Of a stretch of 54,059 nucleotides of DNA, positions 1-54,059 are shown piece after piece; the stretch's first letter is position 1; every line of letters begins with the position of its first letter. The DNA is taken from NCBI GenBank assembly GCA_012728095.1, contig JAAYFU010000071.1:1-54059 (forward strand), read 5' to 3'. Both the position numbers and the translations under genes were made by a program. A model generated the notes under the pieces. That model did no database searches. It saw only the letters and a program-made list of their open reading frames with translations, and was not told the origin of the DNA. This stretch comes from Clostridiaceae bacterium. GTDB taxonomy: Bacteria; Bacillota; Clostridia; DSM-8532.

Positions 1-156
1 CAGACCAGCTATTTTATGTCTACTTCACTTGGGTGGTCTTGTTATGCCTTTCATTAATGTCAGGAGCCTAAAAAAATTTCTCAAATTTTTTCTAAAAAAC
101 TCTTGACTTTAATTAGCTGGTCTTTCAGGTGTATTATATGTATTTCTCATTGTCCG

Positions 157-915
157 TTATACAGAAGTTAAAGGAAATAAACCGCCCAAATCCGTAAGAT
201 TGCCATTTACAAGGAATATGGCTTTTTTCCCATGTTTTTCACAAAACCTGATAACAGCATCCCCCGCATCCAAAGTATTTAAGTCCCCGAAAAAGGCAAT
301 TTCCTTATCTGATATTAATCCCGAGCACCCCCCAATAAAACCGTAATCATAACCCTTAAGAATTATGTTTTTCTGGGGAGAAATCAACAAAGCATCAAGT
401 CCTGCTTCCACAGCTTTCTTATGGATATTTAAATCTGCTGTAATGATTGCCTCATCTGAAACAACAGCGGTCGAACATTTTGCATATCCCTGCTTAACCG
501 GATTCAGCTTAATATTATTTTTTACTAAAAGTTCAAGAACTATCGGGTCCGTATACTTTGGATTCAAAAAAGCGTTTTTCCCGACTATGGCACAATTATA
601 GGCGACGTCGAAAGGATAACGGTCTTTTGGTTCCCATGAACCTCTTACCAATTCAAATCCGAGATTGTTAAGCTCTTCCAGCGTGTTTTTAGATACCCCG
701 GGAGCATATACAAATACACCCACGGCAATATTTACCATCTGCATATCCACATGGTAAGATAACGGTGAAGGCAATGATGAATGGGGTTCGGTAAGAATAA
801 TATCTATATCCAGTTTTCTTAATGAATTTAAGATTTCTTCCGATGCTTCTCCCGATATAATAGCTTTCGTAACTTTACCTGACGGCAAATATGGATATAC
901 AAGGGCTGGCTTCAT
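157..915 (-). CDS. DUF6873-like (GME-fold) protein of unknown role
   Basis: The product is about 252 residues and looks soluble. It is rich in beta/alpha stretches with repeated Gly-Cys segments, such as GGCSGLISDKEIAFFGDL near the C terminus and AKCSTAVVSDEAIITAD in the middle. This pattern matches the clostridial family annotated as DUF6873/GME fold, which has no proven function. The frame is open upstream to 1020, but I chose the ATG at 913-915 because a GGGA ribosome binding site lies about 10 nt before it and the upstream extension is not protein-like. It follows the PC4-like gene with a 171-nt gap that holds overlapping hairpins. Family assignment is by recognition only. Confidence 0.75.
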   Translation of the reverse strand: MKPALVYPYLPSGKVTKAIISGEASEEILNSLRKLDIDIILTEPHSSLPSPLSYHVDMQMVNIAVGVFVYAPGVSKNTLEELNNLGFELVRGSWEPKDRYPFDVAYNCAIVGKNAFLNPKYTDPIVLELLVKNNIKLNPVKQGYAKCSTAVVSDEAIITADLNIHKKAVEAGLDALLISPQKNIILKGYDYGFIGGCSGLISDKEIAFFGDLNTLDAGDAVIRFCEKHGKKAIFLVNGNLTDLGGLFPLTSV

Positions 916-985
916 GTTATCACATCCCTTGTTAATCAAGCATATCTTAATATTATCCGCACTCCTCTTATTTTGCTGACCGGTC

Positions 986-1036
986 AAAAAAAGTGCGGTT
1001 CTTATATACCGCGCCTGCATTAATTGCAGGTGCGGT
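986..1036 (-). terminator. Terminator with a competing overlapping hairpin
   Basis: On the minus strand one hairpin pairs 1025-1036 with 1008-1019 (12 bp, one mismatch). A second pairs 1008-1014 with 993-999 and is followed directly by seven U residues (986-992). Both use 1008-1014, so they cannot form together. The second is a plausible intrinsic terminator for the PC4-like gene. The pair together could act as an attenuator for the next gene. Confidence 0.5.
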
Positions 1037-1086
1037 TAAAGTATTGTCGGAATTCTTTTCATTAGCTTTACAAATGCTTATTTATT

Positions 1087-1314
1087 CTAATATTCTATTG
1101 TGTCTAACGCAGATTTAAGTTCCCCGACAAATTCCAGAGGAATTGCCACACCTTTCTGGCTGGGTCTGTATTCATCGCTTTTACTGTCATACCAGAAAGT
1201 ACGTATATCTACGTAAAATTTATTATTTTTCGAAACTTTTTTAATTTGTATTTCTTCCCTGCTGTTTTTTACAAACTTGCCGATTAATTCTTCAGAATCC
1301 CAGAAATCTGCCAT
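1087..1314 (-). CDS. PC4/YdbC-like single-stranded DNA-binding protein
   Basis: This protein of about 75 residues carries a PC4-like (transcriptional coactivator p15) domain. After a short acidic start (ADFWDSEELIGKF) come a strand pattern with KFYVDIRTFWYD, then KGVAIPLEFVGELKSALDTI, the typical long C-terminal helix. In Lactococcus the homologue YdbC binds single-stranded nucleic acid as a dimer. The ATG at 1312-1314 is preferred over the longer frame (to 1377) because a GGAGG site sits 7-8 nt upstream. It reads divergently from the plus-strand YuzA-like gene. Confidence 0.8.
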   Translation of the reverse strand: MADFWDSEELIGKFVKNSREEIQIKKVSKNNKFYVDIRTFWYDSKSDEYRPSQKGVAIPLEFVGELKSALDTIEY

Positions 1315-1480
1315 TAAATTACCTCCAGAGCAAAATTCATATTCTAATTTGTATGCATAAATGTGAAATTTTTGCAAAAGCTTAATTTTGCTATGCAGTA
1401 TATTATATCACAGAAGTATTCAATCATTTCAAGAAATAGGGAGAATTATTTTTATTTTTCTGTTAACAATAAATTATTGA

Positions 1481-1498
1481 AGGCGGCGTTTGCCGCCT
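1481..1498 (+). other. GC-rich hairpin in the 5' leader of the YuzA-like gene
   Basis: A perfect 7-bp stem (AGGCGGC, loop GTTT, GCCGCCT) lies 26 nt before the start codon and just ahead of the AAAGGAG site. There is no U-tract. It may stabilise the transcript end or modulate translation. Confidence 0.4.
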
Positions 1499-1524
1499 GA
1501 AATAAATAAAAGGAGTCAGGAAAT

Positions 1525-1731
1525 ATGAGAACACCGATTGACAAAATTGCACTTTTGCTCGTTATCATTGGGGCTCTAAACTGGCTGCTGGTGGGTCTCT
1601 TTCAGTATGATCTCGTTGAAGCCATATTTGGCATTGCAACCTGGGGTACCAGAATCGTATATTCCATAATTGGTATAGCCGGGCTATATTGTATTAGCCT
1701 TCTATTCAGAGATGTACCGGTTGTCGAGTGA
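1525..1731 (+). CDS. DUF378 (YuzA-like) small membrane protein
   Basis: This 68-residue protein begins MRTPIDKIALLLVIIGALN and contains NWLLVGLFQYDLV, the hallmark of the DUF378 family (YuzA in Bacillus). It has two predicted membrane helices at about residues 8-27 and 42-62, joined by a short loop with GIATWGTRIVY. The family function is unknown. The ATG has an AAAGGAGTCAGG site upstream. A strong hairpin terminator follows 22 nt after the stop, so it is a single-gene transcript. Confidence 0.88.
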   Translation: MRTPIDKIALLLVIIGALNWLLVGLFQYDLVEAIFGIATWGTRIVYSIIGIAGLYCISLLFRDVPVVE

Positions 1732-1753
1732 ATACCGAAAGGATCCTTCCGTA

Positions 1754-1790
1754 AAAAACTCGGAAACAAAATGTTTCCGAGTTTTTACGA
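1754..1790 (+). terminator. Intrinsic terminator, probably bidirectional
   Basis: A 14-bp perfect stem pairs 1754-1767 with 1773-1786 around a 5-nt loop. The outer pairs are A5/T5, so a U-tract is produced on either strand. It can end the YuzA-like transcript (+) and the motAB/small-gene transcript (-). Confidence 0.85.
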
Positions 1791-1811
1791 GTTTTATTTT
1801 TATTTTTATTT

Positions 1812-1988
1812 TTAATTGTTCATTTTAATATTTTCATCTTCTGTATTCATTGAGAGTTCAAGAACCACATTCAACCCAAGCTTGTTTTCGAATTTTATTG
1901 AAGAAACCATTAGGCCCAAGACTCTCAAAGCTTCGTTAAAATCTTTCTCCATCCGGTCCTTCACAATATCACAAACAATAGTATACAT
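1812..1988 (-). CDS. 58-residue hypothetical protein downstream of motB
   Basis: An ATG at 1986-1988 with a GGGAG site about 12 nt upstream opens a 58-codon frame ending in TAA at 1812-1814. The translation starts MYTIVCDIVKDRMEKDF and is soluble and helical, with VLGLMVSSIKFENKLGLNVV in the middle and an acidic tail. I do not recognise the family. It lies 99 nt after motB on the same strand and ends just before the shared terminator, so it is probably the last gene of the motAB transcript. Codon use and the ribosome binding site support it being real. Confidence 0.6.
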   Translation of the reverse strand: MYTIVCDIVKDRMEKDFNEALRVLGLMVSSIKFENKLGLNVVLELSMNTEDENIKMNN

Positions 1989-2087
1989 GCGGAAATATAA
2001 CTCCCTTGCTATATTTTTACATATTTTGTTTTGTCTTATAATTATATTATATTTCCCATGTATATCTAATATTTCCCAAACTGTTTT

Positions 2088-2864
2088 TTACTTTAAAATT
2101 TTTATTTCTATACGGCGATTCTTTTGTCGTCCTTCCGGTGTATTATTATCCCCCACAGGTCTGTATTCACTGTATCCGGCGGCGGTAAACCGCTCCGGTT
2201 CCAGGTTTTCGACTTCGACTAAATACCTTACTACATTGGTTGCCCTGGCAGTAGAAAGTTCCCAGTTTGTTTCATATTTTTTATTGGTCATTGGAACATT
2301 ATCGGTATGTCCGCACACCATGATCTCATTTTCTATTTCCCTTAGAGACGCAGCAAGGGAGGATAATACCGTTTTACCTTCCGGCACTATTTCAGCGCTT
2401 CCCGAATCAAAGAAAACTTCCTGGTCAAGGCGAATCAAAAGAAAGTCCTTTTCTTCTGTAATCTGAACTTTATCTGATAATCCCTGCTCCTCTATGGTTT
2501 CTCTTATTTCGTTTTTAGCATCATTAAACTCTTTATTCTTTAGCTTCTCTTCGGCGTCTACCACCATCTCGTTGGCATCTTCTATGTATTTTTCTTTTCG
2601 CTTTGCCTGTGCCTCTTCACTGTCCATCTTGGTAAAGTCAAATGCTATTATACTGTTGGCACTGCCTTCAAGAATCGAATCACCTTCATTTAAATTGATC
2701 AATGAGTAGGATAAGCTGGCAGCTACTTCTGAAAATGTTTTCTGATCGACAGTGGACATAGAAAACAACAGAACGAAAAATACTAACAGGTTTGTAACCA
2801 AATCACCGTATGTCGACATCCATGCCGGCGCGCCAACTTCTTGCGATTCCTTTTTTTTTGCCAT
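2088..2864 (-). CDS. motB: Flagellar motor stator protein MotB
   Basis: This 258-residue stator subunit anchors the MotA channel to peptidoglycan. It has a short Lys-rich cytoplasmic start, then PAWMSTYGDLVTNLLVFF, a single transmembrane helix whose Asp21 fits the essential ion-binding Asp of the family. A coiled linker (about 50-125) rich in Glu/Lys follows. The C-terminal OmpA-like peptidoglycan-binding domain (about 130-258) shows FFDSGSAEIVPEG, CGHTDNVP, WELSTARATNVV and RRIEI. Length is normal. It starts 33 nt after motA in the same transcript. The helix does not settle whether H+ or Na+ is used. Confidence 0.93.
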   Translation of the reverse strand: MAKKKESQEVGAPAWMSTYGDLVTNLLVFFVLLFSMSTVDQKTFSEVAASLSYSLINLNEGDSILEGSANSIIAFDFTKMDSEEAQAKRKEKYIEDANEMVVDAEEKLKNKEFNDAKNEIRETIEEQGLSDKVQITEEKDFLLIRLDQEVFFDSGSAEIVPEGKTVLSSLAASLREIENEIMVCGHTDNVPMTNKKYETNWELSTARATNVVRYLVEVENLEPERFTAAGYSEYRPVGDNNTPEGRQKNRRIEIKILK

Positions 2865-2897
2865 TTTATCACCTATCTCTCCTAATACTCCGGGTCA

Positions 2898-3686
2898 CTA
2901 TGGTTGTTCAGGCTTCCTTGTGGCAGCTTCATACGCTGCTCTTTGATCAGGCGACAAAAAGGTCTTTAGCTTGTGTTCCATTAATCTTGGGTTCTCGCCT
3001 GATTGAATAGAAAGGACTCCTTCCATCATCATTTCTCTCAGACGAATTTCTTCTGCACTATTGCCTTCAAGTTTTCTGATAATCGGATTACAAACAAGAT
3101 TTGCAAGAATACATCCGTAAAATGTCGTCAAAAGCGCCAGGGCCATAGCCGGTCCTATTGATGCCGGATCATCCAGTGATCTTAACATATTAATAAGGCC
3201 TAACAGAGTTCCAATCAGACCCCACGCCGGAAATTGCGCCGCCAGTCCCTTGAAATATGCCTGCGCGCTTTGGTGTCTTGCCGCCATACTGTCTATATCC
3301 AACTGCATTGTTGTTTTTACTATTTCGGCTTCAATTCCGTCAACTACGAGTTCCATGGCTTTTTTCAAGAAATCGTCCTCTATTTCGCTCTGGGCTGACT
3401 CTAATGCCAGCAGTCCTTCTCTTCGAGCCTTTTGAGAAAGCGCTACCAGGGTACTTATAGTACTCATGGCCGATGATTTAGGTTCCTTAAATATCAATGG
3501 TAAAGCTTTCAAAGCTTTAATAGAATCCGACAGAGGAAATCCCATCATGTTTGCGAAAATGCCGCCGCCTATGGTTACAATCATTGATGACACGTCTATA
3601 TAATTGGACGCGTCACCTCCGCTGAACATGCCGAACGCTACAACTCCGACACCTAAAACCAAACCTATTATTGTTGCTAAATCCAT
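2898..3686 (-). CDS. motA: Flagellar motor stator protein MotA
   Basis: This 262-residue protein is the channel-forming stator partner of MotB. Four membrane helices are visible: about 4-20, 34-52, then PAWGLIGTLLGLINMLRSL (about 150-170) and PAMALALLTTFYGCILANL (about 179-200). The large cytoplasmic loop lies between the second and third. The C-terminal tail is charged. Start choice is supported by an AGGTGA site. The promoter upstream matches the sigma-D consensus, so motAB is expected to be co-expressed with late flagellar genes located elsewhere. Confidence 0.93.
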   Translation of the reverse strand: MDLATIIGLVLGVGVVAFGMFSGGDASNYIDVSSMIVTIGGGIFANMMGFPLSDSIKALKALPLIFKEPKSSAMSTISTLVALSQKARREGLLALESAQSEIEDDFLKKAMELVVDGIEAEIVKTTMQLDIDSMAARHQSAQAYFKGLAAQFPAWGLIGTLLGLINMLRSLDDPASIGPAMALALLTTFYGCILANLVCNPIIRKLEGNSAEEIRLREMMMEGVLSIQSGENPRLMEHKLKTFLSPDQRAAYEAATRKPEQP

Positions 3687-3772
3687 TATTTCACCTGCTT
3701 TTGTGTATCTTAATTGTTTATCCCGTAAGATTCATTTAATGGCTATAGATAAATCATATATTTACAATGCAT

Positions 3773-3799
3773 ATATCGACATAAACGGACAATTATTTA
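3773..3799 (-). promoter_or_regulatory. Sigma-D (FliA-type) promoter of motAB
   Basis: On the minus strand TAAA (3796-3799) is followed after exactly 15 nt by GTCGATAT (3773-3780). This is close to the flagellar sigma consensus TAAA-N15-GCCGATAA. It lies about 87 nt before the motA ATG. The fit to motor genes makes the call stronger than the match alone. Confidence 0.75.
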
Positions 3800-3896
3800 A
3801 CTAATAAAATCTCCATGAGGAATTTTAACCATTGGGACGGTGATAATGGCTATATACTGCACAAGATATGGAAATTAGAAGAATCGCATCATGTTT

Positions 3897-3932
3897 ATCA
3901 AAATAAAAGAGAAGTTTTTCAACTTCTCTTTT
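3897..3932 (-). terminator. Terminator of the transketolase operon
   Basis: A 12-bp perfect stem (3921-3932 with 3905-3916, 4-nt loop) ends in a U-rich stretch on the minus strand, about 20 nt after the transketolase C-half stop codon. Confidence 0.85.
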
Positions 3933-3951
3933 ACAATATCCTGTTATTTAA

Positions 3952-4887
3952 TTATTTTCTGTTTAAAAGCGTTTTGGCCTTATTATAAACATTTTCCGGC
4001 GTTAATCCGTACTTTTCTACCAGTTCATAAGGTTTTCCTGATTCTCCGAAAGTGTCTTCAAGCCCAACCATATCCATCGGTACAGGACAATTCTTAACTA
4101 CAACTTCCGATACAGCGCTTCCTAAACCGCCGAACAGATTATGTTCTTCGCAGGTTATTATGGCGCCGGTTTCTTTGGCCGCTTTTACTATTATATCGTT
4201 GTCTAAAGGTTTTATTGTATGAATGTCAATCACTCTGGCCGAAATACCGTCATTCTTAAGCATTTCTGCCGCCTTCAGCGCAGGATCCACCATAAATCCG
4301 GTGGCAATAATTGTCATGTCGTTTCCGTCTCTAAGCTGAATCCCTTTACCAATTTCGAACTTGGTATCGGCATCATATATGACTGGTACATCAAGACGTC
4401 CAAGTCTCAAATATACGGGACCATACATTTCGGCTGCCAGTTTCACAAGGGCATTCGTGGATACCGCATCAGCCGGTGATATAACAGTCATACCCGGAAT
4501 TGCGCGCATAAGAGCGATATCCTCAAGCATCTGATGGGATGCTCCGTCTTCCCCGATTGTAATCCCGGCATGAGTCGCTCCAATCTTAACATTAAGGTGA
4601 GGATATCCTATCGAATTTCTTACCGAGTCATAAGCTCTTCCTGCCGCAAAAACAGCAAACGTACTGGCAAAAACAGTTTTACCGCAGCTTGCCAGTCCCG
4701 CGGCGACCGCCATCATATTCGCTTCCGCGATACCCATATTGAAATGTCTTTCAGGATACTGTTTCTGAAAGAAATCCGTTCTCGTTGATTTGGACAAATC
4801 CGCATCCAAAACTACTATATTCTCATTATGCCCGATTTCGGCCAAAGCTTTGCCGTAAGCCACACGGGTTGCAATTTTTTCTGACAT
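3952..4887 (-). CDS. Transketolase, C-terminal half
   Basis: This 311-residue subunit carries the pyrimidine-binding and C-terminal regulatory domains of a split transketolase, the non-oxidative pentose phosphate enzyme that moves two-carbon ketol units. The motif HFNMGIAEANM places the catalytic Glu at position 55. HAGITIGEDGASHQ and the C-terminal stretch ending TCEEHNLFGGLGSAVSE are typical of the family. It begins 30 nt after the N-terminal half, so both chains are made together. Without the PP domain encoded upstream it would be inactive. A split gene is normal in clostridia and archaea, not a broken gene. Confidence 0.93.
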   Translation of the reverse strand: MSEKIATRVAYGKALAEIGHNENIVVLDADLSKSTRTDFFQKQYPERHFNMGIAEANMMAVAAGLASCGKTVFASTFAVFAAGRAYDSVRNSIGYPHLNVKIGATHAGITIGEDGASHQMLEDIALMRAIPGMTVISPADAVSTNALVKLAAEMYGPVYLRLGRLDVPVIYDADTKFEIGKGIQLRDGNDMTIIATGFMVDPALKAAEMLKNDGISARVIDIHTIKPLDNDIIVKAAKETGAIITCEEHNLFGGLGSAVSEVVVKNCPVPMDMVGLEDTFGESGKPYELVEKYGLTPENVYNKAKTLLNRK

Positions 4888-4917
4888 ATCGTGTTCCTCC
4901 TTACACCATACCGTTGA

Positions 4918-5760
4918 TTATTGTTCCAGGCTGTTCAAATAATCGTTCAATTCAGCCAGCGCCTGGTCGGCCTGTTCCTTTTTCGGAGCCGAGCCATGCC
5001 ATGAAGCCTGGTTTTCCATGTATGAAACGCCTTTGCCTTTAATTGAATGAGCTAAAATCATAGTAGGCTTTCCCTTGGTTTCCTTAGCCTTATTTACAGC
5101 TTCTTCAATCTGGTCAAAATCATGGGCGTCAATTTCTATTACATTCCATCCGAAAGCAGCGAATTTATCCGCTATTGGTTCCGGATTCATAACGTCAGTT
5201 ATTTTTCCGTCTATCTGCAATCCGTTATAATCAACAAATACGGTGAGATTATCCAATTTATAGTGGGCAGCCGCCATAGCCGCTTCCCAAACCTGGCCTT
5301 CTTGCAACTCACCATCGCCCATTGCTACATAAACCCGATAATCTTTTTTATCGATCTTTCCGGCAAGCGCCATACCTACCGCGGCAGAGATACCCTGTCC
5401 CAATGAGCCTGTTGACATATCAACTCCGGGAACCTTATCCATATTCGGATGTCCTTCAAGATGGCTTTGGGTCTGCCTGAAACCGGTAAGTTCCTCTACC
5501 GGGAAAAAGCCCCTATGAGCCAGAGTAGAGTATAAACCCGGGGTACAATGCCCTTTTGATAAAACAAAACGATCACGATTGGGATCCTTGGGATTTTTAG
5601 GGTCTACACGCATTTCACGAAAATATAGAAATGTCAGGATATCAGCTAATGATAACGATCCTCCGGGATGTCCGCTGCCGGCCGATGCAACTGCTGTTAT
5701 TATTCCCATTCTGATTTTCGTTGCGGTTTTTTTCAACTCTAATTTTGTCCTGTCATCCAT
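4918..5760 (-). CDS. Transketolase, N-terminal half
   Basis: This 280-residue chain is the thiamine-diphosphate-binding half of transketolase. SAGSGHPGG (His31), SKGHCTPG (His71), MGDGELQEGQVWEA (about 147-160) and the Asn in VDYNG (179) form the metal/ThDP-binding site. The protein stops after this domain and the partner follows at once. The RBS is CGGAGGAAAAG. A candidate promoter lies 220 nt upstream at 5980-6008. Confidence 0.93.
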   Translation of the reverse strand: MDDRTKLELKKTATKIRMGIITAVASAGSGHPGGSLSLADILTFLYFREMRVDPKNPKDPNRDRFVLSKGHCTPGLYSTLAHRGFFPVEELTGFRQTQSHLEGHPNMDKVPGVDMSTGSLGQGISAAVGMALAGKIDKKDYRVYVAMGDGELQEGQVWEAAMAAAHYKLDNLTVFVDYNGLQIDGKITDVMNPEPIADKFAAFGWNVIEIDAHDFDQIEEAVNKAKETKGKPTMILAHSIKGKGVSYMENQASWHGSAPKKEQADQALAELNDYLNSLEQ

Positions 5761-5826
5761 TTGCTTTTCCTCCGTTTTTATTGAATATTGTACATATAAT
5801 CTAATCTTAAATTGCCTCTCCTGTTT

Positions 5827-5934
5827 TCATAAATCAATAATTTCCAACAGGTCAGGCGCCAGGTAATTAAGGTCGGAATCATGTCTTATCTGTGTCTTAT
5901 CTGAATAATAATCCTCATTTAAGGAAGGTGTCAT
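5827..5934 (-). CDS. Possible leader or relic small ORF before transketolase
   Basis: A 35-codon frame runs from the ATG at 5932-5934 to TGA at 5827-5829. The same frame is open back to a TTG at 5986-5988 (53 codons). The translation (MTPSLNEDYYSDKTQIRHDS and on) reads like protein, including LNYLAPDLLEIIDL, but there is no good RBS and the longer version would overlap the -10 element. It could be a leader peptide, a relic of a lost gene, or chance. I do not recognise it. Confidence 0.25.
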   Translation of the reverse strand: MTPSLNEDYYSDKTQIRHDSDLNYLAPDLLEIIDL

Positions 5935-5979
5935 TCCTGCTGTAATCTTTATCCATGTATCTGGGCTTATACTTGGTAT

Positions 5980-6008
5980 ATTATACAATACTGATAAGCA
6001 AACATCAA
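5980..6008 (-). promoter_or_regulatory. Candidate promoter of the transketolase operon
   Basis: TTGATG (6003-6008) and TATAAT (5980-5985) are separated by 17 nt on the minus strand. This is a strong vegetative match, placed about 220 nt before the transketolase N-half start. Confidence 0.55.
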
Positions 6009-6042
6009 TTTATTCAAATACAAATCTTTCACAATTAATAAA

Positions 6043-6966
6043 CTAATTGATAACCTGGCCTTCCTTTGGCAAATGAAGCGGTGAAAAACCTTCACCCAAT
6101 ACCTCCCTCGCATCCATCAACAGAACAAACGCTTTTTCATCACAGGATCTGACTATATTTTTGACAACAGGTATTTCTTCTCGTTTAACAACGCATAAGA
6201 GTACAGTTTTATCCTGCCTGCTGTACATACCTTTTCCGTTTAGACCGGTTACACCCCTGTCTACCTCTTCAAGAAGTCTTTTGGCTATCTGCTCGGAGTT
6301 ATCGGATATTATCAACAGGCTTTTGGAAAATCTCATTCCTTCCAGATACGCATCTATGGTTTTTGTCGATACATAAAGACTCATTGCGGCATAAAGAGCC
6401 AATTTAACGCTGTGAAAAACCATTGCTGCAAGGATAATAACAAAACCATCCATTAATAATAAATGCTGGCCTACAGAAAATCTTGGAAATGCCTGGTGAA
6501 GGACCGAGGAAATGAGGTCGGTGCCTCCGGTAGTGGCATCTTCCTTTAAAACTATTGCCAGGCCAAAACCCATTATGCCTCCTCCGATAAGCGCATAAAG
6601 CAAAAGATCCGGATCAGCCATGGACTTGTCAATATTAATAAAATGTTCATTGATAATCCTGTTGAATAATATGGATGTTGAATCAATCATTAATGAAAGA
6701 GTAACCGCACCGAATATGGAACGAATTAAAAACTTACGCCCTTTGCTTTTATAACCGATGATGAACAACGGTACATTCAGAATTAACATCAGTATACCAA
6801 CCGGAATGACGCCGTCAAAAATATAATAGAGAATTGTCGAAAGACCTGAAACTCCTCCGGGAGCAAGTTTATACGGTATTAAGAACAGATTCATGGAAAT
6901 TGCAACTATAAAACAGCCCAGAGCTATGGAAAAGTATGGTTTGACGTCTTTTTTACTATGACTCAT
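6043..6966 (-). CDS. YitT family membrane protein (YitT plus DUF2179)
   Basis: This 307-residue protein has five or so hydrophobic helices in the first 200 residues, including PYFSIALGCFIVAISMNLFL and the PYKLAPGGVSGLSTIL segment typical of the YitT membrane family. The soluble C-terminal part (about 220-300) is a DUF2179 domain: LLIISDN, RGVTGLNGKGMYSRQDK, LLCVVKREE. The role is unproven; members are often described as possible transporters. The start at 6964-6966 has an AAAGGAGG site, and I rejected a 32-residue upstream extension that runs into the rpmE terminator. Confidence 0.88.
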   Translation of the reverse strand: MSHSKKDVKPYFSIALGCFIVAISMNLFLIPYKLAPGGVSGLSTILYYIFDGVIPVGILMLILNVPLFIIGYKSKGRKFLIRSIFGAVTLSLMIDSTSILFNRIINEHFINIDKSMADPDLLLYALIGGGIMGFGLAIVLKEDATTGGTDLISSVLHQAFPRFSVGQHLLLMDGFVIILAAMVFHSVKLALYAAMSLYVSTKTIDAYLEGMRFSKSLLIISDNSEQIAKRLLEEVDRGVTGLNGKGMYSRQDKTVLLCVVKREEIPVVKNIVRSCDEKAFVLLMDAREVLGEGFSPLHLPKEGQVIN

Positions 6967-7014
6967 ACAGCACCTCCTTTTTGCGCCTATTTTATGTGAA
7001 AATAATGATTTAAA

Positions 7015-7050
7015 ACATAAACAAAAGACCGGGCAATTTCCCGGTCTTTT
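7015..7050 (-). terminator. Terminator of rpmE
   Basis: An 11-bp perfect GC-rich stem pairs 7040-7050 with 7023-7033 around a 6-nt loop. A U-rich tail follows on the minus strand, 40 nt after the rpmE stop. Confidence 0.88.
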
Positions 7051-7090
7051 ATGGTCATACATAGAGTTCCTGAAAAATATATTCAGGCCA

Positions 7091-7291
7091 TTATTTCATG
7101 CCGTATTTTTTCTTGAACTTATCAACACGACCACCGGTGTCAACAAGCTTTTGCTTTCCTGTAAAGAAGGGATGGCATTGTGAGCAGATTTCAACACGAA
7201 GCTCAGGTTTTGTTGAGCCTGTTTCAAATGTTTCTCCACATGCACAGCGCACTACTGCAGGCCCGTATTTCGGATGGATACCTTCACGCAT
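7091..7291 (-). CDS. rpmE: 50S ribosomal protein L31, zinc-binding type
   Basis: This 66-residue protein starts [10 protein letters not shown] and carries the four zinc ligands Cys16, Cys18, Cys36 and Cys39 (CAC and CSQC), so it is the zinc-containing L31 form. [20 protein letters not shown] and [17 protein letters not shown] are family-typical. The ATG at 7289-7291 is chosen because the GAGGTG site sits 6 nt before it; the in-frame GTG three codons upstream overlaps that site. It lies just downstream of rho, a common arrangement in Firmicutes. Confidence 0.96.
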
Positions 7292-7416
7292 GGTTTTCAC
7301 CTCGCTTAAACCAATAACTTTATTTATAGAATTCGATTTTTCCTAACGCCTAAAAAAGCATCGAATGGTATTTTACCACACCGGCTCAGTCAATGCAAGT
7401 GTTGTATTTGTGTCAT

Positions 7417-9363
7417 TTATTTATACAATAATTCATAACTGTTCTTTTCCCGCTGAGTTAAAGCGGTATTTATACCATTTATAAACTCTTCGTTTGTTTT
7501 TGTATTCATCAGTCTGTTTATAATCATCTCGGTAACATCGGCAGTACCAAGATTGCTCATTGCCTTGCGAATAGTCCAGATTCCCTCAAGTTCCTTCTGG
7601 GACAGCAACAGCTCCTCTCTTCTGGTTCCGGAGCGATTTATATCGATTGCAGGGAAAATACGTTTTTCTGATAGCTTCCTGTCCAAATGCAACTCAAGAT
7701 TACCCGTTCCTTTAAATTCTTCATAAATAACATCATCCATACGGCTTCCCGTATCAATTAGGGCAGTTGCTATAATAGTCAGACTTCCGCCGTTTTCGAT
7801 GTTTCGGGCTGCTCCGAAGAAACGCTTGGGTTTATGAAGGGCCCCCGGATCCAATCCACCCGAAAGAGTTCTGCCAGTCGGTGGAATGGTAAGGTTATAT
7901 GCGCGCGCCAGGCGTGTAATACTGTCCAAAAGAATTACCACGTCTTTTTTATGCTCTACCAGGCGCTGAGCTCTTTCCAGAACAATCTCGGCCACCTTTA
8001 TATGATGTTCCGGAACCTCATCAAAGGTTGAATAGATTACATCGCCTTTAATGGAGCGCTGCATGTCTGTAACTTCCTCAGGCCGCTCATCAATTAACAA
8101 TACTATTACTTCAATTTCCGGATACTTCGATGTTATAGCATTTGCTATTTTTTTGAGCAGTATGGTTTTGCCCGCTTTGGGAGGCGACACTATAAGCCCT
8201 CTCTGACCTTTTCCGATAGGAGCGATAAGGTCAATAAGGCGGGTCGATAATTCTTTTGGATCCGACTCAAGAGTAATACGCTCATTGGGGTAAATAGGAG
8301 TCAGTGTTTCAAACGGTCGTCTTTTTTGGGCCACCTCGGGAGGATCCCCGTTAACCGATGTGACATACAAGAGTGCCTGAAATTTTTCTCCTTCCTTTTG
8401 AATCCTGCCCTTTCCAACTATTTTATCGCCGGTTTTTAAATTAAATCTGCGGATTTGGGATGGCGAAACATAAATATCCTTTGGTCCGGAAAGATAATTA
8501 TGACCACGCAGGAAACCGTATCCGTCAGGAAGAACTTCCAGAATACCCGTAACAGGGTTTTCACTCTCTAAACGGGAAAGATCTTTTACTTTACCATATT
8601 TGGAAGCTTTGCTTTCATCCTCACCGTTTCCTTCTGTCTTTTCCTTTTCAGTTTCACCCAATTCTTCACCGTTCTTGGATTCATCCTGCGGAATTACAGT
8701 GGAATCAACAATATCACTTACCTGGACAGCGCCGGAAGTATCAACACCTTCAGCAATCTGGTCACCTTGATCAGAACCGCTTTCTTTGATTGCTCCGATT
8801 ATAACTCGTGTTGTTTTTTTAACGGGTTTTTGGGATACAGATTCTTCGTCGGACTGTTTAACTTGTGTTAAGACAGCATCCTCTTCTTTAAGCTCAGCAT
8901 CTTTTGACGACTGATCAACTGCACTTTCAGCAGCTTGCTCCTCGGACTTTTTAGGACGGCCCCGCCGTTTTTTAGTAGGGGGCTCCGCTTTTTCCGACTT
9001 AATCTCCTGCTCTGAAACACTATCATCCGGCTCCTGCTTCGGCTCTTTTTTTTCATCGGCTGAAGCAGCCCTGGGTCTCCCTCTCTTCTTCTTTTCGGTG
9101 GAACTCTTATCTTCCTCTGTTTTTTCATCCGGCTTTTTCTCGTCCTGAGGAGCCTGACCCTGTCCTTCCCCCGAAACAGTCTTTGCATCAGGAGGCCTCT
9201 GCTCCTTCATTTCGGATTTGGACTGAGAAGTATCTCCCGTACTTAAAATTAAATCGATCAAATCCGCTTTTCTATACCTGGTTATGCTTTTTAATCCCAG
9301 CATTTTAGCAATATACCTGAGATCTTCAAGAGATTTGCGCTCAAGAATGGATCTGTCTTCCAT
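7417..9363 (-). CDS. rho: Transcription termination factor Rho with AT-hook insertion
   Basis: This 648-residue hexameric RNA helicase ends transcripts. The N-terminal helical Rho_N domain is at 1-45. The RNA-binding cold-shock-like domain is at about 270-345 ([15 protein letters not shown]). The ATPase core is at about 350-640, with Walker A PPKAGKT (394-400), LIDERPEE and Walker [11 protein letters not shown] (Asp480). E. coli Rho is about 420 residues; the excess is a roughly 220-residue low-complexity insertion (about 46-265) rich in Glu, Lys, Ser and Gln. The insertion contains two AT-hook motifs, KKKRGRPR (91-98) and KKRRGRPKK (131-139). Insertions here are known in other high-complexity Rho proteins; the paired AT-hooks suggest DNA or RNA contacts. 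Confidence 0.96.
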
Positions 9364-9924
9364 AATACACCGCCTTGTGTAAACTTCTTAAATTTTTTTC
9401 ATATTTACGCGAAAAATATGTTCTAAGAATTTTTTATTTTATATTATTAATCTATTATTAAATCTATTATTAAACTTTAAAAATCCGCCCCTGCTCTTAA
9501 ATATGAGCGCCTGCCTATCGAAGGTATAAACAGTATCATATTTATTTAAATTCAGTCTATTATTACATACTTGGGAAATAATCAAGATATGAATACCACT
9601 TAACTGGTTTAATATATCAATTAGTATTACCATTTGTCAAGCTTTTATTGATTATTTCACAATTATTTTCCGGTGTTCCTGCATCAATTATTCATAAAAT
9701 ATCAGTATTTTTTACAAAATTCCGGTATTTTACAATAAAATTTTCAGAGCTTAACAGTTATTATGACAAATCTTGTTTTTTTCGGGGTAATGTCCTTATT
9801 TTTTTCATAGTAATATTTATATTCATAGTCTAATATAAATTTGTCTTAAGACATTACATTATTGACTGTTATTATCAATAGAGAGAGAAACAGCAAAGCA
9901 TAAGCATTAACAGGGGCGGTAAAT
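9364..9924. other. AT-rich intergenic stretch upstream of rho
   Basis: There is no credible gene here. The minus-strand 5' leader of rho lies at its left end. The rest is very AT-rich with short repeats (TATTATTAAATC near 9446-9470). Frames of about 60 codons on both strands are low-complexity, lack RBS sites, and I take them as chance. Confidence 0.5.
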
Positions 9925-10300
9925 ATGCCATATATCGTAAGAGCCAATACTCTTTAGCAGCATTGAGTTACGGCTAATAAGACATCGTAAAGCATAGGAT
10001 TGGCTTTATCAGCAACGTTGTAATCAAGGCATACAGCCACAATATAACATAAGTTTGGACAAGAGGATTGATAATAACAAAGGCAAATCAACCGGGGGGG
10101 GGACAACAAGAGCACATCAGGAGCATCAACATAGGCGACATCATGGTTTACAGCACCGGCAACAACATGGTTCACAGCATAAACCGCGGTATGGTTTACA
10201 TCAAAGGCGACATTTTTTAGCGGCAGCACAGTCAACAACATGATTACAACACAGGTTGGACAACAGGATAACATTTTCAGATTTTTGCATGCCAGGCATA
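9925..10300 (+). pseudogene. Decayed gene with LysM-like ends and 24-nt repeats
   Basis: A plus-strand start (AGGGGCGGTAAAT before ATG 9925) gives MPYIVRANTL, then a stop. One nt shifted, the text continues FSSIELRL, which together resembles the YIV...TLxSIA opening of a LysM domain. Further on, GGCATACAGCCACAATAT and GGACAAGAG fit the NxGIxPxY and VGQE end of LysM, and a second GTTGGACAACAG end lies at 10254-10265. Between them are degenerate units of about 24 nt (ATGGTTTACAGC, ATGGTTCACAGC, ATGGTTTACATC) and a run of nine G at 10094-10102. Several stops and frame changes break every frame. A spore-coat type LysM protein is my guess. Confidence 0.35.
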
Positions 10301-10356
10301 AAAATGACCATTGCTATATAATATTTATCTACCTAAAGCATTCACATAATATATTC

Positions 10357-10392
10357 CGGGAGCTGATAATAATGCAGCTCCCGAATTTTTTT
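10357..10392 (+). terminator. Hairpin between the relic and dnaX
   Basis: A 9-bp stem (10357-10365 with 10375-10383) is followed on the plus strand by AA and seven T residues. It therefore terminates a plus-strand transcript, in keeping with a former plus-strand gene at 9925-10300. On the minus strand it lies 12 nt after the dnaX stop with only a weak U-tract, and may serve dnaX too. Confidence 0.7.
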
Positions 10393-10394
10393 AC

Positions 10395-12050
10395 CTATTC
10401 CTCAATCTTAAGGGGGATATTGTTTTCTGAAGCGAATTTCATTATTTTTTCCAACACCGGATCCGTCTCATTTTCTGACGTTTCTGAGGCTAAATTCTTT
10501 TCTTCAACTATTTTTACTTTCATATCCCTTCCTAAAACATGACTGATTGCATTCTCAATGACTTCAAGGCTGTCTTTCCGACTCAGTACGGTTTTTTTCA
10601 GCGCATCGTCCCCCTGGACCACCACATTTGCCGTTCCGTCCCCGGAAATAAAGCACCATGTGTCCAACAAATAAGCATAGACTTTCATTCTGTTTTCAGA
10701 ACGGATATACTCAATAACATGCGGCCATTCGCTTAGCCTGTTCTTTTCTCCGGCATTGTGATAATTACTTTCGGTCTTTGCCGGTATTTTTTCTTCTACC
10801 GGTTCGGATTTCACCATAACAGTTTTTGCAGGCTTTGCTTTTTTCCCGGAATGTACCGGATTAAGATTAATCCCCTGTTGAATCTGTGATATCCTGTCTT
10901 CCAATTGCTGAAGCTTCATCTCTAAACCGGCTAAAACATCATTTGAAGGATGTCGGTATACGGGCATATCAGAACATAGTTTAACCGCAGCCACTTCCAT
11001 GATAATTCGCGGGTTTTCAGCCCATCTCAATTGGGCTTCGGTTTCCGACAATTCCTCTATTATCTTCAATGTCCGTTCCAAGTCAATCCTGTCGGCTGCA
11101 TTTGTTACAGGCTGAAGTTCTTCTTCGCTTAAATCAATCAGGTTCAGCGCCTCTCCTCCGTTCTTTAACAGCATCAGGTTTCTGAACCATAAAATAAGCT
11201 GATTACAAAAAGGTTTCAAATCCCTTCCCTGGTCAATCGCTTCTTTAATTGCGTTAAGCGCTACAGGGACATTCTTGTCTATAATAGCTTCCGCAAAGGT
11301 GTTTACAGCTTCAGCCGCCGATAAACCAGACATTTCAAGGACATCCCTGTGTGTAATTGTTGTTTTCCCCATATTGATGCATTGATCCAAAAGGCTTATG
11401 GCATCCCTCATACCACCCTCAGAAATCCTAGCTATGAGCCGTATGGCATCATCCTCAACTGAAACATTGCAATCTGCGGCAATCACCTTAAGCCTTTTTT
11501 CAATACCTTTAGCTGTAATTCTTTTAAAATCGAACCTTTGACATCTGGATAAAATAGTGGCGGGAAGTTTATGAGGTTCTGTGGTGGCCAGAATAAACAC
11601 CACATTGGCGGGAGGTTCCTCCAGTGTCTTTAACAGGGCGTTGAACGCTCCGGTTGACAACATATGGACCTCATCAATAATATACACTTTATACCGCGTA
11701 ACTGTTGGTACATACATTACGGCTTCCTTTATCTCTCTGACATCGTCCACGCCGTTGTTGGAAGCGGCGTCAATTTCTATGACATCCAGTATGGAACCGT
11801 CCAGGATTCCTTTACAGGTCATACACTCGTTACATGGGCTTCCGTCCTTAGGGTTCGTGCAGTTAACGGCCCGGGCAAAGATTTTCGCCAGGGTAGTCTT
11901 GCCTGTTCCTCTGGTCCCGCAAAACAGATATGCATGGCTGACGGTATTATTCTTAATACTGTTTTTTAGTGTAGTTACAATATGACGCTGTTCCACCACA
12001 TCTTCGAAAGTTAAGGGTCTCCATTTTCGGTATAATGCTATATGCGCCAT
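10395..12050 (-). CDS. dnaX: DNA polymerase III subunit gamma/tau
   Basis: This 551-residue clamp-loader ATPase has Walker A GTRGTGKT (45-52), zinc ligands Cys64, Cys73, Cys76 and Cys79, the Walker B region YIIDEVHML and the sensor LATTEPHKLPATILSRCQ. The first 370 residues form the AAA+ and collar domains. The rest is the tau-like tail, with a Lys/Pro-rich linker and a C-terminal domain ending about 551. No A-rich slippage site was obvious, so a separate gamma form is unproven. The usual partners yaaK and recR do not follow here. Confidence 0.95.
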   Translation of the reverse strand: MAHIALYRKWRPLTFEDVVEQRHIVTTLKNSIKNNTVSHAYLFCGTRGTGKTTLAKIFARAVNCTNPKDGSPCNECMTCKGILDGSILDVIEIDAASNNGVDDVREIKEAVMYVPTVTRYKVYIIDEVHMLSTGAFNALLKTLEEPPANVVFILATTEPHKLPATILSRCQRFDFKRITAKGIEKRLKVIAADCNVSVEDDAIRLIARISEGGMRDAISLLDQCINMGKTTITHRDVLEMSGLSAAEAVNTFAEAIIDKNVPVALNAIKEAIDQGRDLKPFCNQLILWFRNLMLLKNGGEALNLIDLSEEELQPVTNAADRIDLERTLKIIEELSETEAQLRWAENPRIIMEVAAVKLCSDMPVYRHPSNDVLAGLEMKLQQLEDRISQIQQGINLNPVHSGKKAKPAKTVMVKSEPVEEKIPAKTESNYHNAGEKNRLSEWPHVIEYIRSENRMKVYAYLLDTWCFISGDGTANVVVQGDDALKKTVLSRKDSLEVIENAISHVLGRDMKVKIVEEKNLASETSENETDPVLEKIMKFASENNIPLKIEE

Positions 12051-12160
12051 TGTATCATTCCTTTATAACTTGATCCGGATGCAAAAACCTGTTACATATT
12101 CGCATTAACAGTTTACCAGTTAACAAAAACCTTCGCAAGGGATTGACCCGGTACCGGCAA

Positions 12161-12189
12161 AATAAAAAAACGAGGTTAAAACCTCGTTT
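12161..12189 (-). terminator. Terminator of the SRP RNA gene
   Basis: The stem AAACGAGGT/ACCTCGTTT with a short TTAA loop (12180-12189 with 12168-12177) is followed by a U-rich run on the minus strand, 13 nt after the SRP RNA 3' end. Confidence 0.85.
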
Positions 12190-12202
12190 AATCCATGTAA
12201 AA

Positions 12203-12468
12203 CCGTGCACCTGTCCTCGACAGGCAAGTACAAACGTACCATGCGCATCATACTCGGATCAGGCTGACTTGCGGCACACCCAGAGGTTCCGCTTACCGCT
12301 GCTTCCTTCCGGACCTGACGGGGTTCACAGTTCTGAATTGCGCAAGACCCAATCTTCATCGTACCTTGCAGCATAACTGACTTTACACTTGCATGCCTCA
12401 AACAGGAATTCGACTCCGCTATAGCGGATTGCGGATACAGGGCACCGCTAACTCCCCGTCTAGCACGG
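12203..12468 (-). ncRNA. ffs: SRP RNA (4.5S/scRNA), large Bacillus-type
   Basis: The minus strand carries the SRP RNA core: GAACCCCGTCAGGTCCGGAA followed by GGAAGCAGCGGTAAG near 12280-12325, the Ffh-binding helix 8. The ends CCGTGC (12463-12468) and GCACGG (12203-12208) pair, giving a molecule of about 266 nt with an Alu-like 5' region (GTGCTAGACGGGGAG). This is the long form found in Bacillus and Clostridia, part of the particle that directs membrane proteins to the translocon. It lies upstream of dnaX, a frequent neighbour in Firmicutes. Confidence 0.93.
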
Positions 12469-12476
12469 TAAAGTAT

Positions 12477-12505
12477 ATTATATAGCATTAGCCCCATATC
12501 TGCAA
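12477..12505 (-). promoter_or_regulatory. Promoter of the SRP RNA gene
   Basis: A perfect TATAAT (12477-12482) lies 17 nt from TTGCAG (12500-12505) on the minus strand, with the RNA 5' end about 9 nt downstream. The -35 is weak; the -10 and its spacing to the RNA are convincing. Confidence 0.7.
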
Positions 12506-12552
12506 GTCCAATAAATAGAATAAATTTAATACCAAAAGAGATATCAGCCTGT

Positions 12553-14220
12553 TTAATTTTTTTGATTGGCCCTGTCCTTAGCCCTGATTTCGGTACGACG
12601 AATTTTGCCGCTGATTGTTTTGGGTAACTCATCAACAAATTCTATAATACGAGGATATTTATACGGAGCGGTATGGGTTTTTACATAATCCTGTATTTCC
12701 TTTTTTAATTCTTCGCTTGGTTGATAACCTTTTGCAAGTACAATAGTAGCTTTAACTATCTGTCCTCTTACAGGGTCAGGGACTCCGGTAACCGCACATT
12801 CCAACACCGACGGATGCTCCATAATAACGCTTTCAACTTCAAAGGGGCCAATGCGGTATCCTGAGGATTTAATAATATCATCGGTTCTTCCGACATACCA
12901 GTAATATCCGTCCTCATCCTTATAGGCAGTATCACCTGTATGATACAATCCATCACGCATTGCCTGATTTGTCTTTTCTTCGTCTCTGTAATACCCCAGC
13001 ATAAGGCCCATAGGTTTTCCTTTATCGAGTCTTATGACAATCTCTCCGACTTCTCCGGGTTCTACGCTTCTTCCGTTTTCATCAACGAGATCCATATCAT
13101 AAAGTGGCGAAGGTTTACCCATTGATCCCGGCTTTGGCTCCATCCAGGTAGCTGTCATAAGACACAGTGTGGTTTCGGTCTGACCGAAGCCTTCCATAAG
13201 CCTGATGCCTGTTAATTCCTTAAACCGGTTGAACACTTCCGGATTAAGGGCTTCTCCTGCGGTGGTACAATATTTTATTGATGAAAGGTCATACTTGCTG
13301 AGATCTTCTTTGATAAGGAACCTGTAAATTGTCGGCGGAGCGCAGAAGGTGGTTACCTTGTACTTCTCTATCCTCTTTAACAATTCATCCGGATTAAACC
13401 TGTCAAAGTCAAAAGTAAATATGGCAGCTTCAGCAAGCCACTGACCATATAATTTCCCCCAGACAGCCTTGCCCCATCCGGTTTCGGAAACAGTCAGGTG
13501 CAAACCATCGGGATCCACGTTATGCCAATAAACCGCGGTGGGAATATGGGCAAGTGAATAATAATGATTATGAGCCACCATTTTAGGCATGCCCGTCGTA
13601 CCCGATGAGAAATACATCAACATTATTTCTTCGGCTTTCGGTCTGTCTTCACCGGTCGGGGGCACGAAATCAGGTGCTGTGGCTATTCCTTCTTCATAGC
13701 TCACCCACCCGTCTTTCTTTCCTCTTACAATAACCTTTATACTTAGAGTCTCGGTCTCACGCTGCGCCTCGTCCACCAGGTCCGATACCTGCCCATCGGC
13801 GGTACACACAATTGCCTTAATGCTGGCAGCGTTCACACGGTAGACAATATCTTTTGTCATCAATTGATTGGTAGCCGGAATTGCTATAGCGCCAATCTTG
13901 TGAAGCGCCATCATACAATACCACCATTCATAATGGCGCTTTAGAATAAGCATGACCGGGTCGCCTTTTTTTATTCCCAGCCCCTGGAAAAAGGAAGCGG
14001 TTTTATCGCTGTATTCTTTCATTTCCTTAAATGTAATGAACTTTTCATCTCCGGCTTCATTACACCAGACCATAGCCAGTTTATCCGGTTTTTCAGCCGC
14101 TAACCTGTCAACTACATCATAAGCAAAATTATAATACTCATCTTTCTTAAAACTTACCTCTTTAACGCTACCGTCTTCATTCAGTGTCTCAATTATGTAT
14201 TCCTTATATAACCTGGACAT
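12553..14220 (-). CDS. Acyl-CoA synthetase (AMP-forming, MACS-like)
   Basis: This 555-residue enzyme of the ANL superfamily activates a carboxylic acid via an acyl-adenylate to its CoA thioester. Seen motifs: the P-loop YFSSGTTGMPK, aromatic EGFGQTETT, GLYHTGDTAYKDEDGYYWYVGR, and the C-terminal KISGK-like TISGKIRR with its catalytic Lys. It resembles medium-chain/aryl acyl-CoA synthetases more than acetyl-CoA synthetase. Its ATG overlaps the regulator's stop (TAATG), so the two are translationally coupled and lie under the same T-box. An isoleucine-type T-box would suggest branched-chain acids such as 2-methylbutyrate as substrates, which is an inference. Confidence 0.9.
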   Translation of the reverse strand: MSRLYKEYIIETLNEDGSVKEVSFKKDEYYNFAYDVVDRLAAEKPDKLAMVWCNEAGDEKFITFKEMKEYSDKTASFFQGLGIKKGDPVMLILKRHYEWWYCMMALHKIGAIAIPATNQLMTKDIVYRVNAASIKAIVCTADGQVSDLVDEAQRETETLSIKVIVRGKKDGWVSYEEGIATAPDFVPPTGEDRPKAEEIMLMYFSSGTTGMPKMVAHNHYYSLAHIPTAVYWHNVDPDGLHLTVSETGWGKAVWGKLYGQWLAEAAIFTFDFDRFNPDELLKRIEKYKVTTFCAPPTIYRFLIKEDLSKYDLSSIKYCTTAGEALNPEVFNRFKELTGIRLMEGFGQTETTLCLMTATWMEPKPGSMGKPSPLYDMDLVDENGRSVEPGEVGEIVIRLDKGKPMGLMLGYYRDEEKTNQAMRDGLYHTGDTAYKDEDGYYWYVGRTDDIIKSSGYRIGPFEVESVIMEHPSVLECAVTGVPDPVRGQIVKATIVLAKGYQPSEELKKEIQDYVKTHTAPYKYPRIIEFVDELPKTISGKIRRTEIRAKDRANQKN

Positions 14221-14804
14221 TAACCCATCCTCCCGTTCTGACCTCTGATTACCACTGCAAGAAATACGCAGTCTTTACCGTTTGTCGCTACCATACCGTG
14301 CTTCCGTGTCGCATCATAGTATACGGAGTCCCCTTCTTCCATAATAAATTCATGATCATCTATTCTGACCTTTAGTGATCCGCTTAGGATATAGTCAAAC
14401 TCCTGCCCGTCATGACTTCTTTGGAGAATCTCTCCCTTATCGGCGGCCTCATCATAAGGAGCCTCCACAATGAAGGGTTCGGCATTCCTGTTCTTGAACA
14501 AATAAGCCAGGCTTTGATATTTAAAACCTTTTCTGCGCTCGATTGCAAGTCCTTTTCCCTTTTTCACATGAGTGTAAACCGACAGGGTGGGGCTGCTGCC
14601 GGTTAATAGTTCGCTAATATCCAGGCCAAGGCGTACCGCAACCTTATAAAGGAAGGTAAAGGAAAAGTCTCTCTTGCCTTCCTCATAGCTTAAATATTCT
14701 TCTTTCGAAACCTCCACCAGTTGTGCCATTTCCGAAACAGAGATACCAAAGTCTTCCCTCAGGCCCCGTATTCGCTGAGCAATCTCAAAAATCATTTCAT
14801 TCAT
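14220..14804 (-). CDS. XRE-family regulator with cupin domain
   Basis: This 194-residue protein has an N-terminal XRE helix-turn-helix (about 6-62: IRGLREDFGISVSEMAQLVE, then the recognition helix with SYEEGKRDFS). A C-terminal cupin_2 domain (about 110-185) shows GQEFDYILSGSLKVRIDD and EEGDSVYYDATRKHG. Such proteins sense a small ligand through the cupin and often control the adjacent gene. It is the first gene of a two-gene operon with the acyl-CoA synthetase, sharing TAATG with it. The RBS is a strong GGAGGAGG. It may act in addition to the T-box control. Confidence 0.9.
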   Translation of the reverse strand: MNEMIFEIAQRIRGLREDFGISVSEMAQLVEVSKEEYLSYEEGKRDFSFTFLYKVAVRLGLDISELLTGSSPTLSVYTHVKKGKGLAIERRKGFKYQSLAYLFKNRNAEPFIVEAPYDEAADKGEILQRSHDGQEFDYILSGSLKVRIDDHEFIMEEGDSVYYDATRKHGMVATNGKDCVFLAVVIRGQNGRMG

Positions 14805-14840
14805 ACCTCATACCTCCTCCATTAATCGGCATAGATAATT

Positions 14841-14876
14841 AAAAAGCCCGTCCCAGCAAAATTTGCCGCTGGGACG
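14841..14876 (-). terminator. T-box intrinsic terminator
   Basis: A 9-bp perfect stem (14868-14876 with 14849-14857) plus outer GC pairs is followed by GGGC and five U residues. Its 5' side competes with pairing of the T-box sequence at 14886-14900. It may also end readthrough from the V-ATPase operon, for which no other terminator is visible. Confidence 0.88.
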
Positions 14877-15114
14877 AGCTGATAACCCGTGGTACCACCC
14901 ATTTTTAGCTTAATAAAGCCCTCATTAAGGTTCTAACAAACCCTTGCCTGTAACGTGGCTGACGCGATACCTTACTATTTTTCAGGTAACGGGCTCCGGA
15001 GAGATACCTGTAATTAAATTCCTGCCTGTTCGCACCAACCACAGGCTCTCTGTAAGGAAACCAATAATTACAGAGGCTCCTTCATTGCCTTTAAATATTT
15101 AAATATTATTGTTT
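14841..15114 (-). promoter_or_regulatory. T-box riboswitch, candidate isoleucine specifier
   Basis: The leader contains the T-box antiterminator core GGGTGGTACCACGG on the minus strand (14886-14900), a Stem I with a distal GCCTG/CAGGC arm and an AG-bulge-like TACAGAGA, and a closing CTCCGGAGC segment. A terminator with the stem CGTCCCAGC/GCTGGGACG follows. Reading back from the CTCCGGAGC segment, the most likely specifier codon is AUC (15003-15005, isoleucine), by analogy with how specifiers sit in other T-boxes. A neighbouring frame would give UAC or GUA. Uncharged tRNA binding would allow readthrough into the XRE-cupin and acyl-CoA synthetase genes. Confidence 0.85.
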
Positions 15115-15120
15115 CTATAT

Positions 15121-15149
15121 ATAATACAATCTGAATTCCCTGTTGTCAA
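15121..15149 (-). promoter_or_regulatory. Promoter of the T-box operon
   Basis: A perfect TTGACA (15144-15149) and TATTAT (15121-15126) are 17 nt apart on the minus strand. The -35 overlaps the stop codon of the V-ATPase subunit D gene, so the two transcription units abut. Confidence 0.85.
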
Positions 15150-15781
15150 ACAAAAAATTCAGCTCTTTTTTCTTTAACCCTTTTAATAACCTTCAGACGG
15201 GAGAATTCCTCCCTTTCCTTTTCACCCAATACGTTTTCGATAGTCGAAGTTAAACTTTCATACCTGGGAATTATAATGTTTTTGAGCGCATTTGTGCGTT
15301 TCATGGTTCGCCTGATATTTTGGGCCAGCCTGTATACCGAATTTTCAATTTCAGCCAATTGCGCCGTAAGAATTTTAACCTGTTCAAATTTTTTCCGAGC
15401 GATATCAAGAGCGCCGTTAGTCCTGTGAAAACTATATCGGGGCTTCATCTTTTTTTCGTCAATCGATACTATTGGGATTTCAACGCCCATTATGCTCTGT
15501 TCCCTGATCTGGATACTATCTTCTTCAGGTATGGCAAAACCTATTTGCTGGACAACTGAAATACCCAGGCTGATATTGGCATCCTGAAGAGATTTATATG
15601 CCTCGCTGAATACTTCAAGAATTTGTTTGTTCACCTTCCTGGCTTTATCTATCATGTTCATCATTTCCCGGACCAGGATATTCCGCTTTTTCTCCAGTAA
15701 ATCATAGCCTTGTCGGGACAAAGCGAGAGAATTCCTGGCCTTTATCAGGTTCCCTTTAGTGGGGAACAGATCCATATCCAT
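15146..15781 (-). CDS. V-type ATPase subunit D (central stalk)
   Basis: This 211-residue coiled-coil protein forms the rotor shaft inside the A3B3 head. The opening DLFPTKGNLIKARNSLALSR and the long helical N- and C-terminal arms are characteristic, with MKRTNALKNIIIPRYESLT near residue 170. It is the last gene of the operon and starts 3 nt after subunit B. Confidence 0.94.
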   Translation of the reverse strand: MDMDLFPTKGNLIKARNSLALSRQGYDLLEKKRNILVREMMNMIDKARKVNKQILEVFSEAYKSLQDANISLGISVVQQIGFAIPEEDSIQIREQSIMGVEIPIVSIDEKKMKPRYSFHRTNGALDIARKKFEQVKILTAQLAEIENSVYRLAQNIRRTMKRTNALKNIIIPRYESLTSTIENVLGEKEREEFSRLKVIKRVKEKRAEFFV

Positions 15782-15784
15782 AGG

Positions 15785-17179
15785 TCAGAAATCTCCTTTC
15801 TTTGATTCGGGAACCGTATAGTACTTATCAATGATATCAGGTGAAAGACGGTCCAGTTCCTCTTTGGGCAATAACCTCAATAATTCCCAGCCGAGGTCAA
15901 GAGTATCTTCTATACTCCTGTTTTCCCGGAAATCCTGTGCTATAAATCTATTTTCAAATTCCCGCCCGAAATTCATATATAATTTATCGACGGGACTTAA
16001 TTCTTCCTCACCAATGACAGACGCTAAAGCCCGCACCTCCTGAACCTTGGCATAGGATGCGAAAAGCTGGTTTGCAACATGTGGATGATCTTCCCTGGTA
16101 TACCCTTCTCCAATTCCGTCCTTCATAAGCCGCGACAAAGACGGCAGAACATTGATGGGAGGATATATTCCTTTTAAAGCAAAGTTTTTATCCAATACTA
16201 TCTGCCCCTCGGTTATATATCCCGTCAAATCAGGAATAGGATGGGTTATATCATCATTGGGCATTGTAAGAATAGGAATTTGGGTTATAGATCCCTTACA
16301 GCCTTTAACCATTCCCGCCCGCTCATAGATTGAGGCCAGATCACTGTATAAATATCCAGGGTAGCCCTTTCTGGAAGGGATTTCTCCCTTAGAGGACGAA
16401 ATCTCACGCAACGCTTCTGCATATGCCGTCATGTCAGTCAGAATAACCAGCACATGCATTCCTTTATCATACGCAAGATATTCAGCTACGGTTAAGGCGC
16501 ATCTTGGTGTAACTATTCTTTCTACAACGGGATCATTCGCCAGGTTCCGGAACATGACCACTCTGTCCAAAACGCCGCTTTTTTGAAAGCTTTGTCTAAA
16601 ATATTCGGCAACGTCATGCTTAACGCCCATAGCGGCAAAAACCACAGCAAAGTTTTCATTTCCCGCATCAGTAATTTTTGCCTGCCGAACAATCTGGACC
16701 GCCAGCTGATTATGAGGCAGGCCGCTTCCTGAAAACACCGGCAGTTTTTGTCCCCTTATAAGGGTAATAAGCCCGTCAATAGATGATATGCCTGTTTGTA
16801 TAAAATTTCTGGGGTATTCCCTCATGACCGGATTAAGAGGTTCACCATTAATATCCCGGCTTTTTTCCGGAAAAATCTCTCCCAGGCCGTCAACAGGCCT
16901 TCCGATTCCATCCAGCACTCTTCCCAAGAGTTCCATAGAAAGGGGCATTTTCAGCGGTTTCCCAAGAAGCCTTGAACGTGTATTCTCAAGGGAAATCCCG
17001 CGAGTGCCCTCAAATACCTGCACTACACACATTTCTCCGTAGATTTCAATTATTCTGCCCAGTCGCTTATTCCTTCCTACTGTGATTTCCACCATTTCTT
17101 CGTAGGAAGCGTCCTTAACTCCGTCAATTACTACCAATGGTCCGGAAATCTCTTTTAGCCCCATGTATTCGACATTCAT
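15785..17179 (-). CDS. V-type ATPase subunit B (non-catalytic head subunit)
   Basis: This 464-residue protein pairs with subunit A in the hexameric head and lacks a true Walker A motif, having [12 protein letters not shown] instead. [20 protein letters not shown] and [18 protein letters not shown] are diagnostic. I chose the ATG at 17177-17179, with a GGAGGGTGAAG site, over a start 13 codons upstream. It lies 65 nt after subunit A. Confidence 0.95.
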
Positions 17180-17244
17180 ACTCTTCACCCTCCGGAAGCC
17201 TTGATTCCAGTGCTGCAACTGTCGGTGCCATTAAAGGAGACACC

Positions 17245-19017
17245 TTATTTTTTATATTCAGCTTCTATTTCTTCAAGAATTTTTTCCAGTCTCCCGTTCA
17301 AATCCTCAAAAGCACTGAAATCATCATTGGGTATATTGTATTTAATGCGTATAAGCTCTTCGAATGCGCCGGATTTTCTTATGACAGACACCGGTACACC
17401 GATTGAAACAAGCTTAACGGCTTTCTCATAAAACCTTAAAATAGAATCCATCATCAGATACTGTTTTTTAATCGGAACATAAGTATCCTGTTCATGGTAT
17501 GCATTTTGCTGTAAAAACCCCTGCCTTATAGCCCTGGCTGTTTCCAGGACCAGTTTCTGCTCATCAGGAAGTATATCGCTCCCTATTAGTTTGACTATGT
17601 CCAACAGTTTTTCTTCTTCCTGCAGAATCCGGCTTATTTTAGCTTTCTTATCCATGAATTCGGGATGGGCATTCACACTGTACCACTCGGAAAGCTCCTG
17701 GCTGTATTCACTGTAACTGTTGGTCCAGTTGATAGCCGGATAATGCCGGGTATACGCCAGGGCCTTGTCCAAAGCCCAAAAGCAACGTACGAACCGTTTC
17801 GTATTCTGGGTAACCGGTTCTGAGAAATCTCCGCCCTGGGGAGATACCGCTCCTATTATTGAAACTGATCCTTCAGTTTTGTTGAAATTTTCAACCCGCC
17901 CGGCTCTTTCATAAAATTCAGAGAGCCTGGACGGCAGATATGCCGGGAAGCCCTCTTCCGCCGGCATTTCCTCAAGCCTGCCGGATATTTCTCTCAAAGC
18001 TTCAGCCCAGCGGGATGTGGAATCGGCCATGATAGCCACATCGTAACCCATATCACGGTAATACTCGGCTAAAGTGATCCCTGTATAAATAGACGCCTCC
18101 CTTGCGGCAACCGGCATATTGGAGGTGTTTCCAATCAACACGGTTCGCTCCATTAACGGCCTTCCGGTTCGGGGATCCACCAGCTTCGGAAAGTCTTCAA
18201 GAACCTCGGTAATCTCGTTTCCGCGTTCTCCGCAGCCGACATACACAATAATGTCAGCATTGGCCCATTTGGCAAGCTGGTGCTGGGTAAGGGTTTTTCC
18301 TGTGCCGAATCCTCCCGGAATAGCCGCTGCTCCTCCTTTTGCCATCGGGAACAGTGTATCTATAATCCTTTGACCCGTAATAAGAGGTATGTTCAAAGGA
18401 AGCCTGTGATAATACGGTCTTGGTTCCCGCACAGGCCATTCCTGGACAAGCGAAAGATTATGTATCGTTTTACCGTCTCTAACCTTTACTATCGTTTGAT
18501 CAATATTATATTCTCCGTCTCCGACGGCTTCGATTACCTCCCCCTTTATTCCGGGAGGTACCATTATCTTATGGATAACCGACTCGGTCTCCTTTACCTC
18601 GGCAATAAACTCTCCCTGGTTGACATAATCGCCAGGCCTGGCCAGCATTCTGACATGCCAGAGTTTATTCCTGTCCAGGTTATCCATAATGCTGCCGCGT
18701 TTAATGAATATACCTGTTTTTTCAGCAATTCTTTCAAGTGGTCTTTCTATGCCGTCAAAGACATTGCCTATAATACCCGGTCCCAATTTAACGGTCAGGG
18801 GTTTTCCGGTTGATATTACAGGCTCGCCCGGCTTAAGCCCGGTGGTGTTTTCATATACCTGAACAATGGTTTCAGTCTCAAAAACCCGGATAACCTCGCC
18901 GATAAGCCTGTCATGACCAACCAGCACCATCTCGTACATCTGAAATGCGTGGTTGCCGCGAACTTTTATAACCGGACCGTTTATTCCATATATCGTACCA
19001 TGTGATGAGTTTTCCAT
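17245..19017 (-). CDS. V-type ATPase subunit A (catalytic)
   Basis: This 590-residue catalytic subunit hydrolyses or makes ATP. Walker A is GGFGTGKT at 235-242. The A-type bulge or non-homologous region lies at about 110-200. [24 protein letters not shown] is cut here to its core [12 protein letters not shown]; downstream [16 protein letters not shown] is also present. Length matches V/A-type A subunits (about 590). It follows subunit E by 32 nt. Confidence 0.95.
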
Positions 19018-19049
19018 CTGTCCACCCTCAGTTTTGCAAGAGTAATTTA

Positions 19050-19646
19050 TTAGTCGAAAGAAAGCCCGTAGTTTTCCAGGAACGAAGCTTTCTCCTGATT
19101 CAGCCCGTCAGCGAAGGAGTAGTTATACAAAAGTCCCTTAGTCTTATTGCATATGATAAAGCCGCCTATAAGCTGTTCTTCACTCTCAGACAACTGAAAC
19201 CTGTTTTCCGTTTTTTTTCTGATTTCTTCGATAAGCGGCAAGTCATCACTGTCCGCATAGATAAGAATCTCTCCCGGGCCTATCTCTTCCAGGCTGCGAA
19301 GGATTCTTTCAATCATGTAGTTTTTATATTCATCAGTGTTTTTAAAGGCTATTAGCTTTTCCACTACATTGGAAAACACCTGCTGAATGATTTCCTCCCG
19401 TCGGTTAAAGAGTTTTTGCTTGCCTGCCAGAATAGCCTTCGACACTTCTTCATTACAATCTCTCTCGATTATATCCAGTGATTCATGAATTTGTTCGTAG
19501 GCTTTCTTAAGTAATTGAAGCTCTCTTTCAGCAATGGTCCCGGTACTTTCCTTTTCAGCCCGCGATATTAATTCCTTTTTCCTGGCATTGGCCTCTCTCA
19601 TAACCATATATGAGAACTTTTTTAGTTTCTCCTCTATTTTTGCCAT
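19050..19646 (-). CDS. V-type ATPase subunit E (peripheral stalk)
   Basis: This protein of about 198 residues has a long charged N-terminal helix (AKIEEKLKKFSYMVMREANA and on, to about 95) and a C-terminal globular part with QLIGGFIICNKTKGLLYNYS. That is the layout of stator subunit E, which pairs with the G/H coiled coil. Three in-frame ATG codons lie close together (19658, 19652, 19646); I prefer the last because GGGGAT precedes it. Confidence 0.88.
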   Translation of the reverse strand: MAKIEEKLKKFSYMVMREANARKKELISRAEKESTGTIAERELQLLKKAYEQIHESLDIIERDCNEEVSKAILAGKQKLFNRREEIIQQVFSNVVEKLIAFKNTDEYKNYMIERILRSLEEIGPGEILIYADSDDLPLIEEIRKKTENRFQLSESEEQLIGGFIICNKTKGLLYNYSFADGLNQEKASFLENYGLSFD

Positions 19647-19706
19647 AAACATCCCCATTCTCTTGATCCCATGACTGTTGAGCAGGAAATGAACCGGTCA
19701 TCCCTG

Positions 19707-20015
19707 TCATAATTTAATTCCGATTGCCTCGTTTATAATCTCCATGATGTAATCCGGCCGGCGTCTTGTGCCGTGCCTGTCAGGAATCTCAACAATCAGC
19801 GGTCTTGAATAATTCAGCCTGATATCTGAAATAACATCGGGAAACATGGCAGATACTAATTCAGTAATTAGAATTATCCCAATATCTTTATCCGCCATGG
19901 TTTTTTTCAAAGCATCCAGGGCTTCCTCCCGGCTGTGAACAATCACACCGTCAATGCCGGCAAGACGCATACCTATTTTTGTGTCAATATTATCGCTTAT
20001 GAGAAACATCTTCAT
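19707..20015 (-). CDS. V-type ATPase subunit F (central stalk)
   Basis: This 102-residue protein has the subunit F fold: KMFLISDNIDTKIGMRLAGI, a regulatory ADKDIGIILIT strand and PLIVEIPDRHG before a C-terminal helix. It sits on the rotor next to subunit D. The ATG at 20013-20015 has a GAGG site 9-10 nt upstream; a TTG five codons earlier overlaps that site. Order K-F-E-A matches other clostridial operons. Confidence 0.9.
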   Translation of the reverse strand: MKMFLISDNIDTKIGMRLAGIDGVIVHSREEALDALKKTMADKDIGIILITELVSAMFPDVISDIRLNYSRPLIVEIPDRHGTRRRPDYIMEIINEAIGIKL

Positions 20016-20030
20016 CTTAAAGAACCTCAA

Positions 20031-20483
<453 letters not shown>

Positions 20484-20531
20484 TTATTGTTATTCCTGCC
20501 GTCAGAGAATCCTGCCAGCTTATTTTCACCT

Positions 20532-22457
20532 TTATTCATCTGTAACCCGTACGGGTTTGAATTCATATCCTTCGCCAATATAATATCGGCCGAACATCTC
20601 GTAAAACTCCAGGCGCATGCACTGGATTCCTACAATGAGACCTTCAAGACCTATCGTTATTATATTTCCGATAATAACAATCAAAATTCCGCCTATTCCT
20701 CTCATCATTCGGTACAGAGTCCAAACCGCAAGTGAAAGACCTGCATGATTGAGGGCAAAAGCGCCGACTCTTGCAAAAGAAACCGTGCTTGAGAAGAAAG
20801 ACAACAATGTTTCAAATATGTCAAAACCCGACTCAACAAAGTAAATGCCTTTTTCATTCGGCATAATGTGTTCTTTGCGCAGTATCAGGTTTTCCAGGGG
20901 CTCTTTAAACAGAATCATCAGGGTCGGAATAATGACCACTGGTATTAGGACCAATCCTGACAGTATTAATCGTCCTGTCATAATGTAAATTAACACGACA
21001 ATCACGAGTCCGCCATAGAAGAGGAGCCCCGCAAGGCCGTTTTTATCAAATAACAGTTTTCCCCATTTACGCATCCTGATGCAGTTTATCATGTTTGCGA
21101 TCATGGTTATTATTATTATAAATGCGCCGTATCCTACAGAAACGTAGAGTATGGTATTTATGTTGGTCTTACTGTGAAGAGGGCTCATCCATATGGGGGG
21201 TAAAATCTCTTCATTGCCGAATACACTGCCGTACACAAATCCGAAAACGGTGGAAGATATTCCTACGTAAACCATCACGCCTCCCAGGGGCATTTTTTTT
21301 ATTTTATACAGTATTAGTCCGAGAATCGCGATAACCGCGCCCTGACCTACATCACCGAACATGAGCCCGAACATCAGCACAAAGGTGATGCAAAGCAAAG
21401 GAGTGGGATCCAACTCTTTCGCAGAGGGCAGTCCGTACATAGTAACCAGGCTTTCGAAAGGCTTAAAAAACCGGTTATTTTTCATAATGGTGGGCGGAGC
21501 AGCATTAACGACGCAATCAGGATCTTCACACCCAAGGACAATCCGATCCACCGCCTTGATTTCTTTCGCGAGTTTATCATAATCTGCACACGGCATCCAA
21601 CCGACCAGGAAAAATGTTTCATGGCTATGGGAGCAAAACTTTTTTACTTCATGTAACTTATTAAGATAAATAACTTTATGGAACAGCTTTGAAAATTCCT
21701 CTCTTTTGGAGCTCAAATACTTATCCATGTTTTTCTTATCCTGTTGCATCTTTTCCTGCAACCGGATGATTTCCGCCTTCATTTTTTCACTTGTAATCTT
21801 CGGTTTTCCTTTGACATCTCCGGAAATCCTCACACGGTTAAATCCCATGGTTGCAAAAACATTATCGATAACCTGGGCTTCCGACGCTGGCATAAAGTAT
21901 GAAAGCCATATACTTTCATCATCTTCCGAAACCGGCACCACAACGACATCCAATTCTTCAAGATACTTCTTCTGCCGATTGTATAAATCCCTGGGGACCG
22001 TACCAAAACGAAATTTCATAAATGTAAAATGAAAAAGCTCATCAATATTAACATTAAGGTTTACCAGCGGACGTATCTGCTTAATAATCTGCTCTCTCTC
22101 CACGATAGCCGCCTGGTCCGCCTCCGACTCTTTCCTGAAGCATGATATTTTATCCTCAATTTCACTGATAAAAGCTTCTGCGGCAGTAGTATCAAGGGGC
22201 ATCAGGAGCTCTTTCTCTATTGTCGCTTTATCATATGTTTCTATCTTTACATGAAACTGTTCATTAAGCACCTTCATTCTTTTTAACAGGTTGTCAAGCG
22301 AGTTATCATCTTCAAAGGGAATTAAGCCCGGAACATTCAGGTGTTTATAGGCAGGCTCAAGCTGAATATTCCCGTTGATTACGTACTTTAGCACAAATTC
22401 ATCTATTTTGCTTATGGGTCCCATAATTCTGACATGCTTCATTTGTTCAACTGCCAT
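20532..22457 (-). CDS. V-type ATPase subunit I (membrane stator a-subunit)
   Basis: This 641-residue protein has a cytoplasmic N-terminal half (about 1-320) with coiled coils and a C-terminal half of seven or eight membrane helices. PLLCITFVLMFGLMFGDVGQG begins the membrane part at about 350. The half-channel Arg is expected in the helices near SFARVGAFALNHAGLSLA. This subunit forms the ion path beside the K ring. It begins 4 nt after subunit C ends. Confidence 0.95.
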   Translation of the reverse strand: MAVEQMKHVRIMGPISKIDEFVLKYVINGNIQLEPAYKHLNVPGLIPFEDDNSLDNLLKRMKVLNEQFHVKIETYDKATIEKELLMPLDTTAAEAFISEIEDKISCFRKESEADQAAIVEREQIIKQIRPLVNLNVNIDELFHFTFMKFRFGTVPRDLYNRQKKYLEELDVVVVPVSEDDESIWLSYFMPASEAQVIDNVFATMGFNRVRISGDVKGKPKITSEKMKAEIIRLQEKMQQDKKNMDKYLSSKREEFSKLFHKVIYLNKLHEVKKFCSHSHETFFLVGWMPCADYDKLAKEIKAVDRIVLGCEDPDCVVNAAPPTIMKNNRFFKPFESLVTMYGLPSAKELDPTPLLCITFVLMFGLMFGDVGQGAVIAILGLILYKIKKMPLGGVMVYVGISSTVFGFVYGSVFGNEEILPPIWMSPLHSKTNINTILYVSVGYGAFIIIITMIANMINCIRMRKWGKLLFDKNGLAGLLFYGGLVIVVLIYIMTGRLILSGLVLIPVVIIPTLMILFKEPLENLILRKEHIMPNEKGIYFVESGFDIFETLLSFFSSTVSFARVGAFALNHAGLSLAVWTLYRMMRGIGGILIVIIGNIITIGLEGLIVGIQCMRLEFYEMFGRYYIGEGYEFKPVRVTDE

Positions 22458-22461
22458 AGTC

Positions 22462-23523
22462 TTATCCTTTCTCCTGTATATTCATTCCAATAACAAATTT
22501 CCGAGTTTCTTCTTCGGACAGGCCGTATCTGATACATTCAATAATTATAATGATATTTGCGATTTCCAACTCTTTCAGTCTCAGGTATGATATTATGCAT
22601 GCGATAGAAAAAGGCTGCCTTCTGAAATATGTTTTGTGAAGCTTATGAATGTATTCCAGATAACTATGCTCAAAAAACAGTTGATCCTGGTCTTCAAATA
22701 AAAAACTGTATGGCGATTTTTTCAGGATTGCCAAGTACTCCTCGGCATTTTCAGCATTTATCAACTCGTCTGTCGTCTTCCTGCCGAGCTTTCCCGTGAT
22801 ATGCACCATATAGCTTCTTATTAACTCATTGGGGAAATCATGTAAGAATTTGCTCCTGTATACCCATAATATGTTAAGAATGTCGGCTTCAGTTTCCATC
22901 ATCTCCTTTACAACAGCCTTGTCAGCCTTATCCGGCAGTCTTTCAAAAGCTTTTTTTAAACTTCTTATATAGTAAAGATCCAAAGTCATTTCCATGTTAA
23001 AAAGCCGCATCTCTCCGCTGTCATAAATAAAGGGCTTTAATAACTCATAATAGCCTGTGCCGCGGAGTCTCGAAAGGAATTCCTCCAAATCTTTTGAAAG
23101 AGCAAGTTTCGGTATATCCAGGCTATCATTTCCTCTCAGGAATATTAATGATTCTTCCAATACTGAATACTCAACATGCCCTGCTTCAAATGCTCTTAAA
23201 ATCAGTTTAAGACTTTCAATCTCGATTTTTCTGAAATATACGTTTATGAACTCCTTTAATTTACTGTTAGCAAATTTGCAGAATTTGGAGTAGTCGGTCA
23301 TTATATCTTTTTTCAGCGCATTTTCCAGGTTTACCCTGTGAACATTATTCTCATCGATTCCGGCAAGTATTGTGCCGTAATGAGTATTATGCTTAAGGTA
23401 TGCCAATATTTCGCTGATACGTTTTTTTTGTATCAGGGCATTATAATCATACCGGTTTAACATCTTTCCATACATTGCTCTTGATTTGCCTGACAATGCG
23501 CCGTATTTCAATTCCTTAAGCAT
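22462..23523 (-). CDS. V-type ATPase subunit C (rotor socket)
   Basis: This mostly helical protein of about 353 residues connects the central shaft to the K ring. KYGALSGKSRAMYGKMLNR at the start and FSIACIISYLRLKELEIANI near the end are typical. I chose the ATG at 23521-23523, with a GGAAGGTGATG site, over a start 20 codons upstream that overlaps the preceding gene. Confidence 0.9.
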   Translation of the reverse strand: MLKELKYGALSGKSRAMYGKMLNRYDYNALIQKKRISEILAYLKHNTHYGTILAGIDENNVHRVNLENALKKDIMTDYSKFCKFANSKLKEFINVYFRKIEIESLKLILRAFEAGHVEYSVLEESLIFLRGNDSLDIPKLALSKDLEEFLSRLRGTGYYELLKPFIYDSGEMRLFNMEMTLDLYYIRSLKKAFERLPDKADKAVVKEMMETEADILNILWVYRSKFLHDFPNELIRSYMVHITGKLGRKTTDELINAENAEEYLAILKKSPYSFLFEDQDQLFFEHSYLEYIHKLHKTYFRRQPFSIACIISYLRLKELEIANIIIIIECIRYGLSEEETRKFVIGMNIQEKG

Positions 23524-23527
23524 TACA

Positions 23528-23839
23528 TCACCTTCCGAGAATCCGGTTAAATATTTGATTCTCCCAGGTTTCCCGGTTTTCATTTACATAAGCCTCCAGG
23601 GCTTTTAACCTTTTGTCAGTGGTTTCACTTATTTTTTGAATTTTTTCATAGGCCTCAGAACGAATCTTTTGTCTCAGCTCCTCAATCTTATGGCTGGACA
23701 TTTCAGTAATATTGTTTTCCAACTCTTTCAGCTTTTCAAGGGTATCCATCCGGATTTTTTCCGCTTGAGCATGCCCTTTCGCTACAAGGTTCTGGGCCGC
23801 ATACTCTATTTCTATTATTCTCCTGATTATTTCTTCCAT
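23528..23839 (-). CDS. V-type ATPase subunit G/H-like (peripheral stalk)
   Basis: This 103-residue, almost wholly helical and charged protein is the coiled-coil partner of subunit E. It opens the operon, as the small stalk gene does in many V/A-ATPase clusters. The heptad-like pattern runs from EEIIRRIIEIEYAAQNLVAK to the C terminus. The preceding AGGGCGGT is a modest RBS. Assignment rests on position and coiled-coil character more than on motifs. Confidence 0.8.
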   Translation of the reverse strand: MEEIIRRIIEIEYAAQNLVAKGHAQAEKIRMDTLEKLKELENNITEMSSHKIEELRQKIRSEAYEKIQKISETTDKRLKALEAYVNENRETWENQIFNRILGR

Positions 23840-23900
23840 ATATTACCGCCCTGACAGAACTTTTTATTAAATCAAGATATTAAATTAATCCAGATATTTT

Positions 23901-23929
23901 ATTTTAGTTTTTTGATTTTAGAGTTTCAA
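23901..23929 (-). promoter_or_regulatory. Candidate promoter of the V-ATPase operon
   Basis: TTGAAA (23924-23929) and TAAAAT (23901-23906) are 17 nt apart on the minus strand, 62 nt before the first gene. The stretch is very AT-rich, so chance matches are likely. Confidence 0.35.
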
Positions 23930-24006
23930 TTTATATATTTTTCAATTTTATATCAGTTTTATATTTAAATTATAGTCATTTTTTCATTATTAATCAGCAA
24001 AGAGTG

Positions 24007-24041
24007 TTGAATAATTATGCACTAATATGTATAATTATTAG
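24007..24041 (+). promoter_or_regulatory. argD promoter covered by two ARG boxes (ArgR operators)
   Basis: TTGAAT (24007-24012) and TATAAT (24030-24035) are 17 nt apart. TGAATAATTATGCA (24008-24021) closely fits the ArgR half-operator TGAATWWWWATTCA, and TGTATAATTATTAG (24028-24041) is a weaker copy. Their starts are 20 bp apart, two helical turns. One covers the -35 and the other the -10, so arginine-bound ArgR should block RNA polymerase. Confidence 0.8.
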
Positions 24042-24068
24042 ATGATGAATAATAGGAGGCGGTTTTCA

Positions 24069-25265
24069 ATGACTTTAAAAGAAATAATCGCATTGGATAA
24101 AAAGTATTATTTAAACACTTTTGGTGACAGGCTGCCGGTTTGTTTTACCAGGGGCGAGGGAATGAAACTCTGGGACCTGGACGGCAAAGTATATTACGAT
24201 TTTCTTGCCGGTATCGCAGTGAATGCCCTTGGGCACTCCCATCCGGCGCTAGTTAATGCAATTGTTGAACAGGCTAAAAAGTTTATTCACTGTTCCAACT
24301 ATTACTACATTGAATCCCAGGCGAAGCTGGCTCAGCTTATAGTTGAGAATTCCTGCTGCGATAAGGTATTTTTCGCAAATAGCGGCGCTGAAGCCAATGA
24401 AGGAGCCATAAAGCTTGCCCGCCTCTATTACCGGAAGAAGGGATTCCCGGAAAAATTCGAAATAATTACTCTCGAAAAATCATTTCACGGAAGAACCCTC
24501 GCAACATTGGCCGCCACAGGACAGGAGAAATACCAGAAAAATTACTGTCCTCTTACCCCAAAATTCTTAAGCGTTCCAATGAATGATATATATGCCCTCG
24601 ACCGCGCAATAACCGAATACACATGCGCGGTTATGCTGGAACCGATACAGGGGGAAAGCGGTGTTAACCCTGCTAACGTGGATTATATAAAGCAGGTTCG
24701 CAAACTCTGTAACGAGAAAGGTATACTGCTTATTTTTGATGAAGTGCAGTGTGGCCTTGGAAGAACAGGCAAGATGTTTGCCTATGAACATTTTGGCGTA
24801 GAGCCTGATATTTTCACATTGGCCAAGGCTCTCGGCGGAGGCTTCCCAATCGGCGCCCTCTGCGCCAAGGAACCCGTTGCTTCAGCTTTTGAGCCCGGCG
24901 ATCATGGTTCCACTTTCGGCGGTAATCCCCTGGCCTGCAGCGCGGGCTATGCAGCTCTGTCTACAATCATAAACGACAGGCTTTACGAAAACTCGGCCGT
25001 TATGGGAGATTACTTCATCGGCAAGCTTAACGGTCTCAAGGAAAAATACGGTATCATCAAGGAAGTCAGAGGAAAAGGGCTAATGATAGGTGTTGAGTTT
25101 TTCCAGCCCAAAGCTGTGGAAGTTAAGCTTAAATGTCTTGAATCCGGTTACCTGATTGGTTCGGTCGGAGACAACATTATTCGCATGCTGCCGCCTTTGA
25201 TTATAACCAAAGAAGATATTGACGGGTTTATTGCAGCTCTTGACGGTATTCTTGAAAAACTTTAA
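24069..25265 (+). CDS. argD: Acetylornithine aminotransferase
   Basis: This 398-residue class-III PLP aminotransferase interconverts N-acetylglutamate semialdehyde and N-acetylornithine in arginine synthesis. It has FFANSGAEANEGAIK, the PLP-anchoring Asp224 in DEVQCGLGRTG and the Schiff-base Lys253 in LAKALGGGFP. The ATG at 24069 has an ideal AGGAGG 9 nt upstream; a start nine codons earlier overlaps the -10/operator region and is less likely. The ARG boxes upstream support an arginine role over other class-III activities. It stands alone; the rest of the arg pathway is elsewhere. Confidence 0.92.
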   Translation: MTLKEIIALDKKYYLNTFGDRLPVCFTRGEGMKLWDLDGKVYYDFLAGIAVNALGHSHPALVNAIVEQAKKFIHCSNYYYIESQAKLAQLIVENSCCDKVFFANSGAEANEGAIKLARLYYRKKGFPEKFEIITLEKSFHGRTLATLAATGQEKYQKNYCPLTPKFLSVPMNDIYALDRAITEYTCAVMLEPIQGESGVNPANVDYIKQVRKLCNEKGILLIFDEVQCGLGRTGKMFAYEHFGVEPDIFTLAKALGGGFPIGALCAKEPVASAFEPGDHGSTFGGNPLACSAGYAALSTIINDRLYENSAVMGDYFIGKLNGLKEKYGIIKEVRGKGLMIGVEFFQPKAVEVKLKCLESGYLIGSVGDNIIRMLPPLIITKEDIDGFIAALDGILEKL

Positions 25266-25325
25266 CGGGACATAAGATATGCCCGTTATGGCATGAGGGC
25301 TGAAATCGGTTATTCACGAATTATT

Positions 25326-25377
25326 GCACTGCGTATACAGATTATGGTTTATTGTAATCTTTTCGCAGTGCTTTTTT
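25326..25377 (+). terminator. Terminator of argD
   Basis: GCACTGCG (25326-25333) pairs with CGCAGTGC (25364-25371), with an inner AGATTA/TAATCT stem, and is followed by six T residues. It lies about 60 nt after the argD stop. Confidence 0.85.
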
Positions 25378-25535
25378 ATTTCAGTCGGCTTAATTTGTTT
25401 TTTTACTTTATATGCAACATGACAAGCATACCTGCATACTATTTGATGAGATGTTTATTACGGGAAGCGGAATTCGTTGTCTGTCGGCAGACCTGAGATG
25501 GATTGACAGTCAGGATTCCCAGCTGAGGTGGAGAT

Positions 25536-25841
25536 ATGTCAGGAAATTATAACATGTTTGACAGATTAGGCGGAAACATTCAAAAGAAAAAACTCGAGAA
25601 AGCTCTCGAAATGCTTAGAAACGAGGACCCTAACGAGCTTAGGAAAAGGCTGGGCCAAATCGATACCAATGAGATTCTTGAAAAAATCAATGAATTTGAT
25701 CCCAATAAACTAAACCAAATGGGAATCAGCCTTGATGAAATTAAAAGTAAAGTCACAGAAAAAGATTTTCAGAAACTTATCCAGGTTTTGGGCCCTGACG
25801 GAGCCATTATAGCACAGAGACTAAGATCATTATTAAAGTAG
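25536..25841 (+). CDS. Small helical hypothetical protein in the sleB operon
   Basis: This 101-residue charged protein has no signal or membrane segment. It is nearly all predicted helix: KKKLEKALEMLRNEDPNEL, then EILEKINEFDPNKLNQMGIS. A GAGGTGGAG site precedes the ATG. It begins a set of three small genes 16 and 4 nt apart that leads to sleB. I do not recognise a named family. Operon context suggests a sporulation or germination role, which is inference. Confidence 0.7.
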   Translation: MSGNYNMFDRLGGNIQKKKLEKALEMLRNEDPNELRKRLGQIDTNEILEKINEFDPNKLNQMGISLDEIKSKVTEKDFQKLIQVLGPDGAIIAQRLRSLLK

Positions 25842-25857
25842 ATTCGGAGGCGGTTTT

Positions 25858-26265
25858 ATGGCTGATGAGCTTGATAAGAAGCTGAAACAGATTGCCGATA
25901 TGTTCGGGGTGGCTGATACCAGCGGATTAAAAAATATTGTAGAAAATATTGTACCACCCGAGTCAAGCTCAAATAGAAATAATCCTTCGTTAGGTTCAAG
26001 CACTGCTCCCGAAGAAAGAGGCGGTTACATTTCCACGTCCACCACACGGGACAGCAATTTTGAAGCGAGCTTAATGGCAAAAGCAAATGAAATAATGGGA
26101 ATGCTGAATAATGTCAGAGACTCAAGGATTACGCTGTTAAATTCCATACAGCCTTTTTTGGGCGCTCAGAGACAGCAGCGCCTGGGAGGAGCAATACAGC
26201 TCCTGAAAGTTATTAACATAATAAGCGCTATAGCCCCTACATTTAACCGCGATACAAAGAGGTGA
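25858..26265 (+). CDS. Conserved-looking small protein in the sleB operon
   Basis: This 135-residue protein has an acidic helical start (DELDKKLKQIADMFG), a Ser/Pro/Asn-rich linker (about 40-70) and a C-terminal helical region with RITLLNSIQPFLGAQRQQRL then GGAIQLLKVINI. Short proteins with a similar LLxxIxPFL...AIQLLK tail are, from memory, widespread in spore-forming clostridia, without known function. The RBS is CGGAGGCGG. It starts 16 nt after the previous gene. Confidence 0.72.
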   Translation: MADELDKKLKQIADMFGVADTSGLKNIVENIVPPESSSNRNNPSLGSSTAPEERGGYISTSTTRDSNFEASLMAKANEIMGMLNNVRDSRITLLNSIQPFLGAQRQQRLGGAIQLLKVINIISAIAPTFNRDTKR

Positions 26266-26269
26266 ATAA

Positions 26270-26524
26270 ATGATGGAACCAAGGGGTCTCAGCTCCATCC
26301 CTCTGCCTTACGAAGCAGATGATAAAACTGAACACCATGCCCCTGTTCATCACAGACAACAACAATTTTTACCATCATTCTTAAGAAATTTGAGACAGGA
26401 TGATATTATTTTGATTGCCTTAATAATACTGTTATTAATGGAAGGCAGCGAATGCGATTTTCTTCTGGTAGCGCTTCTTATTGTTATTTTCCTGGCTGGA
26501 TTTGAAGGAAACCCCGTTTTATAA
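26270..26524 (+). CDS. Small membrane-type protein before sleB
   Basis: This 84-residue protein has a His/Gln-rich start (EHHAPVHHRQQQ) and two hydrophobic segments, DDIILIALIILLLMEG (about 44-59) and DFLLVALLIVIFLAGF (about 63-78), forming a short hairpin. The two segments share a DD/CD-(L/I)-ALxxxL pattern. Two ATG codons in a row follow AGAGGTG. I do not recognise a named family, but similar short twin-hydrophobic proteins are frequent in clostridial sporulation gene sets. It ends 64 nt before sleB. Confidence 0.7.
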   Translation: MMEPRGLSSIPLPYEADDKTEHHAPVHHRQQQFLPSFLRNLRQDDIILIALIILLLMEGSECDFLLVALLIVIFLAGFEGNPVL

Positions 26525-26588
26525 AATTGTGCATAATTTTTGACCTATTGCAAAAGCTTTTTATGGATACTCAATTTGGAGGGTACTC

Positions 26589-27272
26589 ATGAAAAGACGA
26601 ATAAAAATTGCTTGGGTCTATTTTATTGTTGCCATAGTATTGTCAGTGGGATTTTTATTGCCAAATATCCGTGCCATAATGGAACATTCCAGCAGGGAAA
26701 CACTGTCGTATTATGGTTCCAGCGGCAAAGAAGTGATTGAAATACAGAAAAGGTTAAAGGCCTGGGGATATTACAAAGGACCAATAGACGGCAAATACGG
26801 GTATCAAACTTACCAGGCGGTCAGATACTTTCAAAGCAAAAACGGTCTTAAAGTTGACGGCATAGCCGGCAAGCAGACTCTGTACGCCCTGGGCTTGCTT
26901 ACCGGAACTCCCGCAACAACAAACAGCAATATTGACTTATTGGCGCGATTAATACACGGAGAAGCTCGAGGTGAACCTTATGAAGGAATGGTTGCGGTTG
27001 GTGCGGTGGTTCTAAACAGGGTGGCTGACAGCCGTTTTCCCAACACAATTGCAGGAGTGATTTATCAAAAAGGCGCTTTCGATGTAGTAACCGACGGGCA
27101 AATAAACCTTCCTCCTAATGATACGGCATACAAAGCTGCGAGGGATGCCTTAAACGGCTGGGATCCGACCTACGGATGCATTTACTATTATAATCCGGCC
27201 ACTGCAACCAGCAAATGGATTTGGAGCCGCCCTATAGTCGTTAAGATAGGCAATCATAATTTTTGTAAGTAG
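26589..27272 (+). CDS. sleB: SleB-type spore cortex-lytic enzyme
   Basis: This 227-residue secreted hydrolase probably cleaves spore cortex peptidoglycan during germination. It has a signal anchor (about 7-27), a PG_binding_1 domain (about 43-103: GKEVIEIQKRLKAWGYY, GIAGKQTLYALGL) and a C-terminal Hydrolase_2/SleB domain. In that domain LLARLIHGEARGEP carries the presumed catalytic Glu125, with VVLNRVADSRFPNTIAGV after it. Start: GGAGGGTACTC before the ATG. It may be co-transcribed with the three small genes upstream. Distinguishing SleB from a vegetative paralogue would need comparison. Confidence 0.88.
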   Translation: MKRRIKIAWVYFIVAIVLSVGFLLPNIRAIMEHSSRETLSYYGSSGKEVIEIQKRLKAWGYYKGPIDGKYGYQTYQAVRYFQSKNGLKVDGIAGKQTLYALGLLTGTPATTNSNIDLLARLIHGEARGEPYEGMVAVGAVVLNRVADSRFPNTIAGVIYQKGAFDVVTDGQINLPPNDTAYKAARDALNGWDPTYGCIYYYNPATATSKWIWSRPIVVKIGNHNFCK

Positions 27273-27368
27273 CAGTGGGAGAATCCTTCAAAATATGCCG
27301 GTTTATCTCAATGAGAAACCTTGCCCCACCCTATTGATATCATCCTTAGGATCGTGTAACTCCCTTAA

Positions 27369-27468
27369 TGTCATCCTGAGCGAAGCGGAGCGGAGTCGAA
27401 GGATCTTATACAAACGCATTAAGATTCTTCGCTGACGCTCAGAATGACAAAAGGCGCTCAGTATGACA
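27369..27468. repeat. Dispersed palindromic repeat, copy 1
   Basis: TGTCATCCTGAGCG at 27369 and its inverted partner CGCTCAGAATGACA ending at 27449 frame about 81 bp, with a core of GAAGGATCTT and AAGATTCTTCG. A further half-site GGCGCTCAGTATGACA follows at 27453-27468. This GTCATyCTGAGCG type of intergenic palindrome recurs in many bacterial genomes. The rest of the 322-bp gap 27273-27594 holds a hairpin at 27300-27320 and nothing else I can name. Confidence 0.8.
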
Positions 27469-27594
27469 TCTTCATACTATAACTCGCATCGGCCTCGGAT
27501 ATATTAGGATGTAATTAATTAAAAACTGCCTTTGATAAGTAAGGCAGCCTTCATAATACATTCATATTTAAACTACTAGGAAGAGACAGTTCAC

Positions 27595-28881
27595 TTATTT
27601 TGAATCTAAACTGACAGGCTTTGCGCCGGTCTCGACTGTTCGGCTTACGGGTTGATATTTATCTCGGGAGATTTCTTCAGTCTTTCCGTTAATTGTCCGG
27701 GTGACATAAGCAGTATATCCCGGAACTCCCTCCGATATAACCCTGGTTACATTGGGAGGCAGAGAATTATTCACTACGGTTATAACCGAAGGAGGCACAA
27801 AATCCCTTTTTTCAACGGTCAAAGTTCCGGTGGTGATTTCTCCCGTAGAAGCAAAGAAAACATTGAATCTGTCTGCAATTATTTCTGATAACAACAACAA
27901 AGGCTTCCCTGTTTCATTTCTGAAAATCAGGTTGGCACCTTCGCCTTCGATAACTGCCTCCAAACCTGGTTCTGCATAAGACACTGCTCTTTGAGCAGGC
28001 CTTCGATTCAAAACCTTTATCCCGTCCATTGGCAGAGCAGCCTGGTAAACAACGGTTGCAATACGATTTAACAAATCCTTTTCCATATCCCCTGAAAACC
28101 GTGAGAAATCCAAAATATCATCCAGCCTGAACTCCTGGCTATTATCGATAATTACATTATTAATACTGTCTTTGCATTCTGCGGCCTTCTCACTAAGATT
28201 AGGGTCAAATTCCACGTTGCTTTTTGAGACCAGTGTATTAAAAGTCTCTTTATAAATGGGTTCCGGCATTGTTTTAATAATAACCGGGGAATCCTTTAAG
28301 TTTATTCTGTATGGCTCTGCAGGAACGAATATTAAGTTTTTCAACTCCTGCTCCAGTTTTACATAATCGATGCTTAAACCGGGAATACCGGGAATCAGAG
28401 TTAAAGTGCCGTTTTCGATTTCGTACTTTTCTTTGACCGGCTCAGTTTTATAATGGGAAAGCAATTCCTCGCATCTCCTGATTAATTTACCGGAATTATA
28501 TGTAAAAACCGGTGTAACATCATAGACAACTGCTTCTGAAAACAGCATTTCAAATCCGTTTTCAGGCATTCTGCTTTTTATGTTTTCAATAGTCTTATCC
28601 AAGTCAACATTAACATCAATGTCCTGATAAGGAACAGAGAATGGTATACCATCTATTTCTATCTTTATTTCTCCGTTTTCAATCTTTTCAGTATAATAAT
28701 CCGACAATACATCTCTTAAATGTTCAATCGAAACATCGTCCAATGTAATCTCATCTGTGCTGACCGATACAATTTCCGTATTTATTTTTGTGGCTGAAAG
28801 GAGCAACAGCCCGGTTCCGGTACCGAATAATATCTGAATAACAATAAAGATCGCCCATAAGTTTTTAACTTGAAATTTCAT
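27595..28881 (-). CDS. VanW/G5-like exported protein
   Basis: This 428-residue protein starts MKFQVKNLWAIFIVIQILF, a signal anchor (about 7-28). The middle (about 230-360) resembles the VanW domain as seen in clostridial wall proteins, with PMDGIKVLNRRPAQRAVSY and AVIEGEGANLIFRNETGKPL. The last 60 residues look like a G5 domain (SEGVPGYTAYVTRTINGKTE, then ISRDKYQPVSRTVE). The classical YNPGPRT-like motif is not clear, so the VanW part may be divergent. The ATG at 28879-28881 has GGAG about 12 nt upstream; the frame is open further but would read through a hairpin leader. Its role is probably at the cell wall. Confidence 0.7.
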   Translation of the reverse strand: MKFQVKNLWAIFIVIQILFGTGTGLLLLSATKINTEIVSVSTDEITLDDVSIEHLRDVLSDYYTEKIENGEIKIEIDGIPFSVPYQDIDVNVDLDKTIENIKSRMPENGFEMLFSEAVVYDVTPVFTYNSGKLIRRCEELLSHYKTEPVKEKYEIENGTLTLIPGIPGLSIDYVKLEQELKNLIFVPAEPYRINLKDSPVIIKTMPEPIYKETFNTLVSKSNVEFDPNLSEKAAECKDSINNVIIDNSQEFRLDDILDFSRFSGDMEKDLLNRIATVVYQAALPMDGIKVLNRRPAQRAVSYAEPGLEAVIEGEGANLIFRNETGKPLLLLSEIIADRFNVFFASTGEITTGTLTVEKRDFVPPSVITVVNNSLPPNVTRVISEGVPGYTAYVTRTINGKTEEISRDKYQPVSRTVETGAKPVSLDSK

Positions 28882-29034
28882 ATCCAGTTTCATCTCCGTA
28901 TAACAAACGGGCCAGGAAATCCTGACCCGTACAACTAACTTCAGATAGGGCTCCCGAGCCCGCCAACGTTCAATCATTTACTTTAACGGGTGGGACTCAC
29001 TTGTGTTTCGCAACGTACCTTGGCAAGCCCGTTA
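28882..29034 (-). promoter_or_regulatory. Hairpin-rich leader upstream of the VanW-like gene
   Basis: Three hairpins follow one another on the minus strand: CCCGTTA/TAACGGG (29028-29034 with 28984-28990, enclosing a 37-nt loop), GGGCT/AGCCC (28957-28961 with 28948-28952) and a 10-bp stem (28921-28930 with 28907-28916, one mismatch). The last precedes TTTGTT and ends about 15 nt before the RBS. It may be a structured leader or merely a set of terminators. It matches no riboswitch I know. Confidence 0.45.
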
Positions 29035-29044
29035 CGCATCCATC

Positions 29045-30208
29045 TTATTCTTCATAATTCATTACAAGTTCGATAAGCTTTCCATGCGCTTTTACTTCAT
29101 CTATCAAACGGTCTGTGATAATTTCTCCGTTATTAACCAACACTCTGCCATCCGGGGCATATATAGTCTTTGTTACTTTCTTGCCTACAAGGTACTGTCT
29201 CTGGCGCAATTCAAATAATTCTGCAGCACTTAAAGGCTTCTCTTCCTTTTTCTTTTCTTCTGCCGGTACCTCCTCAGAAATTTCTGTTTCCGGCGCTTCC
29301 ATTTCTGCTTCCGGCTTTTCTGTTTCTGTTTCCGGTGCTTCCATTTCTTCTTCCGGCTCTTCTGTTTCTGATACCAGCTCTTCTATTTCTGCCACCGGAT
29401 CTTCTTCTGCGGTAGGATCTTCTTCTGCGGTAGTTTGACTATAGTTTTCTTCACTGTTTTCAAATGGTATATCATAGCTGATGTCAGGTATATCATATCT
29501 GATGTCTGAATCCATGAAATCTATATTATTAAGTTCCTCTGTCTCTGCCTCAGTCTCTTCGATTTTTTCCTCCATGGGTTTATAGCTGAGTTCCTGGCTA
29601 ATCTCGTGACTGATTGTTTCAGTTTCAGAGTATGTTATCTCATCATGGGTAGAAATCTCCTGATTTATACTCAAATTTTTTTTTTGTTCTGAGGATTCTT
29701 CCATCGAATGAGGTGATTCAATTAACTGGAAAATAACATCATCCTGTACTACAAGAAGATCCTTACCAAAAGTTATTATACTGCTTCGGGGAATAATACC
29801 CGACGGCAACGATTCATTTGCAGGTATAAATTCAACACCGGTTATATTATAAGTATTCTCATCATTAATATAAAAATCTCCGGTTTCACCCAATAGATTA
29901 CCCTTCTTTGTTAAAACCCGGATACCGCTAATTCTAATATTTTTCTGCATAAGTTCAATGGCAGCCGGAATCTTTACAATATCGCTGATATCATCAGGTT
30001 GCTGAATGGTTAATGCATATTCGCCTATACCTAAAACTCTGTCGGCGGGAATTACACCTCCAGAAAGTGACCTGATACCACTGTCGATGACAAAAAAGTC
30101 TATCGTACCTTTAGAAGCATTGATAATGACGTTTTTTACTTTCCCGATCTCATTCCCATCAAAAATGCTTACTACCGGCAAGCCGATAATTTGCTGAGCA
30201 GTTTTCAT
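29045..30208 (-). CDS. PRC-barrel protein with Glu-rich repeats
   Basis: This 387-residue soluble protein has two PRC-barrel-like domains (about 1-80 and 85-165; e.g. GLPVVSIFDGNEIGKVKNVI, VLTKKGNLLGETGDFYI). A long acidic linker (about 166-325) has imperfect tandem repeats such as EMEAPETETEKPEAE, encoded at about 29278-29440. The C-terminal domain (about 330-387: YLVGKKVTKTIYAPDGRVLV then NNGEIITDRLIDEVKA) resembles a motif found in other clostridial PRC proteins. The function is unknown. The linker repeats may be length-variable. Confidence 0.75.
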   Translation of the reverse strand: MKTAQQIIGLPVVSIFDGNEIGKVKNVIINASKGTIDFFVIDSGIRSLSGGVIPADRVLGIGEYALTIQQPDDISDIVKIPAAIELMQKNIRISGIRVLTKKGNLLGETGDFYINDENTYNITGVEFIPANESLPSGIIPRSSIITFGKDLLVVQDDVIFQLIESPHSMEESSEQKKNLSINQEISTHDEITYSETETISHEISQELSYKPMEEKIEETEAETEELNNIDFMDSDIRYDIPDISYDIPFENSEENYSQTTAEEDPTAEEDPVAEIEELVSETEEPEEEMEAPETETEKPEAEMEAPETEISEEVPAEEKKKEEKPLSAAELFELRQRQYLVGKKVTKTIYAPDGRVLVNNGEIITDRLIDEVKAHGKLIELVMNYEE

Positions 30209-30325
30209 TCTCAGCTACCCCCTTAATGGTATTAAGATTTATGGATTCATGATAATAATCATTAAGACTTATGATAATTCAAATATAATAATATCAGTTT
30301 AATCTGTATATATCAATGTTTATCG

Positions 30326-31288
30326 CTAATAATTTTTAATATTTCTTAATATATCCTCTTTTTTGTCTTCACTTAACAGATTACACTGAACGGAGTTCAG
30401 TAATCTGTAGATTGATTCGATATTTCCTGTAATCTTGTACAGAGAACATAAATCCAGGATTAGAAGATAGCGAAGCTCGTCGTCAGGATCGAGAGTTAAT
30501 GCTCTCTCATAGGCTGTAATTGCGATTTGGTAATTATGATTGATTTTACTGTCCATAGCTATATTAAGCAACCTGATAATAACTGGCTGATTATCCGGAC
30601 TGGAGACAGAGACCTCCGAATAAACATCCTTATTCTCGTAAGTATCTTGTTTTTCTGCCTGTTTTTCAGGTACATCTTTTTCTGCAGGGAGATTTTCCTC
30701 TTCATAAATATTTCGTTCTTCAGAATCACTATGTATTTCCTCTGTATGTAATTCTTCCTCATACGGTTTTTCAGTTTCCTGGAGCTCATTTCTGATTTTA
30801 CTTTCATTATCAGCAGAAATGCCTGTTTCATCGATCTTAAAGATGTCCGTATCTGTCTCACCGGTTTCAAAGTTGCCGGTATATGCCACAGCGGCTTGTA
30901 GGATTTCTGATTCCCGTTCCGGAGACTCGTTTTTATCGGTTTTATCCCCGGAAAATTCTTCAGCGTATCCCACCATACTGCCGGATTTGTCATTCTTAAA
31001 CTGTTTTGCCCATACAGGCATCAGCAGGTAAAAAATAACCATAGCCGGTATCGCTAAAAAAAAGAATGAAATGATAAGCGATTCCGCAATGGAAAAATCA
31101 AATTTTTCAACCAGGAAATCTGCAATTAACGGTATTAAGGATGCGCAAATCATAGCCATAACCGAGGAGCATATCAATATAAAAGTATTTTTTCTGCTTG
31201 CTTGATTCCTTTTTTTCATGATAAGGAAAAATATAAAACCCAGTATACATATGGCTATGTCGGCAGACAAACAATACTTCAGGTACAT
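30326..31288 (-). CDS. Membrane-anchored protein with C-terminal TPR-like region
   Basis: This protein of about 320 residues has three hydrophobic segments in the first 95 residues (about 7-27, 37-58, 70-93). A long acidic, disordered stretch (about 105-240) follows. A C-terminal helical part, NYQIAITAYERALTLDPDDE, resembles one or two TPR units. I chose the ATG at 31286-31288, with GGAG 11 nt upstream; a GTG four codons earlier sits on that site. I do not recognise the family. Confidence 0.65.
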   Translation of the reverse strand: MYLKYCLSADIAICILGFIFFLIMKKRNQASRKNTFILICSSVMAMICASLIPLIADFLVEKFDFSIAESLIISFFFLAIPAMVIFYLLMPVWAKQFKNDKSGSMVGYAEEFSGDKTDKNESPERESEILQAAVAYTGNFETGETDTDIFKIDETGISADNESKIRNELQETEKPYEEELHTEEIHSDSEERNIYEEENLPAEKDVPEKQAEKQDTYENKDVYSEVSVSSPDNQPVIIRLLNIAMDSKINHNYQIAITAYERALTLDPDDELRYLLILDLCSLYKITGNIESIYRLLNSVQCNLLSEDKKEDILRNIKNY

Positions 31289-31394
31289 AATCAGGTACAC
31301 TCCATCTTTTGTATATTATTTTTATTATTTGTTTATATATTAATTATATATTAAATTACTAATATAAATATCGGTTATTTTTTTTTACTTTTAA

Positions 31395-32108
31395 CTATTT
31401 TCCGAAAAAATTATCGATTCCCTGTTTTATGCCTCTGGCGAGAAGTTCCTGGTACTCAAGGGTCTTTAACTTTGCTTCTTCTTCCTTATTAGAGAGAAAA
31501 CCGCATTCTACTATGACAGTAGGCACTTTAACATCCCTGAAAAGAATTATCTGTTCTTTCTTTACTAATGCCGTCCTGGTGTTGTTTTTGTCACAAACCT
31601 CGATCAGAGCATTTTGTATATTTTTTGCAAGTCTTTCGCTATCTGTCGAATAAGGCGGATAAAATGTCTGCGCCCCATGATACTTTGGATCGGTATAACT
31701 GTTCATATGTATGCTTACGACCACATCAGCCCCGCTCTGATCAATAAACTGCTTTCTTGCGGTAAGATCCTGTTTGCGTTTCTGATAGATATCCTTTGTT
31801 CCGGGAGAATAATTAAGTTTGTCTTCCGTTCTTGTCATGTAGACAGTATAACCGTCCTGTTCAAGAAGATTCTTTAACAGCTGGGCTATTCTTAAATTTA
31901 GATCCTTCTCAGCCAGGCCGGAGTAATTGCTGACCTTCCCCGGATCCTCACCTCCATGTCCTGCGTCCACCACTACCACCGGTCCGGCTTTTTCTTTAAC
32001 GGTTTCGGCAATCGGCGAAGTTCTTCCGTCAATGCTGAAAATTGCAATAGATAAAAACAATATGAGCAGAATAAGAACGGCATTTTTCCTTTTCACCAAT
32101 ACGATCAT
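31395..32108 (-). CDS. cwlD: CwlD-type N-acetylmuramoyl-L-alanine amidase
   Basis: This 237-residue zinc amidase (Amidase_3) has an N-terminal membrane anchor (about 10-26) and DAGHGGEDPG (His51), Glu67 in GLAEKDLN, VSIHMN (His124) and VIVECGFLSN (Glu201), the complete zinc and catalytic set. Size and architecture match CwlD, which removes stem peptides to allow muramic-delta-lactam formation in spore cortex. A vegetative Amidase_3 paralogue is possible. It is followed by an unrelated intergenic region. Confidence 0.85.
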   Translation of the reverse strand: MIVLVKRKNAVLILLILFLSIAIFSIDGRTSPIAETVKEKAGPVVVVDAGHGGEDPGKVSNYSGLAEKDLNLRIAQLLKNLLEQDGYTVYMTRTEDKLNYSPGTKDIYQKRKQDLTARKQFIDQSGADVVVSIHMNSYTDPKYHGAQTFYPPYSTDSERLAKNIQNALIEVCDKNNTRTALVKKEQIILFRDVKVPTVIVECGFLSNKEEEAKLKTLEYQELLARGIKQGIDNFFGK

Positions 32109-32285
32109 CCATTATCCCATCCCTATGCAATATTTATAATTAAGATATTCAGTATAGGGTTGGACATATAACAAAAACGTGCAGGGGGTAACTTATACAT
32201 TTTCAATAAGGTTATTGTCCGTCGGTCTTTTCTCCGGGGCAAACCGGCTTTTCTCAACGAAAAACCCTGCGCCTGGAATCAAAAT

Positions 32286-32323
32286 ATAATTAAAAAAGAC
32301 CGCCTGTTTTGCTGACGGTCTTT
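32286..32323 (-). terminator. Terminator of the bactofilin-like gene
   Basis: AAAGACCG/CGGTCTTT stem (32316-32323 with 32295-32302) and a run of U follow, 9 nt after the stop codon at 32332. The gap 32109-32331 otherwise shows no gene. Confidence 0.8.
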
Positions 32324-32331
32324 GGAAATCT

Positions 32332-33582
32332 TTATCCGGCATAATCACCTGTCTCAGCCACGGTTTCTTCTGCCTCAGCATGTAGATTAGCGGCCTTGCC
32401 TGTTTCGAAAATAATTTTCATAATCGATCCGGTCCCGAATATCCAGATGGCAACATTAATCACAAATGACAGTATGCCGGCGACAGGCGCTGCCGGTCCG
32501 ACAGTTGCCAGCAAATCAAGGAGAATCTTAACGCCAGTAATAGTACCTAATCCGATAGCCAATCTGCCCGGGACACTGAACTTTCTGCTTGTAATAACAT
32601 TGCCAAGCCATACCGATACCGGTATATCTGCAAACAGAATAGTAACCACCGTAACAAAAATAAACAACAACAATCCAAAAAAGAATACGGAACCGTTTAT
32701 TATAATAACCGCCAAAATAAGAAGCAATATTAAAAACAGACTTCCTGCCACAAGTGTTCCCAGGGTAGCTATACCAATACCTGCAGCCGTGAGAGGTTTT
32801 ACTTCAATAAAGTCGCCGGAACGAAGGAAGAACCTTGGAAACAGCTTATAAATCAGCAAAGCGAACAGGTAATAAACCAGCATTGTAAATATTGTCTTGA
32901 TTATCTTCCAGAAATTGAGCCTATTATTATCTCCTTTGCTTACAGGTTCAACCCGGATAAACTCGTAATCCCCCACATGCACATCGGAAGGAATCTCATA
33001 CTTTGTAACTCCTTCATATATAAGTTTTCCTTTTATAACTGTTCCGGGATTCATTCTGAATACAGAGCCTTCCTGAATGTTTTTGACTTTCACATTGCCT
33101 TCAAAGTTGCCTCCAAGTGTTACGTCTCCGCCAAATATAACGGTGTCGCCCAATACTTTGCCGTTGAAAGATACAACACCGCCAAATAAATATGCATTGC
33201 GTTTTATCTCTGCATCCTTACCTATGACTACATTAGAGGCAAAAACCATGGTATTTCTGTCAATAACTGCGGAAATTCTTACATTATTTCCCCCTGTGCG
33301 TACACTGCCCTTAATATACCCGTCAATATCCATTTCGGCGCTTCCGGCAATTAAATCACCTTCAACAGTACCGGTATTTTTCAATACCTGCGCGACAGCT
33401 ATAAAGTCCCCCTTAACTGTCCCGTCATTTATTACAGTATTGCCTCCGGTAATAAAATCGCCCTCATGAGTTTTTTCGACTCCGATTACCATGTTTTCAT
33501 TTGCCGCAAAGACAAATACGGTACCTGCCAGTATGAAAATTACCAATAACGAACAGGTCAATAATATCCATCTTTTTTTCAT
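32332..33582 (-). CDS. Bactofilin-like polymer-forming membrane protein
   Basis: This product of about 416 residues has a signal peptide (about 1-27). A beta-helix region (about 35-190) follows with repeating turns such as GDFITGGNTVINDGTVKGD and GDTVIFGGDVTLGGNFEGN, typical of the polymer-forming (bactofilin-like) fold. It ends in four or five membrane helices (about 220-390). The ATG at 33580-33582 has GGAGG about 12 nt upstream; another ATG at 33607-33609 overlaps the anti-sigma stop (TAATG), so start choice is uncertain. It lies in the sigma/anti-sigma operon and may be its effector. Confidence 0.72.
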   Translation of the reverse strand: MKKRWILLTCSLLVIFILAGTVFVFAANENMVIGVEKTHEGDFITGGNTVINDGTVKGDFIAVAQVLKNTGTVEGDLIAGSAEMDIDGYIKGSVRTGGNNVRISAVIDRNTMVFASNVVIGKDAEIKRNAYLFGGVVSFNGKVLGDTVIFGGDVTLGGNFEGNVKVKNIQEGSVFRMNPGTVIKGKLIYEGVTKYEIPSDVHVGDYEFIRVEPVSKGDNNRLNFWKIIKTIFTMLVYYLFALLIYKLFPRFFLRSGDFIEVKPLTAAGIGIATLGTLVAGSLFLILLLILAVIIINGSVFFFGLLLFIFVTVVTILFADIPVSVWLGNVITSRKFSVPGRLAIGLGTITGVKILLDLLATVGPAAPVAGILSFVINVAIWIFGTGSIMKIIFETGKAANLHAEAEETVAETGDYAG

Positions 33583-33608
33583 AATGATCAATAACCTCCG
33601 ATTAAACA

Positions 33609-34127
33609 TTAAGAAACACAGCGCCTTCGCATTTTCTGTAAAAATGACGCAATACTTAATAAGCCATAGATTATGCCTGCAATTATTGCAATATTAACAG
33701 TGGGCCTGACAAAATACGTGTTAAAAAAGCTCCGGTATGTTGCAATAATCGTGACTGATGTATTGTAAGCCACAACAATTTCATTTAAAAGGTCTTTGGC
33801 AAATGTAAATATGTTGATACTCAGAAGATTGTCCAGCCAGTATACCACGATTGTCGTAAATACAATAAAGTTGAAAATCACATATGGCATTAGGAAATCC
33901 CTTTTCTGTCTCACCGAATTCAATTTTGTCATAACTCTTTTCTCGATATCGGCAGGGGCCTGCCATACAGCCGTTTCCATAAAGGCAAACACCTTGGTAA
34001 GCTTATCAAATCTGGCTTTGCATGAGGCGCATTCATTTACATGAGTATTCAGTTCACTTTCAAGGAGCTCGGATATTTCCTTATCAAAGCTTTTCATCAT
34101 GAGATCCCAGGCTCGTCTGCAATCCAC
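33609..34127 (-). CDS. Zinc-finger anti-sigma factor
   Basis: This membrane protein of about 172 residues carries an N-terminal anti-sigma zinc finger: Cys3, then His29, Cys33 and Cys36 (HVNECASC), the ZAS arrangement. Two hydrophobic segments lie at about 80-100 and 136-160. The start is a GTG at 34125-34127, with GGGGGA 6 nt upstream, overlapping the sigma gene by 31 nt. That overlap implies translational coupling. It should hold the preceding ECF sigma inactive until an envelope signal arrives. Confidence 0.83.
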   Translation of the reverse strand: MDCRRAWDLMMKSFDKEISELLESELNTHVNECASCKARFDKLTKVFAFMETAVWQAPADIEKRVMTKLNSVRQKRDFLMPYVIFNFIVFTTIVVYWLDNLLSINIFTFAKDLLNEIVVAYNTSVTIIATYRSFFNTYFVRPTVNIAIIAGIIYGLLSIASFLQKMRRRCVS

Positions 34128-34690
34128 GCTTTTTCCCCCTTGTTCACAGCCTTCTGCGAGTATGTAGTAAGACTTTTTGCAAGCATTTTTCGCGCCCTGT
34201 AAAGCCTGTTCTTGACAATACTCATAGGATACCCCGTAACATTGCATATTTCTTCGTAGCTTAACGAATGCTGATGATAAAGCTGTACGATAATACGGTA
34301 TTTCTCAGGCAGACTGTTTATTGCATTTCTTATGTCATTTCGTCTTTCGGTGTCTAAAGCGACATTTTCCGGATTATCTTCATCTGTTGTGATTTTTTCC
34401 ATTTCTTCGTCATCCCATGCTGCTATTCGACGTCTTTTGTAATTAAGGTTAATACAATGATTGACTGTAATTCTGGCGATCCAGCTTTTAAAAGTAAACT
34501 CGGGGTTGTAACTGGATAGGTTTGCCCATGCTTTCAAAAAAACTTCCTGGGTCACGTCGGCAGCATCATTCTTATTTATCAGAGTGTTAAGAGCAATACT
34601 GTAAACCAGGTTTTTATACTTTGTCACCAGGAATTCAAAGGCATCCTTCTGTCCATTTAGGCATTTTTTGATATGGACCATATCCTCCAT
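34097..34690 (-). CDS. ECF-family RNA polymerase sigma factor (SigW-like)
   Basis: This 197-residue protein has sigma region 2 (about 15-80: YSIALNTLINKNDAADVTQE, then VFLKAWANLSSYNPEF) and region 4 (about 125-175: LPEKYRIIVQLYHQHSLSYE, then YPMSIVKNRLYRARKML). Both are canonical for ECF sigmas. The C-terminal tail extends past region 4 and overlaps the anti-sigma reading frame. Target promoters are not identified. The downstream operon genes are an anti-sigma factor and a bactofilin-like membrane protein. Confidence 0.9.
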   Translation of the reverse strand: MEDMVHIKKCLNGQKDAFEFLVTKYKNLVYSIALNTLINKNDAADVTQEVFLKAWANLSSYNPEFTFKSWIARITVNHCINLNYKRRRIAAWDDEEMEKITTDEDNPENVALDTERRNDIRNAINSLPEKYRIIVQLYHQHSLSYEEICNVTGYPMSIVKNRLYRARKMLAKSLTTYSQKAVNKGEKAWIADEPGIS

Positions 34691-34747
34691 CAGTTCTTCC
34701 TCCGGTTACATGAATAAATACAGCCGACCTTTCAAAATGTCTGAAAA

Positions 34748-36922
34748 CTAAAACAAACCTATTTGATTGTCCTCTTTGTCTTCTTCCTTGAGATAGCGTC
34801 CTATGGCAGGAATATTGGCCCTGTAGTACTCAGGATCTTTTAAACCGGCATCACTTAAAGGCAGTATTTTTCTAAGCGTACTGCCCCTCTTCGATTTCAG
34901 CACCCAAACTCCCTGGGAATCACGCGTAGTTTTTGGATTAATCTGGGAAGTGTTAAAAACCAATACCTTGTCTATGCTGCTGAAGGCAACAAAGTCCTTG
35001 TCCTCTTCCAGGTAGAATATATCAACCAGTGGAGACAGGTCATTATAAGCATTGGAAAGTTTCCTCCTGTTGGTCTTGGTTTCATAGCTGGATACAGGAA
35101 CTTTGGACATTTTCCCGTTTTCGTAAGCAAAAAGGAAATACCCGTTAAAATCATCGGTGGGATGCATTTTTATTATTTTTTCTCCCGGCTCCAGGTTTAA
35201 GATATTATTCAGATATTCGCCCAACTGGCTTGCCTTACTGTCAGGAAAATCGTACACTTTTGCTTTATATACCACGCATTTGTTTGAGAACAAAAGCAAT
35301 TCAGCCTTATTGTGAGTATCGGCTTCCTGAATAATCAAATCGTCATCTTTAAGCTTATGCTCGCCGGAAGACCTAAGAGATATCAATGGTATTTTTTTAA
35401 TATAGCCTTTATCAGTTAAAACTATCCGGACATTATAATCTTCTATGAGATTATCGGGTGTAACCTCCTCAATATGTTCTTCATCAATAATCTCGGTTTT
35501 TCTGTCCTGTCCGTATTTTTGGGAAACCTCCTCCAACTCGCTGCATATAATGTCCAGTACCCTGGCATCATGTGCCACGATATCCTTTAAGTCTTCAATT
35601 TCTTTCTTAAGCTTTTCAATATCGGCCGTCTGTCTTAAAATATATTCCCTGTTTAAATTTCTGAGTTTTATTTCGGCTATAAACTCAGCCTGGGCATTAT
35701 CGATCCCAAAACCTTTCATTAAATTCGGCACTACCTGGGATTCCTGTTCGGTATTCCGAATTATCCGAATTGCTTTGTCAATGTCCAGAAGTATTTTGGA
35801 AAGTCCTGTTAACAGATGGAGAGTTTCACTCTTCTTTTTAATTTCAAATTCTGATTTCCTTCTGATACATTCCATCCTGAACTGTATCCAATGATCCAGT
35901 ATTTCCAGCACGCCAAGAACCATCGGCTTCTGGCCTATCAATACGTTAAAATTGCAGCCAAAGCTGTCCTGCAGCGGAGTGAGCTTAAAAAGCTTATTCA
36001 TTATTTCATCAGGATCACTGTTTTTCTTAATATCAACTGTTATCTTAAGCCCTTCAAGATCTGTTTCATCTCTGACATCAACAATATCCTTTATTTTCCC
36101 GGATTTAATAATGGAGGCAATAGCCTCAATTATTGCTTCTGAGGATGTGGTATAAGGAATCTCATATATTTCTATGCAGCTGTTCTTCTTGTCATAGCGA
36201 TACTTTGCCCTGATTTTAAATGAGCCTTTCCCGGTAGCATATATTTTGCGCATCTCCTGTTTATTCAGGATTAATTGTCCTCCGGTCGAAAAATCAGGAG
36301 CCTTTAAATACTTTAATAAATCAAAATCATCATCCTTTATGTATGTTATTGTCGCTTTGCACACCTCTCGCAAATTAAAACTGCATATATTGCTCGCCAT
36401 ACCGACGGCTATACCTTGGTTCGGGTTAACAAGAATATTGGGGAATGTAGTCGGAAGGAGCACGGGTTCCTTCATTGTTCCGTCATAGTTATCGACAAAA
36501 TCCACGGTGTTTTTGTCGATATCCCTGAACAATTCTTCACTTATAGCTGCAAGTTTAACCTCGGTATATCTTGGCGCGGCATACTTCATATCCCTCGAGT
36601 ATACTTTGCCGAAATTCCCCTTTGACTCAACAAAAGGATGTAAAAGGGTCATATTCCCGGTTGTAAGGCGCACCAGGGTTTCATAGATTGCCATATCGCC
36701 ATGGGGATTAAGCTTCATGGTCTGACCCACTACATTAGCGGATTTTGTTTTGTCTCCCCTTAACAAACCCATTTTGTACATAGTATAAAGAAGCTTGCGA
36801 TGTGAGGGTTTAAGCCCGTCAATCTCGGGAATGGCACGGGAAACGATCACGCTCATTGCGTAAGGCATATAGTTAACCTTCAAGGTATCCACGATCTTTT
36901 GTTCGACAGGTTTGTTTTCCAT
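34748..36922 (-). CDS. Type II topoisomerase A subunit, divergent ParC/GyrA-like
   Basis: This 724-residue protein is the DNA cleavage subunit of a bacterial type IIA topoisomerase. The catalytic Tyr119 lies in YAAPRYTEV, with Arg118 before it; gyrase and ParC have AAMRYTE, so the Pro is unusual. QTMKLNPHGD, NILVNPNQGIAVGMASNI and a long coiled arm are also visible. The C-terminal beta-propeller (about 480-700) has several DKGYIKKI-like blades and no clear gyrase box. Its partner lies upstream in the same direction, across a 278-bp repeat-bearing gap. Clostridia often hold such an extra pair besides gyrAB. Confidence 0.85.
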   Translation of the reverse strand: MENKPVEQKIVDTLKVNYMPYAMSVIVSRAIPEIDGLKPSHRKLLYTMYKMGLLRGDKTKSANVVGQTMKLNPHGDMAIYETLVRLTTGNMTLLHPFVESKGNFGKVYSRDMKYAAPRYTEVKLAAISEELFRDIDKNTVDFVDNYDGTMKEPVLLPTTFPNILVNPNQGIAVGMASNICSFNLREVCKATITYIKDDDFDLLKYLKAPDFSTGGQLILNKQEMRKIYATGKGSFKIRAKYRYDKKNSCIEIYEIPYTTSSEAIIEAIASIIKSGKIKDIVDVRDETDLEGLKITVDIKKNSDPDEIMNKLFKLTPLQDSFGCNFNVLIGQKPMVLGVLEILDHWIQFRMECIRRKSEFEIKKKSETLHLLTGLSKILLDIDKAIRIIRNTEQESQVVPNLMKGFGIDNAQAEFIAEIKLRNLNREYILRQTADIEKLKKEIEDLKDIVAHDARVLDIICSELEEVSQKYGQDRKTEIIDEEHIEEVTPDNLIEDYNVRIVLTDKGYIKKIPLISLRSSGEHKLKDDDLIIQEADTHNKAELLLFSNKCVVYKAKVYDFPDSKASQLGEYLNNILNLEPGEKIIKMHPTDDFNGYFLFAYENGKMSKVPVSSYETKTNRRKLSNAYNDLSPLVDIFYLEEDKDFVAFSSIDKVLVFNTSQINPKTTRDSQGVWVLKSKRGSTLRKILPLSDAGLKDPEYYRANIPAIGRYLKEEDKEDNQIGLF

Positions 36923-36988
36923 AGGTAATCTCCTTGCATATTTTACTTATGGGCCACTCGTATTTTTCAGTTTTTTCCAGAACGCCCT

Positions 36989-37125
36989 TTGTCATCCTTA
37001 GTATATTTTGTCATTCTGAGCGCCAGCGAAGAATCTGACCAACGGTCATCCTGAGCGTTAGTGAAGGATATTTTATGTTGACGTTATAGATCCTTCACTT
37101 CGCTATGCTCCGTTCAGGATGATAT
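36989..37125. repeat. Dispersed palindromic repeat, copy 2
   Basis: Half-sites of the same family as copy 1 lie between the two topoisomerase genes: TGTCATTCTGAGCG at 37009, GGTCATCCTGAGCG at 37043 and an inverted ATCCTTCAC...TTCAGGATGA at about 37088-37122. A partial TTGTCATCC lies at 36989. This copy is rearranged relative to copy 1, with two direct half-sites and one inverted. Confidence 0.72.
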
Positions 37126-37200
37126 CTCCCACTTCCAGCTTCTAATTTTTTACATCCAACTCCCAATTTCTAACTTCTTGCCTCTTACTTCCAACCTCCA

Positions 37201-39180
37201 TCATGATACATCGATAAGCTCCATGTATTCATGCCCGTATTCGGAAATATAATCCTTACGGCCCTGCAGGTTATCACCCAACAGCAGGTCAAAAAACTTT
37301 TGGGTGTTTTCAGCATCATCAGGCATAACTTTAATCAACCTGCGGGTTTCGGGATTCATTGTAGTAATCCACATCATTTCGGGATCATTTTCGCCTAATC
37401 CTTTTGACCTTTGAATAGTCACCTTCTGGCCTTTAAGTTTCTCTAAAATTTCATTCTTTTCCTTTTCTGTGTATGCAAAATAATTCTTGTCTTTGGCGGT
37501 TATTTCAAATAACGGGGATTCGGCTATGAATACCTTGCCTTTTTCAATAAGAGTGGGCATTAACCTGTAGAACATCGCTAAAATAAGAGTTCTTATCTGA
37601 TACCCGTCAACGTCTGCGTCGGTGCAGATAATTATTTTATCCCACTTAAGACTGTCATAGTCAAATGATCCCAGGTTCTTATTGTGCTTTGATTTTATCT
37701 CCACTCCGCATCCTAAAACCTTTATCAGATCCACAATTATTTCGCTTCTGAAGATACCGCTGTAGTCTGCCTTAAGGCAATTGAGTATTTTCCCTCTTAC
37801 AGGCATGACGGCCTGGAATTCACTGTCTCTTGCCATTTTTACCGAACCTAAAGCCGAATCGCCTTCCACTATGTAAAGCTCTCTTTTATTTACGTCCTTG
37901 CTTCTGCAATCCACAAATTTTTTAACCCGGCTGGATATATCCATTGTTCCGCCAAGTTTCTTTTTCACGTCTATTCTCGCTCTTTCGGCCGATTCGCGGC
38001 TTCGTTTGTTTATCAGTACCTGTGCCGCAATTTTCTCGGCCTCTTCTTTATTCTCAATTAAATATATTTCCAGCTTTTGTTTTAGAAATTCCGTAATGGC
38101 TTCCTGGATAAACTTGTTGTTGATAGCTTTCTTGGTCTGATTTTCATAGCTAGTCACGGTTGAAAAAGTGTTTGTTATAAGTATGAGACTGTCTTCAATA
38201 TCGCTGAAGGTAATTTTGCTTTCGTTTTTATTGTATTTATTATTATTTCTCAAATATTTGTCAATCTCATATACAAAAGCCGCCCGCACCGCTTTATCCG
38301 GTGAACCGCCGTATTCCAGCCAGCTGGAATTATGATAATACTGTATCGAATTAATTTCGTTATTAAAACAAAAGGCTATCTCCATCTTAACCTTATATTC
38401 AGGTTTGTCTTCACGATCTCTTCCCCTGGCCGAACCTTCGAAATAACAAGGCTTGGTTATTCCCTTGTCCTGATTAAGTTCAGCCACATAATCTGCTATT
38501 CCGTTTTCATATACAAATCGCTCGGTTGTTCCCGACTTTTCATCAATAAATTCAAATACCAGCCCGGCATTGACTACAGCTTGCCTTCTTAAAACGTCCC
38601 TGAAATATTCCACAGGAATTTTTATATCGGTAAAGACCTCCAGGTCCGGCTTCCATGTTTGTATAGTACCGGTATGTTCATAATTGCACTTGGTTTTCTT
38701 CAAGCCGCCGATATTGTTTCCTTTTTCAAAATGAAGCTCATATTTATATCCATCCCGATAAACCGTTACATCCATATACTCAGAACTGTACTGGGTGGCA
38801 CAGGCACCAAGACCGTTTAAGCCCAGGGCATATTCGTAATTTTCGCCGGTATTGTTGGAGTATTTCCCTCCGGCATACAGCTCGCAATAAACAAGTTCCC
38901 AGTTATAACGCTGTTCTTTCGGATTATAGTCCAGGGGAATACCTCGCCCCTGGTCTTCCACGGTTATAGAATAATCTTTATGCCTGATTACCCTGATTAA
39001 TTTCCCGTAACCTTCTCTGGCTTCGTCAATTGAATTGGATAAAATCTCAAAGAAAGAATGCTGGCAGCCTTCCAATCCATCTGACCCAAATATTACCGCC
39101 GGTCTTAGTCTGACCCTGTCAGCGCCCTTTAATAATGTAATACTTTCATTTCCATAGCTTTTCTTTTGTCCGGCCGACAT
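37201..39180 (-). CDS. Type II topoisomerase B subunit, divergent ParE/GyrB-like
   Basis: This 659-residue ATPase subunit has the GHKL fold: EILSNSIDEA (Glu and Asn ligands), VEDQGRGIP, and the lid GLNGLGACATQ. The TOPRIM metal site shows LYIVEGDSALGS and CTDADVDGYQIRTL. QRSKGLGENDPEMMW is near the end. The sequence between about 150 and 370 differs from usual GyrB/ParE, with several charged insertions. An AGGAGTG site precedes the ATG. It pairs with the A-type subunit downstream; gyrase or topo IV activity cannot be assigned from sequence alone. Confidence 0.87.
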   Translation of the reverse strand: MSAGQKKSYGNESITLLKGADRVRLRPAVIFGSDGLEGCQHSFFEILSNSIDEAREGYGKLIRVIRHKDYSITVEDQGRGIPLDYNPKEQRYNWELVYCELYAGGKYSNNTGENYEYALGLNGLGACATQYSSEYMDVTVYRDGYKYELHFEKGNNIGGLKKTKCNYEHTGTIQTWKPDLEVFTDIKIPVEYFRDVLRRQAVVNAGLVFEFIDEKSGTTERFVYENGIADYVAELNQDKGITKPCYFEGSARGRDREDKPEYKVKMEIAFCFNNEINSIQYYHNSSWLEYGGSPDKAVRAAFVYEIDKYLRNNNKYNKNESKITFSDIEDSLILITNTFSTVTSYENQTKKAINNKFIQEAITEFLKQKLEIYLIENKEEAEKIAAQVLINKRSRESAERARIDVKKKLGGTMDISSRVKKFVDCRSKDVNKRELYIVEGDSALGSVKMARDSEFQAVMPVRGKILNCLKADYSGIFRSEIIVDLIKVLGCGVEIKSKHNKNLGSFDYDSLKWDKIIICTDADVDGYQIRTLILAMFYRLMPTLIEKGKVFIAESPLFEITAKDKNYFAYTEKEKNEILEKLKGQKVTIQRSKGLGENDPEMMWITTMNPETRRLIKVMPDDAENTQKFFDLLLGDNLQGRKDYISEYGHEYMELIDVS

Positions 39181-39393
39181 TTTTTCACTCCTACTGATTG
39201 GTATTGTCTAATTTATCAGATTGTACCCTGTTCTTTTTCTTATAAGTATTTCACATATTATAAATATTCAATACAAATTATATTACCAGGAACAATTTAT
39301 TGCCATTATATTTATTATATTTTACCAAACGTTTGTTCTTAATGCAAAGTACGTTTAACAGTGGGTTTTTGAAGTTTTTATCTTTTCGGTGCA

Positions 39394-39423
39394 TTGACTT
39401 ATCTTAATTGTTATGGCTACAAT
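39394..39423 (+). promoter_or_regulatory. Promoter of the Gfo/Idh/MocA gene
   Basis: TTGACT (39394-39399) and TACAAT (39418-39423) are 18 nt apart, about 40 nt before the ATG. Confidence 0.6.
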
Positions 39424-39462
39424 AAAGCATGATATTCAACCTAAAAATAAGGGGGTAGTACA

Positions 39463-40452
39463 ATGCGACAGTATAAATTTGCAATTCTCGGAGCGGGCGA
39501 TATAGCTGAGAAAATGGCTTCTACAGTTATTCATATGCCGCAAATCATTCCTTATGGGGTAGCTTCGCGGGATTTAACCCGGGCAAGTAATCTTGCAAAG
39601 AAATACAATTTCAAGAAAGCCTTCGGCTCATATGAAGAGATGCTCCAGGATCCTGAAGTTGACCTGGTTTATGTGGCAACACCTCATTCGCACCATTACA
39701 GGCATTCCATGATGTGCCTTGAGCACGGCAAACACGTTTTATGCGAAAAATCCTTTACAACCAATGCGGCACAGGCCGAAAGGCTTATCGAATTTGCAAG
39801 ATCAAAAAATCTTGTAATAGCTGAAGCCATTTGGACAAGATATATGCCGATGTCAAAAACCATAAATGAAATAATTGACAGCGGCGTTATTGGAAATGTC
39901 AGGCTATTGGCCGCAGATTTAGGTTATATAGTGACCCACAAAGAGAGAATCGTAAATCCTGCGCTGGCAGGAGGCGCTCTGTTGGATGTGGGAGTTTATA
40001 CTCTTAATTTTGCCGCAATGGTATTGGGAGATAAAGTCGCAAAATCATCGTCCATCTGTACCTTTACCGACACAGGTGTTGACGCGTCGGGAAGTGTCAC
40101 CCTCTGCTATGAAAACGGGGTTATGGCGGTTCTTCATTTCAGCGTTGTCGCTCAAACAAATCGCCAGGGCGTTATTTACGGTGATAAAGGGTGCCTGGTG
40201 GTGGAGAATATTAACAACCCTGAATTAATTAAAGTTTACAACCTGGACAGGGAAGTTGTGGCTACTTATCCGGCGCCGCCGCAGATTACCGGATTTGAAT
40301 ACCAGGTAGAGTCAGTAATTAACGCCATCGAAAACGGACTTGTCGAATGTCCTGAAATGCCTCACAGCGAGATTATCAGGATCATGAAACAAATGGACGG
40401 TTTCAGGAAAGAATGGGGTCTGGAATACCCGGCTGAAATCGAAAGTGTCTGA
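39463..40452 (+). CDS. Gfo/Idh/MocA-family oxidoreductase
   Basis: This 329-residue NAD(P)-dependent oxidoreductase has the nucleotide-binding start FAILGAGDIAEKMA, then VYVATPHSHHY and CEKSFTTNAAQAE (the EK pair of the family), and a C-terminal alpha/beta domain with GGALLDVGVYTLNFA. The substrate (a sugar or inositol derivative) cannot be told. RBS AAGGGGGTAG. Single gene between a promoter and a perfect hairpin terminator. Confidence 0.85.
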   Translation: MRQYKFAILGAGDIAEKMASTVIHMPQIIPYGVASRDLTRASNLAKKYNFKKAFGSYEEMLQDPEVDLVYVATPHSHHYRHSMMCLEHGKHVLCEKSFTTNAAQAERLIEFARSKNLVIAEAIWTRYMPMSKTINEIIDSGVIGNVRLLAADLGYIVTHKERIVNPALAGGALLDVGVYTLNFAAMVLGDKVAKSSSICTFTDTGVDASGSVTLCYENGVMAVLHFSVVAQTNRQGVIYGDKGCLVVENINNPELIKVYNLDREVVATYPAPPQITGFEYQVESVINAIENGLVECPEMPHSEIIRIMKQMDGFRKEWGLEYPAEIESV

Positions 40453-40493
40453 TGATAATAGGTCAAAATGTGTGCCATAGTATGTTCATAATG

Positions 40494-40522
40494 GAGAAAG
40501 CAGCCTGTTAAGCTGCTTTCTC
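40494..40522. terminator. Bidirectional terminator
   Basis: An 11-bp perfect stem (40494-40504 with 40512-40522) around a 7-nt loop lies between two convergent genes. The plus side is followed by TTCATTT. It probably serves both. Confidence 0.75.
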
Positions 40523-40561
40523 TTCATTTAGCATGGTGTTTCCCCTAACTGATAATGCAAT

Positions 40562-41158
40562 TTATTGAGAAAACAGTTTCTTTTTCAGCAAGTCCAAAAG
40601 AGATATCTGTTCAGACAGGGCGCCCTTTATGGTGATATTTAACTTGCCTGAGTTGACATCTCCGATACACTTGATACTTATACCTTCCTGCTTTTTAAAA
40701 AGCTCTATTTTTTTTACGCCTTTTTTATATTGGTCATATGCATCGCCAAAGAAGAGCGAGCATAGCCCCATAGTCTGTTTTTCATTTAAAACCGGCTTCA
40801 GGTATTCTTTCGCCAGGGTGTTCACCTTACTGAAATCCTTGCATGCGGATTCAGGCAATTTGTTGCCGTCAACCGATATACTCACCAATATCTCTTTACG
40901 TTCCTTCATGGCAATCACATTTGCAATCCCGTCATCGGACACATATGACAGACTGTCATTTTTGTTCATCTTTTTTGCCAGGGTTTCAAGACCTTCTTTA
41001 ATAGTATTGAGGGTACGGGTTTCTACTCTGTCAAAGAATCCTCTCCGGGAACCTGTCAGTCCTGCGGCAGCCATAACCGAACTGGGGCTTGTCAATCCGA
41101 CAATTATTGCCGCAAGCAGCAAAATACTCAACAGTGAGACCATAGTTTTCTTAAACAT
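40562..41158 (-). CDS. Secreted protein of unknown function
   Basis: This 198-residue protein has a signal peptide (about 1-30: FKKTMVSLLSILLLAAIIVG then an Ala-rich cleavage region). The mature part is charged and contains one Cys pair region (SACKDF, GLCSLF, IKCIGD). I recognise no domain. The start has GGAGGAG upstream. It is convergent with the oxidoreductase gene and upstream of an ABC pseudogene. Confidence 0.65.
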   Translation of the reverse strand: MFKKTMVSLLSILLLAAIIVGLTSPSSVMAAAGLTGSRRGFFDRVETRTLNTIKEGLETLAKKMNKNDSLSYVSDDGIANVIAMKERKEILVSISVDGNKLPESACKDFSKVNTLAKEYLKPVLNEKQTMGLCSLFFGDAYDQYKKGVKKIELFKKQEGISIKCIGDVNSGKLNITIKGALSEQISLLDLLKKKLFSQ

Positions 41159-41289
41159 TGCGCATCTCCTCCTTGGATTGTTTCCAATATAGAATGTCCA
41201 TACCAGGGAGAAACTTGCATTGTTTAACAGGTTTTTGTTTAATGAAATCAAAATGTAATAATTCCTATGCTTCGTAAAGAATTTTTGAC

Positions 41290-42417
41290 ATTATCGGATT
41301 TAACGGAAGCGGGAAAACAACAATTTTCAAACTTGCCGGCGCTCTTCTGACCCCCTACCGAAGGCAATATAATAATAGCTGGAATGAAACCCGGAACTGA
41401 AACAAAAAAAATAGTATCCTACCTGCCTGAAAAAACTTATTTTGCCGAATGGATGGGGATAAGTCAGGCAATTGATTTTTATGCTGATTTTTACGAGGAT
41501 TTCAGTCGGGAAAAAGCCTATGACATGCTTAAAAGAATCAATCTTGACCCCAAACATAAGCTTAAAGCCCTTTCAAAAGGCGATAAAGATAAGGTCCAGC
41601 TCATCCTAACTATGAGCCGCAGCGCCCGGCTTTATCTTCTTGACGAGCCTATCAGCGGTGTGGATCCGGCAACAAGGGACTACATTCTTGAAACCATAAT
41701 CAGCAATTACAGCGATAATGCCGCTGTTCTCATAGCTACGCATCTGATATCGGATGTAGAAAAATTTCTTGATGATGTTATCTTCATTAATAAGGGACAG
41801 ATTGTCCTGACATCCACGGCCGACAGAATCAGAGAAGAAAAGGGAAAATCAGTAGATTGTCTTTTGGCAGAAGAAGGATACTCGATGTTCTCGCTGCCGG
41901 TCAAGCCGTCTCAGCATATTATTTCCAGGCTTCTTGTATGGTTGATGTGGATCTACTTATGCTATATTATCGTCTTTTCATCAATTTTCTTTATAACATA
42001 TTTAAAGATTTACTCTTTAAATGAGATATATGCACTCCTTTATTCTTACTTTGGGGAAGACCTGAGCCGTATGCTTAATATGTTCATCTTTGTGGCAACT
42101 ATTGGAGCCATCATTTATTTTACTAACAATATACTGGCTTTCTATACTGCCATTTCAATCGGTCACCTTTCGAATAAATACCGGTTTATCATATCCGTCG
42201 GCACTTATATAGGTATCAGTATAACAAGATTATCACGAATTTAATTCAAGGACCTAATGGAATGGAGTTCATTGATTACATTATAAAGTATCCACATACA
42301 ATCTCGGTTCATTCATTTTACTTAATACTGATTGATATTGCAGTAGCAGCAGTAATGGCCATAGTTTACTATTCCGTTACAGACAGTATCCTGACCAAAC
42401 GGCTGAATCTGCAATAA
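41290..42417 (+). pseudogene. ABC exporter pseudogene, ATPase fused to permease tail
   Basis: Fragments of an ABC transporter can be read in three frames. IIGFNGSGKTTIFKLAGALL (Walker A) starts at 41290 with no N-terminal region and no start. A run of five C at 41351-41355 shifts the frame; removing one C restores TPTEGNIIIAGMKPG. The ATPase then continues with LYLLDEPISGVDPATRD (Walker B). At about residue 165 of the second frame it passes into a hydrophobic permease (VWLMWIYLCYIIVFSSIFF), so an internal deletion fused the two genes. Another shift near 42227 leads into the end (MEFIDYIIKYPHTI to LNLQ). A GntR-linked two-gene exporter is the likely ancestor. Confidence 0.85.
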
Positions 42418-42437
42418 TACTTGTTATTGAGTCAAAT

Positions 42438-42577
42438 AAGAGGTTGTCTTAAAAACAGACTGCCATCCTGACCAAAACGAAAAATTCTCAAGCTGTGTAT
42501 AACAGCACGAGTTAAGAAGAGATTCCTTCCCCCATAAAAAAACAAGAGGAAGACATATCTTTTTAAGACAACCTCTT
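42438..42577. mobile_element. 140-bp MITE-like element with 18-bp inverted repeats
   Basis: AAGAGGTTGTCTTAAAAA (42438-42455) and its perfect complement (42560-42577) bound a 140-bp sequence with no gene. The GAGGTTGTCT end recalls terminal repeats of IS1182-like elements; a short frame inside (RGCLKKICLPL) reads like a repeat-end translation, not a gene. I cannot see a clear target duplication. The right end, read on the minus strand, forms CAAGAGG...CCTCTTG followed by a T-run and may terminate clpX. Confidence 0.7.
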
Positions 42578-42595
42578 GTAGTATTCATTAATAAT

Positions 42596-43885
42596 TTAAG
42601 AAGCAGAATCAACTTCCCGCTTTTTTTTTCTTACCGCGGGCAAACTTTTTCTCTGTTCCCCTAAGACCAGGTTAGGCCGCTGATTGTTTAATACAGTCTC
42701 TTTGGTAATAACGCACTTTTCCACATTGTCAGTCGAAGGAATCTCATACATAACATCCAGCATTATGTCTTCCATAATCGCACGTAGTCCGCGAGCGCCG
42801 ATTTTCCTTTCAATAGCCCTGTCGGCTATTGCCTCAAGTGCGTCATCTTCCACTTCCAGCTGAACTCCGTCAAGCTCAAAAAGCCTTTTATACTGCTTAA
42901 TCAACGCATTCCTGGGTTTTGTGAGTATGTCAATGAGGGCTTTTTTATCCAATTGACTCAAGGTAACCACTACCGGCAGTCTTCCTACAAACTCGGGAAT
43001 AAGCCCATATTTTAACAGATCCTGGGGAACCACCTGGGAGAATAATTCCCCGATATCCTTTTGGGCACGGCTTTCTATCTTGGCACCAAACCCCATTGAT
43101 TTTGTACCTATACGGTTTTCTATGATTTTTTCCAGGCCTTCGAAGGCGCCGCCGCATATAAACAGGATATTCGTGGTATCTATTTGGATGAATTCCTGGT
43201 GGGGATGCTTTCTGCCTCCCTGTGGAGGCACCGAAGCCATGGTTCCCTCCAATACCTTCAACAGCGCCTGCTGAACTCCTTCACCGCTTACATCGCGGGT
43301 AATGGACGGGTTTTCCGATTTACGGGCTATTTTATCTACTTCATCAATGTAGATAATGCCCTTTTCAGCCCGCTCAATATCATAATCGGCTGCCTGGATT
43401 AGTTTTAAGAGAATATTCTCAACGTCCTCCCCCACATATCCTGCCTCTGTCAGGGAAGTGGCATCGGCAATGGCAAAAGGCACGTTTAATATCTTGGCTA
43501 AAGTCTGGGCCAGGTAGGTTTTACCGCAGCCTGTAGGTCCCATAAGAAGAATATTGCTTTTTTGAATCTCCAAATCTTGCCGTGATCCCTGGCTGCGAAT
43601 ACGTTTATAATGATTGTAAACTGCTACCGAAAGAGTTTTCTTTGCTTTCTCCTGTCCGACTACATATTCGTCAAGAATTCTCTTGATTTCTTTGGGTTTA
43701 GGTATTTCATCCAATGGCTGCTCAACAGGAATATCCTCATATTCCTCTTCAATAATTTCAGAGCATAGTTCTATACATTCATTGCAGATATACACGCCAG
43801 GACCCGCCACAATCCTGTTTACCTGTTCCTGCGTCTTGCCGCAAAAGGAACATTTCACCTGCTTTTTATCGTCATAGCGCGCCAT
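42596..43885 (-). CDS. clpX: ATP-dependent Clp protease ATPase subunit ClpX
   Basis: This 429-residue AAA+ unfoldase feeds substrates to ClpP. Zinc ligands Cys12, Cys15, Cys34 and Cys37 mark the N-terminal domain. Walker A is GPTGCGKT (116-123); [11 protein letters not shown] is Walker B; the ClpP-docking IGF-type loop is present as the segment around [30 protein letters not shown] is the sensor-2 region. It starts 4 nt after clpP. Confidence 0.97.
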
Positions 43886-43889
43886 ATTA

Positions 43890-44480
43890 TCACCCCGTTA
43901 CTCTTCGATCCATCACCTGATCGACTATGCCGTATTCTTTGGCCTCCTGTGCGCTCATGAAAAAATCTCTTTCAGTGTCAATTTCAATCTTTGATAGGGG
44001 CTGGCCTGTTCTTTCACTTAGGATTTCATTCAATTTTCGCTTGACCCTTAAAATCCATTCAGCATGAATCTTTATATCGGTAGCCTGACCTTTGGCTCCG
44101 CCCATGGGCTGATGTATCATTATTGTGCTGTTAGGCAAAGCAAAGCGTTTTCCCTTGGCGCCTGCCGCTAACAGAAATGCTCCCATGCTGGCCGCCATAC
44201 CGACGCAAATGGTGGAAACGTCGCATTTGATATACTGCATTGTATCATAAATAGCCATTCCCGCTGTAACGGAACCTCCCGGGCTATTTATGTATAGCTG
44301 GATATCCTTGTCCGGATCCTCTGCTTCCAGGAATAACATCTGCGCCACCACGAGACTGGCGGTTACATCATTCACTTCATCGCTAAGAACTATAATTCTA
44401 TCCTTTAAAAGCCTTGAATAAATATCATAGGAACGTTCTCCCCTGCTGCTCTGTTCAACTACTATGGGAACCAATGACAT
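43890..44480 (-). CDS. clpP: ATP-dependent Clp protease proteolytic subunit ClpP
   Basis: This 196-residue serine protease has the catalytic triad Ser98 (GMAASMGA), His123 (MIHQPMGG) and Asp172 (ERDFFMS). The first residues are typical ([20 protein letters not shown]). It degrades proteins unfolded by ClpX. RBS AAAGGAGG. Order tig-clpP-clpX is conserved in Firmicutes; lon, often next, is absent here. Confidence 0.97.
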
Positions 44481-44576
44481 ATGAAAAACCTCCTTTTCAT
44501 GTACCTAAAATACTGGCGCTTTATATTAGAATCCCTTCGCACCGTATATTTTAGTCAATATTTCTTAATTGGAATC

Positions 44577-45860
44577 TTATTCCTTTGCATTTTCGACCAA
44601 CAATTTAATTGTTTTCCTTCGCTCAATGGAGCTCTTGATATATTCTATATCGTCATCATGTAAATGTTTCTTCATTTCCTCCACCGGCTGGTTATACCGT
44701 TTAGCCATCTCTTCCAGCTCGGCATCAAACTCTTCAGGTGATGCTATAATATTTTCCACCTCTGCAATCTTCTCCAGAACCAGCTGGGTCTTAACATCTT
44801 CCAGGGCGCTGTCGCGATAATCGGCTCTGAATTTTTCCATATCGGTTCCAATCATTTTGAGGTATCCCTCAAGATCCATCCCCTGATATCTCAACTGCAT
44901 ATCGAACTGGCGCATCATATCGTCCAGGCGACGGTTTATCATAACCTCGGGTATATCGCAGACTGCATTGTCAACTGCCAGCTTAACAATATCCTCTTCG
45001 AATTTCCTGTCGGCTCTCGCCTGGGCCTGTTCGGTCAGTTTTGCCCTAATATCGGCTTTAAACTCATCAAGGGTTTCAAATTCGCTGACATCTGATGCAA
45101 ATTCATCATTTATTTCAGGAAGTTGTTTTAACTTTATTTCGTTAATTTTAACCTTAAACACTGCGGACTTCCCCTTGAGATCGTCACTGTGATAATCATC
45201 CGGGAAGGTTACGTTAACAGTTACCTCATCATTTATGTTTGCCCCGATAAGCTGTTCTTCAAAGCCCGGTATAAATGTGCCCGAACCTATCACAAGAGTA
45301 TATCCCTTCGCTTCTCCTCCCTTGAAGGGAACACCGTCAATACTGCCTACAAAATCAATATTTACAGTATCGCCGTTCTGTACGGGACGATCTTCAATAT
45401 TAATTAACTTTGAATTTCTTTCCTGGATTCGTTTTAACTCATTTTCAACGTCCTCGTCGGTAACTACCACCGCTTCTTTCTGTACAGAAAGGCCTTTATA
45501 CTGGCCCAATTCCACTTCCGGCTTTACGGTTACCGTGGCTGTAAAAATAAAACTCTTTCCTTTTTCAAGCTGAACAATATCAATTACCGGTCTGTCAACA
45601 GGATGCAGATCATTTTCGTCAATGGCATTATCATACGCCTCGGCACAAGCGAAATTAATAGCGTCCTCATAAAGTACCTGTTCGCCGTAATATCTTTCAA
45701 CCATGCTTCTGGGAGCTTTACCTCTTCTGAAACCTGGAATATTGAACCGCGACTTGTTCTTGATATACGCTTTATTCATACATTCGTCAAATACCTTGGC
45801 ATCTACCTCAATTTCTAATTTCACCTGGTTTTTCTCAAGCTTTTCGATTTTTACGCTCAT
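44577..45860 (-). CDS. tig: Trigger factor
   Basis: This 427-residue ribosome-bound chaperone has the ribosome-docking loop GFRRGKAPR (43-51), the FKBP-type prolyl isomerase domain (about 160-245: NGDTVNIDFVGSIDGVPFKG then GSGTFIPGFEEQLIG) and a helical C-terminal chaperone domain. It begins the tig-clpP-clpX operon. RBS is AGGAGG. Confidence 0.96.
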   Translation of the reverse strand: MSVKIEKLEKNQVKLEIEVDAKVFDECMNKAYIKNKSRFNIPGFRRGKAPRSMVERYYGEQVLYEDAINFACAEAYDNAIDENDLHPVDRPVIDIVQLEKGKSFIFTATVTVKPEVELGQYKGLSVQKEAVVVTDEDVENELKRIQERNSKLINIEDRPVQNGDTVNIDFVGSIDGVPFKGGEAKGYTLVIGSGTFIPGFEEQLIGANINDEVTVNVTFPDDYHSDDLKGKSAVFKVKINEIKLKQLPEINDEFASDVSEFETLDEFKADIRAKLTEQAQARADRKFEEDIVKLAVDNAVCDIPEVMINRRLDDMMRQFDMQLRYQGMDLEGYLKMIGTDMEKFRADYRDSALEDVKTQLVLEKIAEVENIIASPEEFDAELEEMAKRYNQPVEEMKKHLHDDDIEYIKSSIERRKTIKLLVENAKE

Positions 45861-45900
45861 CTGTATATCCTCCTAAAATTATGTTTCATTTCATCATAAA

Positions 45901-46626
45901 CTATTTGATTATATCATAGTCAACATTTGTTTCCAACCTGAGTTTTATCGGGTTAAACCCGATAATATTCGCTGAAACCAAATGATACCTTATGCCGTCA
46001 ATTTCTTCATCCTTCCAGCTTTCATCATGCTTTCCGTGAATATGCCCGTAAACACATATACTGACATTGTATTCTGCCAGTAACCCGGCGAAATCATTTG
46101 GCCTGTGTCTGGTATCAAAAGGAGGGTAATGAAGCATAGCAATTATTGGCTTTCCGGTCTTTTGCCCTTCTTTGAGAGATAATTTCAGCCTTTCCAGTTC
46201 CCGGGCGTAAATTTTATTGTCCTCTTCTCCAAAATTGTCGTCATCCAAGGGTTTCCATCCTCTTGTACCACAAATGGTATAATTGTTTACTGTAAACGAA
46301 TTATTGTGCAATATACTTATAGTTTTATATCCTTTTTCCCGGCAATAATTTTCAAATTTAGTCCGCGTGCTCCACCAATAATCGTGATTTCCTTTTGAAA
46401 TAATCTTTTTCCCGGGCAGCATTTCTATAAAAGCAAAATCCGGATCCGCTTCTTCAAGATTGATTCCCCAGGATATGTCTCCCGGAATCAAAATAAAATC
46501 TTCATCTTTTACATTGTCGATCCAATGTCTTTTCAATCGTTCCGCATGGTCTCCCCATCCGAAAATATCCATGGGTTTATCGGTACCAAGGGAAAGATGT
46601 AAATCCGATATAGCATATATATCCAT
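45901..46626 (-). CDS. Calcineurin-like metallophosphoesterase
   Basis: This 241-residue protein has the di-metal motifs SDLHLS, IPGDISWG, SKGNHDYWW and YGHIHGKHD. An additional conserved segment, MLHYPPFDTRHRPNDF, suggests the YmdB/YpbG-like clostridial subgroup; the substrate is unknown. The start ATG at 46624-46626 is preferred to a TTG two codons earlier. It follows fabZ by 10 nt. Confidence 0.87.
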   Translation of the reverse strand: MDIYAISDLHLSLGTDKPMDIFGWGDHAERLKRHWIDNVKDEDFILIPGDISWGINLEEADPDFAFIEMLPGKKIISKGNHDYWWSTRTKFENYCREKGYKTISILHNNSFTVNNYTICGTRGWKPLDDDNFGEEDNKIYARELERLKLSLKEGQKTGKPIIAMLHYPPFDTRHRPNDFAGLLAEYNVSICVYGHIHGKHDESWKDEEIDGIRYHLVSANIIGFNPIKLRLETNVDYDIIK

Positions 46627-46636
46627 TATCAATTCC

Positions 46637-47113
46637 CTATTCCTGATTTTCTACCAAGGCAAAACTAATGATTCCCTCTGCTGCGACCGATCCGTCAACA
46701 CTGGCTTTTACCGCGACCTTTCCCATTCCCCTGCGAAATACCAGGAATTCGGCCTCAAGAAGCAAAATATCTCCCGGAACTACCTGTCGTCTGAATTTCA
46801 TTATTTCGATTCCGGTAAACAACCCTAGCTTTCCCTTGTTTTCTTTCAGCATAAGTCCTCCGGCACACGCGCATTGAGCCAATGCCTCAACAATAAGAAC
46901 TCCCGGCATTATGGGGTTGCCAGGAAAATGGCCTGTAAAATAAGGTTCGTTAAGAGAAACATTTTTTATCCCGGCCACTTTCATTCCGGGCACAATTTGA
47001 GTTAATTTCTCATCGGGCAGCAGAATAAGTCTGTCCAACATTAGCATTGGATATCTGTGGGGCAATAATTTTTGTATTTCCTGGGCGTTTAACTCTCTCT
47101 TTTGTTCTTCCAT
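46637..47113 (-). CDS. fabZ: 3-hydroxyacyl-[ACP] dehydratase FabZ
   Basis: This 158-residue hot-dog-fold dehydratase removes water from 3-hydroxyacyl-ACP in fatty acid synthesis. His62 in GHFPGNPIMPG and Glu76 are the catalytic pair; LLPHRYPMLMLDRL is conserved. Other fab genes are not adjacent. It lies between yebC and the phosphoesterase, likely in one transcript. Confidence 0.94.
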   Translation of the reverse strand: MEEQKRELNAQEIQKLLPHRYPMLMLDRLILLPDEKLTQIVPGMKVAGIKNVSLNEPYFTGHFPGNPIMPGVLIVEALAQCACAGGLMLKENKGKLGLFTGIEIMKFRRQVVPGDILLLEAEFLVFRRGMGKVAVKASVDGSVAAEGIISFALVENQE

Positions 47114-47124
47114 ATTTCCTCCGG

Positions 47125-47853
47125 TTAATCCTGGCTCCAGTTATGCCATATATTCTGAACATCATCATGATCTTCAAGGCGTTCGATCAGCTTTTCCATT
47201 TTCTCTATAGCTTCAGGATCGGTAAGTTCGGTATATGTAGCGGGCAACATTGTTATCTCCGCCGATACAAATTCGTATCCAGCTTTCTCCAGTTCATCGC
47301 AAACCTTTGAAAAATCTCCGGGCGAAGTGATTATTTCATAGTACTCGTCCTCGGCGGAGAAATCCTCGGCTCCGGCTTCCAGAGCCAGGATCATAAGTTC
47401 ATCCTCATCTGTTTCGGGACTTTTTTCTATAATAATCTGCCCCTTCTTATCGAACATAAATGAAACGCATCCGGTAGTCCCCAGATTCCCGCCATATTTA
47501 TCAAAAATGTGTCGTACATCACCGGCTGTTCTGTTTCTGTTATCAGTATATGCCTCAACAATGACAGCAACACCGTTGGGGCCGTATCCTTCATAGGTTA
47601 TTACTTCGTAACCGGAGCTGTCCCCTTCTCCTGCAGCTTTTTTTATACTCCTTTGTATGGATTCATTGGGCATATTATTTGCTTTAGCCTTGGCAATAAC
47701 ATCTTTGAGCTTGGAGTTGGTTGCAGGGTCAGGACCTCCGCTTCTTACCGCTATTGCTATTTCACGCCCAAGCTTTGTAAACAGTTTACCTTTCTGAGCA
47801 TCGGTTTTTTCCTTCTTTCGCTTAATATTATTCCATTTTGAGTGACCTGACAT
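47125..47853 (-). CDS. yebC: YebC/PmpR family transcriptional regulator
   Basis: This 242-residue protein begins [20 protein letters not shown], the diagnostic YebC/TACO1 start. [20 protein letters not shown] follows at about 90-110, with an acidic C-terminal half. Members have been described both as DNA-binding regulators and as translation factors that relieve ribosome stalling at proline runs. RBS AGAGGG. Confidence 0.95.
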
Positions 47854-47865
47854 AATACTACCCTC

Positions 47866-48537
47866 TTACTCCTTTTTTTCCTTATTTTTATACTCTAAAA
47901 CATTTCCTTTATTATCAATATAAATATTTTCGGTTCCGGCCTCTTCAATACGCAATATCCCGCCCGTTATTTCCCGGATTTTTTGTTCAAGCAGTTCCTT
48001 TTTGTCTGTCGGGGAATAAACTGTAAACTTTACTTCATGAGTGTAATCGGTATTCGCTATTATAAAGCCTTCACTCAAAAGCATATTTTGTACTTTTCCG
48101 GACAGATGATATTCTATCGGTATAAAAAGTTTCAAGCAAGGTTTTACTATTATCTCTCCGGCATCTTCCAACGCGCCTGCACATGCCTTACCGTACGCCC
48201 GTACCAGTCCTCCCGCGCCCAGCAGGATCCCGCCGAAATAACGGGTAACCACCACAACTACATTCTGCAGGTTTTTCTTTCGTATAACTTCCAATATGGG
48301 AAGTCCCGCCGTACCCTGGGGCTCTCCGTCATCACTGTAACGCTGATACAGAGAGTCCGAGCCGACAGAATAGGCGTAACAGTTATGAGTTGCATCCCAA
48401 CAGGAAGTTTTAATTTGCTGGATAAAATCCAGCGCCTCCTGCTCTGTATTTATCGGTTTTGCCCTGCCGATAAACCTTGATTTTTTCTCTTCAAATAGGT
48501 AATATCCCTCTTCTTTTATGGTTTTATAACTTTTCAA
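47866..48537 (-). CDS. YigZ/IMPACT-family protein
   Basis: This 223-residue protein has the IMPACT signature (RYSDDGEPQGTAGLPIL, TRYFGGILLGAGGLVRAYG) in its N-terminal domain and a C-terminal domain of about 70 residues. The role in bacteria is not settled. The best start is TTG at 48535-48537, with AAGGAG 9 nt upstream. An in-frame GTG ten codons earlier lies inside the terminator hairpin of the preceding gene. It ends 12 nt before yebC. Confidence 0.85.
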   Translation of the reverse strand: MKSYKTIKEEGYYLFEEKKSRFIGRAKPINTEQEALDFIQQIKTSCWDATHNCYAYSVGSDSLYQRYSDDGEPQGTAGLPILEVIRKKNLQNVVVVVTRYFGGILLGAGGLVRAYGKACAGALEDAGEIIVKPCLKLFIPIEYHLSGKVQNMLLSEGFIIANTDYTHEVKFTVYSPTDKKELLEQKIREITGGILRIEEAGTENIYIDNKGNVLEYKNKEKKE

Positions 48538-48552
48538 TTTTTTTCTCCTTAT

Positions 48553-48578
48553 AAAAAAGGATGACACTAAGTCATCCT
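48553..48578 (-). terminator. Terminator of the NUDIX gene
   Basis: AGGATGAC/GTCATCCT stem with a 5-nt loop and six U residues on the minus strand. It lies 16 nt before the YigZ-family start. Confidence 0.85.
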
Positions 48579-48654
48579 ACATTTTATCAGAATACCTATA
48601 AACTATTCAACTATGGTTATCATATCAAATATATCGACACAGTATTATAACATT

Positions 48655-49089
48655 TTAATCATACGAAGTCTTTTTTCCCAACTTTTCGCAAAGCTTTTTA
48701 TAGGACTGCATAACCAGAGATTTGTCCTGGCTATAGGTAATCATGTCAAGCGCTGTAGGTATATCATAGAAACCTCCTTTTGAGTATTTTTCTTTCTCTG
48801 AAATCTCGAACCGGTCACTGTCCGTTTGCATAATATACCACGCGATCCGGTTGCATACGGGCTTTTGCCTTGTAATGGAATAAAATTCATAATATGTTCT
48901 GCCAGCCTGTTCAACTATTTTACCCTTAATCGCGGTTTCCTCAAACACTCTTCTGACAGCCGCGTCTTCAGGCTTCTCTCCTTCTTTAATCAATCCTTTC
49001 GGCAATACCCACTCATTTTTCTCATTCAGTAAAAGAAAAACGGTATCATTATAAAACACAACGCCTCCGGCGCAATCCCTTAAAAGCAT
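48655..49089 (-). CDS. NUDIX hydrolase
   Basis: This 144-residue protein has the canonical Nudix box GLIKEGEKPEDAAVRRVFEE (32-51) in the G-x5-E-x7-RxxxEE form. It hydrolyses a nucleoside diphosphate linked to another group, not identifiable here. The RBS is AAGGGA. It is a single-gene unit ended by the hairpin at 48553-48578. Confidence 0.9.
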   Translation of the reverse strand: MLLRDCAGGVVFYNDTVFLLLNEKNEWVLPKGLIKEGEKPEDAAVRRVFEETAIKGKIVEQAGRTYYEFYSITRQKPVCNRIAWYIMQTDSDRFEISEKEKYSKGGFYDIPTALDMITYSQDKSLVMQSYKKLCEKLGKKTSYD

Positions 49090-49350
49090 TTCAAATCCCT
49101 TCCAATCAATCCGGTAGTAAACTCTTTTTTAAACATAAAACTTGTCAATCTTCAGAGCTACTTTATCCACGGATTATATAAATGCTGAACTTATGCTCCG
49201 GTTTCATAAAAACTCAAATACAACGTATATTTGCAATCAGGAACAAAAGGATCAGCATTAGTTTATTAAATACAATTACAAATAATGTATACCCACAAAT
49301 TTATCGTTTCAAAACAGACATTTAGCTTTTGAACAATAAAAACATATTTC

Positions 49351-49373
49351 GGGCACAAAGTAATTTTGTGCCC
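49351..49373 (-). terminator. Terminator of hpf
   Basis: GGGCACAAA/TTTGTGCCC 9-bp stem with a 5-nt loop, 17 nt after the hpf stop. The U-tract on the minus strand is weak (GAAATATG, then five U). The 300 bp from 49090 to 49389 hold no gene; the rest is AT-rich. Confidence 0.65.
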
Positions 49374-49389
49374 ACCAATAAACTTGTCT

Positions 49390-49920
49390 TCAGAATTCCG
49401 GCTCAATAAGTCCGTATTTCCCGTCCTTACGTCTGTATACTACATTAACTGTCTCGGTATCCGAATTAATAAAAACAAAAAAGTCATGTCCAAGAAGATT
49501 CATTTGCAGAATCGCTTCTTCCACATCCATTGGCTTTAACGGAAAACGTTTGGTTCTGACAACATCGAAGCTTTCGTCCTCATCTATTTCTTCGTTAATA
49601 TAAAAATTATCAGGAGTCATTGCTTCCTGGCGAATTTTTTTGCCGAGCTTTGTTTTATGTTTTCTTATCTGCCTTTCCAGTTTCTCCACTACCATGTCCA
49701 TGGAGGCATACATGTCATTGCTGCATTCTTCTGCACGGATTATCGTGCCACCGGAATATATCGCAGTTTCGAATGTATATCTGTCTTTCTCAATTTTGAA
49801 GGAAATTACAGCTTCGGCATCAGGCTTAAAAAATCTTTCAAATTTACTTATTTTTTTAATGGCTTTTTCCTGCATTGCACTGGTTACACCGGTCTGTTTA
49901 CCTTTAATGGTGTACTTCAT
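49390..49920 (-). CDS. hpf: Ribosome hibernation promoting factor, long form
   Basis: This protein of about 176 residues has an N-terminal RaiA/HPF domain (about 1-95) with the beta-alpha-beta pattern of KYTIKGKQTGVTSAMQEKAI and VEKLERQIRKHKTKL. A C-terminal dimerisation domain (about 118-176) shows RTKRFPLKPMDVEEAILQMN and LGHDFFVFINSDT. The long form pairs 70S ribosomes into 100S dimers in stationary cells. I chose the ATG at 49918-49920 with a GAGGGG site; the frame is open 29 codons further but would run through the presumed leader. Confidence 0.92.
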   Translation of the reverse strand: MKYTIKGKQTGVTSAMQEKAIKKISKFERFFKPDAEAVISFKIEKDRYTFETAIYSGGTIIRAEECSNDMYASMDMVVEKLERQIRKHKTKLGKKIRQEAMTPDNFYINEEIDEDESFDVVRTKRFPLKPMDVEEAILQMNLLGHDFFVFINSDTETVNVVYRRKDGKYGLIEPEF

Positions 49921-49999
49921 ATAAACAACCCCTCTCATGCAAGTATCAATAATATATATTTGATTATTACCCAAAATAGCCCCCCTTAAATCACTCAAC

Positions 50000-50042
50000 T
50001 TATCCACCGGGTTATCCCCATGTTATAAACAGTTGTGGATAA
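50000..50042. promoter_or_regulatory. Cluster of three DnaA-box-like sites upstream of hpf
   Basis: TTATCCACC (50000-50008), TTATCCCCA (50012-50020) and TGTGGATAA (50034-50042, an exact TTATCCACA on the minus strand) lie within 43 bp. They are 80-120 bp upstream of the hpf start. DnaA control of hpf, or a remnant of an origin-like sequence, are possible; no replication gene is near. Confidence 0.5.
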
Positions 50043-50229
50043 TTTCTTTATTAAAGATATATTGGAGTGTTCAATGATTTATATATTGCCCGTCAGATAC
50101 ATAAAAGGCATAGGATAACCATTATCCCGTGCCTTTTATATTCCATGTCATATATGCCTCCGATTGTAGGAATAAAAGCCGGCTTTTTCATAATCCAACG
50201 GCACCGCTTGCTTCATTGGGCCTGTCAGA

Positions 50230-51036
50230 TTATTTCCTTATAAACATTTGAACAAAAACATAGCCATATTTATTGCTTTTTGATATTCCGATACCGGTAT
50301 AATTGTAATTACTGTTCATAATGTTGCTGCGATGGCCTTCCGATTTCATCCACGAGCTTACCGCACCTTCTATCGTTGAATTGCCGGCAATATTTTCTGC
50401 CGCTGCTTTAAATGTGATTCCAAACTGTCTCATCATATCGAAAGGTGAACCGTAAGTGGGTGAATAGTGGGAAAAATAATTGTTTTTAGTCATATCATTC
50501 GCTTTTATTCTGGCTACTTTCATCAGTTCAGGATCTGCAATAAGAGGACTTAAATTACTCTTTGCACGCTCTGCGTTTATAAGGTCCAGAAGCTTCTTCT
50601 CATCCGGGGAAAGGTCTCCTTCCTGCTTGTCAGTTGATGGAACGGGTGTGGCAGCCGGAGACGGCGATGCAGGGGTTGAGGGTTTTGAAGGCGCAGGGGT
50701 ACTTGTTTTTCCCTGATTAACCTCCGGCGCTGTTTTAAAATATGCAGCAGATACACAGCCAACCTTACCGGAATCAGGATCAAACACGACATACCAGTCC
50801 CCTATTTTAGCCAGGACATTAAGCCATTTATTTTTTGTAAATTTTCCTATGATTTCATGCTCAGTAGAAGGTCCACTCCTCAAATTAAGCCTGTCTGCTA
50901 TTACCACACCGTTAATAAATTCAACCCTTTCGAATGTCTGCGCTGCGCCGGCTTTAAATAACCCGATGCCAGGAAATACCATGAGGCCGATTGTCATAAT
51001 ACATATCATTAACACAGCCAAAATACGTTTTTTCAT
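50230..51036 (-). CDS. Secreted SH3/CAP-domain protein (YkwD-like)
   Basis: This 268-residue protein has a signal peptide (about 1-32), a bacterial SH3-type domain (about 40-102: ADRLNLRSGPSTEHEIIGKF), a Pro/Ser/Thr-rich linker (about 108-140) and a C-terminal CAP/SCP domain. The CAP domain contains LLDLINAERAKSNLSPLI, NNYFSHYSPTYGSPFDM, AENIAGN and GHRSNIMNSNY. Clostridial CAP proteins often act at the envelope or in spores; the exact role is unknown. RBS GGAGGGAG. Confidence 0.9.
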   Translation of the reverse strand: MKKRILAVLMICIMTIGLMVFPGIGLFKAGAAQTFERVEFINGVVIADRLNLRSGPSTEHEIIGKFTKNKWLNVLAKIGDWYVVFDPDSGKVGCVSAAYFKTAPEVNQGKTSTPAPSKPSTPASPSPAATPVPSTDKQEGDLSPDEKKLLDLINAERAKSNLSPLIADPELMKVARIKANDMTKNNYFSHYSPTYGSPFDMMRQFGITFKAAAENIAGNSTIEGAVSSWMKSEGHRSNIMNSNYNYTGIGISKSNKYGYVFVQMFIRK

Positions 51037-51468
51037 ATTCTCCCTCCGTTATCTACAAAAGATTTCAACCATAGTATTCTCTTTTTTACCGGAATTATTT
51101 TTAATATCCGATATCTTTCCCTTCCATAAACTTCTTTCAGGACACAAAAACCGGAGCGTAAGCCAATAACGCGCAGACCGGCCCTTGTTGAACCAAAAGA
51201 AGCATTTTCAGGTTTTATTGTTGCCAGTATATTTAAAAATAACACTACCGGTGTTTAATTTTATAAATTTATTTTTTTCCTGAATAATAATCCGGACGGT
51301 CATATAAAGCTTTTTCCCATTTAAACAGCAAAATTAAATAAAGGTCGCGTCGAAGGTTTACCTTTTCGCGCGACCTTATATATTGACAGTTGCCAGCAAA
51401 CCGGCCGTAATTTACCTGTATTTGTAAAACCTATAGCCGGCTGCTGTTAAATTATTATGACTAAACAG
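51037..51468. other. Gap between the CAP gene and hslO, with terminator
   Basis: AAGGTCGCG/CGCGACCTT (51341-51349 with 51369-51377) is a strong stem with an inner CGAAGG/CCTTTTCG pairing. On the minus strand it ends in a U-rich tail and should terminate hslO. The remaining sequence is AT-rich, and a 70-codon frame ending on the CAP start has no supporting RBS. Confidence 0.7.
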
Positions 51469-52350
51469 TTATTCCTGTGATTGTGCCAGAAGCTTTTGAA
51501 TCTCTTCTTTCGTAAAGTGATACTTTTTGTTGCAGAAATGGCATACAAGCTCTGCGCCTTTTTCGTCCTGGGCAATTTCCGAAAGGTCTTCCTTTCCGAT
51601 ACTCATCAGATTCTTTTCCATACGCTCCCTGGAACATGTGCATTTATAACTTACAGGGCATGTTCCCAGCATTACCGGATCCTCCTTGGGAAAAATAAGC
51701 CTTATAATTTCTTCCGGAGTTTTCCCTTCATTAATTAGAGCCGAAACAGGCTTAAGATCCGAAATACCCTGTTCAACTGCGACAATGGCATCTTCGGAGG
51801 CATCCGGAAGAAGCTGAATGAAGATTCCGCCGGCAGCGATGACCTTATAATCAGGTCCTATTAAAACTCCCAGGCTCATAACAGTAGGTGTTTGTTCAGA
51901 GTATGCGTAGTAATATGTCAGGTCCTCTGCGATTTCTCCTGAAACCAGTTCCACGGATCCTATATATGGCTCTTTCAGGCCCAGATCCTTGATTACATTC
52001 AAACGGCCTGAACCTACGGCTCCTTTTATATCAAATTTGCCTGCATCGTTCAGCGACAGGTCAAAATAAGGATTATGCACATATCCTCTTACTCCGGCTT
52101 TATAATCGGTAACCGCTACTATTCCCCCAATCGGGCCGTCTCCCTTGATCTGTATTGTTATAGTCTGATTCATTGCCTTCAGGGTCTGACTCATAAGGGC
52201 AGCTCCTGTCAGAACCCTACCAAGAGCTACTGTGGGAGTCGGCAACATGTTATGCAGAATCCGTGCCTTCTCAACGGTATTTGTCGTTACACCGGCATAG
52301 ATTGATATTTGCCCGTTTTTTACCATTGCTTTTGCTATATAGTCTTCCAT
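51469..52350 (-). CDS. hslO: Redox-regulated chaperone Hsp33
   Basis: This 293-residue holdase is activated by oxidation. Zinc-binding Cys237 and Cys239 (CTC) and Cys270 and Cys273 (CHFC) lie in the C-terminal redox switch, in the usual CxC-CxxC arrangement. The N-terminal domain contains ALGRVLTGAALMSQTLK and GGIVAVTDYKAGVRGYVHNP. RBS is AAAGGAG. It follows the phospholipase-like gene by 15 nt. Confidence 0.95.
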   Translation of the reverse strand: MEDYIAKAMVKNGQISIYAGVTTNTVEKARILHNMLPTPTVALGRVLTGAALMSQTLKAMNQTITIQIKGDGPIGGIVAVTDYKAGVRGYVHNPYFDLSLNDAGKFDIKGAVGSGRLNVIKDLGLKEPYIGSVELVSGEIAEDLTYYYAYSEQTPTVMSLGVLIGPDYKVIAAGGIFIQLLPDASEDAIVAVEQGISDLKPVSALINEGKTPEEIIRLIFPKEDPVMLGTCPVSYKCTCSRERMEKNLMSIGKEDLSEIAQDEKGAELVCHFCNKKYHFTKEEIQKLLAQSQE

Positions 52351-52365
52351 AGAAATTTCTCCTTT

Positions 52366-53313
52366 TTAGTCATATACACAATCAACACCAGTATCATAAC
52401 TTAAGTCCGGGAACAGGTCGTCAATGGGCTCGCCTTTGAAAATTCTTGAAAAAAGGGTGTTTATGTGTTTTGCCGCAGTATCGGCAGCGTTCATAATTAT
52501 ATCATCAACTGAGGATCGGCGGGCCTCCCCTTCTGTAAAAGGGTTCACCCATGTTCTTTTTTTTCTGTTTGCCCAATCAATGGTATCATCACAGGTTACA
52601 GGGTATGGAATCATCGGTGGTTTTATTCCTCCTCCGGTAAAATTGTCCAGCCAGTTAATTATCGCCTTTTTCCATCCGTTGGGATCGTAAAGGAGATCAT
52701 GGCCACGGTAAAAATCTTTCAATACCCTGTTTATTTCTTTTTGTCCAACATCTGTTCCGTAGATTTCAGAAAAAGCTTCCTGCAGAAAATCAGCCACACC
52801 GCCGGGCCACTTTTTCCCTATGTCGGCCAGTTTCCTGGTTCTCTCCTTATATGCGTGTTTTCCCTTTACATCTCTCCACATTATAACATCTAAAGCTATT
52901 TCTATCTGCTGATGAGTAGCCATCCTCGGTGTTCCGTCCATTCCCCATATCCATTGGCTTTCAGCCCACGATACATATGGGTGCAGCATTCTGTCCAGTG
53001 TAAAATGACAAATAAAACCGCACATGTATACGGCAATATTAATCCAGTTTTTGTCGTAGGAAACATTTTGAAGCTTTTCAAAACCTTTTTGCAAAAATGC
53101 TCCCGTTTTTTTCTTGTGCATGATATGGTCCAAATCTTTCAGAGGCCCTTTCCCCGAGTATGGGAAGCATTTATAGAAAAACAGGGGGTCCGGACCCTGC
53201 GCACCCAAATGATAAAGAGAGCGCCTTTTCAAAACGCCCTCAAGAATTCTGCGGCTCTCTATTCTCTTTAGTACTTCTTCTGCAAGGATTATGTGAGTAA
53301 GAAAACCTGCCAT
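52366..53313 (-). CDS. Zinc-dependent phospholipase C-like protein
   Basis: This 315-residue protein begins MAGFLTHIILAEEVLKRI with the first His of the PF00882 fold. LGAQGPDPLFF, CGFICHFTLDRMLHPYV and DHIMHKKKTG supply further His/Asp zinc ligands. There is no signal peptide, unlike secreted toxins, so it is the cytoplasmic branch common in clostridia; lipid hydrolysis is not shown. It sits between wecB and hslO, 10 nt after wecB. Confidence 0.82.
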   Translation of the reverse strand: MAGFLTHIILAEEVLKRIESRRILEGVLKRRSLYHLGAQGPDPLFFYKCFPYSGKGPLKDLDHIMHKKKTGAFLQKGFEKLQNVSYDKNWINIAVYMCGFICHFTLDRMLHPYVSWAESQWIWGMDGTPRMATHQQIEIALDVIMWRDVKGKHAYKERTRKLADIGKKWPGGVADFLQEAFSEIYGTDVGQKEINRVLKDFYRGHDLLYDPNGWKKAIINWLDNFTGGGIKPPMIPYPVTCDDTIDWANRKKRTWVNPFTEGEARRSSVDDIIMNAADTAAKHINTLFSRIFKGEPIDDLFPDLSYDTGVDCVYD

Positions 53314-53323
53314 ATTACTCCCC

Positions 53324-54059
53324 TCAGGTTATCGGGCTGAAATCCTCAGGTTTTTTGTCGGTTAAATTGAAATAATAAGCAAGCGCTTCGGCAATCCTTT
53401 TTGAGGCCTTTCCGTCCCCATAGGGATTAATCGCTTTCGCCATTCTCTGGTATTCGTCATTGTCCTCCAAAAGACGACGGGCTTCCTTATATACTGTTTC
53501 CGAATCCGTTCCCGCCAGTTTGACAGTTCCGGCTATTACAGCCTCGGGTCTCTCGGTCTCCTTTCTTAACACCAGAACAGGCTTGCCCAGTGAAGGAGCT
53601 TCTTCCTGCAATCCTCCCGAGTCTGTCATAATTAATGTTGATTTATTCATTAAATTGTGCATGTCCTGTACATTCAAAGGATCTATCAAATGAATGCGGT
53701 CATGGCCTCCAAGGATTCTTTCGGCTGTTTCCCTGACAACAGGATTCAAATGCACCGGATATATAATCGAAACATCAGGAATATCATCACAAAGTCTGCG
53801 AAGGGCTGTACATATATTAATCAAGGGTTGCCCTATATTCTCCCTTCTGTGAGCTGTAACCAGGATGACTCTTTTCTCACTGAAGTTATAGGATTTTAAA
53901 AACGAATCGGCAAATATATAGCCAGGTGACACGGTTGACGATAATGCATCTATAACAGTATTACCGGTGACAAATATATTTTGCCCGTCAACATTTTCTT
54001 TTAGCAGGTTCTCCTTGTTTACCGCCGTAGGCGCAAAATGAAGGTCTGCTATTGCACCC
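53324..54059 (-). CDS. wecB: UDP-N-acetylglucosamine 2-epimerase, 5' end outside window
   Basis: About 245 C-terminal codons are visible; the frame runs off the window edge at 54059. The sequence contains FAPTAVNKENLL, FVTGNTVIDAL, ILVTAHRRENIGQP as VTAHRRENIG, MTDSGGLQEEAPSLGKPVLV and AGTDSETVYKEA, diagnostic of WecB/MnaA, which interconverts UDP-GlcNAc and UDP-ManNAc for surface polysaccharide synthesis. An internal GTG at 53932 is not the true start. The stop is 10 nt before the phospholipase-like gene. Confidence 0.9.
   Translation of the reverse strand, partial: GAIADLHFAPTAVNKENLLKENVDGQNIFVTGNTVIDALSSTVSPGYIFADSFLKSYNFSEKRVILVTAHRRENIGQPLINICTALRRLCDDIPDVSIIYPVHLNPVVRETAERILGGHDRIHLIDPLNVQDMHNLMNKSTLIMTDSGGLQEEAPSLGKPVLVLRKETERPEAVIAGTVKLAGTDSETVYKEARRLLEDNDEYQRMAKAINPYGDGKASKRIAEALAYYFNLTDKKPEDFSPIT

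Follow-up and report, generated by a model that had tools for sequence, protein, structure and literature searches.

T-box leaders that read tRNA-Ile are familiar from ileS and ilv operons, and the usual targets of T-boxes are a tRNA synthetase, a transporter or a classical biosynthesis gene. The leader described here resembles the known Ile T-boxes in its Stem I with an AUC specifier, its core with a UGGU bulge and its terminator, and it is laid out like the ileS and ilvB leaders of the same genome. It differs from them in its target, a gene for an XRE-cupin regulator followed by one for an acid-CoA ligase. It is long established that anaerobes of the rumen and gut require or exploit branched short-chain acids and synthesize amino acids from these. 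Reductive carboxylation in rumen anaerobes leads from the acid via the acyl-CoA and the 2-oxoacid to the amino acid, and the three corresponding gene types are linked in relatives of the present host; here, however, the route would be bound to amino-acid-specific T-boxes and to a defined gene set.

Two described ligases are of particular relevance. MacsMa from Methanosarcina acetivorans prefers 2-methylbutyrate (PMC10455477), and MbcS, the methylbutyryl-CoA synthetase of Staphylococcus aureus, accepts 2-methylbutyrate as well as isobutyrate, whereas isovalerate is a poor substrate (PMC10026030). A literature search for T-boxes with an acyl-CoA synthetase, a CoA ligase or phenylacetate returned nothing relevant, with key older T-box surveys outside its coverage, so that an earlier mention is possible; the main text of one T-box survey (PMC2494555) does not mention such targets. 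Both the RNA class and the enzyme type are known, whereas neither the regulon described below nor its tandem Ile/Val modules or their connection with VorBAC and IlvE turned up in the literature searched, which did not extend to those older surveys.

A T-box leader precedes the regulator and synthetase genes

The window, i.e., the whole stretch of DNA that was analyzed, comprises 54,059 nucleotides from a Clostridiaceae bacterium. It contains the following features of the locus:

15121–15149, minus strand: sigma-70-type promoter TTGACA-17-TATTAT, agreeing at 11 of 12 positions
14867–15094, minus strand: T-box leader RNA (RF00230), Rfam, 114.9 bits
15077–15080, minus strand: GGAG, 5' strand of the Stem I helix that adjoins the specifier, pairing with CUCC at 15001–14998
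15003–15005, minus strand: specifier codon AUC (Ile), invariant in the genus and read with a calibrated rule
14887–14900, minus strand: T-box core GGGTGGTACCACGG, from the sequence and the Rfam match
14845–14880, minus strand: intrinsic terminator, a stem-loop of 15 pairs (9 G-C) followed by T's
14220–14804, minus strand: XRE-cupin regulator, 194 aa, Pfam HTH_19 and Cupin_2
12553–14220, minus strand: AMP-forming acyl-CoA synthetase of MacsMa/MbcS type, 555 aa, Pfam AMP-binding and AMP-binding_C, match to 3ETC

The leader is a real T-box, framed by a promoter of its own and a strong terminator. In an Rfam covariance-model search it matched the full RF00230 model with 114.9 bits (cut-off 93, E 9e-25), and the core and terminator that the initial annotation had proposed are present together, as a core with a UGGN bulge and a competing terminator. 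The UGGU bulge itself lies at 14897–14894 and is compatible with a tRNA that carries A73, the base found in tRNA-Ile. The promoter had been called perfect; the TTGACA-17-TATTAT arrangement is indeed there, but since 11 of 12 positions agree it is near-perfect. Its −35 box overlaps the stop codon of the gene upstream of the leader, V-ATPase subunit D. This gene belongs to a V-type ATPase cluster (15146–22457, minus strand), in which subunit D was assigned by Pfam and the others by eye. At the other end of the locus, a large bacterial SRP RNA (12203–12468, minus strand, 197 bits) lies directly downstream of the synthetase gene.

The regulator and synthetase reading frames share one base (TAATG), which makes translational coupling plausible. 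The earlier description of a cupin-type regulator coupled to the synthetase thus holds for the overlap and for the HTH_19 and Cupin_2 domains, with coupling as a plausible consequence. The regulator gene keeps its place ahead of the synthetase in the genus and at almost every related locus. Its product probably adds a sensing of the acid or of its acyl-CoA. The host has a second XRE-cupin/acyl-CoA synthetase pair on another contig (C75; L081 and L164, 39% and 55% identity), which is without a T-box and adjoins a Crp/Fnr-like regulator. In other genera of the family we further found an XRE-cupin paralogue (L052–L061, about 45% identity) and, a short distance upstream of it on the other strand, a 6S RNA gene; this paralogue group, lacking a T-box and having the 6S RNA gene nearby, was set aside.

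The specifier codon is AUC

The specifier was read by a simple rule, as the three bases that a single base separates from the helix, and TBDB applies the identical rule (PMC7778990). The host genome contains 14 T-boxes, and we tried the rule on the 13 apart from this leader, naming the genes that follow them by eye from their translations. It returned UAC for tyrS, AUC for ileS, GUC for valS, ACC for thrS, UUC for pheS and AAC for aspS, AUC for ilvB and UUC for DAHP synthase/pheA. T-boxes of transporters gave AUG (met-type ABC) and CUC (branched-chain amino-acid ABC), and those of ligases UUC (PaaK) and CUC (AMP ligase). A weak T-box at proS was the sole case among the 13 without an automatic call. 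On the present leader the rule gives AUC at 15005–15003 in the internal loop of Stem I, at the same position as the AUC of the ileS and ilvB T-boxes. In the alignment of the 13 genus leaders, AUC is unchanged in all of them, while U, C or G may precede it and A or U may follow. The calibrated rule and the invariance of AUC in the genus support the isoleucine specifier that had been proposed from the sequence.

Conservation in the genus and gain and loss beyond it

The gene pair occurs in 13 of 14 genus genomes, the host counted, and each of the other 12 pairs has a T-box (99.6–122.9 bits). The terminator region is conserved across the 13 leaders, and the −35 element TTGAC is retained in 12 of them. 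Their consensus fold has 66 pairs, with compensatory changes in 21; at one pair of the helix nearest to the specifier, six leaders have G-C and another six A-U. The neighboring genus g7 retains the gene pair with 73–80% identity, and at its loci neither cmscan nor inspection by eye found a T-box.

A scan of named genomes yielded 80 related loci, two of which (L082 and L083) apparently are genus genomes already counted. T-boxes stand just upstream of the XRE gene in 39 of the 80, with 44 leaders in total. Their specifiers are AUC in 38 and GUA (Val) in six, and nothing else was read; a few of these were read by hand, hand readings having been used for L107, L109, L122, L129, L140, L144b, L146, L153b, L126 and L172. 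In the sample tested, cmscan confirmed the T-boxes of relatives, part of them below the gathering score with E of 6e-16 or better. Five loci (L139, L144, L146, L153 and L157) carry tandem modules, always AUC first and GUA second, and L155 shows a single module, a GUA one, in the stretch examined. On the enzyme tree, the GUA label requires two changes. The tandem modules suggest that T-box specificity and the presumed enzyme specificity have diverged together.

About half of the 80 loci are without a T-box. For seven of these relatives (L125, L136, L106, L137, L105, L100 and L099) none was detected by cmscan or by eye, and because both were negative there and in g7, we consider the absence real. 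Since g7 and roughly half of the wider relatives hold the gene pair without it, the T-box is dispensable. It also must have been gained and lost often, because close relatives differ in having one: the synthetases of L114, with an Ile T-box, and of L125 and L136, without, are near-identical (tree distance about 0.03), which points to a recent gain or loss.

The synthetase is a predicted 2-methylbutyryl-CoA synthetase

The closest solved homolog of the synthetase is by far 3ETC (755 bits against 419 for the next), aligned over residues 26–551. We take 3ETC to be MacsMa, from the structure title cited in PMC10455477 and from general knowledge. Among NCBIfam models, the best was MbcS (NF047394) with 483 bits, a score under the curated cut-off of 850, so that the enzyme is related to this family and stays outside its formal bounds. 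From these matches, the enzyme is predicted to be a 2-methylbutyryl-CoA synthetase, in support of the branched-acid activation that the initial annotation had suggested. It differs from MacsMa in that the Methanosarcina locus examined (L156) showed no T-box and that the substrate of the bacterial enzyme is a prediction, and from MbcS in the family cut-off and in the destination of the product, which in S. aureus is branched-chain fatty acids.

Linkage to VorBAC and IlvE and frequent absence of IlvC

In relatives such as L148, L157 and L254, the synthetase is physically linked to VorBAC and IlvE, and the VorB and IlvE identifications exceed curated cut-offs. In L157 the order is [AUC T-box, XRE, ACS][GUA T-box, XRE, ACS, NTPase, VorBAC, IlvE], and in L148 it is [AUC T-box, XRE, ACS, NTPase, VorBAC, IlvE]; variants of these arrangements are found in L139, L146, L254, L257, L258, L261 and L262. 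All of these loci and L156 of a Methanosarcina sp. have the module linked to VorBAC and/or IlvE; L156 shares the order XRE-cupin, synthetase, VorBAC without a T-box. Furthermore, Leu (CUC) T-boxes stand ahead of NTPase-VorBAC-IlvE operons in L253, L255 and L256, and L257 has a CUC T-box placed between its Vor-IlvE genes and a TIM-ACS gene. The small P-loop NTPase recurs in VorBAC-IlvE operons (L253:2527–3183 and homologs) and has no close NCBIfam match.

Of the 32 genomes with the T-box module, 27 lack IlvC, the ketol-acid reductoisomerase, compared with 48 of 93 across the order (Fisher p = 0.0014), a difference that we treat as supportive only because the assemblies are mostly metagenome-assembled, with uncertain completeness, and the genomes are related. 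All six genomes with a GUA module lack IlvC. A 2-oxoacid oxidoreductase gamma domain was found in all 38 genomes searched and a class IV aminotransferase in 34 of them. From the linkage, the absence of IlvC and the presence of oxidoreductase and aminotransferase, it follows that conversion of an acid via its CoA ester and the 2-oxoacid to the amino acid is the natural reading.

Pathway genes and further ligase T-boxes in the host

In the host, the module (contig C49), VorBAC (C71) and a single-copy class IV aminotransferase (C69) are on separate contigs; neither VorBAC nor the aminotransferase adjoins the module or has a T-box. Host VorB scores above the curated cut-off, and IorAB was found on contig C57. 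The host also has an ilv-leu operon under an Ile T-box that looks complete and includes citramalate synthase. The acid route would hence be a salvage and not a necessity in this organism. Threonine dehydratase is not among its three PALP proteins, which resemble cysK, trpB and thrC.

Two other ligases of the host have T-boxes of their own. A Phe (UUC) T-box lies upstream of the phenylacetate-CoA ligase PaaK (L007 and L028, host contig C18) and is conserved in the genus and in g7. A Leu (CUC or CUG) T-box lies upstream of an AMP-forming ligase (L003 and L027, host contig C70), conserved in the genus and in four other genera; for the Leu and Phe leaders of relatives, the specifiers were called by a script and not taken from a covariance fold. 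In some genera the Leu-type ligase is fused to an N-terminal domain that resembles sugar-phosphate isomerases. Its acid might be isovalerate, which is a guess. Conservation of both arrangements suggests a single principle, by which every acid's ligase bears the T-box for the corresponding amino acid.

A proposed mechanism and its alternatives

We think it very likely that uncharged tRNA-Ile switches on a salvage route in which 2-methylbutyrate is activated with CoA, reductively carboxylated and then transaminated to isoleucine. The leader would act as a transcription-attenuating T-box that reads tRNA-Ile with the anticodon GAU. When isoleucine is scarce, the uncharged tRNA would pair with the AUC specifier, its NCCA end would pair with the UGGU bulge, and the antiterminator would form, so that regulator and synthetase are transcribed. 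The synthetase may then convert 2-methylbutyrate from the surroundings to 2-methylbutyryl-CoA, the VorBAC-type 2-oxoacid:ferredoxin oxidoreductase would carboxylate it reductively to 3-methyl-2-oxovalerate, and the class IV, IlvE-type aminotransferase could yield isoleucine. The tandem Ile/Val modules and the linkage to VorBAC and IlvE in relatives support isoleucine formation by reductive carboxylation as first suggested; the initial annotation was right on the element and the codon and very probably also on the physiology.

The same acid would serve if the synthetase supplied 2-methylbutyryl-CoA as a primer for anteiso branched-chain fatty acids, with an Ile T-box in control since isoleucine shortage also removes that primer. 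MbcS, the best NCBIfam model for the synthetase, does feed fatty-acid synthesis in S. aureus (PMC10026030). However, the modules of relatives are linked to VorBAC and IlvE, genes of a route to amino acids, VorBAC-IlvE operons also occur behind Leu T-boxes, and the Phe T-box of the host precedes a phenylacetate-CoA ligase, the product of which is not a usual fatty-acid primer; we hence regard a primer function as unlikely. Enzymes of the VOR type are reversible, and the T-box is missing from about half of the related loci, as might be expected if the pair were catabolic or energetic, with VOR working oxidatively, the synthetase reversed or recycling acids from amino-acid fermentation, and the T-box incidental. 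Yet a T-box turns genes on under shortage of an amino acid, whereas fermentation of that amino acid would call for the reverse. In addition, the specifiers are limited to Ile and Val, the operon includes a biosynthetic aminotransferase and IlvC is often lacking, all of which makes a catabolic role very improbable.

There is hardly any likelihood that the T-box has decayed or that it responds to another tRNA, for example at UCU (Ser), one base further on. Specifier frames of T-boxes may be ambiguous (PMC7778990), and in the genus leaders the shifted frame reads UCU or UCA, each of which codes for Ser. A C may also follow AUC outside the genus, and the resulting UCC is again a Ser codon. But the shifted frame would lie directly against the helix, a spacing not seen in the host T-boxes used for calibration, and no Ser frame explains the GUA of the second modules. 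Moreover, the UGGU bulge demands A73, whereas tRNA-Ser usually has G73, and the conserved structure and core speak against decay.

Implications for anaerobic Clostridia

Isoleucine salvage in the host probably is one instance of a widespread regulon of anaerobic Clostridia, in which each acid-CoA ligase would carry the T-box of the amino acid that its acid would become. The pairs, as one joint reading with the regulon, would be Ile with 2-methylbutyrate, Val with isobutyrate, Leu with isovalerate and Phe with phenylacetate; the specifier would have changed between Ile and Val in duplicated modules, and the acid route would replace the classical branched-chain pathway in many gut species. As the specifiers predict the ligase substrates amino acid by amino acid, both the activating enzymes and their control are directly testable. 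Among the related loci, the arrangement is common to many gut and anaerobic bacteria, often with a Val-reading second copy and VorBAC/IlvE genes. This suggests a salvage economy, in which bacteria without IlvC would subsist on isoacids that amino-acid fermenters release.
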